The translations under genes and the position numbers were made by a program. Below are positions 1 to 37,867 of a stretch of 37,867 nt of DNA, in pieces; position 1 is the stretch's first letter, and the number at the start of each line of letters is the position of its first letter. This DNA is from Zestosphaera sp. (GTDB lineage Archaea; Thermoproteota; Thermoprotei_A; Sulfolobales; NBVN01), in contig JAVYVJ010000002.1 in assembly GCA_038727705.1 (NCBI GenBank), forward strand, positions 1 through 37,867. The letters run 5' to 3'. The notes under the pieces were generated by a model. It did not search any database. It was not told the DNA's origin and saw only the letters and a program-made list of their open reading frames with translations.

Positions 1-421
1 GTCTGGTACTCTTCTTACTAGTTACTTTCTCTAGACACTCTACGTCGTGTATCTCACATACTCTATATAGCTTCCTAACTATTGTCCACTGATTACTACA
101 CTTAGTAAAGTAGACGTACTTACCGCGATCTAGCGGTATCTGACCATGAAGGTTTAGTGGGACTAACACTTCAACTACTCTAAAGCTACTTAACACTATT
201 CCGTATGTCCTGTGGTACCTCCTACCCCTTAGCCGAGTAATTACTGGATCCGTCCTCTCAATTTTAAAGTAGACTAGATTCGTCATCTCCTGACTATATC
301 TTACCATCGGGAGAGCCACCTTCTGCGATAATAGGTAGGTAGTCGTAGAGGCGTCTAGACCTCTCAAGAAGGTAGTCCAGCCCAACCCGCACCGCACACT
401 ACGTAAGGAATCCATTAACAT
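1..421 (-). CDS. Unrecognised protein, 3' end cut by window edge
   Basis: The minus strand is open from an ATG at 421 to the left edge, 140 codons without a stop, so the gene continues outside the window. A second in-frame ATG lies at 415. The start at 421 is supported by a T-rich TATA-like box about 27-35 nt upstream, which fits a leaderless archaeal transcript. The frame is closed just above by a TAA at 451-449. I recognise no family. The visible part is basic, with a stretch rich in Arg and Tyr (RLRGRRYHRTYG) followed by alternating hydrophobic residues that look like beta strands, then a Cys-containing section (FTKCSNQW, YRVCEIHDVEC). Codons here favour CTA, GTA, ACT and AGT, unlike the CTC/GTC/AGG-rich genes to the right, so transfer from a mobile element is possible. 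It is likely real because of the frame length and promoter, but the function is unknown. Confidence 0.5.
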   Translation of the reverse strand, partial: MLMDSLRSVRCGLGWTTFLRGLDASTTTYLLSQKVALPMVRYSQEMTNLVYFKIERTDPVITRLRGRRYHRTYGIVLSSFRVVEVLVPLNLHGQIPLDRGKYVYFTKCSNQWTIVRKLYRVCEIHDVECLEKVTSKKSTR

Positions 422-447
422 GCTAATTAAGTTTAGTCGAGAAACGC

Positions 448-456
448 ATTAAAAAG
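448..456 (-). promoter_or_regulatory. TATA-like promoter of the left-edge gene
   Basis: On the minus strand the sequence reads CTTTTTAAT, a typical archaeal TATA core with a purine-rich flank. It sits 27-35 nt before the ATG at 421. This spacing predicts transcription starting at or next to the start codon. Confidence 0.45.
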
Positions 457-511
457 CCTGCATTCACACAAAGCCCAGAAGAGGGGTCGCTGGGAGCCGG
501 GTTCGACGCAT

Positions 512-526
512 CGGGATAAAAACCCG
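512..526 (-). terminator. Probable terminator after copA
   Basis: Five nucleotides past the copA stop the minus strand reads CGGG-TTTTTAT-CCCG. This is a perfect 4-bp inverted repeat around a T5 run. Archaeal terminators depend mainly on T runs, so the T5 is the relevant part; the hairpin is short and may be incidental. It separates copA from the promoter of the next gene on the same strand. Confidence 0.4.
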
Positions 527-530
527 CTGC

Positions 531-2936
531 TCAAGCGCTCGATCTAAGTATTGAGAGCGCGTTAGCAACGACGCTTACGTCGCTTAGAACCATTGCAACC
601 GCGGCTACTTCGGGGGTGATGAATAAGTGTAGGGGTGCATAGAAAGCCCCTGCCGCTAGCGGTATGAGGGCGACGTTATACACGAATGCCCACGCTAGGT
701 TTTGAAGCATCTTCCTCCTCACAACACTGCTGAAGTTCAACAAGAACAAGAAACTTTTAAGGTCATTATTCATTATTACGACCTCGCCGGCTTCTTTCGA
801 GACCTCGGCCCCGCCGCCCATGGCTACCCCGACGTTAGCTACGCTGAGTGCGGGTGCGTCGTTAACGCCGTCCCCAACGAACGCTACTTTGAAACCCCTC
901 CTCTGCAGGTCTTTAACGAGGTCTGCCTTACCACCAGGCTTTAGTCCCCAGTAAGCAAAGTCCAGCTTAAGCAATTCCTTATAGTACGCAACGCTCGCCT
1001 CCACATCCCCGCTCGCAAGCCCGACGCGGTAGCCTTTCCCCCTCAACCTGCTAACCACTTGAGGCACTTCCTCCCTCAACCTATCACCCACCTCCAAGAC
1101 GGCCACGACCTCCGAGCCCACGATCACTAACACAGGTGTGTTCCCCCTAGACCCAACCTCATTAATGAGCTCCAGCACGCGCTCGCTTACCTGAACCCCA
1201 AGCCTAGACGCGAGTTCGAGATTCCCGGCAGCGACATTCACCCCATCAACCACTCCGAACACGCCCTCCCCCAACATGTGGACGTACTCCTCCAGACTAG
1301 ATGCCTCCACACCCTCCTTCCTGCATTTTTCAACTATAGCCCGTGACAGCGGGTGCTCGCCGCGAGACTCAACGGTACATACTAAGTGAAGCACGCTTTG
1401 AAGGTCCGCGTTCCCTAAAGCGTGTACCGCCAGTACTGCCGGCTTACCCACAGTCAGGGTACCCGTCTTATCAAACACGATGAGGTCGGCACTCAACACC
1501 CTCTCGAAGACCTCTCCAGACCTGATCAGCACACCCGACCTCGAGGACTTCAGCACCGCGATTGAAGTGACTAACGGTATCGCCACACCTAACGCACACG
1601 GACACGCAACGGTCAGCACTGCAGCCATGAACATCACCGCTAACCGCACATCCCCGTGAACGAGCCACCAGTACGTGAGAGTCGTTACGGCCACGGCCAG
1701 CACCGCCCACGTGAAGTAACCCACCACCCTGTCCGCAAGCCTCGCTAACCTAGGCTTCAGGGACTCTGCCTCCCTCACGGTCTCGATGACGTACGCGATG
1801 AAGGTCTCGTCCCCAACTCTGGTAGCTCTCACCCTTAAGTACCCTGAGTGCAGGACGCTCCCAGCCAGCACTGGATCCCTGCCCTCACCCTTCTTGACTC
1901 GGGGGACGGGTTCGCCGGTGAAGCTGGATTCATCAACGTAGCCAAGCCCCTCTACCACCACCCCGTCGACCGGTATGACCTCGCCCGCCCTGACTTCAAC
2001 CACCTCACCGGGCTTCACCTCAGTAACGGGTTTCTCGACTACCGAATCACTGTAAACCGTCCTTACGCTACCCCTGAGCGACGCAGCGAGGTCCTCAAGA
2101 GCTCTGAACGCTTTCTTACGCAGCCTCTCCTCCAAATACTTGCCGAGCCCTACAAAGCCTATGACCCCTGCAGACGCCTCGAAGAAGGAGGAGGGGTGAA
2201 AACCACTGTGGAGGCTCAGAAGCCCGCTAATCGACGTCATGCCCGCGATCAGCGTTGAAACTGAAGACATGGCTATGAGTGAGTCCATGGTGGGTGTGGC
2301 CGTGGCGAAGGACTTTAGCCCCCTCACAACTATGTCATAATTGAGCACAACGGCTAATGCGCACATGAGCAGGAGAGCCGCTTCAGTTGCGTGACTGGGA
2401 AGGTAGGCACCTCCAGTGAGCATCGTGTACGTGGATAATGTAATGACGCTCAGCCCCATCATGAAGGAGCCCAGCCTCCTGTATAGTAGTGTCCTCTCAA
2501 CCATGCTGACCTCCCTAGTAACCCCTGCAAGCAACTCAGCGCCGAAGGCTCTCAGCCCGCCTGCAACCACCTCCTTCGTGGTTTCAAGGGGGTTATACAA
2601 GACGACCGCTACACCAGACGCTGAGGATATCCTCACGTCCAATACCCCCTCCATCCTCAAGATCTTCGACTCTAATGCAGGTGCTTCCTCCCCGCCGAGA
2701 CCTTTAAAATCGAAGTACAGCTTCTCCTTGTAGACGTCGTAGCCAGCGTCCCTAATGGCCCCATATATGTCTCGGAGGACGCACGCGCCTTCGTCATACT
2801 CTATCTCAGCCACCCCGGCATTGACGTCCATTCTGAAGGAACGCACACAAGCCAGCGACTTAAGTCTTTTCTCTATAGCGTAAACACAGGTAGGGCAATC
2901 CACACCTACAACCCTAACCCTTATCCTGCCCACCAC
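531..2936 (-). CDS. copA: Copper-exporting P1B-type ATPase CopA
   Basis: This is a heavy-metal P-type ATPase that moves Cu(I) out across the membrane using ATP. From the N terminus it has a metal-binding HMA domain with CPTC at residues 14-17. A second HMA-like fold (about 72-140) lacks the CxxC pair. Next come membrane segments, the actuator TGEP loop (340-343), the intramembrane CPC motif (445-447), the phosphorylation site DKTGTLT (Asp489), the HP pair (528-529), and GDGVNDAP near the C terminus. The YN pair in TM7 (FVYNVAL) fits Cu(I) specificity. TM8 reads MVLSDVS, so the second serine of the usual MxxSS copper site is Asp786. At 801 aa the length is normal. Translation starts at GTG 2936. 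The gene lies 27 nt after a TRASH/YHS protein, matching the copM-copA arrangement known from Sulfolobus. The copper assignment is firm at family level; the TM8 change leaves some doubt about exact affinity. Confidence 0.93.
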   Translation of the reverse strand: MVGRIRVRVVGVDCPTCVYAIEKRLKSLACVRSFRMDVNAGVAEIEYDEGACVLRDIYGAIRDAGYDVYKEKLYFDFKGLGGEEAPALESKILRMEGVLDVRISSASGVAVVLYNPLETTKEVVAGGLRAFGAELLAGVTREVSMVERTLLYRRLGSFMMGLSVITLSTYTMLTGGAYLPSHATEAALLLMCALAVVLNYDIVVRGLKSFATATPTMDSLIAMSSVSTLIAGMTSISGLLSLHSGFHPSSFFEASAGVIGFVGLGKYLEERLRKKAFRALEDLAASLRGSVRTVYSDSVVEKPVTEVKPGEVVEVRAGEVIPVDGVVVEGLGYVDESSFTGEPVPRVKKGEGRDPVLAGSVLHSGYLRVRATRVGDETFIAYVIETVREAESLKPRLARLADRVVGYFTWAVLAVAVTTLTYWWLVHGDVRLAVMFMAAVLTVACPCALGVAIPLVTSIAVLKSSRSGVLIRSGEVFERVLSADLIVFDKTGTLTVGKPAVLAVHALGNADLQSVLHLVCTVESRGEHPLSRAIVEKCRKEGVEASSLEEYVHMLGEGVFGVVDGVNVAAGNLELASRLGVQVSERVLELINEVGSRGNTPVLVIVGSEVVAVLEVGDRLREEVPQVVSRLRGKGYRVGLASGDVEASVAYYKELLKLDFAYWGLKPGGKADLVKDLQRRGFKVAFVGDGVNDAPALSVANVGVAMGGGAEVSKEAGEVVIMNNDLKSFLFLLNFSSVVRRKMLQNLAWAFVYNVALIPLAAGAFYAPLHLFITPEVAAVAMVLSDVSVVANALSILRSSA

Positions 2937-2963
2937 CGGCGAGCCCTCTCACGTAGGGCGGCA

Positions 2964-3143
2964 TCACCGCTGTTGAGTCATGCCCTGCGGACCCTGCGTC
3001 AGGTAGTACTCAGGACTCCTCTCGAATTCCTCCAAGCAACGCTTACTGCAGAAGTAGTAGATCCTCCCTTTGTAGATGGTCTTATAGGGGGTTTTGACGG
3101 GGTCAACCTGCATTCCACACACGGGGTCGACGTGCTTAACCAC
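2964..3143 (-). CDS. TRASH/YHS-domain metal-binding protein (CopM-like)
   Basis: This small protein has the pattern C-X22-C-X3-C (PVCGM ... YYFCSKRC), which fits the TRASH/YHS metal-binding fold. By analogy with CopM of Sulfolobus it probably carries or senses Cu(I) for the CopA encoded 27 nt downstream. The open frame extends to a GTG at 3164. I chose GTG 3143 because a perfect Shine-Dalgarno sequence, GGAGGTGG at 3157-3150, lies 6 nt before it, and the TATA box at 3181-3188 predicts an mRNA starting about there. That gives 59 codons beginning VKHVDPVCGM. Co-transcription with copA is very likely. It lacks a DNA-binding domain, so a chaperone role is more likely than a regulatory one. Confidence 0.8.
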   Translation of the reverse strand: MVKHVDPVCGMQVDPVKTPYKTIYKGRIYYFCSKRCLEEFERSPEYYLTQGPQGMTQQR

Positions 3144-3180
3144 TTCAAACCACCTCCATGACACATATACATTAACAATG

Positions 3181-3188
3181 TTATAAAT
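3181..3188 (-). promoter_or_regulatory. TATA box for the TRASH-copA operon
   Basis: The minus strand reads ATTTATAA about 38-45 nt before GTG 3143. Initiation 25 nt downstream would fall just at the Shine-Dalgarno sequence, giving a short leader. This places an independent promoter between the ferredoxin gene and the copper operon, although all four genes share a strand. Confidence 0.5.
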
Positions 3189-3241
3189 GCTAAACCCCTA
3201 ATATCTCCGCATAACACGTCATTTACGCTTCATTCGCCGAG

Positions 3242-3466
3242 TCAACTTATCGCCGTCACTACTTGCCTGTACCTCAGGGTGGTGAGGTCAGCCCTGATTC
3301 TTATCGCTTTCTGCGGGCAGAGAAGCTCGCAGCCCCTGCAGTAGATGCACTTCCCTTCCTCACGCACCAGTCTGCCATTCTCAATCCTGAAGACGCATGC
3401 CGGACACAGCTCGACACACAGTCCGCACAGGTTGCACGAGGGTTCGACGTTTACAGAGACCCTCAA
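3242..3466 (-). CDS. 2x[4Fe-4S] ferredoxin
   Basis: This 74-aa protein has two complete cluster motifs, CNLCGLCVELCP (residues 11-22) and CIYCRGCELLCP (residues 40-51). That is the bacterial-type dicluster ferredoxin pattern CxxCxxCxxxCP. It should carry low-potential electrons in the cytoplasm. The TTG start at 3466 overlaps the stop codon of the upstream KaiC-like gene (TTGA), so the two are translationally coupled. The C-terminal extension after the second cluster (about 23 residues) is basic and has no Cys. Its redox partner is not evident in the window. Confidence 0.87.
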   Translation of the reverse strand: MRVSVNVEPSCNLCGLCVELCPACVFRIENGRLVREEGKCIYCRGCELLCPQKAIRIRADLTTLRYRQVVTAIS

Positions 3467-4296
3467 CCCTGACTACCCGGACTCCCCGTTGCGATCTTCT
3501 TAAGGGCCTCCAACTCCTGCACCTTCCTCTGAAGTACTTTAGCGAGCTTCTGCATGTCCACAGCAGCTATGCCTGAGTCGCTTATCACGTAAGGGATCCA
3601 TATGGGGTTCGTCGGGACCCCCCTCATCTTCCTTACCATCAGCTCCTTCACCGGTATGCCGTACTCTATAAGGGAGGGATTGAGTCTGGTCTCCACAATC
3701 CCGTCGACCAGGTACTCTATGTAGTTAACCACCTCCTGGAACGTGTCCGTGGTGGTGTGCACCGTGGCGAGTATTATGTTCCCCAACCCCTTACCTACCG
3801 TGGCCCTCAACGTCTTTATGAAGTCGACGAACTGCGAGACCTCGAACTTGAGCACGAGCTCGTTGAGGGAGTCTATCAGGACGAGGGTAGATCCTCTAGC
3901 CGAGGACGCGGCGTCGCTGACGGCGTAGATCAGGGAGCTCAAGTCCCTGACCTCCAGCTCCCTCACAACCCCCTCCACAGGCCTCTTAAACGGCCCCAGC
4001 CTGAAGCTGAAGCAATCCACTATCTTAAACCTCCCCTCCCGGACGTACTTGCCCACATCCCAGCCGAAGAACTCGTAGAGCGCCAGCAGGGCGTCAGGGG
4101 AGTCGTCGAACGTCACGTAAACCACGGCGCCGTCCCCGCTCCTTAGGAAGTTCCAGGAGAGGTTGGCCATCATGACGGACTTACCAACGCCCCCCGGCCC
4201 CAGAATCAGGGTTAGGGAGCCGTACGGAATCCCGGCAGGGAGGGCCGCGTTAAGCGGCTCCACCCCAGTCATGAAGAGCTTAGCCAAAGCAAGCAC
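3463..4296 (-). CDS. KaiC-like RecA-superfamily ATPase
   Basis: This is a single-domain RecA-fold ATPase of the archaeal KaiC-like group. Walker A is GPGGVGKS (33-40), Walker B is LVLID (about 138-142), and an intervening segment VVYVTFDDSP resembles the KaiC 'YvsfEes' region. It ends in a predicted coiled coil (LQRKVQELEALKKI). At 277 aa it is a one-domain member, unlike the two-domain cyanobacterial KaiC. These proteins are thought to act in signalling or as regulatory ATPases, but few have a defined role. The GTG start at 4296 is 24-32 nt from a TATA box, indicating a leaderless mRNA. Its stop overlaps the ferredoxin start, which suggests a redox-linked job (inference). Confidence 0.8.
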   Translation of the reverse strand: MLALAKLFMTGVEPLNAALPAGIPYGSLTLILGPGGVGKSVMMANLSWNFLRSGDGAVVYVTFDDSPDALLALYEFFGWDVGKYVREGRFKIVDCFSFRLGPFKRPVEGVVRELEVRDLSSLIYAVSDAASSARGSTLVLIDSLNELVLKFEVSQFVDFIKTLRATVGKGLGNIILATVHTTTDTFQEVVNYIEYLVDGIVETRLNPSLIEYGIPVKELMVRKMRGVPTNPIWIPYVISDSGIAAVDMQKLAKVLQRKVQELEALKKIATGSPGSQG

Positions 4297-4318
4297 CCAA
4301 TAGGATAAGCCCGACGAA

Positions 4319-4329
4319 ATTATTTAAAG
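4319..4329. promoter_or_regulatory. Shared bidirectional TATA region
   Basis: The sequence ATTATTTAAAG reads as a TATA box on both strands. On the minus strand it is 24-32 nt before GTG 4296 (KaiC-like gene). On the plus strand it is about 36-44 nt before ATG 4365, leaving room for a leader with the Shine-Dalgarno sequence GGTGAT at 4354-4359. The two divergent genes are separated by only 68 nt. Confidence 0.5.
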
Positions 4330-4364
4330 CTTAACTCAAGTCTAAACATGCTTGGTGATGCGGG

Positions 4365-4760
4365 ATGATTAAAGCGGTGAAGTTGGAGGAGGGCTCGACC
4401 CTCCCGGAAGCCCTTGAGCAACGCATCCTCAGTGAGGGACTGAAGGGCGGCTTAATCGCGGGCGTCGGGGGCTTCAGGAGGGCCGAGATAGGGTACTACA
4501 ACCCACTAACGTCGGAATTCACTAGGGAGGTGATGGAAGCACCGGAGAACGAGATACTTGAGGTGCTTTCACTACTCGGTAACTACATGGTGAGGAGTGA
4601 TGGAAGCCTCTCAATGCACATCCACGTCACCCTGGGCATCAAGGACGCCGGCGCTAAGGGCGGCCACCTAATCAAGGCGGCCGTCAGGCCGTACCTCGAG
4701 CTATTCCTCATCGAGGCCGGCGACCTGAGGCAGGTCCTCCGCCACAGGGACAGGACGTGA
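4365..4760 (+). CDS. PPC/DUF296-domain protein
   Basis: This 131-aa protein matches the PPC (PCC, DUF296) fold. The frame contains an N-terminal EEGSTLPEALE helix, a glycine-rich turn (AGVGGF), and the metal-site motif SLSMHIHVTLG followed by GGHL. In plants this domain sits beside AT-hooks. Stand-alone prokaryotic forms are trimers of unknown role that bind a metal through the His residues. The start is ATG 4365, preceded by a GGTGAT ribosome-binding site. The stop overlaps the start of the next gene (GTGA), so it is co-translated with the UGM-like flavoprotein. Confidence 0.8.
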   Translation: MIKAVKLEEGSTLPEALEQRILSEGLKGGLIAGVGGFRRAEIGYYNPLTSEFTREVMEAPENEILEVLSLLGNYMVRSDGSLSMHIHVTLGIKDAGAKGGHLIKAAVRPYLELFLIEAGDLRQVLRHRDRT

Positions 4761-6121
4761 GCACCCTAAAGACCGTCTGCGTGGTAGGCGGGGGTCTAGC
4801 AGGGCTCTCAACCGCCCACCACATCGTCAAGACCGGGGTCCCGGTGAATGTAGTGATTCTCGAGGCCTCGGGGAGGCCGGGAGGCCTCCTCAGAAGCGAA
4901 CGCGTAGGCAACTACGTATTCGACACTGGCGGCTCCCACATATTGTTCAGCAGGGATCAGGGACTGCTTGACGAGATCCTCAAACTAATTGACGTCGGCT
5001 GCGTGAGGAACTACAGGAACGCCAAGATATACTATAGAGGAACCTACGTGAAGTATCCGTTCGAGAACGGCCTAAGCGACCTCCCACCGGAGGAGAGGTT
5101 TGAGTGCGTGTGGGGTGCCTTGGAGGCCTACATAAAGAGGCTTAAGGGGGAGCTGAAGGAGCCCGCGAACTTCCGTGAGTGGCTCCACCACGTCTTCGGC
5201 GACGGGATAGCGGGCAAGTACCTCATACCCTACAACGAGAAGATATGGAAGACCGACTTGAGGGAGGTAACGCTTGAGTGGGTCGACGGTAGGGTCCCCC
5301 TACCACCGCTTAAAGACATAGTCATGAGCGCCGTCGGGATTGACGTGGAGGGCTACACACATCAGCTAACCTTCTACTACCCGGCGAGCGGCGGGATGGA
5401 ATCACTCGTGAAGGGGATCCTCAGCGAGACCCTCAAGAGCGGGAGAGTCGAGATCCACGTCCAGCAACCAGTCACAAAGATCGGTGAGAACCGCCGCGGC
5501 AACCTACTCGTGGAGACTAGGGGGCTCGGCGTTGACTGCGACGCCGTAGTCTACACAGCACCGCTGAAGAGGTCCCGAGGGGTGTTCAGCGACCTGCTCG
5601 GCGGGTCGGTTGGCGGTGTTGAGGGGCTTAAATCAGTTCCACTGGCTGTTGTTGGGCTGGGTTTGAGTGGTGAAGTGAGGCCGTACCACTGGGTCTACCT
5701 CCCGGACAAGGGCTTCCTGCCCCACAGAGTCGCCGTACTCAGCAACTTCTCGAGGGCGAACGCGCCGCCGGGGAGGGTCTCCCTAATAGCCGAGGTCTCG
5801 TTCGGGAGTGAGGAGGAGATGAATTCCCTGAGCGATGAGGCCCTTACATCCAGGGTCTACGACGATGTGCTTGACACAGGACTGCTGAGCAACGCCGAGC
5901 TGGAGGTAAGCGGTGTGTGGCGGTGGAGGGACGCCTACGTGATTTACGATAGGCTGAGGACCCCCGTCCTGAAGACTGTGGAGAAAACGCTTAGGGAGCG
6001 GGGGGTGTTCCTGCATGGAAGGTTCGGGGCTTGGGAGTACCTCAACATGGACGCGGTCTACGGCAAATCACGCGCGGTCGCTAGTGAGGTGGTTAAGTAC
6101 CTCCAGCTCAAGACCTCGTGA
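4757..6121 (+). CDS. FAD-dependent UDP-galactopyranose-mutase/protoporphyrinogen-oxidase-like protein
   Basis: This is a flavoprotein with an N-terminal Rossmann motif VVGGGLAGLSTAHH and a downstream RPGGL motif that contacts FAD. It belongs to the COG1232-type group that includes UDP-galactopyranose mutase-like proteins of surface-polysaccharide clusters. The central stretch YNEKIWKTDLREVTLEW is characteristic of that group. The likely job is a redox step or ring contraction on a nucleotide sugar, but the substrate cannot be read from sequence. It starts with GTG 4757, overlapping the PPC gene by 4 nt. At 454 aa it is full length. A true protoporphyrinogen oxidase is less likely because no heme genes are nearby. 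Confidence 0.72.
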   Translation: MSTLKTVCVVGGGLAGLSTAHHIVKTGVPVNVVILEASGRPGGLLRSERVGNYVFDTGGSHILFSRDQGLLDEILKLIDVGCVRNYRNAKIYYRGTYVKYPFENGLSDLPPEERFECVWGALEAYIKRLKGELKEPANFREWLHHVFGDGIAGKYLIPYNEKIWKTDLREVTLEWVDGRVPLPPLKDIVMSAVGIDVEGYTHQLTFYYPASGGMESLVKGILSETLKSGRVEIHVQQPVTKIGENRRGNLLVETRGLGVDCDAVVYTAPLKRSRGVFSDLLGGSVGGVEGLKSVPLAVVGLGLSGEVRPYHWVYLPDKGFLPHRVAVLSNFSRANAPPGRVSLIAEVSFGSEEEMNSLSDEALTSRVYDDVLDTGLLSNAELEVSGVWRWRDAYVIYDRLRTPVLKTVEKTLRERGVFLHGRFGAWEYLNMDAVYGKSRAVASEVVKYLQLKTS

Positions 6122-6245
6122 GAGGTGAGCACGCCGCAACCACGTCATTCGAGGCACTGTCCCCGCCCGTTGCTTGGCACGCAGTGCCGGCGTCCCGCAA
6201 CCAAATAATATTACCTTCGTAGATAGTATCTTATCGGAAGCGGGT

Positions 6246-8618
6246 ATGAAGCTTAAGTTCTATCTGATTGACGTGAGTTATGAGGTGGAGAACAACGCAC
6301 CTGTGATCATGCTATGGGGCCTCAGCGAGGATTCGGAGCCCATCCTAATAAGAGACACTACCTTCAGGCCCTACTTCTATGCAGTCCCCAGAGATGGCGC
6401 GGACCTCGAGGAAGTGAGGAGGGGGGTTAAAGCGCTGAGCAAGCCCAGGTCGCCGATAACTGACGTCAGCGTCGCTGATAGGAAGTACTACGGCAGACCC
6501 GTCAAGGCCCTCAAGATAGTGACGGTAGTGCCGGAGAGCGTTAGGGAGTACAGGGAGGAGGTCTCGAGGCTTCCCGACGTTAGGGAGGTTCTCGAGGCCG
6601 ACATAAGGTTCTCCATGCGTTACGTGCTGGACAGGGAGGCCCTACCCTGCAGCTGGTATGAGGCGGAGGTCGAGGAGGCCGGCGCGGGCGGGCTCAGAGT
6701 CAAGGGCGCCTACACCCTAAAGAGCGGGTTGCAGAGGCTTGAGGAGGCGAGGCCCCCGAAGCTCAAGACGCTGGCTTTCGACATAGAGGTCTACAGCCCG
6801 CTGGGGTCCCTGAGGCCTGAGAACAACCCAGTGATAATAATTGCGACGGCGAACAGTGAGGGCGAGGTCAGGGTGATGGTTAAGGAGGAGGGGGGTAGTG
6901 ACGCCTCACTTATAGAGGAGTTCGTCGAGTACGTGATCGACTACGACCCGGACGTCGTAGTAGGCTACAACTCCAACATGTTCGACTGGCAGTACCTGAT
7001 TCAGAGGGCTCAGGCGCTCAAGGTGAGGCTCGACGTGGGGAGGGTTAAGGGAGGGGTTCCAAGGCAGTCCGCCTACGGCCACATCTCGATCCCGGGTAGA
7101 TTGCACGTAGACCTCTATAACTTCGCTGAGGAAATACCGGAGGTTAAGGTCAAGTCCCTGGACGAGGTTGCCGACTACCTAGGCGTCATGAGGAAGTCAG
7201 AGAGGGTGCTGATCCCGTGGCACGAGATACCTAGGTACTGGGACAGTAAGGAATTGAGGGACACCTTGATCAGGTACGCTAGGGACGACGCCGTCTCAAC
7301 ACTCCTCCTCGCTAAGGAGTTCCTGCCCTTCGCCATACAGCTCTCAAGCCTCACGGGCCTCCCGCTGGACCAGGTCGGGGCGGCGTCGGTGGGCTACAGG
7401 CTCGAGTGGTACTTAATGCGTGAGGCAGTCAAGTATGGCGAGCTAATACCGAACAGGGTTGAGAGGCCTTACGAGCCCTATAAGGGGGCGATAGTCCTGG
7501 AGCCTGTTAAGGGGGTTCATGAGGACGTCGTGGTTCTGGACTTCACATCCATGTACCCGAACCTGATGATCAAGTACAACGTGAGCCCGGACACCCTGGT
7601 GGAGGGGGGATGCGATGAGACGAGGTGCCACACCATCGAAGAGCTCAACTACAGATTCCTGAAGGAGCCGCCGGGCTTCTACAAGAACGTTCTCACAACC
7701 CTCCTCAGGCTCAGGAGCGAGATAAGGACTACTATGAAGAGGCTGGATCCTGAGAGCCTCGAATACAGGGTGCTGGACGAGAGGCAGAGGGTCCTCAAGA
7801 TCCTCGCGAACGCGTCATACGGCTACATGGGGTGGGTCGGCGCCAGATGGTACTTCAAGGAAGGGGCGGAGAGCATAACGGCCTTAGGTAGGAAGACCAT
7901 ATTGAGGGCGATCGAGATAGCTAGGTCCCTCGGCCTCAAGGTGATTTACGGTGACACGGACTCGCTCTTCACGAGCTATGTGAGGGACCTAGTCGAGGAC
8001 TTCATAAACAGGGTGGGTGACGAACTCGGGCTCGAGATCAAGGTCGACAAGATATACAGGAGGGTCTTCTTCACTGAGGCTAAGAAGAGGTACGTAGGCC
8101 TGACGGAGGACGGCCGGATAGACATAGTGGGTTTCGAAGCCGTTAGGGGGGACTGGACAGACATAGCTAAGGACGTTCAGGAGGAGGTGGCGAGGATCGT
8201 TCTGACGACGAAGAACGTTGGCGAGGCGGTCAACCACGTGAGGAGGGTGATCGAGGAGGTCAGGAACGGGAGGGTGGGCATAGAGAAGCTGATAATATGG
8301 AAGACCCTGACCAAGAGGGTGAGCGAGTACGAGGTCGACGCACCACACGTTATGGCCGCCAGAAGACTTGAGAAGCTCGGGATAAGGACGGACGTAGGCA
8401 GTAAGATAGGGTACGTCGTCGTCAGAGGGTCGGGCAATATCTCCTCGAGAGCCTACCCATACATGCTCGTCAAGCCCAACGAGATTGACGTGGACTACTA
8501 CATTAACCACCAGGTGATCCCAGCTGCCCTCAGAATACTTTCGTACTTCGGCGTTACGGAGAAGCAGCTTGAAGCGCCCAGGGGCAGGTCGCTGGCAGAC
8601 TTCCTCAGCAAGAAGTAG
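6246..8618 (+). CDS. polB: Family B DNA polymerase (PolB3-like)
   Basis: This is a replicative-type DNA polymerase with proofreading. From an ATG at 6246 the protein is 790 aa. Exonuclease motifs are FDIEVYS (Asp179, Glu181), VGYNSNMFDW and YARDDA. Polymerase motifs are A DFTSMYPN (Asp432), B ILANASYGYMGW, and C IYGDTDS (Asp570, Asp572), with EAKKRYVG as the KxY element. All catalytic acids are present. The frame extends to a TTG at 6174, but the extra 24 residues do not look like polymerase. An AT-rich TATA element at 6201-6211 lies about 35-45 nt before ATG 6246, so I prefer the ATG. The length and the SMYPN form of motif A resemble crenarchaeal PolB3 rather than the longer PolB1. The assignment to that paralogue is tentative. 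DnaG is encoded convergently just downstream. Confidence 0.93.
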   Translation: MKLKFYLIDVSYEVENNAPVIMLWGLSEDSEPILIRDTTFRPYFYAVPRDGADLEEVRRGVKALSKPRSPITDVSVADRKYYGRPVKALKIVTVVPESVREYREEVSRLPDVREVLEADIRFSMRYVLDREALPCSWYEAEVEEAGAGGLRVKGAYTLKSGLQRLEEARPPKLKTLAFDIEVYSPLGSLRPENNPVIIIATANSEGEVRVMVKEEGGSDASLIEEFVEYVIDYDPDVVVGYNSNMFDWQYLIQRAQALKVRLDVGRVKGGVPRQSAYGHISIPGRLHVDLYNFAEEIPEVKVKSLDEVADYLGVMRKSERVLIPWHEIPRYWDSKELRDTLIRYARDDAVSTLLLAKEFLPFAIQLSSLTGLPLDQVGAASVGYRLEWYLMREAVKYGELIPNRVERPYEPYKGAIVLEPVKGVHEDVVVLDFTSMYPNLMIKYNVSPDTLVEGGCDETRCHTIEELNYRFLKEPPGFYKNVLTTLLRLRSEIRTTMKRLDPESLEYRVLDERQRVLKILANASYGYMGWVGARWYFKEGAESITALGRKTILRAIEIARSLGLKVIYGDTDSLFTSYVRDLVEDFINRVGDELGLEIKVDKIYRRVFFTEAKKRYVGLTEDGRIDIVGFEAVRGDWTDIAKDVQEEVARIVLTTKNVGEAVNHVRRVIEEVRNGRVGIEKLIIWKTLTKRVSEYEVDAPHVMAARRLEKLGIRTDVGSKIGYVVVRGSGNISSRAYPYMLVKPNEIDVDYYINHQVIPAALRILSYFGVTEKQLEAPRGRSLADFLSKK

Positions 8619-8629
8619 GTTGAGGCCCG

Positions 8630-9871
8630 CTACTGGAGGACCTCGTCGAACGTCAGGATCGTGAGGTCCACCGGCTTCTTAGTTATCGTGGCGACCCTGT
8701 GGCAGAGTATCAGCTTCACGCCCTTAACCGCCGCAGCGTCGACGAGTCTGGGTGTCGCGATGCCGTCCATCACCACCGCGTAAACAGTCTTATCGGTTGT
8801 CAACAGGTAGTCAACCAGATCCTTAACGGGGATCCTGCCTAACTCACTCCAAGAACTATCGTACACAATCCCCTCTAGAGTGCCCTTAACTCCATTTATA
8901 GATTCAAGAACTTTACTCGGGATTGTGTACGTCTCGAGAACCTCGGCCTTAGGAGGTGCTTCAGCCTCAGGAACCTGTATAGTCGTCTCAGCCTCAGGCG
9001 TTGCGGGAACAGACTCAACAATCTCAGCCTTAGTCGGAGCGGCGGGCACCTCGCCGATCAAGGACTGCAGGAAGGTCTGCAGCGGGACGGCGTTCTTCAG
9101 GGCTTTCTGGATCTCTTTCCCAGTTAGCTCCTCCACCTCACGGCCGGTCGGGGCCCTGGCAACTAAATCTATCCTAATGCCTCCCGCAAGGTTCTTAACG
9201 ATCATGGCGCCCACGCGATCGCCGTCGACGAAGGCTATGACTTTCTTCTTCCTCTGAGCCAGCTCCACAAGCGACTTAGGGATCTCCCCCTTAGCGCCCT
9301 CAACCGCTATGACGTTCCTATAGCCGTACTTTAAGAGATTTATGACGTCCGCCCTCCCCTCAACTATTATCAGCGTGTCCGAGGTCTCCGCTTCAGGACC
9401 TGCAGGCAGTCTCTCAGGCCCGTACTCCACGATCTCACCTATCTTAACCGCCTCGCTAACCTCGGTCAGAACCTCCTTTATGTCCACAGCCTTCTCCTGA
9501 AGCATGTCCCTCAGTATCTCCTTAGCCCTATCTACAACCTTCTTCAGCTTCTCCTGCCTCAAGTCAACGATCTCGACCACCTTAATCTTCGTCGGGTAGG
9601 GCCCGACCTTATCAACGGTCTCCACTAAAGCCGCCAGCAAGGCCGTCTCGACCTTGTCGAGGTTTGAGGGAATGATAATCTCCCCAACGCTCTTACCATT
9701 TACCTGCTTCACCTCGACCACTATCCTGCCTATCCTCCCCTTATCCTGCAATTCCCTCAAATCATACTCAGGGCTGAACAGGCCCTCCGTCTGCCCAAAG
9801 ACAGCTCCTATTATGTCGGGCTTGTCGACCGAACCGGCGACCTCGACCTTCGCTCTTATCACGTACTTCAT
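8630..9871 (-). CDS. dnaG: Archaeal DnaG (TOPRIM primase-like)
   Basis: This is the archaeal DnaG homologue, which in other archaea has primase activity and is also a subunit of the RNA exosome. The N-terminal domain begins MKYVIRAKVEV. The TOPRIM domain carries IIVEGRADV (Glu171) and AFVDGDRVG (Asp216, Asp218). Family members usually have DGDRGG; one Gly is Val here. A Glu/Ala/Pro-rich linker (about 270-312) connects to a C-terminal domain that starts near YTIPSKVLESINGVKG. ATG 9871 has the Shine-Dalgarno sequence GGTGAG a few nt upstream. The 413-aa length is normal. It converges with polB, 11 nt apart, and its promoter region faces the twin-CX3C gene. Confidence 0.92.
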   Translation of the reverse strand: MKYVIRAKVEVAGSVDKPDIIGAVFGQTEGLFSPEYDLRELQDKGRIGRIVVEVKQVNGKSVGEIIIPSNLDKVETALLAALVETVDKVGPYPTKIKVVEIVDLRQEKLKKVVDRAKEILRDMLQEKAVDIKEVLTEVSEAVKIGEIVEYGPERLPAGPEAETSDTLIIVEGRADVINLLKYGYRNVIAVEGAKGEIPKSLVELAQRKKKVIAFVDGDRVGAMIVKNLAGGIRIDLVARAPTGREVEELTGKEIQKALKNAVPLQTFLQSLIGEVPAAPTKAEIVESVPATPEAETTIQVPEAEAPPKAEVLETYTIPSKVLESINGVKGTLEGIVYDSSWSELGRIPVKDLVDYLLTTDKTVYAVVMDGIATPRLVDAAAVKGVKLILCHRVATITKKPVDLTILTFDEVLQ

Positions 9872-9958
9872 TCAGACTCACCTATGGTAAGCATCACTAA
9901 CATAAATTCCGTAATCTCCATAATAAGTTCGAATTAAGTGTGTTTGTCAGGGGTCGTT

Positions 9959-10102
9959 ATGCAACGTGAGTGCAGGGAGAGAACACACGCGGTAAGCGTC
10001 TGTAGGGAGAAGTGCGCTGAGTACCCGTTCTCAAGCAGGGAGGAGTTTGAGGGTTGTGTAGAGTCCTGCGTGAGGGAGACGATTAAACATTCACGCCACT
10101 AA
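9959..10102 (+). CDS. Small twin-CX3C protein (47 aa), unrecognised
   Basis: A short frame from ATG 9959 to TAA 10102 encodes 47 residues with four of its five cysteines in two CX3C motifs, VCREKC and GCVESC, separated by 13 residues. The fifth Cys is at position 5. A ribosome-binding-like AGGGGT lies just before the ATG, and AT-rich elements upstream could be a promoter. The protein is highly charged and probably forms a helical hairpin held by disulfides or a metal ion, as in eukaryotic small Tim chaperones (analogy only). It lies between divergent dnaG and an HTH regulator. It is too short to be sure, but Cys spacing and the ribosome site argue that it is real. Confidence 0.55.
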   Translation: MQRECRERTHAVSVCREKCAEYPFSSREEFEGCVESCVRETIKHSRH

Positions 10103-10137
10103 CACTTAATAACCTCATTAGCTACTCCACTACCGTA

Positions 10138-10452
10138 GTGAGGAGTTTGGATCACCTACCATGTGATGTGGTGGCTAAAGAACTCATGCCGGCTGTGAGG
10201 GCCGCCCTAGCCATAACACTCGTGAAGCAACATGGATTAACGATCTACAGAACCGCCAAACTGCTCGGCGTGGCTCCTGCAGCAGTCTCCAACTACCTGA
10301 CGGCACGGAGGTCAAGTAAGCCTCTAGTCGACAGGTTACTGAATGATGAGAGGTACTCGAGGTATGTGAGGGAGTACTCCCTCAAGATCGTCAGCGGTGA
10401 GATGAGCGTTAACGACTTGATGTGTCTGCTCTGCAAACTCTACCGTGTCTAA
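10138..10452 (+). CDS. HTH transcriptional regulator (COG2522-like)
   Basis: This 104-aa protein has an N-terminal helical segment LPCDVVAKELMPAVRAALA. A classic Cro/XRE-type helix-turn-helix follows, TIYRTAKLLGVAPAAVSNYL (about 36-55), then a helical tail with CLLC near the end. The pattern PCxxV...P.R near the N terminus and a Cys pair at the C terminus are typical of an archaeal family of predicted regulators. The Cys residues may bind a metal or sense redox state. The start is GTG 10138; a TATA-like CTTAATAA about 25-33 nt upstream suggests a leaderless mRNA. Its target is unknown. Confidence 0.75.
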   Translation: MRSLDHLPCDVVAKELMPAVRAALAITLVKQHGLTIYRTAKLLGVAPAAVSNYLTARRSSKPLVDRLLNDERYSRYVREYSLKIVSGEMSVNDLMCLLCKLYRV

Positions 10453-10501
10453 CGCTGACAACGCTTATTTCCCTCAGCCCGCAGTTAACACGGTGTCTTA
10501 A

Positions 10502-11206
10502 GTGCTGAAAGCCGCGATAATCGCGGGCGGACTTGCTAAGAGATTAAGACCCATAACGGAGGAGATTCCTAAGTCCCTCGTCGAGGTTGCCGGGAAGCCG
10601 GTGATCGAGTGGCAGCTGCGATGGCTAAAGAGCAACGGAGTTGACTCTATCGTGATCCTGGCAGGCTACAGGTACGAGAAACTCATAGAGTTTCTGGGGT
10701 CCGGGAGGAAGTTTGGCGTGAGCGTCACGTACGTGGTTGAGGACACACCCCTTGGAACCGGAGGGGCGATAAAGAATGCGGAGCCCTACCTGAGGAACGA
10801 GATTTTCGTGGCGGTCAACGGGGACGTGATAACAGACATCCCGATAGTCAAGCTAGTCGACGCGGTGAAGCGTAGCGAAGCCCTCGCCGCCGCGATAGCT
10901 CTAGTCCCACTCAAGTCACCGTACGGAGTCGTCAAGATATCAACGGACGGCAGGGTCGAGAACTTCGTTGAGAAACCAAGCATAGAGGATTATTTGATCA
11001 ACGCGGGCGTCTACGTTATGAAGAGCGACATCTTCAACTACCTCCCGGAGGTGGGCGATATAGAGAGGACTGCCTTCCCTCAGCTGGCTAGGGAGGGCAG
11101 ACTCCACGGGATGAAGTTCACGAGCAACTACTGGAAGTCCATAGACACGATAAAGGACGTTGAGGAGGCCGCGAACGACATAAACGCGGGGAGGCTCAGG
11201 ATCTAG
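10502..11206 (+). CDS. Sugar-phosphate nucleotidyltransferase
   Basis: This NDP-sugar pyrophosphorylase joins a nucleoside triphosphate to a sugar 1-phosphate. The signature AAIIAGGLAKRLRPITEEIP with the following KSLVEV motif is at the N terminus. VNGDVITDI supplies the metal-binding Asp, and VEKP and NAGVYV are further conserved blocks. At 234 aa it consists of the catalytic domain only, with no left-handed beta-helix, so it resembles mannose-1-phosphate guanylyltransferases or glucose-1-phosphate thymidylyltransferases. The exact nucleotide and sugar cannot be fixed. The start is GTG 10502. It probably feeds glycan synthesis, together with the DPM1-like and UGM-like genes in this window. 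Confidence 0.87.
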   Translation: MLKAAIIAGGLAKRLRPITEEIPKSLVEVAGKPVIEWQLRWLKSNGVDSIVILAGYRYEKLIEFLGSGRKFGVSVTYVVEDTPLGTGGAIKNAEPYLRNEIFVAVNGDVITDIPIVKLVDAVKRSEALAAAIALVPLKSPYGVVKISTDGRVENFVEKPSIEDYLINAGVYVMKSDIFNYLPEVGDIERTAFPQLAREGRLHGMKFTSNYWKSIDTIKDVEEAANDINAGRLRI

Positions 11207-11255
11207 ATCCACTGAATCAATATAATTCCTCTGGAGAACATACTATCAGGGCTAC

Positions 11256-11834
11256 ATGATGGATAGGAGAGAGCCGCACGTCCTGATCAACCTCTTCGGA
11301 CTGAGTGGGGGAAGCGTTTCAGAAGCCCTTCAGAACATGGGGAGACATAGGGATGTGGACGGTTTTTATGTCGGAGATTGGGTTGATGAGGTGGGCGACG
11401 ACCTCAGGCAGCTGGCCAGCGGGCTCGCCGAGTCACTATCACACCCACATCTAATCCTTAAAGTCAGGAAGCCTGAAGTGCTGAGAGAGCTGGACCTCCT
11501 GACCGGAGAACTTCAGAAAGTCGAGGTAGTGGCTGTAGTGACCGACCTCAATGCGCTGGGGTCTGGAGGGCGTGAGAGACTCCGGGTAGGGTTTGAAACC
11601 TTAAACCCGTATCCCAACCTAAGCAAGCTCGCCGGTCTGGGTATCACGTATCTTGTGACGCCGTTAGCCCTCTTGAGGAGCAGAACCGCTCGGGAGGCAG
11701 AGGCTAAGGGCTTGAGAGTGATCGCCCTCAACGTCAACTCACCTGAGAACTACATGAAGTCGAGAAACCTTAAGGTCTACGCCGTAGTGACAGACAAACC
11801 GACGATAAGGAGGGAGGCTGAGAGCCTCATATAG
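11256..11834 (+). CDS. Glycerophosphodiester-phosphodiesterase-like protein, divergent
   Basis: The C-terminal half, from LGITYLVTPLALLRSRTAREAEAKG through VYAVVTDKP, resembles the last strands of a GDPD TIM barrel. In true enzymes this region reads '...lv..ah..Gl.v..WTvN...~VdgiiTDkP'. The protein is only 192 aa against about 230-250 for the family. The N-terminal His-Arg-Gly signature of active GDPDs is missing, as are clear metal-binding Glu-x-Asp residues. It may therefore be an inactive or repurposed member. The start is ATG 11256, with a TATA-like AATATAATT about 31-39 nt upstream. The family call is tentative. Confidence 0.45.
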   Translation: MMDRREPHVLINLFGLSGGSVSEALQNMGRHRDVDGFYVGDWVDEVGDDLRQLASGLAESLSHPHLILKVRKPEVLRELDLLTGELQKVEVVAVVTDLNALGSGGRERLRVGFETLNPYPNLSKLAGLGITYLVTPLALLRSRTAREAEAKGLRVIALNVNSPENYMKSRNLKVYAVVTDKPTIRREAESLI

Positions 11835-11844
11835 GACTTGGGGT

Positions 11845-12039
11845 TTAGGCCTCGTAGTATTTGATTTTGATGTCGACCCCAATCCACAGCTCTGAACCAG
11901 GGGGAACCCCCATACCCCTAAATATTTTTACAGTGCATTAAGACGCGGGTTTCCGCCTATCTAACCTATCTAGCTCGAAGCCGCATCTCCTGCATTTAAA
12001 TATCCGTCCACTCGACACTCCCCAACACCGGCTCTGGTT
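11845..12039 (-). pseudogene. tnpB: TnpB (IS200/IS605-type) C-terminal fossil
   Basis: Reading the minus strand in one frame gives NQSRCWGVSSGRIFKC and then RRCGFELDRLDRRKPAS, stop (TAA at 11940-11938). The same frame then continues with VKIFRGMGVPPGSELWIGV to a second stop at 11847-11845. The SGRIFKCxxCGFELDR stretch is the zinc-ribbon end of TnpB/OrfB, and the part after the stop resembles the usual C-terminal tail. The first ribbon CxxC is reduced to a single Cys, and no catalytic RuvC segment remains upstream. This is a decayed, non-functional insertion remnant filling most of the gap between the GDPD-like and SpoIIM-like genes. Confidence 0.62.
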
Positions 12040-12180
12040 AAGGGCTTGACGACCAGGTGGATCTCGGCAGTTTTTGAGCCGTCATGAAGTGCATGCATGT
12101 CAGATACCCTCGAAGCTCATCACGCATCAGGGGGCATGACTCACATCATTCAATCCTTAAATAGGTTCGTGCAGGACTTA
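12040..12180. other. Non-coding stretch beside the TnpB fossil
   Basis: Together with the fossil this forms a 346-nt gap without an intact gene. I see no convincing frame, tRNA or insertion-sequence end in this part. The alternative minus frame starting at an ATG near 12097 encodes about 41 residues with no recognisable motif. The segment may hold further scrambled transposon sequence. Confidence 0.4.
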
Positions 12181-12747
12181 TTAAGCCCGCACGATCGGCG
12201 CCACTATAAGCATCGTCACGAAGACCTCAATCAACGCCGCGAGGGCCAGTAGCAGGACAACTATTGGGAACCTGGTAAAGGTTTCCCTGAACGCCGCCCT
12301 AACCCTCCCCGCTTCAGACCTTCTGAAGACGGAGGAGACGACTCCAACACCTAGATGCGTCCCGAGAACCGCTGAGTAGATGAGCGCCGAGATCTCGAGT
12401 ATGCCGTGAGGCAGTATCAACGCGACGCCGGCCATAACGTCCCCCATACTGGAGAGAACAACCCCAATCACGTATCCATTAACCATCATGACGCCGGCAG
12501 GGCCAACGACGGAAACCCCCAGAATCAGGTTGAGGAGCGCCACCCTCAGATTATTCATAAATATCGTTAGGCTCAGCATCATTAGCGACTTGAGATCCGA
12601 CGTGCTGTAGGACTCGGTCAGAGGTCTGAACTGCTCCTTGAGGGCCTCGGCAAGCCCCTCACTCTGCTGGGGTGGGGATGAGAGGCCCGCCGCGACCGAG
12701 GCTAGGAAAAGCAGGGTGATCACAGATGCCGTAAGCCTTCTGCTCAA
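12181..12747 (-). CDS. SpoIIM/DUF95-family membrane protein
   Basis: This integral membrane protein has the SpoIIM/DUF95 signature, an N-terminal NNLRVALLNLILG helix followed by VNGYVIGVV and the hallmark ILPHGILEISALI. An N-terminal hydrophobic segment (residues 5-22) may be a signal peptide or anchor. About four further membrane helices follow. In spore formers SpoIIM acts in septal-membrane and peptidoglycan remodelling. The archaeal role is unknown, and some members are thought to be membrane-curvature or transport helpers. The start is TTG 12747, with the Shine-Dalgarno sequence GGTGAT shortly upstream. Confidence 0.78.
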   Translation of the reverse strand: MSRRLTASVITLLFLASVAAGLSSPPQQSEGLAEALKEQFRPLTESYSTSDLKSLMMLSLTIFMNNLRVALLNLILGVSVVGPAGVMMVNGYVIGVVLSSMGDVMAGVALILPHGILEISALIYSAVLGTHLGVGVVSSVFRRSEAGRVRAAFRETFTRFPIVVLLLALAALIEVFVTMLIVAPIVRA

Positions 12748-12881
12748 CCGCCATCACCACGTTAGATTACTCTCGGAGGAATTAAACCCCCAGCACCGTT
12801 AAAGCTAATATGTCGTTCAGTCCTAGAGTAATGTAGGGAGATCCGCTGGAGGAGTCAAACGACCGCCAGAGGTCTTGCGGC

Positions 12882-15479
12882 GTGAGAGGCTGCTTAAGTG
12901 ATTACGTGCTCGACTGGTTCCTCAGCAAGTACAGGGAGTTCACCCCACCGCAACTCCTGGCGATACCCAGGATTAAGGAGGGTGAGAATGTCCTCATATC
13001 CTCCCCCACGGGAACTGGTAAGACCCTAGCAGTCTTCCTCCCGATAATAGACGAACTGCTTAAAGCCGCATCCTTGGGAGCGCTTGAGGATCAGGTGTAC
13101 GTGGTCTACGTGTCACCCCTCAGAGCGCTGAATAACGACATGAGGAGGAACTTAACGCAGCCCATTCAGGAGCTACGTGAGCACGCTCGGAAAACCCGCG
13201 GGCTTGAGTTGCCGGAGGTCAGGGTCGGCGTGAGAACCAGCGACACCACACAGTCCGAGAAGTCCAGAATGCTTGTCAAGCCCCCTCACATATTGATAAC
13301 CACCCCGGAATCCCTCGCCATATCCATAACCGCGCCTAAGTTCAGGGAGAGGTTGAGGCATGTGAGGTGGGTGGTGGTTGACGAGATCCACGAGCTCGCC
13401 TCCAGCAAGAGGGGAGCGCTCCTCACGCTGACGCTCGAGAGGCTTGAGGAGTTCGTGGGCAGGAGGCTTCAGAGGATAGGGCTCAGCGCCACGATATCCC
13501 CCCTGGACGAGGTGGCTAAGTTCCTCTCAGGGTATGATGATTTCGGAAGACCTAGGGAATGCGTAGTGGTTGACGCTAGATTCGTCAAGCCTGTGGAGTT
13601 GCAGGTAGTGACTCCCAGCGTCGACATAGTGAGCGCGCCTGCCGAGAGGCTAAACGAATCCATCTACAGAGTCCTCAAGAGGGTGATAAGCTCCCACAGA
13701 ACGACCCTAGTGTTCACCAACACGAGAAGCTCCACCGAGAGGGTTGTCCACAAACTCAAGAAGATGTTCTCAGGGAACAGTGTCGAGGGTCTAGACGAGA
13801 TAGAGGCGCACCACAGCTCCCTAAGCCGTGAGGTCAGGCTCGAGGTTGAGAGCAAGCTGAAGGAGGGTAAGCTGAGGGCGGTGACCTGCTCAACTTCACT
13901 TGAGCTTGGGATTGACATAGGCTACGTTGATTCTGTGGTGTTGCTCAGCAGCCCTAAGAGCGTCACCAGACTCCTGCAGAGGGTGGGCCGATCAGGCCAC
14001 AACGTGAGTGATGTCAGTAAGGGGTACTTGATAGCGGTGGACAGGGACGACCTGGTTGAGGTGACGGTGCTCGCCCACCTAGCCAGGCTCAGGAGGCTGG
14101 ACAACGTCCACATACCTATGAAGCCTCTTGACATTCTGGCCCAGTCGCTCGTCGGCATGTCGCTGGAGAGGAAGTGGTCAGTTGGCGATGCCTACAGAGT
14201 GGTCAGGAGATCCTACAACTACTCAACCCTCACATACGACGAGTTCCTCAACGTTCTGAAATACCTCGCCGGCAGGTACGAGGTCGTGCCGGACGGCGTG
14301 CCCGTCTACTCTAAGATATGGTTCGACGAGGAGGAGGGGGTCTTCGGCAGGAAGAAGTCAGTGAGGATGATCTACTACCTCAACGCCGGCGCGATCCCTG
14401 ACGAGACTAAGATGAGGGTCTTCTTAGACGGACGCAAGTATATAGGTGATTTAGAGGAGGAGTTCGTCGAGTACCTGGAGCCCGGCGACATATTCGTCTT
14501 GGGTGGGAGGACCTACATGTTCGTCAGGAGTGAGGGGCTCAGGGTGATCGTCAGGGACGCTGAGAAGCAGAGGCCTACGGTCCCCTCCTGGTTTTCAGAG
14601 GCTCTGCCGCTGTCCTACGACTCGGCCCTCGAGGTAGGCAGATTTAGAGGGATTGTTGGTGAGTGGGTCTCCAAGCACGGTGTGAGAAGAGCTGCTGAGA
14701 TGATCTCCTCTAACTACGGGCTGGGGTTGAGGGAGGCCAGGTACATCGCCCGCTACGTGTCGGAACAGCTTAAAGCTTGTGGGAAGATTCCGACGGACAG
14801 GGAGCTCCTGATCGAGGTGTGGCGTGAGAACGACGTATGCAACCTGATCTTCCACTACCTCTTTGGCAGGAGAGTCAATCAGGTCCTCTCCAGGGCGTAC
14901 GCACACAGCCTCAGCAACGAGCTGGGGATCCCCGTAAGAGTCACGGTCTCTGACAACGGCTTCATGCTGACCGTGCCTGGGGACGCCCGCCTGGACTTGA
15001 ACCTACTTAGGAAGGTGGTCAGCAACCTAACCCACGAAACCCTCAGAGGGATTCTGGTCAAAGCACTCAGGAGGAGTGAGATATTGAAGAGGAAATTCAG
15101 GCACGTTGCCGAAAGATCCCTAGCCTTGCTTAAGGTCTACAGAGGGGTTGAGACCAGCGTTAGTAGGAGGGAGGTGAACTCAGAGACCCTGCTCAGAGTG
15201 TCTGAGAATCTGCCGGGCTACCCACTCCTCGCAGAGACCTACAGGGAGGTGCTGGAGGACTCGATGGACATACACCACGCTGAGGAGGTCTTGAAGAGGA
15301 TAGCGTTGGGGGAGGCCACGGTCGACTACCTCGTGTCTCAAGACGCGCCATGTCCGTTCAGCCATAGCCTCATCGTGCAGGGATATAGCGACGTGGTTCT
15401 GATGGAGGACAGGAGGAGGATTTTAAGCATGCTACACGAGAAGGTGCTGGCTAAGATAAGGGCGGGGCGATCTGATTGA
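12882..15479 (+). CDS. lhr: Lhr-family ATP-dependent helicase
   Basis: This is a superfamily 2 helicase of the Lhr group, implicated in DNA repair and recombination. Motifs in order are Q-like FTPPQLLAIP, Walker A PTGTGKT (42-48), Ia SPLRALNNDM, II DEIH (167-170), III GLSATI, IV TLVFTNTRS, V TSLELGIDIG and VI LLQRVGRSGH. A long C-terminal region of about 430 residues contains the winged-helix and Lhr-specific domains. At 865 aa it is complete for the Lhr core. GTG 12882 has an AGAGGT ribosome site 8 nt upstream. The stop codon overlaps the start of the glycosyltransferase (TTGA), an odd functional pairing that may only reflect gene packing. Subgroup Lhr1 versus Lhr2 is not resolved. Confidence 0.9.
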   Translation: MRGCLSDYVLDWFLSKYREFTPPQLLAIPRIKEGENVLISSPTGTGKTLAVFLPIIDELLKAASLGALEDQVYVVYVSPLRALNNDMRRNLTQPIQELREHARKTRGLELPEVRVGVRTSDTTQSEKSRMLVKPPHILITTPESLAISITAPKFRERLRHVRWVVVDEIHELASSKRGALLTLTLERLEEFVGRRLQRIGLSATISPLDEVAKFLSGYDDFGRPRECVVVDARFVKPVELQVVTPSVDIVSAPAERLNESIYRVLKRVISSHRTTLVFTNTRSSTERVVHKLKKMFSGNSVEGLDEIEAHHSSLSREVRLEVESKLKEGKLRAVTCSTSLELGIDIGYVDSVVLLSSPKSVTRLLQRVGRSGHNVSDVSKGYLIAVDRDDLVEVTVLAHLARLRRLDNVHIPMKPLDILAQSLVGMSLERKWSVGDAYRVVRRSYNYSTLTYDEFLNVLKYLAGRYEVVPDGVPVYSKIWFDEEEGVFGRKKSVRMIYYLNAGAIPDETKMRVFLDGRKYIGDLEEEFVEYLEPGDIFVLGGRTYMFVRSEGLRVIVRDAEKQRPTVPSWFSEALPLSYDSALEVGRFRGIVGEWVSKHGVRRAAEMISSNYGLGLREARYIARYVSEQLKACGKIPTDRELLIEVWRENDVCNLIFHYLFGRRVNQVLSRAYAHSLSNELGIPVRVTVSDNGFMLTVPGDARLDLNLLRKVVSNLTHETLRGILVKALRRSEILKRKFRHVAERSLALLKVYRGVETSVSRREVNSETLLRVSENLPGYPLLAETYREVLEDSMDIHHAEEVLKRIALGEATVDYLVSQDAPCPFSHSLIVQGYSDVVLMEDRRRILSMLHEKVLAKIRAGRSD

Positions 15480-16537
15480 AGGTCTCGGTAGTGGTTCCAA
15501 CATATAACGAAAGGGAGAACATTCATGAACTACTATCCAGGATCAGCAGGGCTCTCGACGGGTTCGAGTATGAGGTGGTTGTAGTTGATGACAACTCCCC
15601 GGACGGGACTGCAGAGTATGCGGCCGAGCTCTCCGCCATATATCCTGTCAGACTGGTCAGGAGGGAGGGCAAGTTAGGCCTTACGTCCGCAGTGATTGAC
15701 GGAGCTAAGGTGGCTAGGGGGGATTACGTGGTGGTCATGGATGCCGACCTTCAGCATCCGCCTGAGGTCATTAGAGACCTCCTCAAGAAGGCTGATTCCT
15801 GCGACCTGGTTATAGCGTCCAGATATGTAGAGGGAGGGGGTGCTGAGGGCTTCACGTTTGCCAGGCGGGTAATATCCTTGGGGGCCACCTACCTAGCCAG
15901 GATATTAATACCTCATGCGAAGGGGGTCAGGGACCCCATGTCCGGGTTCTTCCTAGTGAGGAGGGAGTTGCTCAAGGACTTAAAGCCGGTGATGCCTAAG
16001 GGTTATAAGGTGTTGCTGGAGGTTCTTGCACACCGTGAAGGGTTGAAGATCTGTGAGATCCCCTACACGTTCTGCTCTAGGGTTAGGGGGGCATCCAAGC
16101 TAAGCAGGCGCGAGATACTCAACTACATCAAGCAGTTGTTGATGCTGATGCCCGATTACTACAAGTTCGCTGTGGTCGGTGCGTCCGGGGTGGCTGTCAA
16201 CTTAGGCACGGTCGCTCTGCTTGAACACGTGCTCACCGTACCTCACGTGATAGCGTCAGCGGTTGGGATCGAGGTATCGCTCACCAACAACTTCGTCTGG
16301 AACGACCTGTGGACCTTCAGGGAGCGTAGGGGTGGAGGCTGGGTGGCGAGGTACCTTAAGTACCACCTCTCAACGCTTGCAGGCAACCTCGCCCAATACC
16401 TGGCCTCGCAGGCGGTCTACTATACTGTGTTGAAGGTGCCTGTAGCGGCCCAGGCGGTCGGGACGGTAGTAGGGTATATAATAAATTACTTCCTGAGCAG
16501 GAGCTACGTCTGGAAGGGCGGTAGCGTCAGCTCTTAA
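15476..16537 (+). CDS. Dolichol-phosphate mannosyltransferase-like GT2 fused to GtrA membrane domain
   Basis: The first 225 residues or so form a GT-A family 2 glycosyltransferase with VVPTYNERENI, VVDDNSPDGT and the metal/nucleotide motif MDADLQHPP. The last 125 residues form a GtrA-like membrane domain with about four helices (FAVVGASGVAVNLGTVALL and later hydrophobic blocks). This architecture matches the Pyrococcus furiosus dolichyl-phosphate mannose synthase. The predicted reaction transfers mannose or another hexose from GDP/UDP to a dolichol-phosphate carrier at the cytoplasmic face, for N-glycans of the S-layer. Start TTG 15476 overlaps the Lhr stop. The sugar specificity is inferred. 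Confidence 0.87.
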   Translation: MKVSVVVPTYNERENIHELLSRISRALDGFEYEVVVVDDNSPDGTAEYAAELSAIYPVRLVRREGKLGLTSAVIDGAKVARGDYVVVMDADLQHPPEVIRDLLKKADSCDLVIASRYVEGGGAEGFTFARRVISLGATYLARILIPHAKGVRDPMSGFFLVRRELLKDLKPVMPKGYKVLLEVLAHREGLKICEIPYTFCSRVRGASKLSRREILNYIKQLLMLMPDYYKFAVVGASGVAVNLGTVALLEHVLTVPHVIASAVGIEVSLTNNFVWNDLWTFRERRGGGWVARYLKYHLSTLAGNLAQYLASQAVYYTVLKVPVAAQAVGTVVGYIINYFLSRSYVWKGGSVSS

Positions 16538-16541
16538 CACG

Positions 16542-16550
16542 CTTTTAAAC
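16542..16550 (+). promoter_or_regulatory. TATA box of the EamA transporter gene
   Basis: CTTTTAAAC lies 28-36 nt before an ATG at 16578. This is the spacing expected for a leaderless transcript. It supports 16578, rather than the internal GTG 16615, as the ancestral start. Confidence 0.5.
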
Positions 16551-16614
16551 CTACAGCCAAACATCTTGATTGGTGTTATGACTGCTAGGATATGGCTACG
16601 CTTTCATTACTGCC

Positions 16615-17448
16615 GTGATGCAGGCGCTCAACACCGCCTTCACCAGCAGATACAGGAGATCGATACATCCGATACTCCTCACAGGACTCAGAGCTTTAAT
16701 GAGCCTCGCACCAGCCATCGCGGTGTGCTTTCTCACAGGCTTTAGAGCGGATACTGCCCTCACCAGCGTCCTCCTATTCATCGCGTCAGCCCTCATAGGT
16801 CCTGGGGTGGGGGACGCTGCCTACACTAAGGCCATCCAGATGGTGGGGGGCGGGAGGGCCGTCATCGTGGCCAACATCTACATATTCGTGGCTCAAGCAC
16901 TCTCAACCCTGACTGGAGAGGTGTTGGGCTTCGGAGTAGTGCTGGGGGCCGTCCTGGCGTTCACCGGATCCGCGATTTCCGTGTCCCACAACATGAATCG
17001 GGGGAGCGCCTCCCTGAGGGGGATATGCTACGCGGCTCTCGCGTCGCTTAGCTGGGGTCTCGGCACGGTGTTGAATAGGGTGGCGCTCAACTACGCCGAA
17101 CCTATGTCGTTGCTGACGATCAGGATGTTAGTCCTTACCGCAGTCTTCATCCCTGCAGGACTGCTCACCATCTCCGCGAAGAAAGACTACAGCATACACA
17201 CTAACCTAGGAAATCTGATCAAGTGCTCGATCATAACAGGACTTGTGGGCTGGTTCAGCGGCATGTACTTCTTCCTCCTATCGCTGGCCACCATAGGGAC
17301 CGCGTCAACGGTTATCGTGACGGCCTCAGTCCCCATAATGTCTATGGCTATGAATAAGATCGTGGCCAAGGAACCACTCGGCCTCAGGCTCGTTCTGGGA
17401 GCCAGCCTAACGTCACTCGGCATAGGGGTGGCGGCCCTCCTAAGCTGA
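16615..17448 (+). CDS. EamA/DMT-family transporter, apparent 5' frameshift
   Basis: This is a drug/metabolite-type transporter with about ten hydrophobic segments in two EamA repeats; the second repeat starts near ICYAALASLSWGLGTVLNRVA. The substrate is unknown. The clean frame begins at GTG 16615, but this cuts the first membrane helix and has no ribosome site. The same frame read upstream gives GYGYAFITAVMQALNTAF, a standard EamA N terminus, closed by a TAG at 16585-16587. Removing one base near 16587 would fuse it to ATG 16578, giving MTAGYGYAFITAV. That ATG sits properly behind a TATA box. Hence the gene may be frameshifted (a real mutation or an assembly error), or an N-terminally shortened protein may be made. 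Confidence 0.75.
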   Translation: MMQALNTAFTSRYRRSIHPILLTGLRALMSLAPAIAVCFLTGFRADTALTSVLLFIASALIGPGVGDAAYTKAIQMVGGGRAVIVANIYIFVAQALSTLTGEVLGFGVVLGAVLAFTGSAISVSHNMNRGSASLRGICYAALASLSWGLGTVLNRVALNYAEPMSLLTIRMLVLTAVFIPAGLLTISAKKDYSIHTNLGNLIKCSIITGLVGWFSGMYFFLLSLATIGTASTVIVTASVPIMSMAMNKIVAKEPLGLRLVLGASLTSLGIGVAALLS

Positions 17449-17492
17449 CCGACCATACCTCGGAATATATCACATCCCTGCGGACGCGGTTA

Positions 17493-17620
17493 AGATGGAA
17501 TTAATTTGGGTGGGGGATGGGACCCACCAAGGCGTCAGGCGGGACGAAGACTGAGCACCGATGAAACGCCGACCATCGGGGAACGACCGTCAACCGATGA
17601 AGAGTTGCCAGTGATTTTAT
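17493..17620 (+). ncRNA. Candidate structured RNA with competing hairpins
   Basis: A TATA-like GAATATAT at 17463-17470 could start a transcript near 17493-17496. Downstream are the hairpin GGTGGG/CCCACC (17509-17514 with 17523-17528) and three related words: CCGATG at 17558-17563, CATCGG at 17574-17579, and CCGATG at 17594-17599. The middle word can pair with either neighbour, so two mutually exclusive stems are possible. The segment ends with a T-rich GATTTTAT near 17613-17620. The next gene appears leaderless from its own promoter, so this is not its leader. No known RNA family was recognised; it remains a candidate only. Confidence 0.25.
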
Positions 17621-17731
17621 CTAATAGTGCGGTCTTTAGAGGCTCTGCAGGCCGGGCCGGACTCGGAGAGGTGGTCAGCGCGGTAGGTTCAGGAGCTCCT
17701 ATGATTCAAGCCGGAGGTTGCTAAGAGTCCC

Positions 17732-17740
17732 GATATTTTA
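17732..17740 (+). promoter_or_regulatory. TATA box of the LeuA-family gene
   Basis: GATATTTTA ends 26 nt before ATG 17766. This decides the start: upstream GTG 17745 would lie too close to the TATA box to be on the mRNA. Confidence 0.55.
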
Positions 17741-17765
17741 AGTCGTGTGTAGTAATTTAATTTGG

Positions 17766-18992
17766 ATGAGCATTATGGCATGGCTCACTGATAAGTGGTT
17801 CGTAAGTCCTTATAATTATGTCGATGAAGTCCGTAAGAGCATGAAGTTGCCTGAGAAGGTATACATCCACGACACCACATTGAGGGATGGTGAGCAACAA
17901 CCCGGAGTGGTTTTCAGGAAGGGTGAGAAGCTGGAGATAGCTATGGCTCTGGACGACGCCGGGGTCGACTTCATAGAGGCGGGGATGCCGGCCGTCTCAA
18001 GAGAGGATCTGGAGGCAGCTAAAGCCATCGCCAGGCAGGGTCTTAAGGCTAAGGTGTTGGTATTCACCAGATGTCTGAAGGAGGACGTGGACCTGGCCCT
18101 CGAGGCGGAGGTCCCCGGGGTGGTTATGGAGTTGCCTGCAAGCGATCACATAATGGAGTACGCCTACAAGTGGCCCATCGATAAGGCTTTGGAGAGGTCT
18201 CAGGACGCTGTGGAGTACGCTAAGCAACACGGCCTCTACGTCAAGCTGTTCACGATAGATGCTACGAGATCTAGCCTCGAATTCCTCAAGACGATGACCG
18301 AGAGTGTCGGCAGGAGGCTGGACGTCCTCACCATAGCGGACACCTTCGGCGTCATGAACCCATACGCTATGGAGTACTTCATAAGAAGGGTCAGGGAGTT
18401 TGTGGATAAGCCTGTGGAGGTACACACTCATGACGACTTTGGTCTGGCGGTCGCAAACTCCGTGGCCGCTGTGGTGGGCGGTGCGACAACAGTACATGTG
18501 ACCGTTAACGGGATTGGGGAGAGATCAGGGAATGCGGCCTTGGAGGAGACGGTGCTCACGCTGGAGCTTCTGCTGGGGGTTAGGACTAACGTCAGGCTGA
18601 ACAGGCTGTACAAGCTATCGAAACTTGTTGAGAGTCTGTCGGGAGTGCCGTTACCGCCTCAGAAGGCTGTCGTGGGAGATAACGCGGTGAGGATAGAGTC
18701 TGGGATTCTGGCTGATTGGTGGTACAGCGTGAAGGACTCAAGACCCGTTGAGGTGCTACCTTATCTGCCGACGCTGGTGGGTAGGAAGGCGGATGTGTCA
18801 GTGCTCCTCGGAAAGAAGTCAGGCAGGAGGAACGTAGTTGAGAAGCTGAGGGAGTGGAGGATCAGTGTGAGGGATGAGGAGGTGGCTTTGATTCTGATGA
18901 GGCTGAAGGATATAGCGGTCGAGAGGAAGAGGATCCTGACGGAGGATGAGTTCAGGGAACTAGTGCGGGAAGTCCTCAGAGCTAAGGTCTAG
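17766..18992 (+). CDS. Homocitrate / 2-isopropylmalate / citramalate synthase family enzyme
   Basis: This is a DRE-TIM metallolyase that condenses acetyl-CoA with a 2-oxoacid. Signatures are IHDTTLRDGEQQPGV at the N terminus and EVHTHDDFGLAVANS with the metal-binding HxH. NGIGERSGNAALEE near the end of the barrel is characteristic of this family. The protein has 408 residues and lacks the regulatory LeuA dimer domain, so it should be free of leucine-type feedback control. Substrate (2-oxoglutarate, 2-oxoisovalerate or pyruvate) cannot be read with confidence. No leuB/C/D or lysine genes are adjacent. ATG 17766 is chosen from the TATA position. Confidence 0.83.
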   Translation: MSIMAWLTDKWFVSPYNYVDEVRKSMKLPEKVYIHDTTLRDGEQQPGVVFRKGEKLEIAMALDDAGVDFIEAGMPAVSREDLEAAKAIARQGLKAKVLVFTRCLKEDVDLALEAEVPGVVMELPASDHIMEYAYKWPIDKALERSQDAVEYAKQHGLYVKLFTIDATRSSLEFLKTMTESVGRRLDVLTIADTFGVMNPYAMEYFIRRVREFVDKPVEVHTHDDFGLAVANSVAAVVGGATTVHVTVNGIGERSGNAALEETVLTLELLLGVRTNVRLNRLYKLSKLVESLSGVPLPPQKAVVGDNAVRIESGILADWWYSVKDSRPVEVLPYLPTLVGRKADVSVLLGKKSGRRNVVEKLREWRISVRDEEVALILMRLKDIAVERKRILTEDEFRELVREVLRAKV

Positions 18993-19056
18993 GCCCTCGG
19001 GGAAGTCCAAACACTTTATTTTAAAGCAAGCATACCTAATTATTCGGTGTTTAGCG

Positions 19057-19623
19057 ATGATGGTCAGCAGAGCGGAAGTATACGACCTGCTAACCCGTCA
19101 CTTGAAGGACGAGAGGATGATCAAACACTGCATAGCCACGGAAGCCATCATGAGGGCTCTAGCCAAGAAGCTCGGCGAGAACGAGGGTATGTGGGGTCTT
19201 GTAGGTCTCCTGCATGACATCGACTACGACTACGTTGGAAGGGATCCGCTCAAGCACGGGCTGGGCGCCCTGGAGCTCTTAAAGGGGGTCCTTCCCGACC
19301 ACGCCTTAGAGGCGATAGCAATGCACAACGACCGAAACGGGTTCAGAAGCCCCTCAGAGGCTGCGGTGAGGCTCTCCCACGCGCTCAGGGCCTCAGACCA
19401 CCTCTCAGGCCTCATCGTAGCAACGGCTCTAGTGATGCCGGGCAAGAGGCTGAGTGAGGTGAAGGTGGAATCCGTAATGAAGAAGTTTAAAGCCAAGGAC
19501 TTCGCGCGCAACATAGACAGGAACAGGATCTTAGAGATTGAGAAGCTCGGCCTAAGCCTGGAGGACTTCCTCAGCGTCGGCTTGGAGGCACTTAACGGAG
19601 TCGCCGGGGAACTCGGCCTCTAG
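19057..19623 (+). CDS. HD-domain phosphohydrolase
   Basis: This 188-aa protein has the HD superfamily metal motifs: H near MIKHCIATEA, the HD pair in LLHDIDYDY, a further His in KHGLGAL and another in IAMHNDRNG. It belongs to the HDIG/YedJ-like hydrolases that cleave phosphoester bonds, often in nucleotides. The substrate is unknown. Two ATGs at 19057 and 19060 follow a TATA-like TTTATTTTAAA. It converges with the creatininase-family gene, 16 nt away. Confidence 0.75.
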   Translation: MMVSRAEVYDLLTRHLKDERMIKHCIATEAIMRALAKKLGENEGMWGLVGLLHDIDYDYVGRDPLKHGLGALELLKGVLPDHALEAIAMHNDRNGFRSPSEAAVRLSHALRASDHLSGLIVATALVMPGKRLSEVKVESVMKKFKAKDFARNIDRNRILEIEKLGLSLEDFLSVGLEALNGVAGELGL

Positions 19624-19639
19624 TCATGGGAGGGTCTCA

Positions 19640-20410
19640 TCAAACGCTCTTCAGATGCTCCAACACCTCCACAAGCCTTGAGACCAGGTGTCCATGGTAC
19701 CGCCTACCCTTCTCAGGAGAGGCCTTGGAAGGACTTCCCGATATGTAGTCACCGCTGATGCTCCCAATTCTTTCCATGTCCTCCCTCGTACTCGGCACGT
19801 AGCAGAGTGTGTCCCTGACGTCCCTGGGGTCCGGGTGATATAGAGGTCTCTCAGCAGGTCTGCAGTCTCTTATCAGCTCCCTCTTAACGAGCCCCGGATA
19901 CCTGTAGAGCATGTGTGAAGTCTCTATTTCGTCCGCGTGCCCGACGGGACCGAAGCCGAGCTCGCTCGCCACCTCCCTACTCATGTAGGCTGGGTCGAAG
20001 AGAACTACATGCACTTTAAGAACCCTCCTAGCTCTCTCAGCAACCACCTGCATCCACGGAATATTCACCAGCCTGTGGCCATTGATCACTACGAACTTTC
20101 TGAAGCCGTGATCACTCAAGGAAGCTACGACATCATGGAGGACCTCACTCAGAACCTCAGGCCTCACACTTATTGTGCCCGGCGCGATCATGTGATGCGG
20201 ACTCCATCCAAACCAGAGCGGCGGGACTATAGGCACCCCTGTTGCGTCGCTTGCGTCCTCGGCCAGAGCTATCGCGACCAATGTGTCAGTGCCTAGCGGA
20301 GCAAACCTACCATGTTGCTCGGTGCTCCCTACAGGCACTAGGATCCTGTCGTCGCCCTCCAAATAGTGTTTAACTTCAGGCCAGGTCATCTCATGCAACC
20401 ACTTAGGCAT
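19640..20410 (-). CDS. Creatininase-family metal-dependent amidohydrolase
   Basis: This is a creatininase/MftE-type hydrolase. Metal-binding blocks are LVPVGSTEQHGRFAPLGTD (Glu, His and Asp ligands), INGHRLVN and GHADEIETSHML. Family members usually carry NGHGGN; this protein has NGHRLVN, which changes the loop after the His. Relatives hydrolyse creatinine or cyclic amides, or trim peptides in cofactor maturation, so the substrate is open. The frame extends to GTG 20428. I chose ATG 20410 because GGGGTGAG lies 6 nt before it. It follows the D-serine-dehydratase-like gene by 27 nt, suggesting a shared operon. Confidence 0.78.
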   Translation of the reverse strand: MPKWLHEMTWPEVKHYLEGDDRILVPVGSTEQHGRFAPLGTDTLVAIALAEDASDATGVPIVPPLWFGWSPHHMIAPGTISVRPEVLSEVLHDVVASLSDHGFRKFVVINGHRLVNIPWMQVVAERARRVLKVHVVLFDPAYMSREVASELGFGPVGHADEIETSHMLYRYPGLVKRELIRDCRPAERPLYHPDPRDVRDTLCYVPSTREDMERIGSISGDYISGSPSKASPEKGRRYHGHLVSRLVEVLEHLKSV

Positions 20411-20437
20411 TTTTGGCTCACCCCGCACTAAATGACG

Positions 20438-21568
20438 TTACTCAATTACCCTGACAGCGACGGGTGGCTTGACCCTCTCCCTCGCGTCAACAGGTATTAG
20501 AGCCTCGACCTCGTCCTTCCTGTAGCCGATCAGGTAGCTGGTGTTATTGGCGACCACGCAGGAGTGGCTGGGTATGATCTCCACCTTATCCCCGACCCTC
20601 AAGTCCGTCGCGCCGTCGACGAGGGCCTTACTCACCTCCTCGGACAGACTGACGATGGTGAGCTCCGGATGCCCTTTTACAATTCCGTAGCCCTTGAGGA
20701 TGGTCGTGCTGTGAGCCCCTCTGTCGGAGCTGAGGGTCTTGCTACCCGCATCTATGATCAGCCTGTCCGGGGCTGGACGCGATATCACGGTGGCTAAGAC
20801 TGTGAGAGCGCAACGGTCCTCAGTAACGGTCCCCAGAGCTACCTGCGTTGCGTCGTAGAAGACGTAGTTGCCCGGCCTCATGACGTTCACGACGTCAGAC
20901 TTAACGACGTGCCTGGATGTGGGGGTGCAACCCGTAGCAACTATGTCCACGTCATGACCACGCTCCCTCAGCAAGGTTGCGGCAGTCCTTAAGGCTCTCA
21001 CCTCATCCTCAGCGCTTCGACGGACTTCCTCAGCGTTCCTGGATGCGTAAGCGTGTCCTGAATGTGTGCAGACCCCTCTAAGCCTGAGGTTAGGGAGTCC
21101 CTGAAGCCTCTCGGCCAGGTCGACCACCCCCTCAGGCTCGACGCCGAGGCGATGGCCACCGCTATCGATCTTAATCAGGTACTCCAAGCTAACACCGCTC
21201 TCCCTCAGGAGCTTGCTGGTTAGGTGGGCTACATCGACGTTGTCTATAGTAAGCATTACACGTGCCCTCCCTGCCAGAGCTATGACGCGCTTCAAGTTCT
21301 CCGGATTCGCTATTGGGTAGGCCATCATGATGTTAGCGAAGCCTTTAGACACGAGGACCTCGGCCTCATCTACGGTGCCTACGAGAAAGCCCTCAGCGCC
21401 TGCCTCATACTGCATTCTAGCTATGGTGGAGCTCTTGTGAGTTTTAACCATGGGCCACAGACTCTTGCCGTGGGATCTGCAGAGGTCAGCCATCTCCCGT
21501 ATGTTAGCCTCTAGGGCATCCAGGTTCACCAGAACGTTGGGGGTTGCTAACTCAAACAACCTCACCAA
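20438..21568 (-). CDS. D-serine dehydratase / D-threonine aldolase-like PLP enzyme
   Basis: This fold-type III PLP enzyme combines an alanine-racemase-like barrel and a C-terminal metal site. MVKTHKS carries the likely Schiff-base lysine (about residue 42-45). IKIDSGGHRLG and THSGHAY are barrel motifs. PSHSCVVANN has the His-x-Cys pair seen in zinc-dependent D-serine dehydratase, where D-threonine aldolases often have His-x-Asp. It probably breaks down a D-hydroxy amino acid to a keto acid or glycine plus aldehyde. Start TTG 21568 (or GTG 21565) has a TTTTAAG box about 32-38 nt upstream. It is the first gene of a likely two-gene unit with the creatininase-family protein. Confidence 0.8.
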   Translation of the reverse strand: MVRLFELATPNVLVNLDALEANIREMADLCRSHGKSLWPMVKTHKSSTIARMQYEAGAEGFLVGTVDEAEVLVSKGFANIMMAYPIANPENLKRVIALAGRARVMLTIDNVDVAHLTSKLLRESGVSLEYLIKIDSGGHRLGVEPEGVVDLAERLQGLPNLRLRGVCTHSGHAYASRNAEEVRRSAEDEVRALRTAATLLRERGHDVDIVATGCTPTSRHVVKSDVVNVMRPGNYVFYDATQVALGTVTEDRCALTVLATVISRPAPDRLIIDAGSKTLSSDRGAHSTTILKGYGIVKGHPELTIVSLSEEVSKALVDGATDLRVGDKVEIIPSHSCVVANNTSYLIGYRKDEVEALIPVDARERVKPPVAVRVIE

Positions 21569-21655
21569 ATACCACCAGTTAAGTATCTCATCATTCGAAC
21601 TTAAAACTGCAATCCGGGTGCGCGTGGGTTTCGATGGGGATGAAACTCCTGTATC

Positions 21656-22276
21656 TCAGAGCCTCGCTCTGAAGTAGTTCTGGACGTAAATTGCGGCAGC
21701 AGGATTGTGGCCTGTCACCCTATCCTTGACTATCAGGTACGTCACGGGAGCTTTAGAGTGCATTATGAAGAGAGTGTCGTGACCGACGCACAGGCCCACC
21801 ACCACGTTTAGCTCCGTGCCGACAGCGTTCAGGAGATCCGCCTGAACCACTGGATTGCACATGGATTCATGCGTGCCTGGGGTTAGTTTTTGATCCTCGC
21901 TCAAACCCACCCGCGTCTTGTCAACACCACCGCACTTACAGCACACTGAGTAGACTTCGAAACCCTTGCTCTCAAAGTACTTGACGACCTGTTCGGCCTC
22001 ACTGCTCAGACCTATGCAGAAAGCCACCCCTAATCTTCTTAAGCCAAGCTTCCGGGCAAACTCAACGATCTCACGCAACCTAGGCCAGGTGCAATAACCT
22101 TCCTTCTCCACTAGGGAGGCCGTCCTGTGGATCTCCTCCACAAAGCCACTGTACCTGCTGAGGGCGTTCTGAACGACCTCCGGGTAGACCACCATGGGAC
22201 ATATGTTGGGCTTGATGGCTTCTGGGTTCCTGCTACATGGTTTGGTTCTGCAATAAGCGCAGTTAGGAGACCTCAT
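21656..22276 (-). CDS. DUF1847-like cysteine-rich protein
   Basis: This 206-aa protein begins with NCAYCRTKPC and then NICPM, a four-Cys cluster. Further Cys-containing blocks follow: GVAFCIGLSSEAE, VYSVCCKCGG, ESMCNPVVQA and GLCVGHDTLF. This layout matches DUF1847, a family of presumed metal- or cluster-binding proteins of unknown function. The length is typical. ATG 22276 follows a plausible ribosome site, and a TATA-like TTTATTA lies further up. It sits between the D-amino-acid pair and pyrD on the same strand, but its own promoter suggests it is separate. Confidence 0.72.
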   Translation of the reverse strand: MRSPNCAYCRTKPCSRNPEAIKPNICPMVVYPEVVQNALSRYSGFVEEIHRTASLVEKEGYCTWPRLREIVEFARKLGLRRLGVAFCIGLSSEAEQVVKYFESKGFEVYSVCCKCGGVDKTRVGLSEDQKLTPGTHESMCNPVVQADLLNAVGTELNVVVGLCVGHDTLFIMHSKAPVTYLIVKDRVTGHNPAAAIYVQNYFRARL

Positions 22277-22399
22277 ACTCTCGCCCAGGACACCTCACCG
22301 AGACATAACGTTCACAATCAGTGTAATAAATGGTGGTTGCAGTCGCGGTCGTCAGACTCTAAAGGCATTATTTCCTCAGCGCAGGACCGTTCCCACCAG

Positions 22400-23323
22400 C
22401 TACTTCCTGTGTGCTAGACCCACTAGATCGGATACTCTCGAATAGCCTAACTCCACAGCCCAGTTGCTTAACCCCTTCAGGATCGATGAGATCAGCTCCC
22501 TAGGCCTCCCGAGAGCTAAGGCCGAACCAACTTGGATAGCCTTAGCCCCAGCTAGAATCAGCTCAGCCGCTGAAACCCAGTCCACGACCCCGCCGACCCC
22601 GATTACGTCAGGGCTGAACTCTCTGTAGACATCGTAGACAACCCTAACTGCGATGGGGTGTATAGGAGGTCCTGAAAGCCCTCCAAATATGTTGCTCAAG
22701 ACGGGCTTCAGAGCGTAGACGTCGATAGCCATGGCTCTGACCGTGTTTATTAACGTGAGGGCTCGAGCACCGGCCTCCAGCGCCTTGCCGGCGGACTTAA
22801 CGTAGTTATCGCTCAGACCCAGCTTGACTATGACTGGTACGCTGCTCACCGAAGCAACGGCCCCAGCCACCTCGAACACGTTAGTCGGGTCGCTGCCCAC
22901 ATCAAGGCCGTAGCCCTTCGTGTGAGGACAGCTGAGATTAAGCTCGAGCGCGTTAGCGCCTGAATCAAGGGCGACTGACGCCACCCTCACGTAGTCCTCC
23001 ACAGCCGAACCTCCGACGCTGACTATGACGGGGAGCCCCAACTCCACACCCTTTCTGACGACCTTAGGCAACTCGTCGACGCCCGGGTTGGCGAGGCCGA
23101 CTGCGTTGAGATAACCCCCGCATCCCAGCCCGATAATTATCGGCGGTCCGTAGCCCTCCCTAGGGGATACTGTGAAGGTCTTAGTCACCACCGCCGCCAC
23201 ACCGTACCCAGCCAGCCTGACGAGGTGTTCAGGGTACGCACCAAGGACGCCGCTGGCGTTCATTAGGAGGTGCTTCAGCCTGACTCCGGCGACTGCAGTA
23301 CTTAAGTCGGCTTCAGCGTTCAA
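22400..23323 (-). CDS. pyrD: Dihydroorotate dehydrogenase B, catalytic subunit
   Basis: This is the flavin-containing TIM-barrel subunit that oxidises dihydroorotate to orotate in UMP synthesis. It contains MNASGVLGAYPEHL, VTKTFTVSPREG, NAVGLANPGVDEL and LELNLSCPHTKG. The last carries the Cys base typical of class 1B enzymes. GVGGVVDWVSAAELILAGA is the C-terminal FMN phosphate loop. TTG 23323 overlaps the pyrK stop by 11 nt, so the two subunits are translationally coupled. At 307 aa it is full length. Confidence 0.92.
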   Translation of the reverse strand: MNAEADLSTAVAGVRLKHLLMNASGVLGAYPEHLVRLAGYGVAAVVTKTFTVSPREGYGPPIIIGLGCGGYLNAVGLANPGVDELPKVVRKGVELGLPVIVSVGGSAVEDYVRVASVALDSGANALELNLSCPHTKGYGLDVGSDPTNVFEVAGAVASVSSVPVIVKLGLSDNYVKSAGKALEAGARALTLINTVRAMAIDVYALKPVLSNIFGGLSGPPIHPIAVRVVYDVYREFSPDVIGVGGVVDWVSAAELILAGAKAIQVGSALALGRPRELISSILKGLSNWAVELGYSRVSDLVGLAHRK

Positions 23324-24134
23324 GGTACTCCATCACCTCTCCACACGTGAAGACGGGCCCGTCGACGCATAGAAGCTTGCCCGTTGGCGGCAAGTAGCAG
23401 GAGCCGCACAACCCGATTCCGCACTTGACCATGGCTTCGAGGACTACGTAGGTAGTCACTCCCCCAGTAACTCTGCAGAGGGTTCTGAGCATCCCTTTAG
23501 ACCCAACGCCCACAACCAGGTCGTATCTGTTCCTCCTAAGCAATGTCTCAGCGAGCTCTGAGGCGAGCCCGCAGTACCCGACACTACAATCCTCAGTGGC
23601 TACGTGGAGGTACTCGACCCCACTCATGAAGGAACCTAGGTTGAACAACTCGCTTCTCCTCTTAACTCCCCACACCACCTCGAACCTATGACCCTTAGAC
23701 GCCAGATACTTAGTTATGTAAGGCACTGGAGCGACGCCAGAGCCGCCTACAACAAGAAGCACTGAAGACCCCTCGGACACGTCTAGAGGTGTGCCGAGAG
23801 GCCCTTTAAGACCTACGAAGGAGCCTGGACCCAGCTCTGAGAGCTTGCGCGTCCCAAATCCTCTAACTTCATATATGAACGTCACCTCCCCATCCGCGTT
23901 GTAGTCAGCCACGCTCAGAGGCACCTCATCGACCCCAGGAATCCAAACCATGAAGAACTGAGCTGGCTTAGGGACGTAGCTCAGCGACTGCGGACGAACC
24001 CTCATAACGCGGAATCTCTGGCTCAAAGCGTTGTTCAGAGAAACCCTGGCCGGGGTTACTGAGTGCTTGGGGAAATCGGGCTTAAGGCGCTCCCCACAAA
24101 CTGCAGGCAACTCGGATCTATGCACTGAACCCAC
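23313..24134 (-). CDS. pyrK: Dihydroorotate dehydrogenase B, electron-transfer subunit
   Basis: This FAD/[2Fe-2S] subunit passes electrons from dihydroorotate dehydrogenase to NAD+. It has PLSVADYNADGEVTFIYEV in the FAD-binding region, VVGGSGVAPVPYITKYL for the nucleotide, and CGIGLCGSCYL plus a later FTCGEV for the iron-sulfur cluster. It starts with GTG 24134, about 24 nt from a TATA-containing inverted repeat. It is the first gene of the minus-strand pyrimidine operon, and its 3' end overlaps pyrD. Confidence 0.88.
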   Translation of the reverse strand: MGSVHRSELPAVCGERLKPDFPKHSVTPARVSLNNALSQRFRVMRVRPQSLSYVPKPAQFFMVWIPGVDEVPLSVADYNADGEVTFIYEVRGFGTRKLSELGPGSFVGLKGPLGTPLDVSEGSSVLLVVGGSGVAPVPYITKYLASKGHRFEVVWGVKRRSELFNLGSFMSGVEYLHVATEDCSVGYCGLASELAETLLRRNRYDLVVGVGSKGMLRTLCRVTGGVTTYVVLEAMVKCGIGLCGSCYLPPTGKLLCVDGPVFTCGEVMEYLER

Positions 24135-24149
24135 TCAATTACCGTGTTT

Positions 24150-24165
24150 AAGACTTAAAAGTCTT
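24150..24165 (-). promoter_or_regulatory. Inverted repeat overlapping the pyrK TATA box
   Basis: AAGACTT-AA-AAGTCTT is a perfect 7-bp inverted repeat. Its centre forms the TATA box 16-31 nt before pyrK GTG 24134. A dimeric repressor bound here would block the basal transcription machinery, so it is a possible operator (inference). The opposite-strand pyrF gene has its own TATA-like GCTTATTAG near 24199-24207. Confidence 0.4.
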
Positions 24166-24236
24166 TCTATACCTGAACTGCAAGAGCAGGGCTGGGAAAA
24201 GCTTATTAGTCCAGACGTAGCTACTTAAGTGGGCAT

Positions 24237-24917
24237 TTGGGTAAAGTAGTAGTCGCGTTGGATCCTCCACCTAAGGAGAATCCTGAATCGTGGGTTAAGG
24301 AGCGTGCGGAGGCTCTTGGGGGCTCGCCTTCAGCGTTTAAGGTCGGGCTTCCACTGCTCCTCAGGACAGGCATCGGCATTCTGAAGGAGGTTGTAAGCGC
24401 TTCCAGCAGACCCGTAATAGCGGATCTGAAGCTGGCCGACATAGGTGAGGTAATGTCGTACGCGGTTGAGGCAGTGGCGGACGCAGGGGTTGACGCAGTG
24501 ATAGCCCACGCGTTCGTCGGAAGGCGTGGCGCGCTGGATAAGCTGGTGCAGACCTCGAGGGAGGTCGGCGTTAAGTTGCTACTTCTCGTGTCGATGAGCC
24601 ATCCAGGCTCCACAGAGTTCATCGACAAACACCTCAACGAGTTGGTTGCGGAGGCTCTGGAGCTTGGCGTGTGGGGGGTTGTGGCTCCAGCAACTAGGGT
24701 GAACGTCATCAGGGCGGTCAGGGAGGCGGTTGGAGATAAACTACTTATATACTCTCCCGGCGTTGGCGCCCAGGGAGCTGAACCCGGAAGCGCGATATGC
24801 GCTGGAGCCGATTACGAGATAGTTGGGAGGGCCGTGACAGGCTCTCCTAACCCTAGGGAAGCCCTGGAGAGGATAGCGTCTGAGCAGGAGCGGAGGGTTA
24901 GGCTATGCAGGAGCTGA
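24237..24917 (+). CDS. pyrF: Orotidine 5'-phosphate decarboxylase
   Basis: This enzyme converts OMP to UMP, the last step of UMP synthesis. The active-site motif DxKxxDI is present as ADLKLADIG. FKVGLPLLLRTG and YSPGVGAQG lie in the expected phosphate-binding positions. At 226 aa it is a normal archaeal form. The start is TTG 24237, probably leaderless. Its 3' end overlaps pyrE by 13 nt. Confidence 0.93.
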   Translation: MGKVVVALDPPPKENPESWVKERAEALGGSPSAFKVGLPLLLRTGIGILKEVVSASSRPVIADLKLADIGEVMSYAVEAVADAGVDAVIAHAFVGRRGALDKLVQTSREVGVKLLLLVSMSHPGSTEFIDKHLNELVAEALELGVWGVVAPATRVNVIRAVREAVGDKLLIYSPGVGAQGAEPGSAICAGADYEIVGRAVTGSPNPREALERIASEQERRVRLCRS

Positions 24918-25498
24918 TACACGAGCTCTATAAGGTCGGGGTAGTTAAGCTGGGTTCCTTCGTATTGAGTTCAGGTCTGACGTCGCCTTTCTACATAGAT
25001 ATGAGGAGAATCTATAGCTACCCTAAGGTCATGAGACTGATAGTTGACGAGGTCGCCAAGAGTGTGGATATGAGACCGTATGAGGTTCTAGTGGGCGTGG
25101 CCACCTCAGGGGTCGCTCTAGCAGCCTTCATAGCAGCCGCAACGGGCAAGCCTATGGCCTACGTGAGGCTTGAGAGGAAGGACCATGGGACGCTCAGTCA
25201 GGTGGAGGGTGAGGTCGCAGGCAAGTCCTCGTTAATAATAGACGATGTCGCCACTACAGGAGACTCGATACTCAGAACCTACGAAGTCCTCAAGAACTCC
25301 GGATCCATTCCAGCAGGGGCCCTAGTCATAGTGGATAGGGAGCAGGGGGCGGGCCTCAGAATCGCAGGGCTGGGCATGAGGTACCACTACCTAATGACGG
25401 CCCGCCAGCTCTTCACGATCCTCCACAAAGACGGCCTGATCAGCGACGCCGCATACGATGAGGTAATGAAGTATCTGGAGGGCTTCGGGAGGAAGTAG
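24905..25498 (+). CDS. pyrE: Orotate phosphoribosyltransferase
   Basis: This enzyme joins orotate to PRPP to make OMP. The PRPP-binding loop is LIIDDVATTGDS, with upstream GVATSGVALAAF and VRLERKDHG. The N-terminal LGSFVLSSGLTSPFYIDMR is typical of the family. ATG 24905 overlaps the pyrF end by 13 nt, so the two enzymes of the last two steps are co-translated. The 197-aa length is normal. Confidence 0.93.
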   Translation: MQELIHELYKVGVVKLGSFVLSSGLTSPFYIDMRRIYSYPKVMRLIVDEVAKSVDMRPYEVLVGVATSGVALAAFIAAATGKPMAYVRLERKDHGTLSQVEGEVAGKSSLIIDDVATTGDSILRTYEVLKNSGSIPAGALVIVDREQGAGLRIAGLGMRYHYLMTARQLFTILHKDGLISDAAYDEVMKYLEGFGRK

Positions 25499-25520
25499 CT
25501 AAGCACGTACGGTGAGCTAA

Positions 25521-25997
25521 ATGTTGCTCGCGTTCATGCGGCACGGGAGAGCGGAGCCTCTGAGGCCAGGTATGTCAGACGACGAGAGGAGGCTCACGCC
25601 TGAAGGGCGTGACGAAGCGGTCAAAGTAATCCAGATCCTCGACTTAAGGCCTAAGTACGTGGTGTCAAGCATCGTCAAAAGAGCGCTGGAGACCGCCGAG
25701 CTGGCTTCAAAGCTGCTGGGGGGTGTTGAAATCCTCCCACGCCGCGAGCTAACGCCGGAGCTCTTCAATCTCGAGTCTCTGAAGAACTTGCTGACCAACC
25801 TCGACCTCAGCGACGGCGAGACCGTCATGCTGATCGGGCACTCCCCAAGCATTGAGGATGTAATTCAGGAGCTTCTTAACGGGTTCCGGCTTTACCTACC
25901 GCCCGCGTCGCTGGCTTGCCTCGAGGTTAAACACCCTGAGCTGAGCGAGGCATCGTTGAAACTTTACATAAGACCGGATTACATTCGGGGAAAATGA
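25521..25997 (+). CDS. SixA-like histidine phosphatase
   Basis: This is a small histidine-phosphatase-superfamily protein. It has the catalytic RHG motif in FMRHGRAEP near the N terminus, the second core Arg in SIVKRALETAE, and the second catalytic His in MLIGHSPSIEDV. At 158 aa it fits the SixA group, which removes phosphate from phosphohistidine. It lies 22 nt after pyrE and may be co-transcribed. Its physiological target is unknown. Confidence 0.8.
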   Translation: MLLAFMRHGRAEPLRPGMSDDERRLTPEGRDEAVKVIQILDLRPKYVVSSIVKRALETAELASKLLGGVEILPRRELTPELFNLESLKNLLTNLDLSDGETVMLIGHSPSIEDVIQELLNGFRLYLPPASLACLEVKHPELSEASLKLYIRPDYIRGK

Positions 25998-26039
25998 GAT
26001 ATTAAGTTAGGGTCAACCATCGTCCCAGACTCTCCCTAA

Positions 26040-26900
26040 CTACTTCTTAAGGAACTCGTCAAGCCTTGTCAGGAATTTACTTATCTCGAGCGGTATGACT
26101 ATCTTTGAGGACGGGGCTACTGCTATCTTCTCAAGAGTCTCATAGTATCTCAGCAGCAATGTGTTCGGCGTTAACTGTCTGGCCGCCTCCTCAACCTCAA
26201 GCAACGCCTTCCTCCTGCCCTCCGCCTCAAGTATGGCCGCCTGCATGTCACCCTCAGCCTTCCTTATTCTCGCCTCCTTGTAGCCCTCCGCCTCAAGAAT
26301 CGCTGACTGCTTCTTACCCTCCGCCTCAAGTATCATCGCCCTCTTACTCCTCTCAGCCGCCATCTGCTTTATCATCGCCTCCTGAACCTCGCTCGGCGGT
26401 TTAATCTCCTTGATCTCGACTGAGGTTATTTTTATCCCCCAGCGGTCAGTAACTTCGTCGAGCTTAGCCCTCAACGACTGGTTTATGTAGTCCCTCCTCG
26501 CCAAGACGTCATCCAGGAGCAGGTCGCCCACTATGGCTCTGAGCGTGGTCACGGCAATGCCTGTGGACGCCATCACGAAGTTTTGAACGGACTTAACAGC
26601 CAACTCTGGATCGAAAACCTTCATATATATCAGGAGGTCTATGTTAACGGGCGCGTTATCTTTAGTTATGCAGGTCTGAGGAGGTATGTCGAGGACCATC
26701 TCCCTTAAGTCTATCCACACACCGCTATCTATTATCGGCACCAGGAAGACCAGGCCGGGCCCTTTAATGGATATTATCTTGCCGAGCCTGAACACCACGA
26801 GCCTCTTATACTCGGGAATTATCTTCAGGTGTGATAGTACGATGCCCAAGAAGATGGCTAGGAATATAGCAATTACTACCAGGGTTACTGGATCAATCAT
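26040..26900 (-). CDS. SPFH/stomatin-like membrane protein
   Basis: The N-terminal hydrophobic helix (residues 5-25) is followed by an SPFH/band 7 domain (YKRLVVFRLGKIISIKGPG onwards). A long charged coiled coil with repeated ILEAEG units follows before a short hydrophobic-charged tail. Stomatins assemble as oligomers on the membrane. In Pyrococcus horikoshii a stomatin is cleaved by a NfeD-type serine protease. Here the nfeD gene lies two genes upstream on the same strand. ATG 26900 has the Shine-Dalgarno sequence GAGGTGA 4 nt before it. Its promoter region contains a tandem 15-bp duplication. Confidence 0.88.
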   Translation of the reverse strand: MIDPVTLVVIAIFLAIFLGIVLSHLKIIPEYKRLVVFRLGKIISIKGPGLVFLVPIIDSGVWIDLREMVLDIPPQTCITKDNAPVNIDLLIYMKVFDPELAVKSVQNFVMASTGIAVTTLRAIVGDLLLDDVLARRDYINQSLRAKLDEVTDRWGIKITSVEIKEIKPPSEVQEAMIKQMAAERSKRAMILEAEGKKQSAILEAEGYKEARIRKAEGDMQAAILEAEGRRKALLEVEEAARQLTPNTLLLRYYETLEKIAVAPSSKIVIPLEISKFLTRLDEFLKK

Positions 26901-26918
26901 GCATTCACCTCATGATAG

Positions 26919-26948
26919 TAATACTTTAAAAGCTAATACTTTAAAAGC
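26919..26948 (-). repeat. Tandem 15-bp duplication of a TATA-containing element
   Basis: Two perfect copies of TAATACTTTAAAAGC lie head to tail on the plus strand (26919-26933 and 26934-26948). They are followed by a third TTTAAA at 26949-26954. On the minus strand each copy is a TATA box for the SPFH gene. The proximal box would start transcription almost at the ATG (leaderless); the distal box would include the Shine-Dalgarno sequence at 26911-26905. Confidence 0.7.
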
Positions 26949-27014
26949 TTTAAAGTCGTTAATGAAGGGGGCTCAACAACACGGCTGGACCTCGCAGTCC
27001 AGCCACGACCAGCC

Positions 27015-27749
27015 CTAGCAACCGCGTGCTTTAAGGATCTTCAGGGTTGGTATCTTAGCCAACTTCTCCGGCTTGATGAACTCCCAGAGCAGGCCCTCAG
27101 GCCTCACCCTAGGGCCTCTCGCCCGTATGAGTCTGGTCGGAGTTGCTATTAGGTCGACGGTGAAGTCCCACGGCTCCATGGGTATCTTCCCGCTCACCAC
27201 CTGCAGGTCATGGACCGTAGTTAATATGCACACGTCGGGCGTCACCTTACCGCATTCGAAGAGCATCCCATATTCAAGCTCTGAATACCCCTCGCCCTTG
27301 CCCAACCTCCCCCCGAATGAGTCGACAACGACGGAGCCCGCTACAATTAAGTCCACTTTAGGTAGGCTCCATGGATCAACAAGTTCACCGTACTCGAAGG
27401 AACCCCTTATGGTTGACGCGTAGCTGATCGCATCCTCAGGTATTCTACCCGGGTCCAGGAGCAGAAAACCCTCGGAGATCCTCGGTGTCGGCATAACAAG
27501 GGTCCTGCCTGAACGCAGTACCATCTCCCGCACGGGCTTCTGCGGCGAGTCTGGGTTCACCTTAACAACCCTACTACTGTTAAATAGACCCAGGTTAAGC
27601 AACCTCACCGCAGCAGACTCAGCCCCGACGAAGTTTGGGATTCTCCCATACACAGGGCGGGGGAACCTAGCAACGTTCTTTGACTCCATCAAGTCCCAGA
27701 CACTCCTCCTGAGGTCCTCCCTAAACCTAATGAGGTCCGCCGGACTCAT
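27015..27749 (-). CDS. 5-formyltetrahydrofolate cyclo-ligase-like protein
   Basis: The protein matches the archaeal branch of the 5-formyl-THF cyclo-ligase family. It has RPVYGRIPNFVGAESAA at the N terminus and VNPDSPQKPVR. Further conserved blocks are PTPRISEGFLLLDP, GGRLGKGEGYSELEY and TTVHDLQV. The GKGEGY loop corresponds to the ATP-phosphate-binding loop. True substrates in archaea are uncertain because folate use varies. The frame reaches to 27776, but ATG 27749 is preferred because a GAGGAGAGG ribosome site lies just before it within the end of nfeD. It overlaps nfeD by 23 nt and precedes the SPFH gene, so it sits inside a membrane-quality-control cluster. Confidence 0.75.
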   Translation of the reverse strand: MSPADLIRFREDLRRSVWDLMESKNVARFPRPVYGRIPNFVGAESAAVRLLNLGLFNSSRVVKVNPDSPQKPVREMVLRSGRTLVMPTPRISEGFLLLDPGRIPEDAISYASTIRGSFEYGELVDPWSLPKVDLIVAGSVVVDSFGGRLGKGEGYSELEYGMLFECGKVTPDVCILTTVHDLQVVSGKIPMEPWDFTVDLIATPTRLIRARGPRVRPEGLLWEFIKPEKLAKIPTLKILKARGC

Positions 27750-28998
27750 CAATCCTCTCCTCAACCTTCTCCACATACACTATGAGCCCCTTAACCTCCA
27801 CAACCCTGACCCTGCTGCCCGGCTCTATATCCCCCTTAGTGGAGTAAGCAGTCCAGTCCTCGCCCAGCACATGAACAACCCCTGGACTCCCGGTCGTCAC
27901 CCTCGTTTTAGCCACACCGACCTCGCCCAGCAGCCTCTCCCTCAACGACCTGCTCCTCAACCTTCTGGTCTTGCCGGCCTCATAACCCACATATATCATC
28001 AGCCCTCCGATCATGGCGAAGCCCATCGCTATGGCGATAGTAAGTGTTGAGGGCGCTCCGAAACCCCCTCCAGCGAGCACCTCATAAGAGCCTACCAGCA
28101 TCAGTATGATGCCCGTCACTCCGAAAGCCCCGAAGCCGGGGGTCATTACCTCAATCAGCAGGAGCGCCATGCCTATCATCAGCAGGGCCAGTGCGAAGAG
28201 GCTTACCGGCACCACGGACATCGAGTAGAGCGCAAGTAGCAACAGAATTACGCCCCCCACAGCATAGCCCTGAAACCCTGCCTGGACGAACTCGACGAAT
28301 ATGAGGGCCACACCCACGATCAGGGCCAGCGAGCTGACTATAGGTGCTGAGAATACAGATACCAGGTAGTCCCAAGGCGTGTAGGTCACCAGAACCAGCT
28401 CGTCGAGACCTAATAGTTTCTTCAGACCGTCTAAATCGTTGACGGGCTCCGCAAAACCCATCGCTACAGCCTCGTTGAAGCTCAGAACTCTGTTGCGGGT
28501 CACGAACTCCTCAGCAATTCTCACCAGGGACTCGTTACCTTTGAAGGCTTGCATGGCAAGAGTCCTGAACCTGCCCGACACGTAGCTAACGGTCTTCTCG
28601 TCGGAGGGTAACGGCTGGGCGGCACCTATGGTGGAGGCTTGACCCATGAATATCCTCTCGCCAAGCAGGGCTATTAAAGCCCCAGCCGAAACCGCCTTAC
28701 CTCCCGGAGGGATGTACGTGTACACAGTCAGGCCGGACTCCGTGACGGTCTTGATTATGTTGTCCGCGGCCGCTAAGTAGCCACCGTACGTGTCTATGTA
28801 GAGCACTAACACCGACGACCTGCTGAGCGCTTCGCTCACAGCACGTGAAACAACCTCTACAGCGCCTCCGTCAATGGTTGAGACGAGCTCAGCGACAACC
28901 CCAACCCTTCCCTGTGGGGGTGTTGCAGCAGAGATCATAAGCCCTAGCGGTAAGAGCAACCACAGCACTAAACCCCATTTAATGATGCCGCTGGCCAT
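27727..28998 (-). CDS. nfeD: NfeD-family membrane serine protease
   Basis: This is a membrane-bound ClpP-type serine protease of the long NfeD (1510-N plus NfeD) class. It carries a signal-like N terminus (about 7-25) and a protease domain with IDTYGGYLAAADNI and PPGGKAVSAGALIAL (candidate nucleophile Ser104). Lys135 in DEKTV is the candidate base. About four or five membrane helices follow (about 205-340), then a C-terminal OB-like NfeD domain (about 350-410). In Pyrococcus horikoshii the homologue cuts stomatin, and an SPFH protein is encoded downstream here. ATG 28998 follows two AT-rich TATA-like elements. Its 3' end overlaps the cyclo-ligase-like gene. Confidence 0.9.
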   Translation of the reverse strand: MASGIIKWGLVLWLLLPLGLMISAATPPQGRVGVVAELVSTIDGGAVEVVSRAVSEALSRSSVLVLYIDTYGGYLAAADNIIKTVTESGLTVYTYIPPGGKAVSAGALIALLGERIFMGQASTIGAAQPLPSDEKTVSYVSGRFRTLAMQAFKGNESLVRIAEEFVTRNRVLSFNEAVAMGFAEPVNDLDGLKKLLGLDELVLVTYTPWDYLVSVFSAPIVSSLALIVGVALIFVEFVQAGFQGYAVGGVILLLLALYSMSVVPVSLFALALLMIGMALLLIEVMTPGFGAFGVTGIILMLVGSYEVLAGGGFGAPSTLTIAIAMGFAMIGGLMIYVGYEAGKTRRLRSRSLRERLLGEVGVAKTRVTTGSPGVVHVLGEDWTAYSTKGDIEPGSRVRVVEVKGLIVYVEKVEERIDESGGPH

Positions 28999-29104
28999 CG
29001 GCCATCAGAGATAAATATAGCAACAGCCATAATATAATCATCGCCTCGACCGCCCGCGACTAACAACCCTCAAGCCTAGTCCACGATTTTTAAACATTAC
29101 TTAG

Positions 29105-30154
29105 TTAGTGGTTCCTTTGAAGGGCGAACCTCAAGACAGCTATGACCCCTCCCAATCCCTTCAGCTTAACGGCCAGCGGGGACTCTGCCGGAATTATCCT
29201 TACTCTACCTCCACGTTCCTCTACAGCGTTAAGCAGCTCGTCCACCCTGCCTGACTCATCGGAGCTGAGCAGGTCCTCGACCACCAGCAGGGTTTCCACT
29301 GCATTGTTGCGGGCGGCAAGCCCGACGTCCTCCAGCCCGTAGGCGACCCTGTCCGGCTCGGTGGCCAGCAGTTTAAGGAACTTGCCGAGTATTGCCTCAC
29401 CCTCAACCACCACGAATTCCTGCAATAGGTTCTTAACTGAGTCCCTCCTGAGGAGTTCCTCAATCCCGGCCCTACCGCCTATCGATACTGAGTCGACGAA
29501 GACTCTAGCCCTGCCCCCTGCACGAGCTTTAACCTCCTCAGCTATGACCTCCCTGAGGACGGCCGGGGACCCGACCACAACAAAGTCCACGCCCTCTGAC
29601 TCCATGTACCTTAGAACCTCGCCCGCAACCTGCTTAGCTATGGCCTCCACACTCGATTCCTTATCACTCCTCAGGCCGGGCAGGCTCAGGTCGTTCAGGA
29701 ACCTGACGCCCTGATCGTAAAGCATGGCTAGGGAGGCCTCGTCAAAGTCCGCGGCGACCAGCAACGCCCTAAACCTCTTCCTGCTCGAGGTGTCTGTCAG
29801 CCTCTTCAGCGCAGCATGGCTCCATGACTCCTTGAATATCGTCAGCTCACCGCCAACATCCACGTTCAACGTATGGTGAGATCCCTTCAGCCCGTACTCC
29901 TCAGGGCCCTCAACCACCACGCCGTGGATCCTCAGCCTGCTTGCGAAGGGTTGGAAGTAGAGCTTCCCAACCCTGACCGCCAGCGTCATCGGCAACCTCC
30001 TCTTACCCTCACCATCCATCTTCACATCCCTAGTGGTTCTAGCCACCACCACATCCCCCTCCCTAACCACGTTCTTAATCACCCAGAGGTCGTCAACGTC
30101 TTCAATCCTCACTTTAACCCAGCCCTTCCTCAAATCCTTGTCAAGCACCTTCAC
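29105..30154 (-). CDS. pelA: Pelota (Dom34 homologue), ribosome rescue factor
   Basis: Archaeal Pelota resembles eRF1 without the GGQ loop. With an EF1A-type GTPase and ABCE1 it rescues stalled ribosomes. The three domains are visible: an N-terminal Sm-like domain (VKVRIEDVDDLWVIKNVVREGD), a central domain (RFRALLVAADFDEASLAML), and a C-terminal domain with VAYGLEDVGLAARNNAVE. The frame reaches to GTG 30193, but an ATTTATTT box at 30170-30177 lies inside that extension. I therefore choose GTG 30154, 16-23 nt downstream, which begins VKVLDKDLRKG like other Pelotas. Confidence 0.9.
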   Translation of the reverse strand: MKVLDKDLRKGWVKVRIEDVDDLWVIKNVVREGDVVVARTTRDVKMDGEGKRRLPMTLAVRVGKLYFQPFASRLRIHGVVVEGPEEYGLKGSHHTLNVDVGGELTIFKESWSHAALKRLTDTSSRKRFRALLVAADFDEASLAMLYDQGVRFLNDLSLPGLRSDKESSVEAIAKQVAGEVLRYMESEGVDFVVVGSPAVLREVIAEEVKARAGGRARVFVDSVSIGGRAGIEELLRRDSVKNLLQEFVVVEGEAILGKFLKLLATEPDRVAYGLEDVGLAARNNAVETLLVVEDLLSSDESGRVDELLNAVEERGGRVRIIPAESPLAVKLKGLGGVIAVLRFALQRNH

Positions 30155-30327
30155 CTGGCACTCCACACCGAAATAAATAATTCGCTGCGGCACTATTAAC
30201 TACGCCCTACAACGCGACATACTGACCTGCATCTGCCATATTCATGATTCACGCGTCTGTTACAGTGGGGACTCCCCCGTGCTACGGAGCAGGCTGAAAC
30301 ATTATAAGCTCCGCTTGACCTAGATAT

Positions 30328-31782
30328 GTGGTGTGCTGTGTGGACGCTGGGCTAGACTTCTTCTTCTTTCCTGAGAGCGTTGCGGTAGTTGGCGCGTCGA
30401 GAACCCCGGGTAAGGTGGGGTATGAGTTACTGAGGAACTTGCTGGAGTTCTATAAGGGGAGGATATACCCAGTCAACCCGGCAGCTACTGAGGTACTCGG
30501 CCTCAAGTCCTACCCGTCTGTCAGAGCGATACCTGATAAAGTCGATGTGGCAGTCATCTCAGTTCCTGCTGAGGTGGTTCCTGAGGCGGCCGCCGACGCC
30601 GGGGAGGCAGGGGTCAAGGGATTGATAGTGATCTCAGGGGGATTTAAGGAGGTCGGGTCTGAGGGGGTTGAGAGGGAGAGGAGGCTGACTGAGGTTGTAA
30701 AGCGGTATGGGATGAGGCTTATAGGGCCTAACTGCGTTGGCGTCTACGTCCCTAGGTCGGGGATGAACACGCTCTTCCTACCGAGGACCAGGCAGGGCTT
30801 CCCCCCACACGGTCACATAGCGTTCGTGTCCCAATCAGGGGCGTTCGGCTCCGCCGTCCTTGACTGGGCCGCCATGAGGGGGTTGGGTATGAGTAAGTTC
30901 ATAAGCTATGGTAATAAGGCGGACGTGGACGATGACGACCTCCTGGAATACTTGCGAGGGGATCCTGACACGAGAGTGGTGACCATGTACGTTGAAGGGG
31001 TTGAGGACGGCGTGTCCTTCTTTAAAGCGTTGAAGGAGACAACCCCCATCAAGCCCGTCGTGGTGCTTAAGTCAGGAAGGTCGGAGGCCGGCGCTAGGGC
31101 AGCATCCTCCCACACAGGAGCGTTAGCCGGGCAGGATAAAGTCTACGACGCTGCCTTCAAGCAGTCTGGCGTGATTAGGGCTTACGGCATGGAGGAGCTC
31201 TTCGACATGGCCCTAGCCCTGTCCCTACAGCCCCCCTCCTACGGCCCCAGAGTGGTGGTCCTCACAGCCGGCGGCGGGTCGGGCGTCATGGCCACCGACG
31301 CACTCTCAGACCTCGGACTCCAAGTACCGAGGCTCAGCGACAAAACTGTGGAGAAGTTGAGGAGGGTTCTACTGCCGATAGCCTCACCCTACAACCCCGT
31401 CGACGTCACCGGATCTGCTAGGGATGAGCACTTCATTGAGGCTGCTGAGATATTGATGCTCTCCGGGGAGGCGGACGCGATCATGTGGCTGCCGTACTAC
31501 ATAATACCCGGAATCACCGATAAGTTGAATGAGGTCTTCGTCAGGATGGTTAACAAGATCAACGACACATTACCGCGTCCAATACCGGTGGTCGGGGTTG
31601 CAACAGGCGGTGCCTTCACGACGAAGTACTCGGTGGAGGCGGAGTCCATGGGCGTGCCCATGTACCTCTCCCCTGAGAGAGCGGCTCTAGCCATTAAGGC
31701 CCTGGCCGACTACGGAAGGTGGTTGAGAGTGACGGGTTCCTACGAAGACTACGTGGAGAGGTTTAAGAGGCTCAGAAGCTGA
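30328..31782 (+). CDS. Acyl-CoA synthetase (ADP/NDP-forming), alpha subunit
   Basis: This is the alpha subunit of an NDP-forming acyl-CoA synthetase (acetyl-CoA synthetase, ADP-forming), which makes ATP from acyl-CoA in hyperthermophilic archaea. The CoA-binding domain begins SVAVVGASRTPGKVGYE. The ligase domain has RLIGPNCVGVY, IAFVSQSGAFGSAVLDW and the phosphohistidine loop ASSHTGALAGQ. A C-terminal domain of about 200 residues follows. No beta (ATP-grasp) subunit is adjacent, so the partner lies elsewhere, as in Pyrococcus. Start GTG 30328 lies 22-28 nt after an ATTATAA box. Confidence 0.9.
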   Translation: MVCCVDAGLDFFFFPESVAVVGASRTPGKVGYELLRNLLEFYKGRIYPVNPAATEVLGLKSYPSVRAIPDKVDVAVISVPAEVVPEAAADAGEAGVKGLIVISGGFKEVGSEGVERERRLTEVVKRYGMRLIGPNCVGVYVPRSGMNTLFLPRTRQGFPPHGHIAFVSQSGAFGSAVLDWAAMRGLGMSKFISYGNKADVDDDDLLEYLRGDPDTRVVTMYVEGVEDGVSFFKALKETTPIKPVVVLKSGRSEAGARAASSHTGALAGQDKVYDAAFKQSGVIRAYGMEELFDMALALSLQPPSYGPRVVVLTAGGGSGVMATDALSDLGLQVPRLSDKTVEKLRRVLLPIASPYNPVDVTGSARDEHFIEAAEILMLSGEADAIMWLPYYIIPGITDKLNEVFVRMVNKINDTLPRPIPVVGVATGGAFTTKYSVEAESMGVPMYLSPERAALAIKALADYGRWLRVTGSYEDYVERFKRLRS

Positions 31783-31804
31783 TGCAGTCTGTTCAGCCCT
31801 CAAG

Positions 31805-33061
31805 TCACTTAAGTGTTAGGAAGATCGCGTTGTAGTACGCGATGGCGGTCAGGAAAAGCAGTGCTGTGGTAGGCAGTAAGTATTTGTAGACTCTAATCAG
31901 GTTCTCTCTGAAGTACTGTACCGTGAAGGCGAGGCAGAGGTGGGTCGGCGACGCCAGGTAGAACAGAAATGACGAGAGGTATATGAGTGAGGAGTCCCCG
32001 ACGCTGGACAACGAGCTCGCCAGCAGAGGCACTGAGGACGTAATCCCCACTATAGTGCTGCCTGAGGTCAGGCTCAGGAGTCCTGGCAACATGATCTTAG
32101 CTATGATGTCTGGGAATCCCGAGGAACTTATAAGCGCACCGACGGCGGAGGATATCCCAGTGCCCAGCATGGCGTAGTATATCAACATGGCGCCGAGGCT
32201 CGACAGTACCATGTTGACCACCTTCTCACTCCTTAGCGATTTGAGGAAGTCAGGCAGCGTGACCGCAGCACCTCCGTATGCACGGGATACGACCACTATA
32301 GTCAGCACCCCCGCTAGGCCCCCAACGGCCACGCTGTAGTCGCTGTAGATGCTGAGTTCCCGCAGGATAGGGTTGCTCAGCAAAGCCACCGCCAGGGAGA
32401 ACAGTATCGGCGACATATAGATCAACAGTCTACGGGTGTCAGCCACACCGTCCGTCTTATAGACGGCTCCAGAGCCTTCGGTAGTCCCTCTGCGCATGAG
32501 GTAAAGGCCTATGATGATCATGCCACACACTATAGGCACCTGGTAGATCGCTAACTCCATCACTGAATGCCCTGTCAGGGTGGCTGCGGTCACTAGAGGC
32601 TGGCTCATCGGATATACGAAGGCTACGGTGTGCCTGAACCACACGTTGAGGAACGCCATCATCGCTGGACTCAACCCCATGTAGGCGCCCACGCTGCCCA
32701 CGACTGGCGCTGACATTAGGGCCCCGCCAGCTATCGGCAATAACCCCATCAAAGCCGGTACAACTAAGATGATTAAGTACGGCTTCTTAATGAAGTTGAG
32801 GAGCTCCTTACTCAGACCGTTGATCAGTCTCGTAACCTCATAGAGCTCGACCAGCAGGGAGATGGTTAAGGAAGCCAGAACCAGTGAGACGGTTCTCTCA
32901 CTAGTTACTGTGGTGGTCAGGACTTCTGGGAGGAGGGCGGGGTTGGCTATCAACACCATGATCAACCCCTCAACAACTAGAGCCACGCCTATGCTGACTT
33001 TAAGACGTATTAGGGCGATAAGCACGGCCATCGAGATGACTACAGCCACTAACTCGATCAC
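31805..33061 (-). CDS. DUF401-family integral membrane protein
   Basis: This is a strongly hydrophobic 418-aa protein with roughly ten to eleven membrane segments. LLPIAGGALMSAPVVGSVG and FLNVWFRHTVAFVYP are the DUF401 signatures, and the fold resembles ion and carboxylate transporters. The substrate is unknown. Its ATG 33061 faces the PfkB gene across 67 nt. It converges with the acyl-CoA synthetase gene, so an organic-acid transport role is conceivable (inference only). Confidence 0.75.
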   Translation of the reverse strand: MIELVAVVISMAVLIALIRLKVSIGVALVVEGLIMVLIANPALLPEVLTTTVTSERTVSLVLASLTISLLVELYEVTRLINGLSKELLNFIKKPYLIILVVPALMGLLPIAGGALMSAPVVGSVGAYMGLSPAMMAFLNVWFRHTVAFVYPMSQPLVTAATLTGHSVMELAIYQVPIVCGMIIIGLYLMRRGTTEGSGAVYKTDGVADTRRLLIYMSPILFSLAVALLSNPILRELSIYSDYSVAVGGLAGVLTIVVVSRAYGGAAVTLPDFLKSLRSEKVVNMVLSSLGAMLIYYAMLGTGISSAVGALISSSGFPDIIAKIMLPGLLSLTSGSTIVGITSSVPLLASSLSSVGDSSLIYLSSFLFYLASPTHLCLAFTVQYFRENLIRVYKYLLPTTALLFLTAIAYYNAIFLTLK

Positions 33062-33128
33062 TTAAACTCCACCTGATACAATATCTCCTTAAGTCGTTGG
33101 GTAATTTAAGCATTCCTGAGATTAGTTC

Positions 33129-34022
33129 ATGATGATCATGAAAGCAGTCTTAGTCGGATCGGCCACCGTAGACGTCCTGGGTGAGGGCGTCCGGGTGGGG
33201 GGTTCCGTCTACTACGGTGGTTTAGCATTGGCCAAGCATCTGGGGGTCGAGACCCATGCCGTGACTCTAATAGATAAGCGCAATACTGACCTGATCCTAG
33301 GGTCGTTCTTAGGTTCTGGGGTGGTGCTCCATCCGGTGGAGTGCAGCAGGGTGCCTCACTTCGTGATTAGGGAAGGCAAGGCTGTCAATGTCGTTGCCGA
33401 CGAATGCAGAATACCTGCGGACATGGTTGAGAAGGTTCTCGAGGACGTCAGGCCTGACATCTTGATGCTCGCCCCAGTATTCCAGGAGGTTGAGGTGAGT
33501 GAGTATGTGGAGTTGCTGAGTGCCCTGGATCAAGTCAAGATTAAGTCGCTAGATATTCAAGGGTTTGTCAGATCCGCCGCAGGTGATGAGATCAAGTGCG
33601 TCTGGAGTGATGAACTCTTTGAGCTGATGGGTCTAGTTGACCTCACGCACGGAAATCTTAAAGAATTCTGCTTCTCCAGTAGTGGGGATACGGTAGTGAG
33701 GCGATTGCTTGAGAACGAGGTGTTGAAGAGCTCCGCAGTGGCTGCCACCATGGATTCGAGGGGACTCTACCTAATCGCAAAAGGCGACTCCTTCAAGCTA
33801 TCGTCACTCAAGGTTGTAAGCGTCGATGAGGTTGGAGCCGGAGACGTGTTCACCGCTGTCACCAGCCACTACATGGCCGCAGGCAACGAACTCCCTGAGG
33901 CTGTTATGAAGGGGGTTGTTGCAGCCTCACTGAAGGTCAGTCGATCCTCGAGAAACTGGTTCACTGCCGAGGAGCTGGAGGAGCGACTGCCTGAGGTCGA
34001 GGTTCATCAACACATGCCTTGA
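33129..34022 (+). CDS. PfkB-family carbohydrate/nucleoside kinase
   Basis: This is a ribokinase-fold kinase. The conserved catalytic motif is DEVGAGDVFTAV near the C terminus, with the Asp that activates the hydroxyl acceptor. The N-terminal VGSATVDVLGEGVRVGGSVY is the sugar-binding part. Middle sections are divergent, so sugar or nucleoside specificity is unknown. ATG codons at 33129, 33132 and 33138 follow an AATTTAAG TATA-like box; the first is chosen. The downstream AGOG gene begins 46 nt after the stop. Confidence 0.83.
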   Translation: MMIMKAVLVGSATVDVLGEGVRVGGSVYYGGLALAKHLGVETHAVTLIDKRNTDLILGSFLGSGVVLHPVECSRVPHFVIREGKAVNVVADECRIPADMVEKVLEDVRPDILMLAPVFQEVEVSEYVELLSALDQVKIKSLDIQGFVRSAAGDEIKCVWSDELFELMGLVDLTHGNLKEFCFSSSGDTVVRRLLENEVLKSSAVAATMDSRGLYLIAKGDSFKLSSLKVVSVDEVGAGDVFTAVTSHYMAAGNELPEAVMKGVVAASLKVSRSSRNWFTAEELEERLPEVEVHQHMP

Positions 34023-34068
34023 AAACTTAATAGCACGTCAGCAGATCCTCCTATAGGTCGGCGCGGCG

Positions 34069-34950
34069 ATGACGGTATTTCTTGTTGAGGATACTAGGGT
34101 AGGCCCTTTAGGAAATGTCTTCAAGACCCTGGGGCGTGAGGGCTGTGAAGATTTCGAGCGTGTCGATCCCCAATTCATTGCTTTAAGCAAGCTCCTTAAA
34201 GTCTGCGGCCCACCGTCTGTGTGGCTCGCGGCGCTGAACGGGCTTATAACGTATATGCTCACCATGCACGGTGAGGACTTCTGGACCCTTTTCACAGAGT
34301 TCGCAGCAGGTAGATGTGGCGGCTTGAGGAGCCTCAAGGATGCAGTGAGGTTAGTCAGCGAGTTCACATCCCTCCACAACAGACTAAGTCTAGAGGCTAA
34401 GCTGAGGCGTCTAGGTAGAGCCGCCCTATGTGGTGAGGCCTTCGAGAAGCTCTCCTTCGGTGACCTCAGGGGCTACGTGAGCAGCATATCCCGCTGTATA
34501 AGTGTTGATGAGGACTCGAAGACCGTGGTCTTCTCGGCCAAGATGGCCTACTACGTCCTCAAATCAGGGGGTCTGGAGGCGGACGTATCAGGTATTCCGA
34601 TACCGGTCGACAGGAGAGTGGCTCTAGTGACCCTCACCTCGGGCCTGGTTAGCTCAGGCAGGGGATTGAGTGCAACCCTGGAGGGTCTGGAGGGCTTAGC
34701 ACAGAACCTTATGAAGCACCCGAACATAGTTAGGGAGGCCTGGGATCTTGTCAGCAGGGCATCAGGGGTGCCGGCGATGAAGATGGACGCCCCGCTGTGG
34801 CTAGTGGGCAGATACATTAAGGAAGGGGGAGTCTCCACCACAAACATAGTGAGAAGCCTAAGGGATTCAGGTATAACGATTGAGAATGAAGTGCTGACCA
34901 GCTTGGTTTCCGAGCTAACACATGCACTTAGAAGGGGGCAAGTGTTTTAA
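34069..34950 (+). CDS. AGOG-type 8-oxoguanine DNA glycosylase/lyase
   Basis: The stretch SKTVVFSAKMAYYVLKSG and then IPIPVDRRVALVTLTSG match the archaeal GO glycosylase AGOG (Pyrobaculum Pa-AGOG). This is a helix-hairpin-helix enzyme that removes oxidised guanine and cuts the strand. By analogy Lys151 would be the Schiff-base residue and Asp181 the catalytic acid. The rest is alpha-helical, in keeping with the family, and at 293 aa it is slightly longer than Pa-AGOG. The start is ATG 34069, with a TATA-like ACTTAATAG upstream. I am fairly sure of the family from the motif pair but did not align it. Confidence 0.72.
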   Translation: MTVFLVEDTRVGPLGNVFKTLGREGCEDFERVDPQFIALSKLLKVCGPPSVWLAALNGLITYMLTMHGEDFWTLFTEFAAGRCGGLRSLKDAVRLVSEFTSLHNRLSLEAKLRRLGRAALCGEAFEKLSFGDLRGYVSSISRCISVDEDSKTVVFSAKMAYYVLKSGGLEADVSGIPIPVDRRVALVTLTSGLVSSGRGLSATLEGLEGLAQNLMKHPNIVREAWDLVSRASGVPAMKMDAPLWLVGRYIKEGGVSTTNIVRSLRDSGITIENEVLTSLVSELTHALRRGQVF

Positions 34951-35003
34951 AGGGAAAAAGAAGTTCAACTGGTTTTATCTTTACGGGTTCGTTGTTCGGG
35001 CGA

Positions 35004-35195
35004 TTACTCCTTGACTAAGCCCTTCTTCTTGAGGTCTTCAACTTCTTTCTTGCTCAGGAACCTGACTACCTTAATCTTAGTCTCTGGGCTTGTCCCTACC
35101 ACTGCCCACCTGTTGTTCTTTAACTTCATGAACTGCGGGTTCTGGATCTCAACCTTCTTCTTGGCCTTCACGTCGAAGGCCATCCACTTCTCCAT
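35004..35195 (-). CDS. Small basic protein (63 aa), unrecognised
   Basis: The frame extends to 35318, but its upstream part is an AT-rich promoter. ATG 35195 is preceded by a GGTGA ribosome site, and a strong TATA box (TTTATATA at 35231-35238) lies about 36-43 nt upstream. The product is rich in Lys with KAKKKVEIQNPQF, WAVVGTSPETKIKVVRF and an ending LSKKEVEDLKKKG. It looks like a beta-rich fold followed by a helix, the type seen in small archaeal ribosome- or nucleic-acid-binding proteins. The family is not identified. The promoter is good, so expression may be high. Confidence 0.65.
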   Translation of the reverse strand: MEKWMAFDVKAKKKVEIQNPQFMKLKNNRWAVVGTSPETKIKVVRFLSKKEVEDLKKKGLVKE

Positions 35196-35229
35196 ATTTT
35201 TCACCGCAATAATAGTATCTACTCGGAGG

Positions 35230-35239
35230 TATATAAACT
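35230..35239 (-). promoter_or_regulatory. TATA box of the small basic protein gene
   Basis: The minus strand reads AGTTTATATA, followed by 34 nt to ATG 35195 and a GGTGA ribosome site in between. This rules out the longer frame starting at 35318. Confidence 0.6.
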
Positions 35240-35318
35240 TATTGAGGGCTAACTCGATGATAACCCCTAGTAAATTCTTATTAAGAATTATAGATAATTT
35301 TATTACCGAGTGATACAT

Positions 35319-35480
35319 TACATCATAGGTGGATAATTTATAGAGATAAAAAAAGCGCGGAGCCTTTAAAGGCGTGCATCATTGGCACGTGACGGTTGAC
35401 GCATGAACTAATTAATTAGGAACCGCGTAACCTAGTGCTTGTGACCGCCGTCGAGCTTTAACCTCACGCAGGATCGGCAT
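35319..35480. other. Intergenic region with palindromes and possible RNA stem
   Basis: This contains GCCTTTAAAGGC (35362-35373), a perfect 12-bp palindrome that also reads as a TATA box. The hairpin CGTGC/GCACG (35373-35377 with 35385-35389) follows, then CTAATTAATTAG (35408-35419), a second perfect 12-bp palindrome. GACGG at 35391-35395 can pair with CCGTC at 35448-35452, enclosing about 50 nt. No protein frame or tRNA fits. It could be a regulatory site cluster or encode a small RNA. Confidence 0.3.
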
Positions 35481-36002
35481 CTATATTATCGTGGAAGGCT
35501 CCTTCCCGGATTTAGCCTTAGCTGGGATTATTGGGAACTCTTCGTTGAACGTTGAGACTATGGTGAAGAAGGAGTTAATCAGTACGTAGACACGTTCAAC
35601 AAACCTCGGCTTAAACCCCTCACTAACCTCATCTCTGAAGACCGCTTGAGCCACTGATATCGCCTGAGGGTCTACAGTGCTGGGTTGTACTACGACGTTG
35701 CATGCGGGACACATGCTGATGACTCTGCACATGAGTTTGGACGTGAACTTGAGAACCTCTTCAGGGCTCAGCTCGTTCAGTTTCCTCCTATGTTCAGGCG
35801 ACACTGCGACTCCTATCAGGAGGACATACCTGTCCTCCCTTCCCTCCGGTCTGAAGACCTTGAAGTTTATGTTCATGGGGGGCTGGGTGAAGACGTCCAG
35901 ACCCCAGACAACTTTGAAGGGTGGCTGAGGCTCCAGCCTCCGCACATTGAAGCCCTCCTCGATAAGCCATTTCTCCACCAGCTCGTCCGTGGATCCACTC
36001 AT
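35481..36002 (-). CDS. DUF2299-like protein
   Basis: This is a roughly 173-aa soluble protein with a helix (LVEKWLIEEGFNVRRLE), a beta stretch (NINFKVFRPEG, RYVLLIGVAVSPEHRRKL) and a helix carrying CRVISMCPACNV. The pattern resembles DUF2299 of crenarchaea, whose function is unknown. The frame reaches to GTG 36020, but ATG 36002 has the Shine-Dalgarno sequence GGTGA 7 nt upstream and a TTTATATAAC box near 36044-36053. It is transcribed divergently from the encapsulin gene across about 160 nt. Three cysteines (C-x5-C-x2-C) could bind a metal. Confidence 0.55.
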   Translation of the reverse strand: MSGSTDELVEKWLIEEGFNVRRLEPQPPFKVVWGLDVFTQPPMNINFKVFRPEGREDRYVLLIGVAVSPEHRRKLNELSPEEVLKFTSKLMCRVISMCPACNVVVQPSTVDPQAISVAQAVFRDEVSEGFKPRFVERVYVLINSFFTIVSTFNEEFPIIPAKAKSGKEPSTII

Positions 36003-36119
36003 CAAAACTTCACCAACCACGCCACGTGATAATACTCAGTAACGTTATATAAATAGTAGCTAATCGGCTGTAAGATGGCGGGAGTTGCGGAACGCTGGAT
36101 CCCCGCATAACCTTCGAAA

Positions 36120-36128
36120 GTATTTAAT
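36120..36128 (+). promoter_or_regulatory. TATA box of the encapsulin gene
   Basis: GTATTTAAT lies 34-42 nt before TTG 36162. A ribosome site GGTGAT at 36153-36158 lies between, so the mRNA should carry a short leader. Confidence 0.5.
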
Positions 36129-36161
36129 TTTTGATCACGCATTATACTATTTGGTGATAAC

Positions 36162-37256
36162 TTGATCGGGAAACATCCTCTAGAGTTACCGCCACCCAGG
36201 AAATTCAGCAAGGACGAGATGGCTGAGGCTTTAAGACTCTCTATAATAGCTGAGCTGGATGCCGTCAACACGTACCTACAGTTAGCCAGGCATTGCGAGG
36301 ACGAGGGTGTCAGGAAGCTATTCGAGGACATAGCTAAGGAGGAGAAGACGCATGTAGGCGAGTTCCTGGCGATGCTTAAGTCCTTAGATCCCGAGCAGGT
36401 CGCCGAACTTAAAGCCGGTGCTCAGGAGGTAAAGGAGCTGACAGGGGTCTCAGTTACTGAGGGAGATCCGCCTAAGGAGGAAGCCCTAAGCGAGGACAAC
36501 GTTTTGAAAGATCTGGGCGCTAGAGCTAAGGAGGTGGTTGAGTCGGCTAGAAGGTTACGGAGGGTGCTTGACGTAGTCCACGTGGGCAGGGGTGTTGAGG
36601 GGGTCCTGCTGGAGGGGGTCTCGGCTGAGGAGACCGCCAAGTCGAAGGTCGGTAGGGTCGTGATGCTCAGTGAGTTGAGCACGCAGTTCAGTATTAAGGT
36701 GAGGACGCTGGACTACTGGAGCAGGACAGGCGTCCAGCCGGACCTATCGTCCCTAGTGCTCGCCTCGACGAGGCTGGCTCTAGCCGAGGAGAGAGCGATA
36801 CTTGAAGGGGATTCTGAGAAAGGGTGGCCAGGCCTCCTAACATGCGGGATGAGCGTCAAGGAGGAGCTGAGCGACTGGAGTGTTCCAGGAAATCCAGTAG
36901 TGGACGTGTCAAAAGCGGTTAGAAGATTAATTAATGAAGCGATACCCCCACCCTACATAATGTTGGTGAATCCAGCAAGGTACGCAGACCTACTTAAGTA
37001 CACGGAGAAGGCAGGCGTCATGGAATTACAGAGGGTTAAAGCGTTAGTGAACGAGGTCGTCCAGACACCGCTACTGGACGACAATAACGTCCTCATCATA
37101 TCAACGAACAAACACATGATAGATCTGGTGGTCGGAGCTGACACAGTCCTTGACTATCTGGGGCCATCGGGAGATGAACATCTCTACAGACTTTGGGAAA
37201 CCCTAGCACTGAGAATCAAAAACCCGAAAGCCATCATCCACCTCACGAAGAAATGA
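36162..37256 (+). CDS. Encapsulin with N-terminal ferritin-like domain fusion
   Basis: This single 364-aa protein carries a ferritin-like (FLP) domain (about 17-72) joined by a flexible Glu/Lys-rich linker (about 73-108) to an HK97-fold encapsulin shell (about 109-364). The FLP helices hold Glu31 (IIAELDAVN) and Glu61-x-x-His64 (EEKTHVGEF), the iron-binding pattern of encapsulated ferritins. The shell region has SELSTQFSIKVRTLDYW, LASTRLALAEERAILEG and GWPGLLTCGMSV, typical of family 1 encapsulins. The arrangement matches the virus-like particle of Pyrococcus furiosus, in which cargo and shell are one chain. It should form a nanocompartment that oxidises and stores iron. It starts at TTG 36162 with the ribosome site GGTGAT. 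No separate cargo gene is visible. Confidence 0.9.
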   Translation: MIGKHPLELPPPRKFSKDEMAEALRLSIIAELDAVNTYLQLARHCEDEGVRKLFEDIAKEEKTHVGEFLAMLKSLDPEQVAELKAGAQEVKELTGVSVTEGDPPKEEALSEDNVLKDLGARAKEVVESARRLRRVLDVVHVGRGVEGVLLEGVSAEETAKSKVGRVVMLSELSTQFSIKVRTLDYWSRTGVQPDLSSLVLASTRLALAEERAILEGDSEKGWPGLLTCGMSVKEELSDWSVPGNPVVDVSKAVRRLINEAIPPPYIMLVNPARYADLLKYTEKAGVMELQRVKALVNEVVQTPLLDDNNVLIISTNKHMIDLVVGADTVLDYLGPSGDEHLYRLWETLALRIKNPKAIIHLTKK

Positions 37257-37269
37257 ATCCTCAATGATA

Positions 37270-37274
37270 TTTTT
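37270..37274 (+). terminator. T-run terminator after encapsulin
   Basis: A TTTTT run 14 nt past the encapsulin stop fits archaeal T-rich termination. No strong hairpin precedes it. Confidence 0.35.
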
Positions 37275-37381
37275 CTCAAGAGTGACCACGCTGTTTAACT
37301 CATTGTGTGGCTTACAACGCAACCATTAGAGGGTTATAGACGGTGTATAGCGAATTTCACAGTTTAGGTGAAGAGTCCGAC

Positions 37382-37399
37382 TTTCCTCGATTGAGGAAA
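37382..37399 (-). terminator. Hairpin after the PD-(D/E)XK gene
   Basis: TTTCCTC-GATT-GAGGAAA is a perfect 7-bp stem with a 4-nt loop, 19 nt past the stop of the minus-strand nuclease-like gene. It may mark termination or RNA processing. The long run of pairs stands out from the flanks, but hairpins are not required for archaeal termination. Confidence 0.35.
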
Positions 37400-37417
37400 T
37401 GTGATGCGTGTTTGATT

Positions 37418-37867
37418 CTAACGCAATCTTCTGAAGCCTGTATGGATATGTATTCCAAGCTCTGCAGCCGCTTCCTCAGCAACTTTCTCCACGTACGGTG
37501 ACACAATAACCAGAGAGGGTTTCACACCCTCAATCCTTTCATAGAGTTGACCCACCCGCCATAGCTCAAAAACATCAGCTTTAGATACGCTTGACTTTAC
37601 CTCCACGAGTATGTGCACACCATCTTTGATCACTAGGTCGACCTCTACTATGCTTGGATGACCGAAAACGAACCCCTCAGCGTCCCGGTAGACCCACTTT
37701 TCAACCTTACCTCCAAAATACTCCTCCACGATTCCCCTCATCCCACTTCTGAAGGACTCTTCAGTCAGCAATCCCCATCTAGCGCCTAAGGCTTGAATAC
37801 TTAGAGTCAGCTCCTCAATTCTTTTGCTGTGCTCGCCTAAGATTCTCGAATGCTCCTCAATCCTCTT
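37418..37867 (-). CDS. Coiled-coil PD-(D/E)XK nuclease-like protein, N terminus cut by window edge
   Basis: The C-terminal 117 residues after a possible TTG at 37771 show the PD-(D/E)XK core. VEVDLVIKDG supplies the Asp, and ILVEVKSSVSKADV supplies the Glu-x-Lys. The frame stays open to the right edge, adding 32 residues (KRIEEHSRILGEHSKRIEEL and more) that form a coiled coil, so the true gene begins outside the window. This layout is common in archaeal proteins with a long coiled coil followed by a restriction-like nuclease fold (DUF3782-like). The substrate is unknown. Confidence 0.72.
   Translation of the reverse strand, partial: KRIEEHSRILGEHSKRIEELTLSIQALGARWGLLTEESFRSGMRGIVEEYFGGKVEKWVYRDAEGFVFGHPSIVEVDLVIKDGVHILVEVKSSVSKADVFELWRVGQLYERIEGVKPSLVIVSPYVEKVAEEAAAELGIHIHTGFRRLR

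Follow-up and report, generated by a model that had tools for sequence, protein, structure and literature searches.

A Flp-fusion encapsulin gene from an uncultured Sulfolobales lineage

The window analysed here, a stretch of 37,867 nucleotides from Zestosphaera sp., carries a gene whose product joins an encapsulated-ferritin (FLP) domain to an encapsulin shell in one chain. On its sequence the gene is a Flp-fusion family 1 encapsulin, showing every sequence-level feature of the published class, and the protein is a clean new example of that class, ordinary for its group. We put the probability at about 0.9 that the chain acts as such an encapsulin, a self-assembling shell with the FLP inside that would oxidize Fe(II) and store the mineral; the FLP motif, linker and shell fold are drawn from sequence and a predicted model, assembly and function from analogy. 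Flp-fusion encapsulins, published between 2007 and 2021 (PMC8346489 and PMC11202242), carry an N-terminal Flp domain and are all archaeal, mostly crenarchaeotal (PMC8346489, Andreas and Giessen 2021). The gene, its parts and its divergent neighbour are as follows.

35481..36020, − strand: DUF2299 gene, divergent neighbour, judged not to be part of the system (Pfam DUF2299, E 2.8e-29)
36110..36160, + strand: probable BRE/TATA-like element (gaaagtatttaattttt) and GGTGAT Shine-Dalgarno-like run, read from the sequence
36162..37256, + strand: Flp-fusion family 1 encapsulin gene, 364 amino acids, TTG start, TGA stop
36162..36446, + strand: FLP domain, residues 1-95 (Rubrerythrin, 5N5E, AF2 helices)
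36447..36491, + strand: predicted flexible linker of about 15 residues, 96-110 (AF2 pLDDT <50 at 96-108)
36492..37253, + strand: predicted encapsulin shell (HK97 fold, Linocin_M18/encap_f1), residues 111-364 (Pfam, NCBIfam, AF2, Foldseek)

Two domains in one reading frame

One uninterrupted open reading frame spans both domains, with the FLP in frame and N-terminal to the shell. The TTG start at 36162 is supported because residue 1 falls in an invariant methionine column across 31 aligned relatives, most of which open with M(L/M)SKHPL. By our own reading, an A/T-rich TATA-like box lies at about 36116-36128 and the GGTGAT run stands ahead of the TTG; 36110..36160 is thus a candidate archaeal promoter element, probably of the BRE/TATA-like kind.

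The N-terminal part is matched by Pfam Rubrerythrin (residues 22-85, E 3.1e-9), by NCBIfam EncB_fam (E 2.7e-22, under its curated cut-off) and by the crystal structure of the Pyrococcus furiosus FLP, 5N5E (phmmer E 3.3e-30, residues 10-97), and AF2 places its helices at 17-43, 48-75 and 77-94. E31, E60, E61 and H64 are all present, the DxxxEExTH motif running from D56 to H64. The E31/E61-x-x-H64 site that the earlier note had called intact lies exactly where it was placed, and E31, E61 and H64 are invariant in an alignment of 61 fused and 45 stand-alone relatives. Ferroxidase residues of this type match those of the Fe-bound P. furiosus FLP (PMC11202242). A Sulfolobaceae Flp-fusion (L176, 963-2015, − strand) has lost the site through E61→K and H64→Q in a frame that is still open.

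The shell domain, which opens with an N-terminal arm helix (111-129), is matched over residues 116-349 by Pfam Linocin_M18 (141 bits, E 4.6e-41), and NCBIfam encap_f1 scores 140.5 bits against a cut-off of 100. The closest relative of known structure is the P. furiosus particle (2E0Z), aligned by phmmer over residues 9-361 of 364 (E 3.2e-53); a sequence search of the PDB also matched the shell half to the encapsulins of Dendrosporobacter, Myxococcus and Quasibacillus. The AF2 model, a monomer built on an alignment of 31 fused proteins, has a mean pLDDT of 85.7; its FLP part consists of three helices, residues 96-108 are disordered and the shell is predicted with confidence. The best 50 Foldseek matches to it are all encapsulin shells, most with a TM score (target) of 0.8-0.9 (2E0Z, 0.89-0.90). 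The earlier note had proposed a fusion of the P. furiosus kind between an FLP and a complete HK97-type shell, and had suggested a profile search as a check. FLP- and encapsulin-family profiles both match far beyond chance, the complete shell is confirmed by Pfam, NCBIfam, AF2 and Foldseek, and the fusion is borne out by domain matches, homology to 2E0Z and the predicted fold.

The HK97 fold has viral origins, and in Thermoproteota phage-like capsids (L083 and L087) are matched by PF04454 as well. The gene could accordingly be read as the capsid gene of a relic or active provirus, one that has acquired a ferritin-like domain, rather than as a compartment serving the cell. Against this, PHROG gave no match for the encapsulin and, for the six neighbours tested, a single weak match (PfkB), no viral structural or packaging genes were found alongside the gene, and many families of Thermoproteota have retained the fusion with its ferroxidase site intact. 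The neighbour content and the PHROG search led us to reject a provirus origin, which we regard as extremely improbable, in favour of a Flp-fusion encapsulin.

Proposed assembly, iron chemistry and the linker

The P. furiosus and Sulfolobus members of the Flp-fusion class form T=3 shells (PMC8346489). By analogy with P. furiosus, the chains encoded here would form an icosahedral shell by self-assembly, probably T=3 with 180 chains, and the N-terminal FLP domains would point into its lumen. Fused and facing inside, the FLP would need no targeting peptide. The FLPs are expected to pair, in decamers or another oligomer, giving di-iron ferroxidase centres at dimer interfaces, as in 2E0Z, 5N5E and the reviewed systems (PMC8346489 and PMC11202242); Fe(II) would then be oxidized and ferric mineral deposited in the lumen.

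In the cell the protein is likely to store iron and to protect against oxidative damage driven by iron; this is supported by rubrerythrin, rubredoxin-type, ferritin-like, VIT1-rubrerythrin or flavodiiron genes beside relatives in several loci. The rubrerythrin- and flavodiiron-type neighbours can also be taken to favour a different role, in which the FLP serves as a structural scaffold or as some other metal or redox enzyme (for example, one that detoxifies peroxide or NO) rather than as an iron-storage ferroxidase. Many hosts are anaerobes, and the Sulfolobaceae fusion with the mutated site persists. We nevertheless consider a role of this kind unlikely: apart from that fusion the ferroxidase residues do not vary, they agree with those seen in the Fe-bound FLP of P. 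furiosus (PMC11202242), and the genome has no other ferritin.

How 180 tethered FLPs would be arranged in the shell is problematic because 18 decamers do not fit an icosahedron; this mismatch between 180 FLPs and D5 decamers has been noted as an open problem (PMC11202242). In the window protein the predicted linker contains GDPP at residues 101-104 (36462-36473), an instance of a recurrent form, (G/S/N)DPP. Among 61 distinct fused linkers, DPP occurs in 39 (0.9 expected) and DP in 49 (10.7 expected), the expectations coming from shuffling each linker and being uncorrected for relatedness. DPP is absent from the FLP and shell domains of the same fused proteins, and from the linkers of Thermococcales and Sulfolobaceae.

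Asp-Pro bonds are prone to chemical cleavage by heat and acid. From this follows a speculative idea, that DPP, conserved in the linkers of most Thermoproteota Flp-fusions, is a heat-labile tether: once the shell has assembled, growth temperatures of about 75-95 °C would cleave the Asp-Pro bond and free the FLPs inside the closed shell to form decamers. If true, it would remove the symmetry mismatch of 180 tethered FLPs and D5 rings. We hold it to be a long shot, and the lack of DPP in Pyrococcus counts against its holding generally. Literature searches for Asp-Pro cleavage in hyperthermophiles and for the structure of archaeal fused FLPs returned nothing past the known reviews. The linker and its DPP motif make testable the question of how fused FLPs form decamers in a shell of unfitting symmetry.

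Neighbouring genes

The neighbours of the encapsulin gene in the window are an AGOG glycosylase, PfkB, DUF2299, DUF5679 and a nuclease-like gene. The divergent gene, rightly recognized as DUF2299-like in the earlier note, had been suggested as a regulator or partner of the encapsulin, and it is adjacent and divergent both here and in two close relatives (L002 and L003). It is absent from the fetched flanks of every other encapsulin locus. Among 23 further genomes with both genes, drawn from a 300-genome sample and compared by hand on their coordinates, the two genes adjoin in none and lie no closer than about 29 kb; in G250, of the same family, DUF2299 is present and the encapsulin absent. With adjacency confined to two close relatives, the partner idea fails, and we give it almost no weight. 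A literature search on DUF2299 found nothing past the known reviews.

A ferritin-like gene is clustered beside the fused encapsulin at 16 of 82 loci, the cluster being defined by BLAST; of the two members that were scanned, only one gave a Rubrerythrin score (E 2e-5). Fewer fused loci adjoin a rubredoxin-type, rubrerythrin, VIT1-rubrerythrin or flavodiiron gene; at L082 a VIT1-rubrerythrin gene lies directly upstream of the fusion. Elsewhere on contig 2 of the window's own genome, at about 70.3-72.6 kb (L145), a flavodiiron-type gene overlaps a rubrerythrin-VIT1 iron transporter gene, a pair that lies about 34 kb from the encapsulin. The genome (98.6% complete) has no other PF00210 ferritin or Dps and no second FLP.

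Distribution, shell-less relatives and known systems

In a sample of 300 Thermoproteota genomes, 54 had a Linocin_M18 match. The 49 loci that we read (L082-L110 and L176-L195) comprise 46 intact fusions, one broken fusion (L195) and two capsids without an FLP (L083 and L087), and include no two-gene encapsulin system. Fusion is therefore the usual encapsulin type in Thermoproteota, to which the window adds a well-supported member from an uncultured Sulfolobales lineage. The description of such fusions as rare stands next to the two-gene systems of bacteria and does not carry over to this phylum. In the other archaeal phylum sampled there were 15 two-gene loci and six fusions like that of P. 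furiosus; the archaeal two-gene FLPs that we read end in a T(I/V)GSL(K/R) targeting peptide. The closest relatives of the window protein are from Sulfolobales metagenome-assembled genomes (L002, 82% identity; L003, 76%), the others being about 40-56% identical.

The Linocin_M18 matches at L083 and L087 resemble phage-type capsids; an XM1 gp53-like minor capsid gene neighbours L087, whose genome (G271) holds two Linocin_M18 copies. A fused-type gene at L163 (1498-2397, − strand), either a pseudogene or an assembly error, has an in-frame stop at the domain border. We considered it as an FLP and shell pair split by one stop, but two frameshifts are also present, and it therefore reads as a damaged fusion.

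FLPs also occur alone. We collected 45 stand-alone or broken-off FLPs (L037-L081), 50-71% identical to the window's FLP domain; the stand-alone ones are archaeal, with a few bacterial, and keep an intact ferroxidase site. No Linocin_M18 match was present in 43 of the 45 genomes. Four matches under bacterial titles (L073, L075, L079 and L081), considered as bacterial fusions, proved to be stand-alone FLPs with no shell. At L037 (2150-2230) the FLP frame ends in a DPP linker of the fused type, after which come the remains of linker and shell N-helix, riddled with stops, apparently a case in which the shell was lost and the FLP kept. Two solo FLPs of Archaeoglobi (L064 and L065) nest within the Thermococcales fused group.

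A single clade of fused FLP domains was rejected (AU test, p 0.0006, on a 94-column tree with long Sulfolobaceae branches), whereas a single clade of fused shells was not (support 91/64), and the fused shells may be one clade. On the simplest reading, an old fusion would have lost its shell more than once; transfer or repeated fusion may instead account for the pattern. Because FLP relatives persist without a shell, the shell may be non-essential to FLP activity. Why the same FLP survives shell-less, in places apparently after shell loss, becomes a testable question.

Compared with known systems, the window protein is closest in design to the P. furiosus particle (2E0Z; 5N5E), with which it shares domain order, ferroxidase residues and end-to-end homology, although the two are distant in sequence and the GDSEKGWPGLLT loop of the window shell contains additional residues. 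Its linker has GDPP, whereas those of the Thermococcales fusions lack DPP. With the Flp-fusions of Thermoproteota, including Sulfolobaceae, it shares its architecture, but it lacks the adjoining ferritin-like gene found at some of the fused loci. Shell-less short FLPs (s-FLP type) share the ferroxidase residues, with up to about 71% identity to the window FLP, and have neither shell domain nor targeting peptide. Finally, FLP and shell are both homologous to those of the two-gene FLP encapsulins (Myxococcus EncA/EncB and methanogens), whose cargo is encoded by a separate gene; in the window the cargo is fused and carries no targeting peptide, and this architecture, together with the lack of a second FLP in the genome, rules out a two-gene system.
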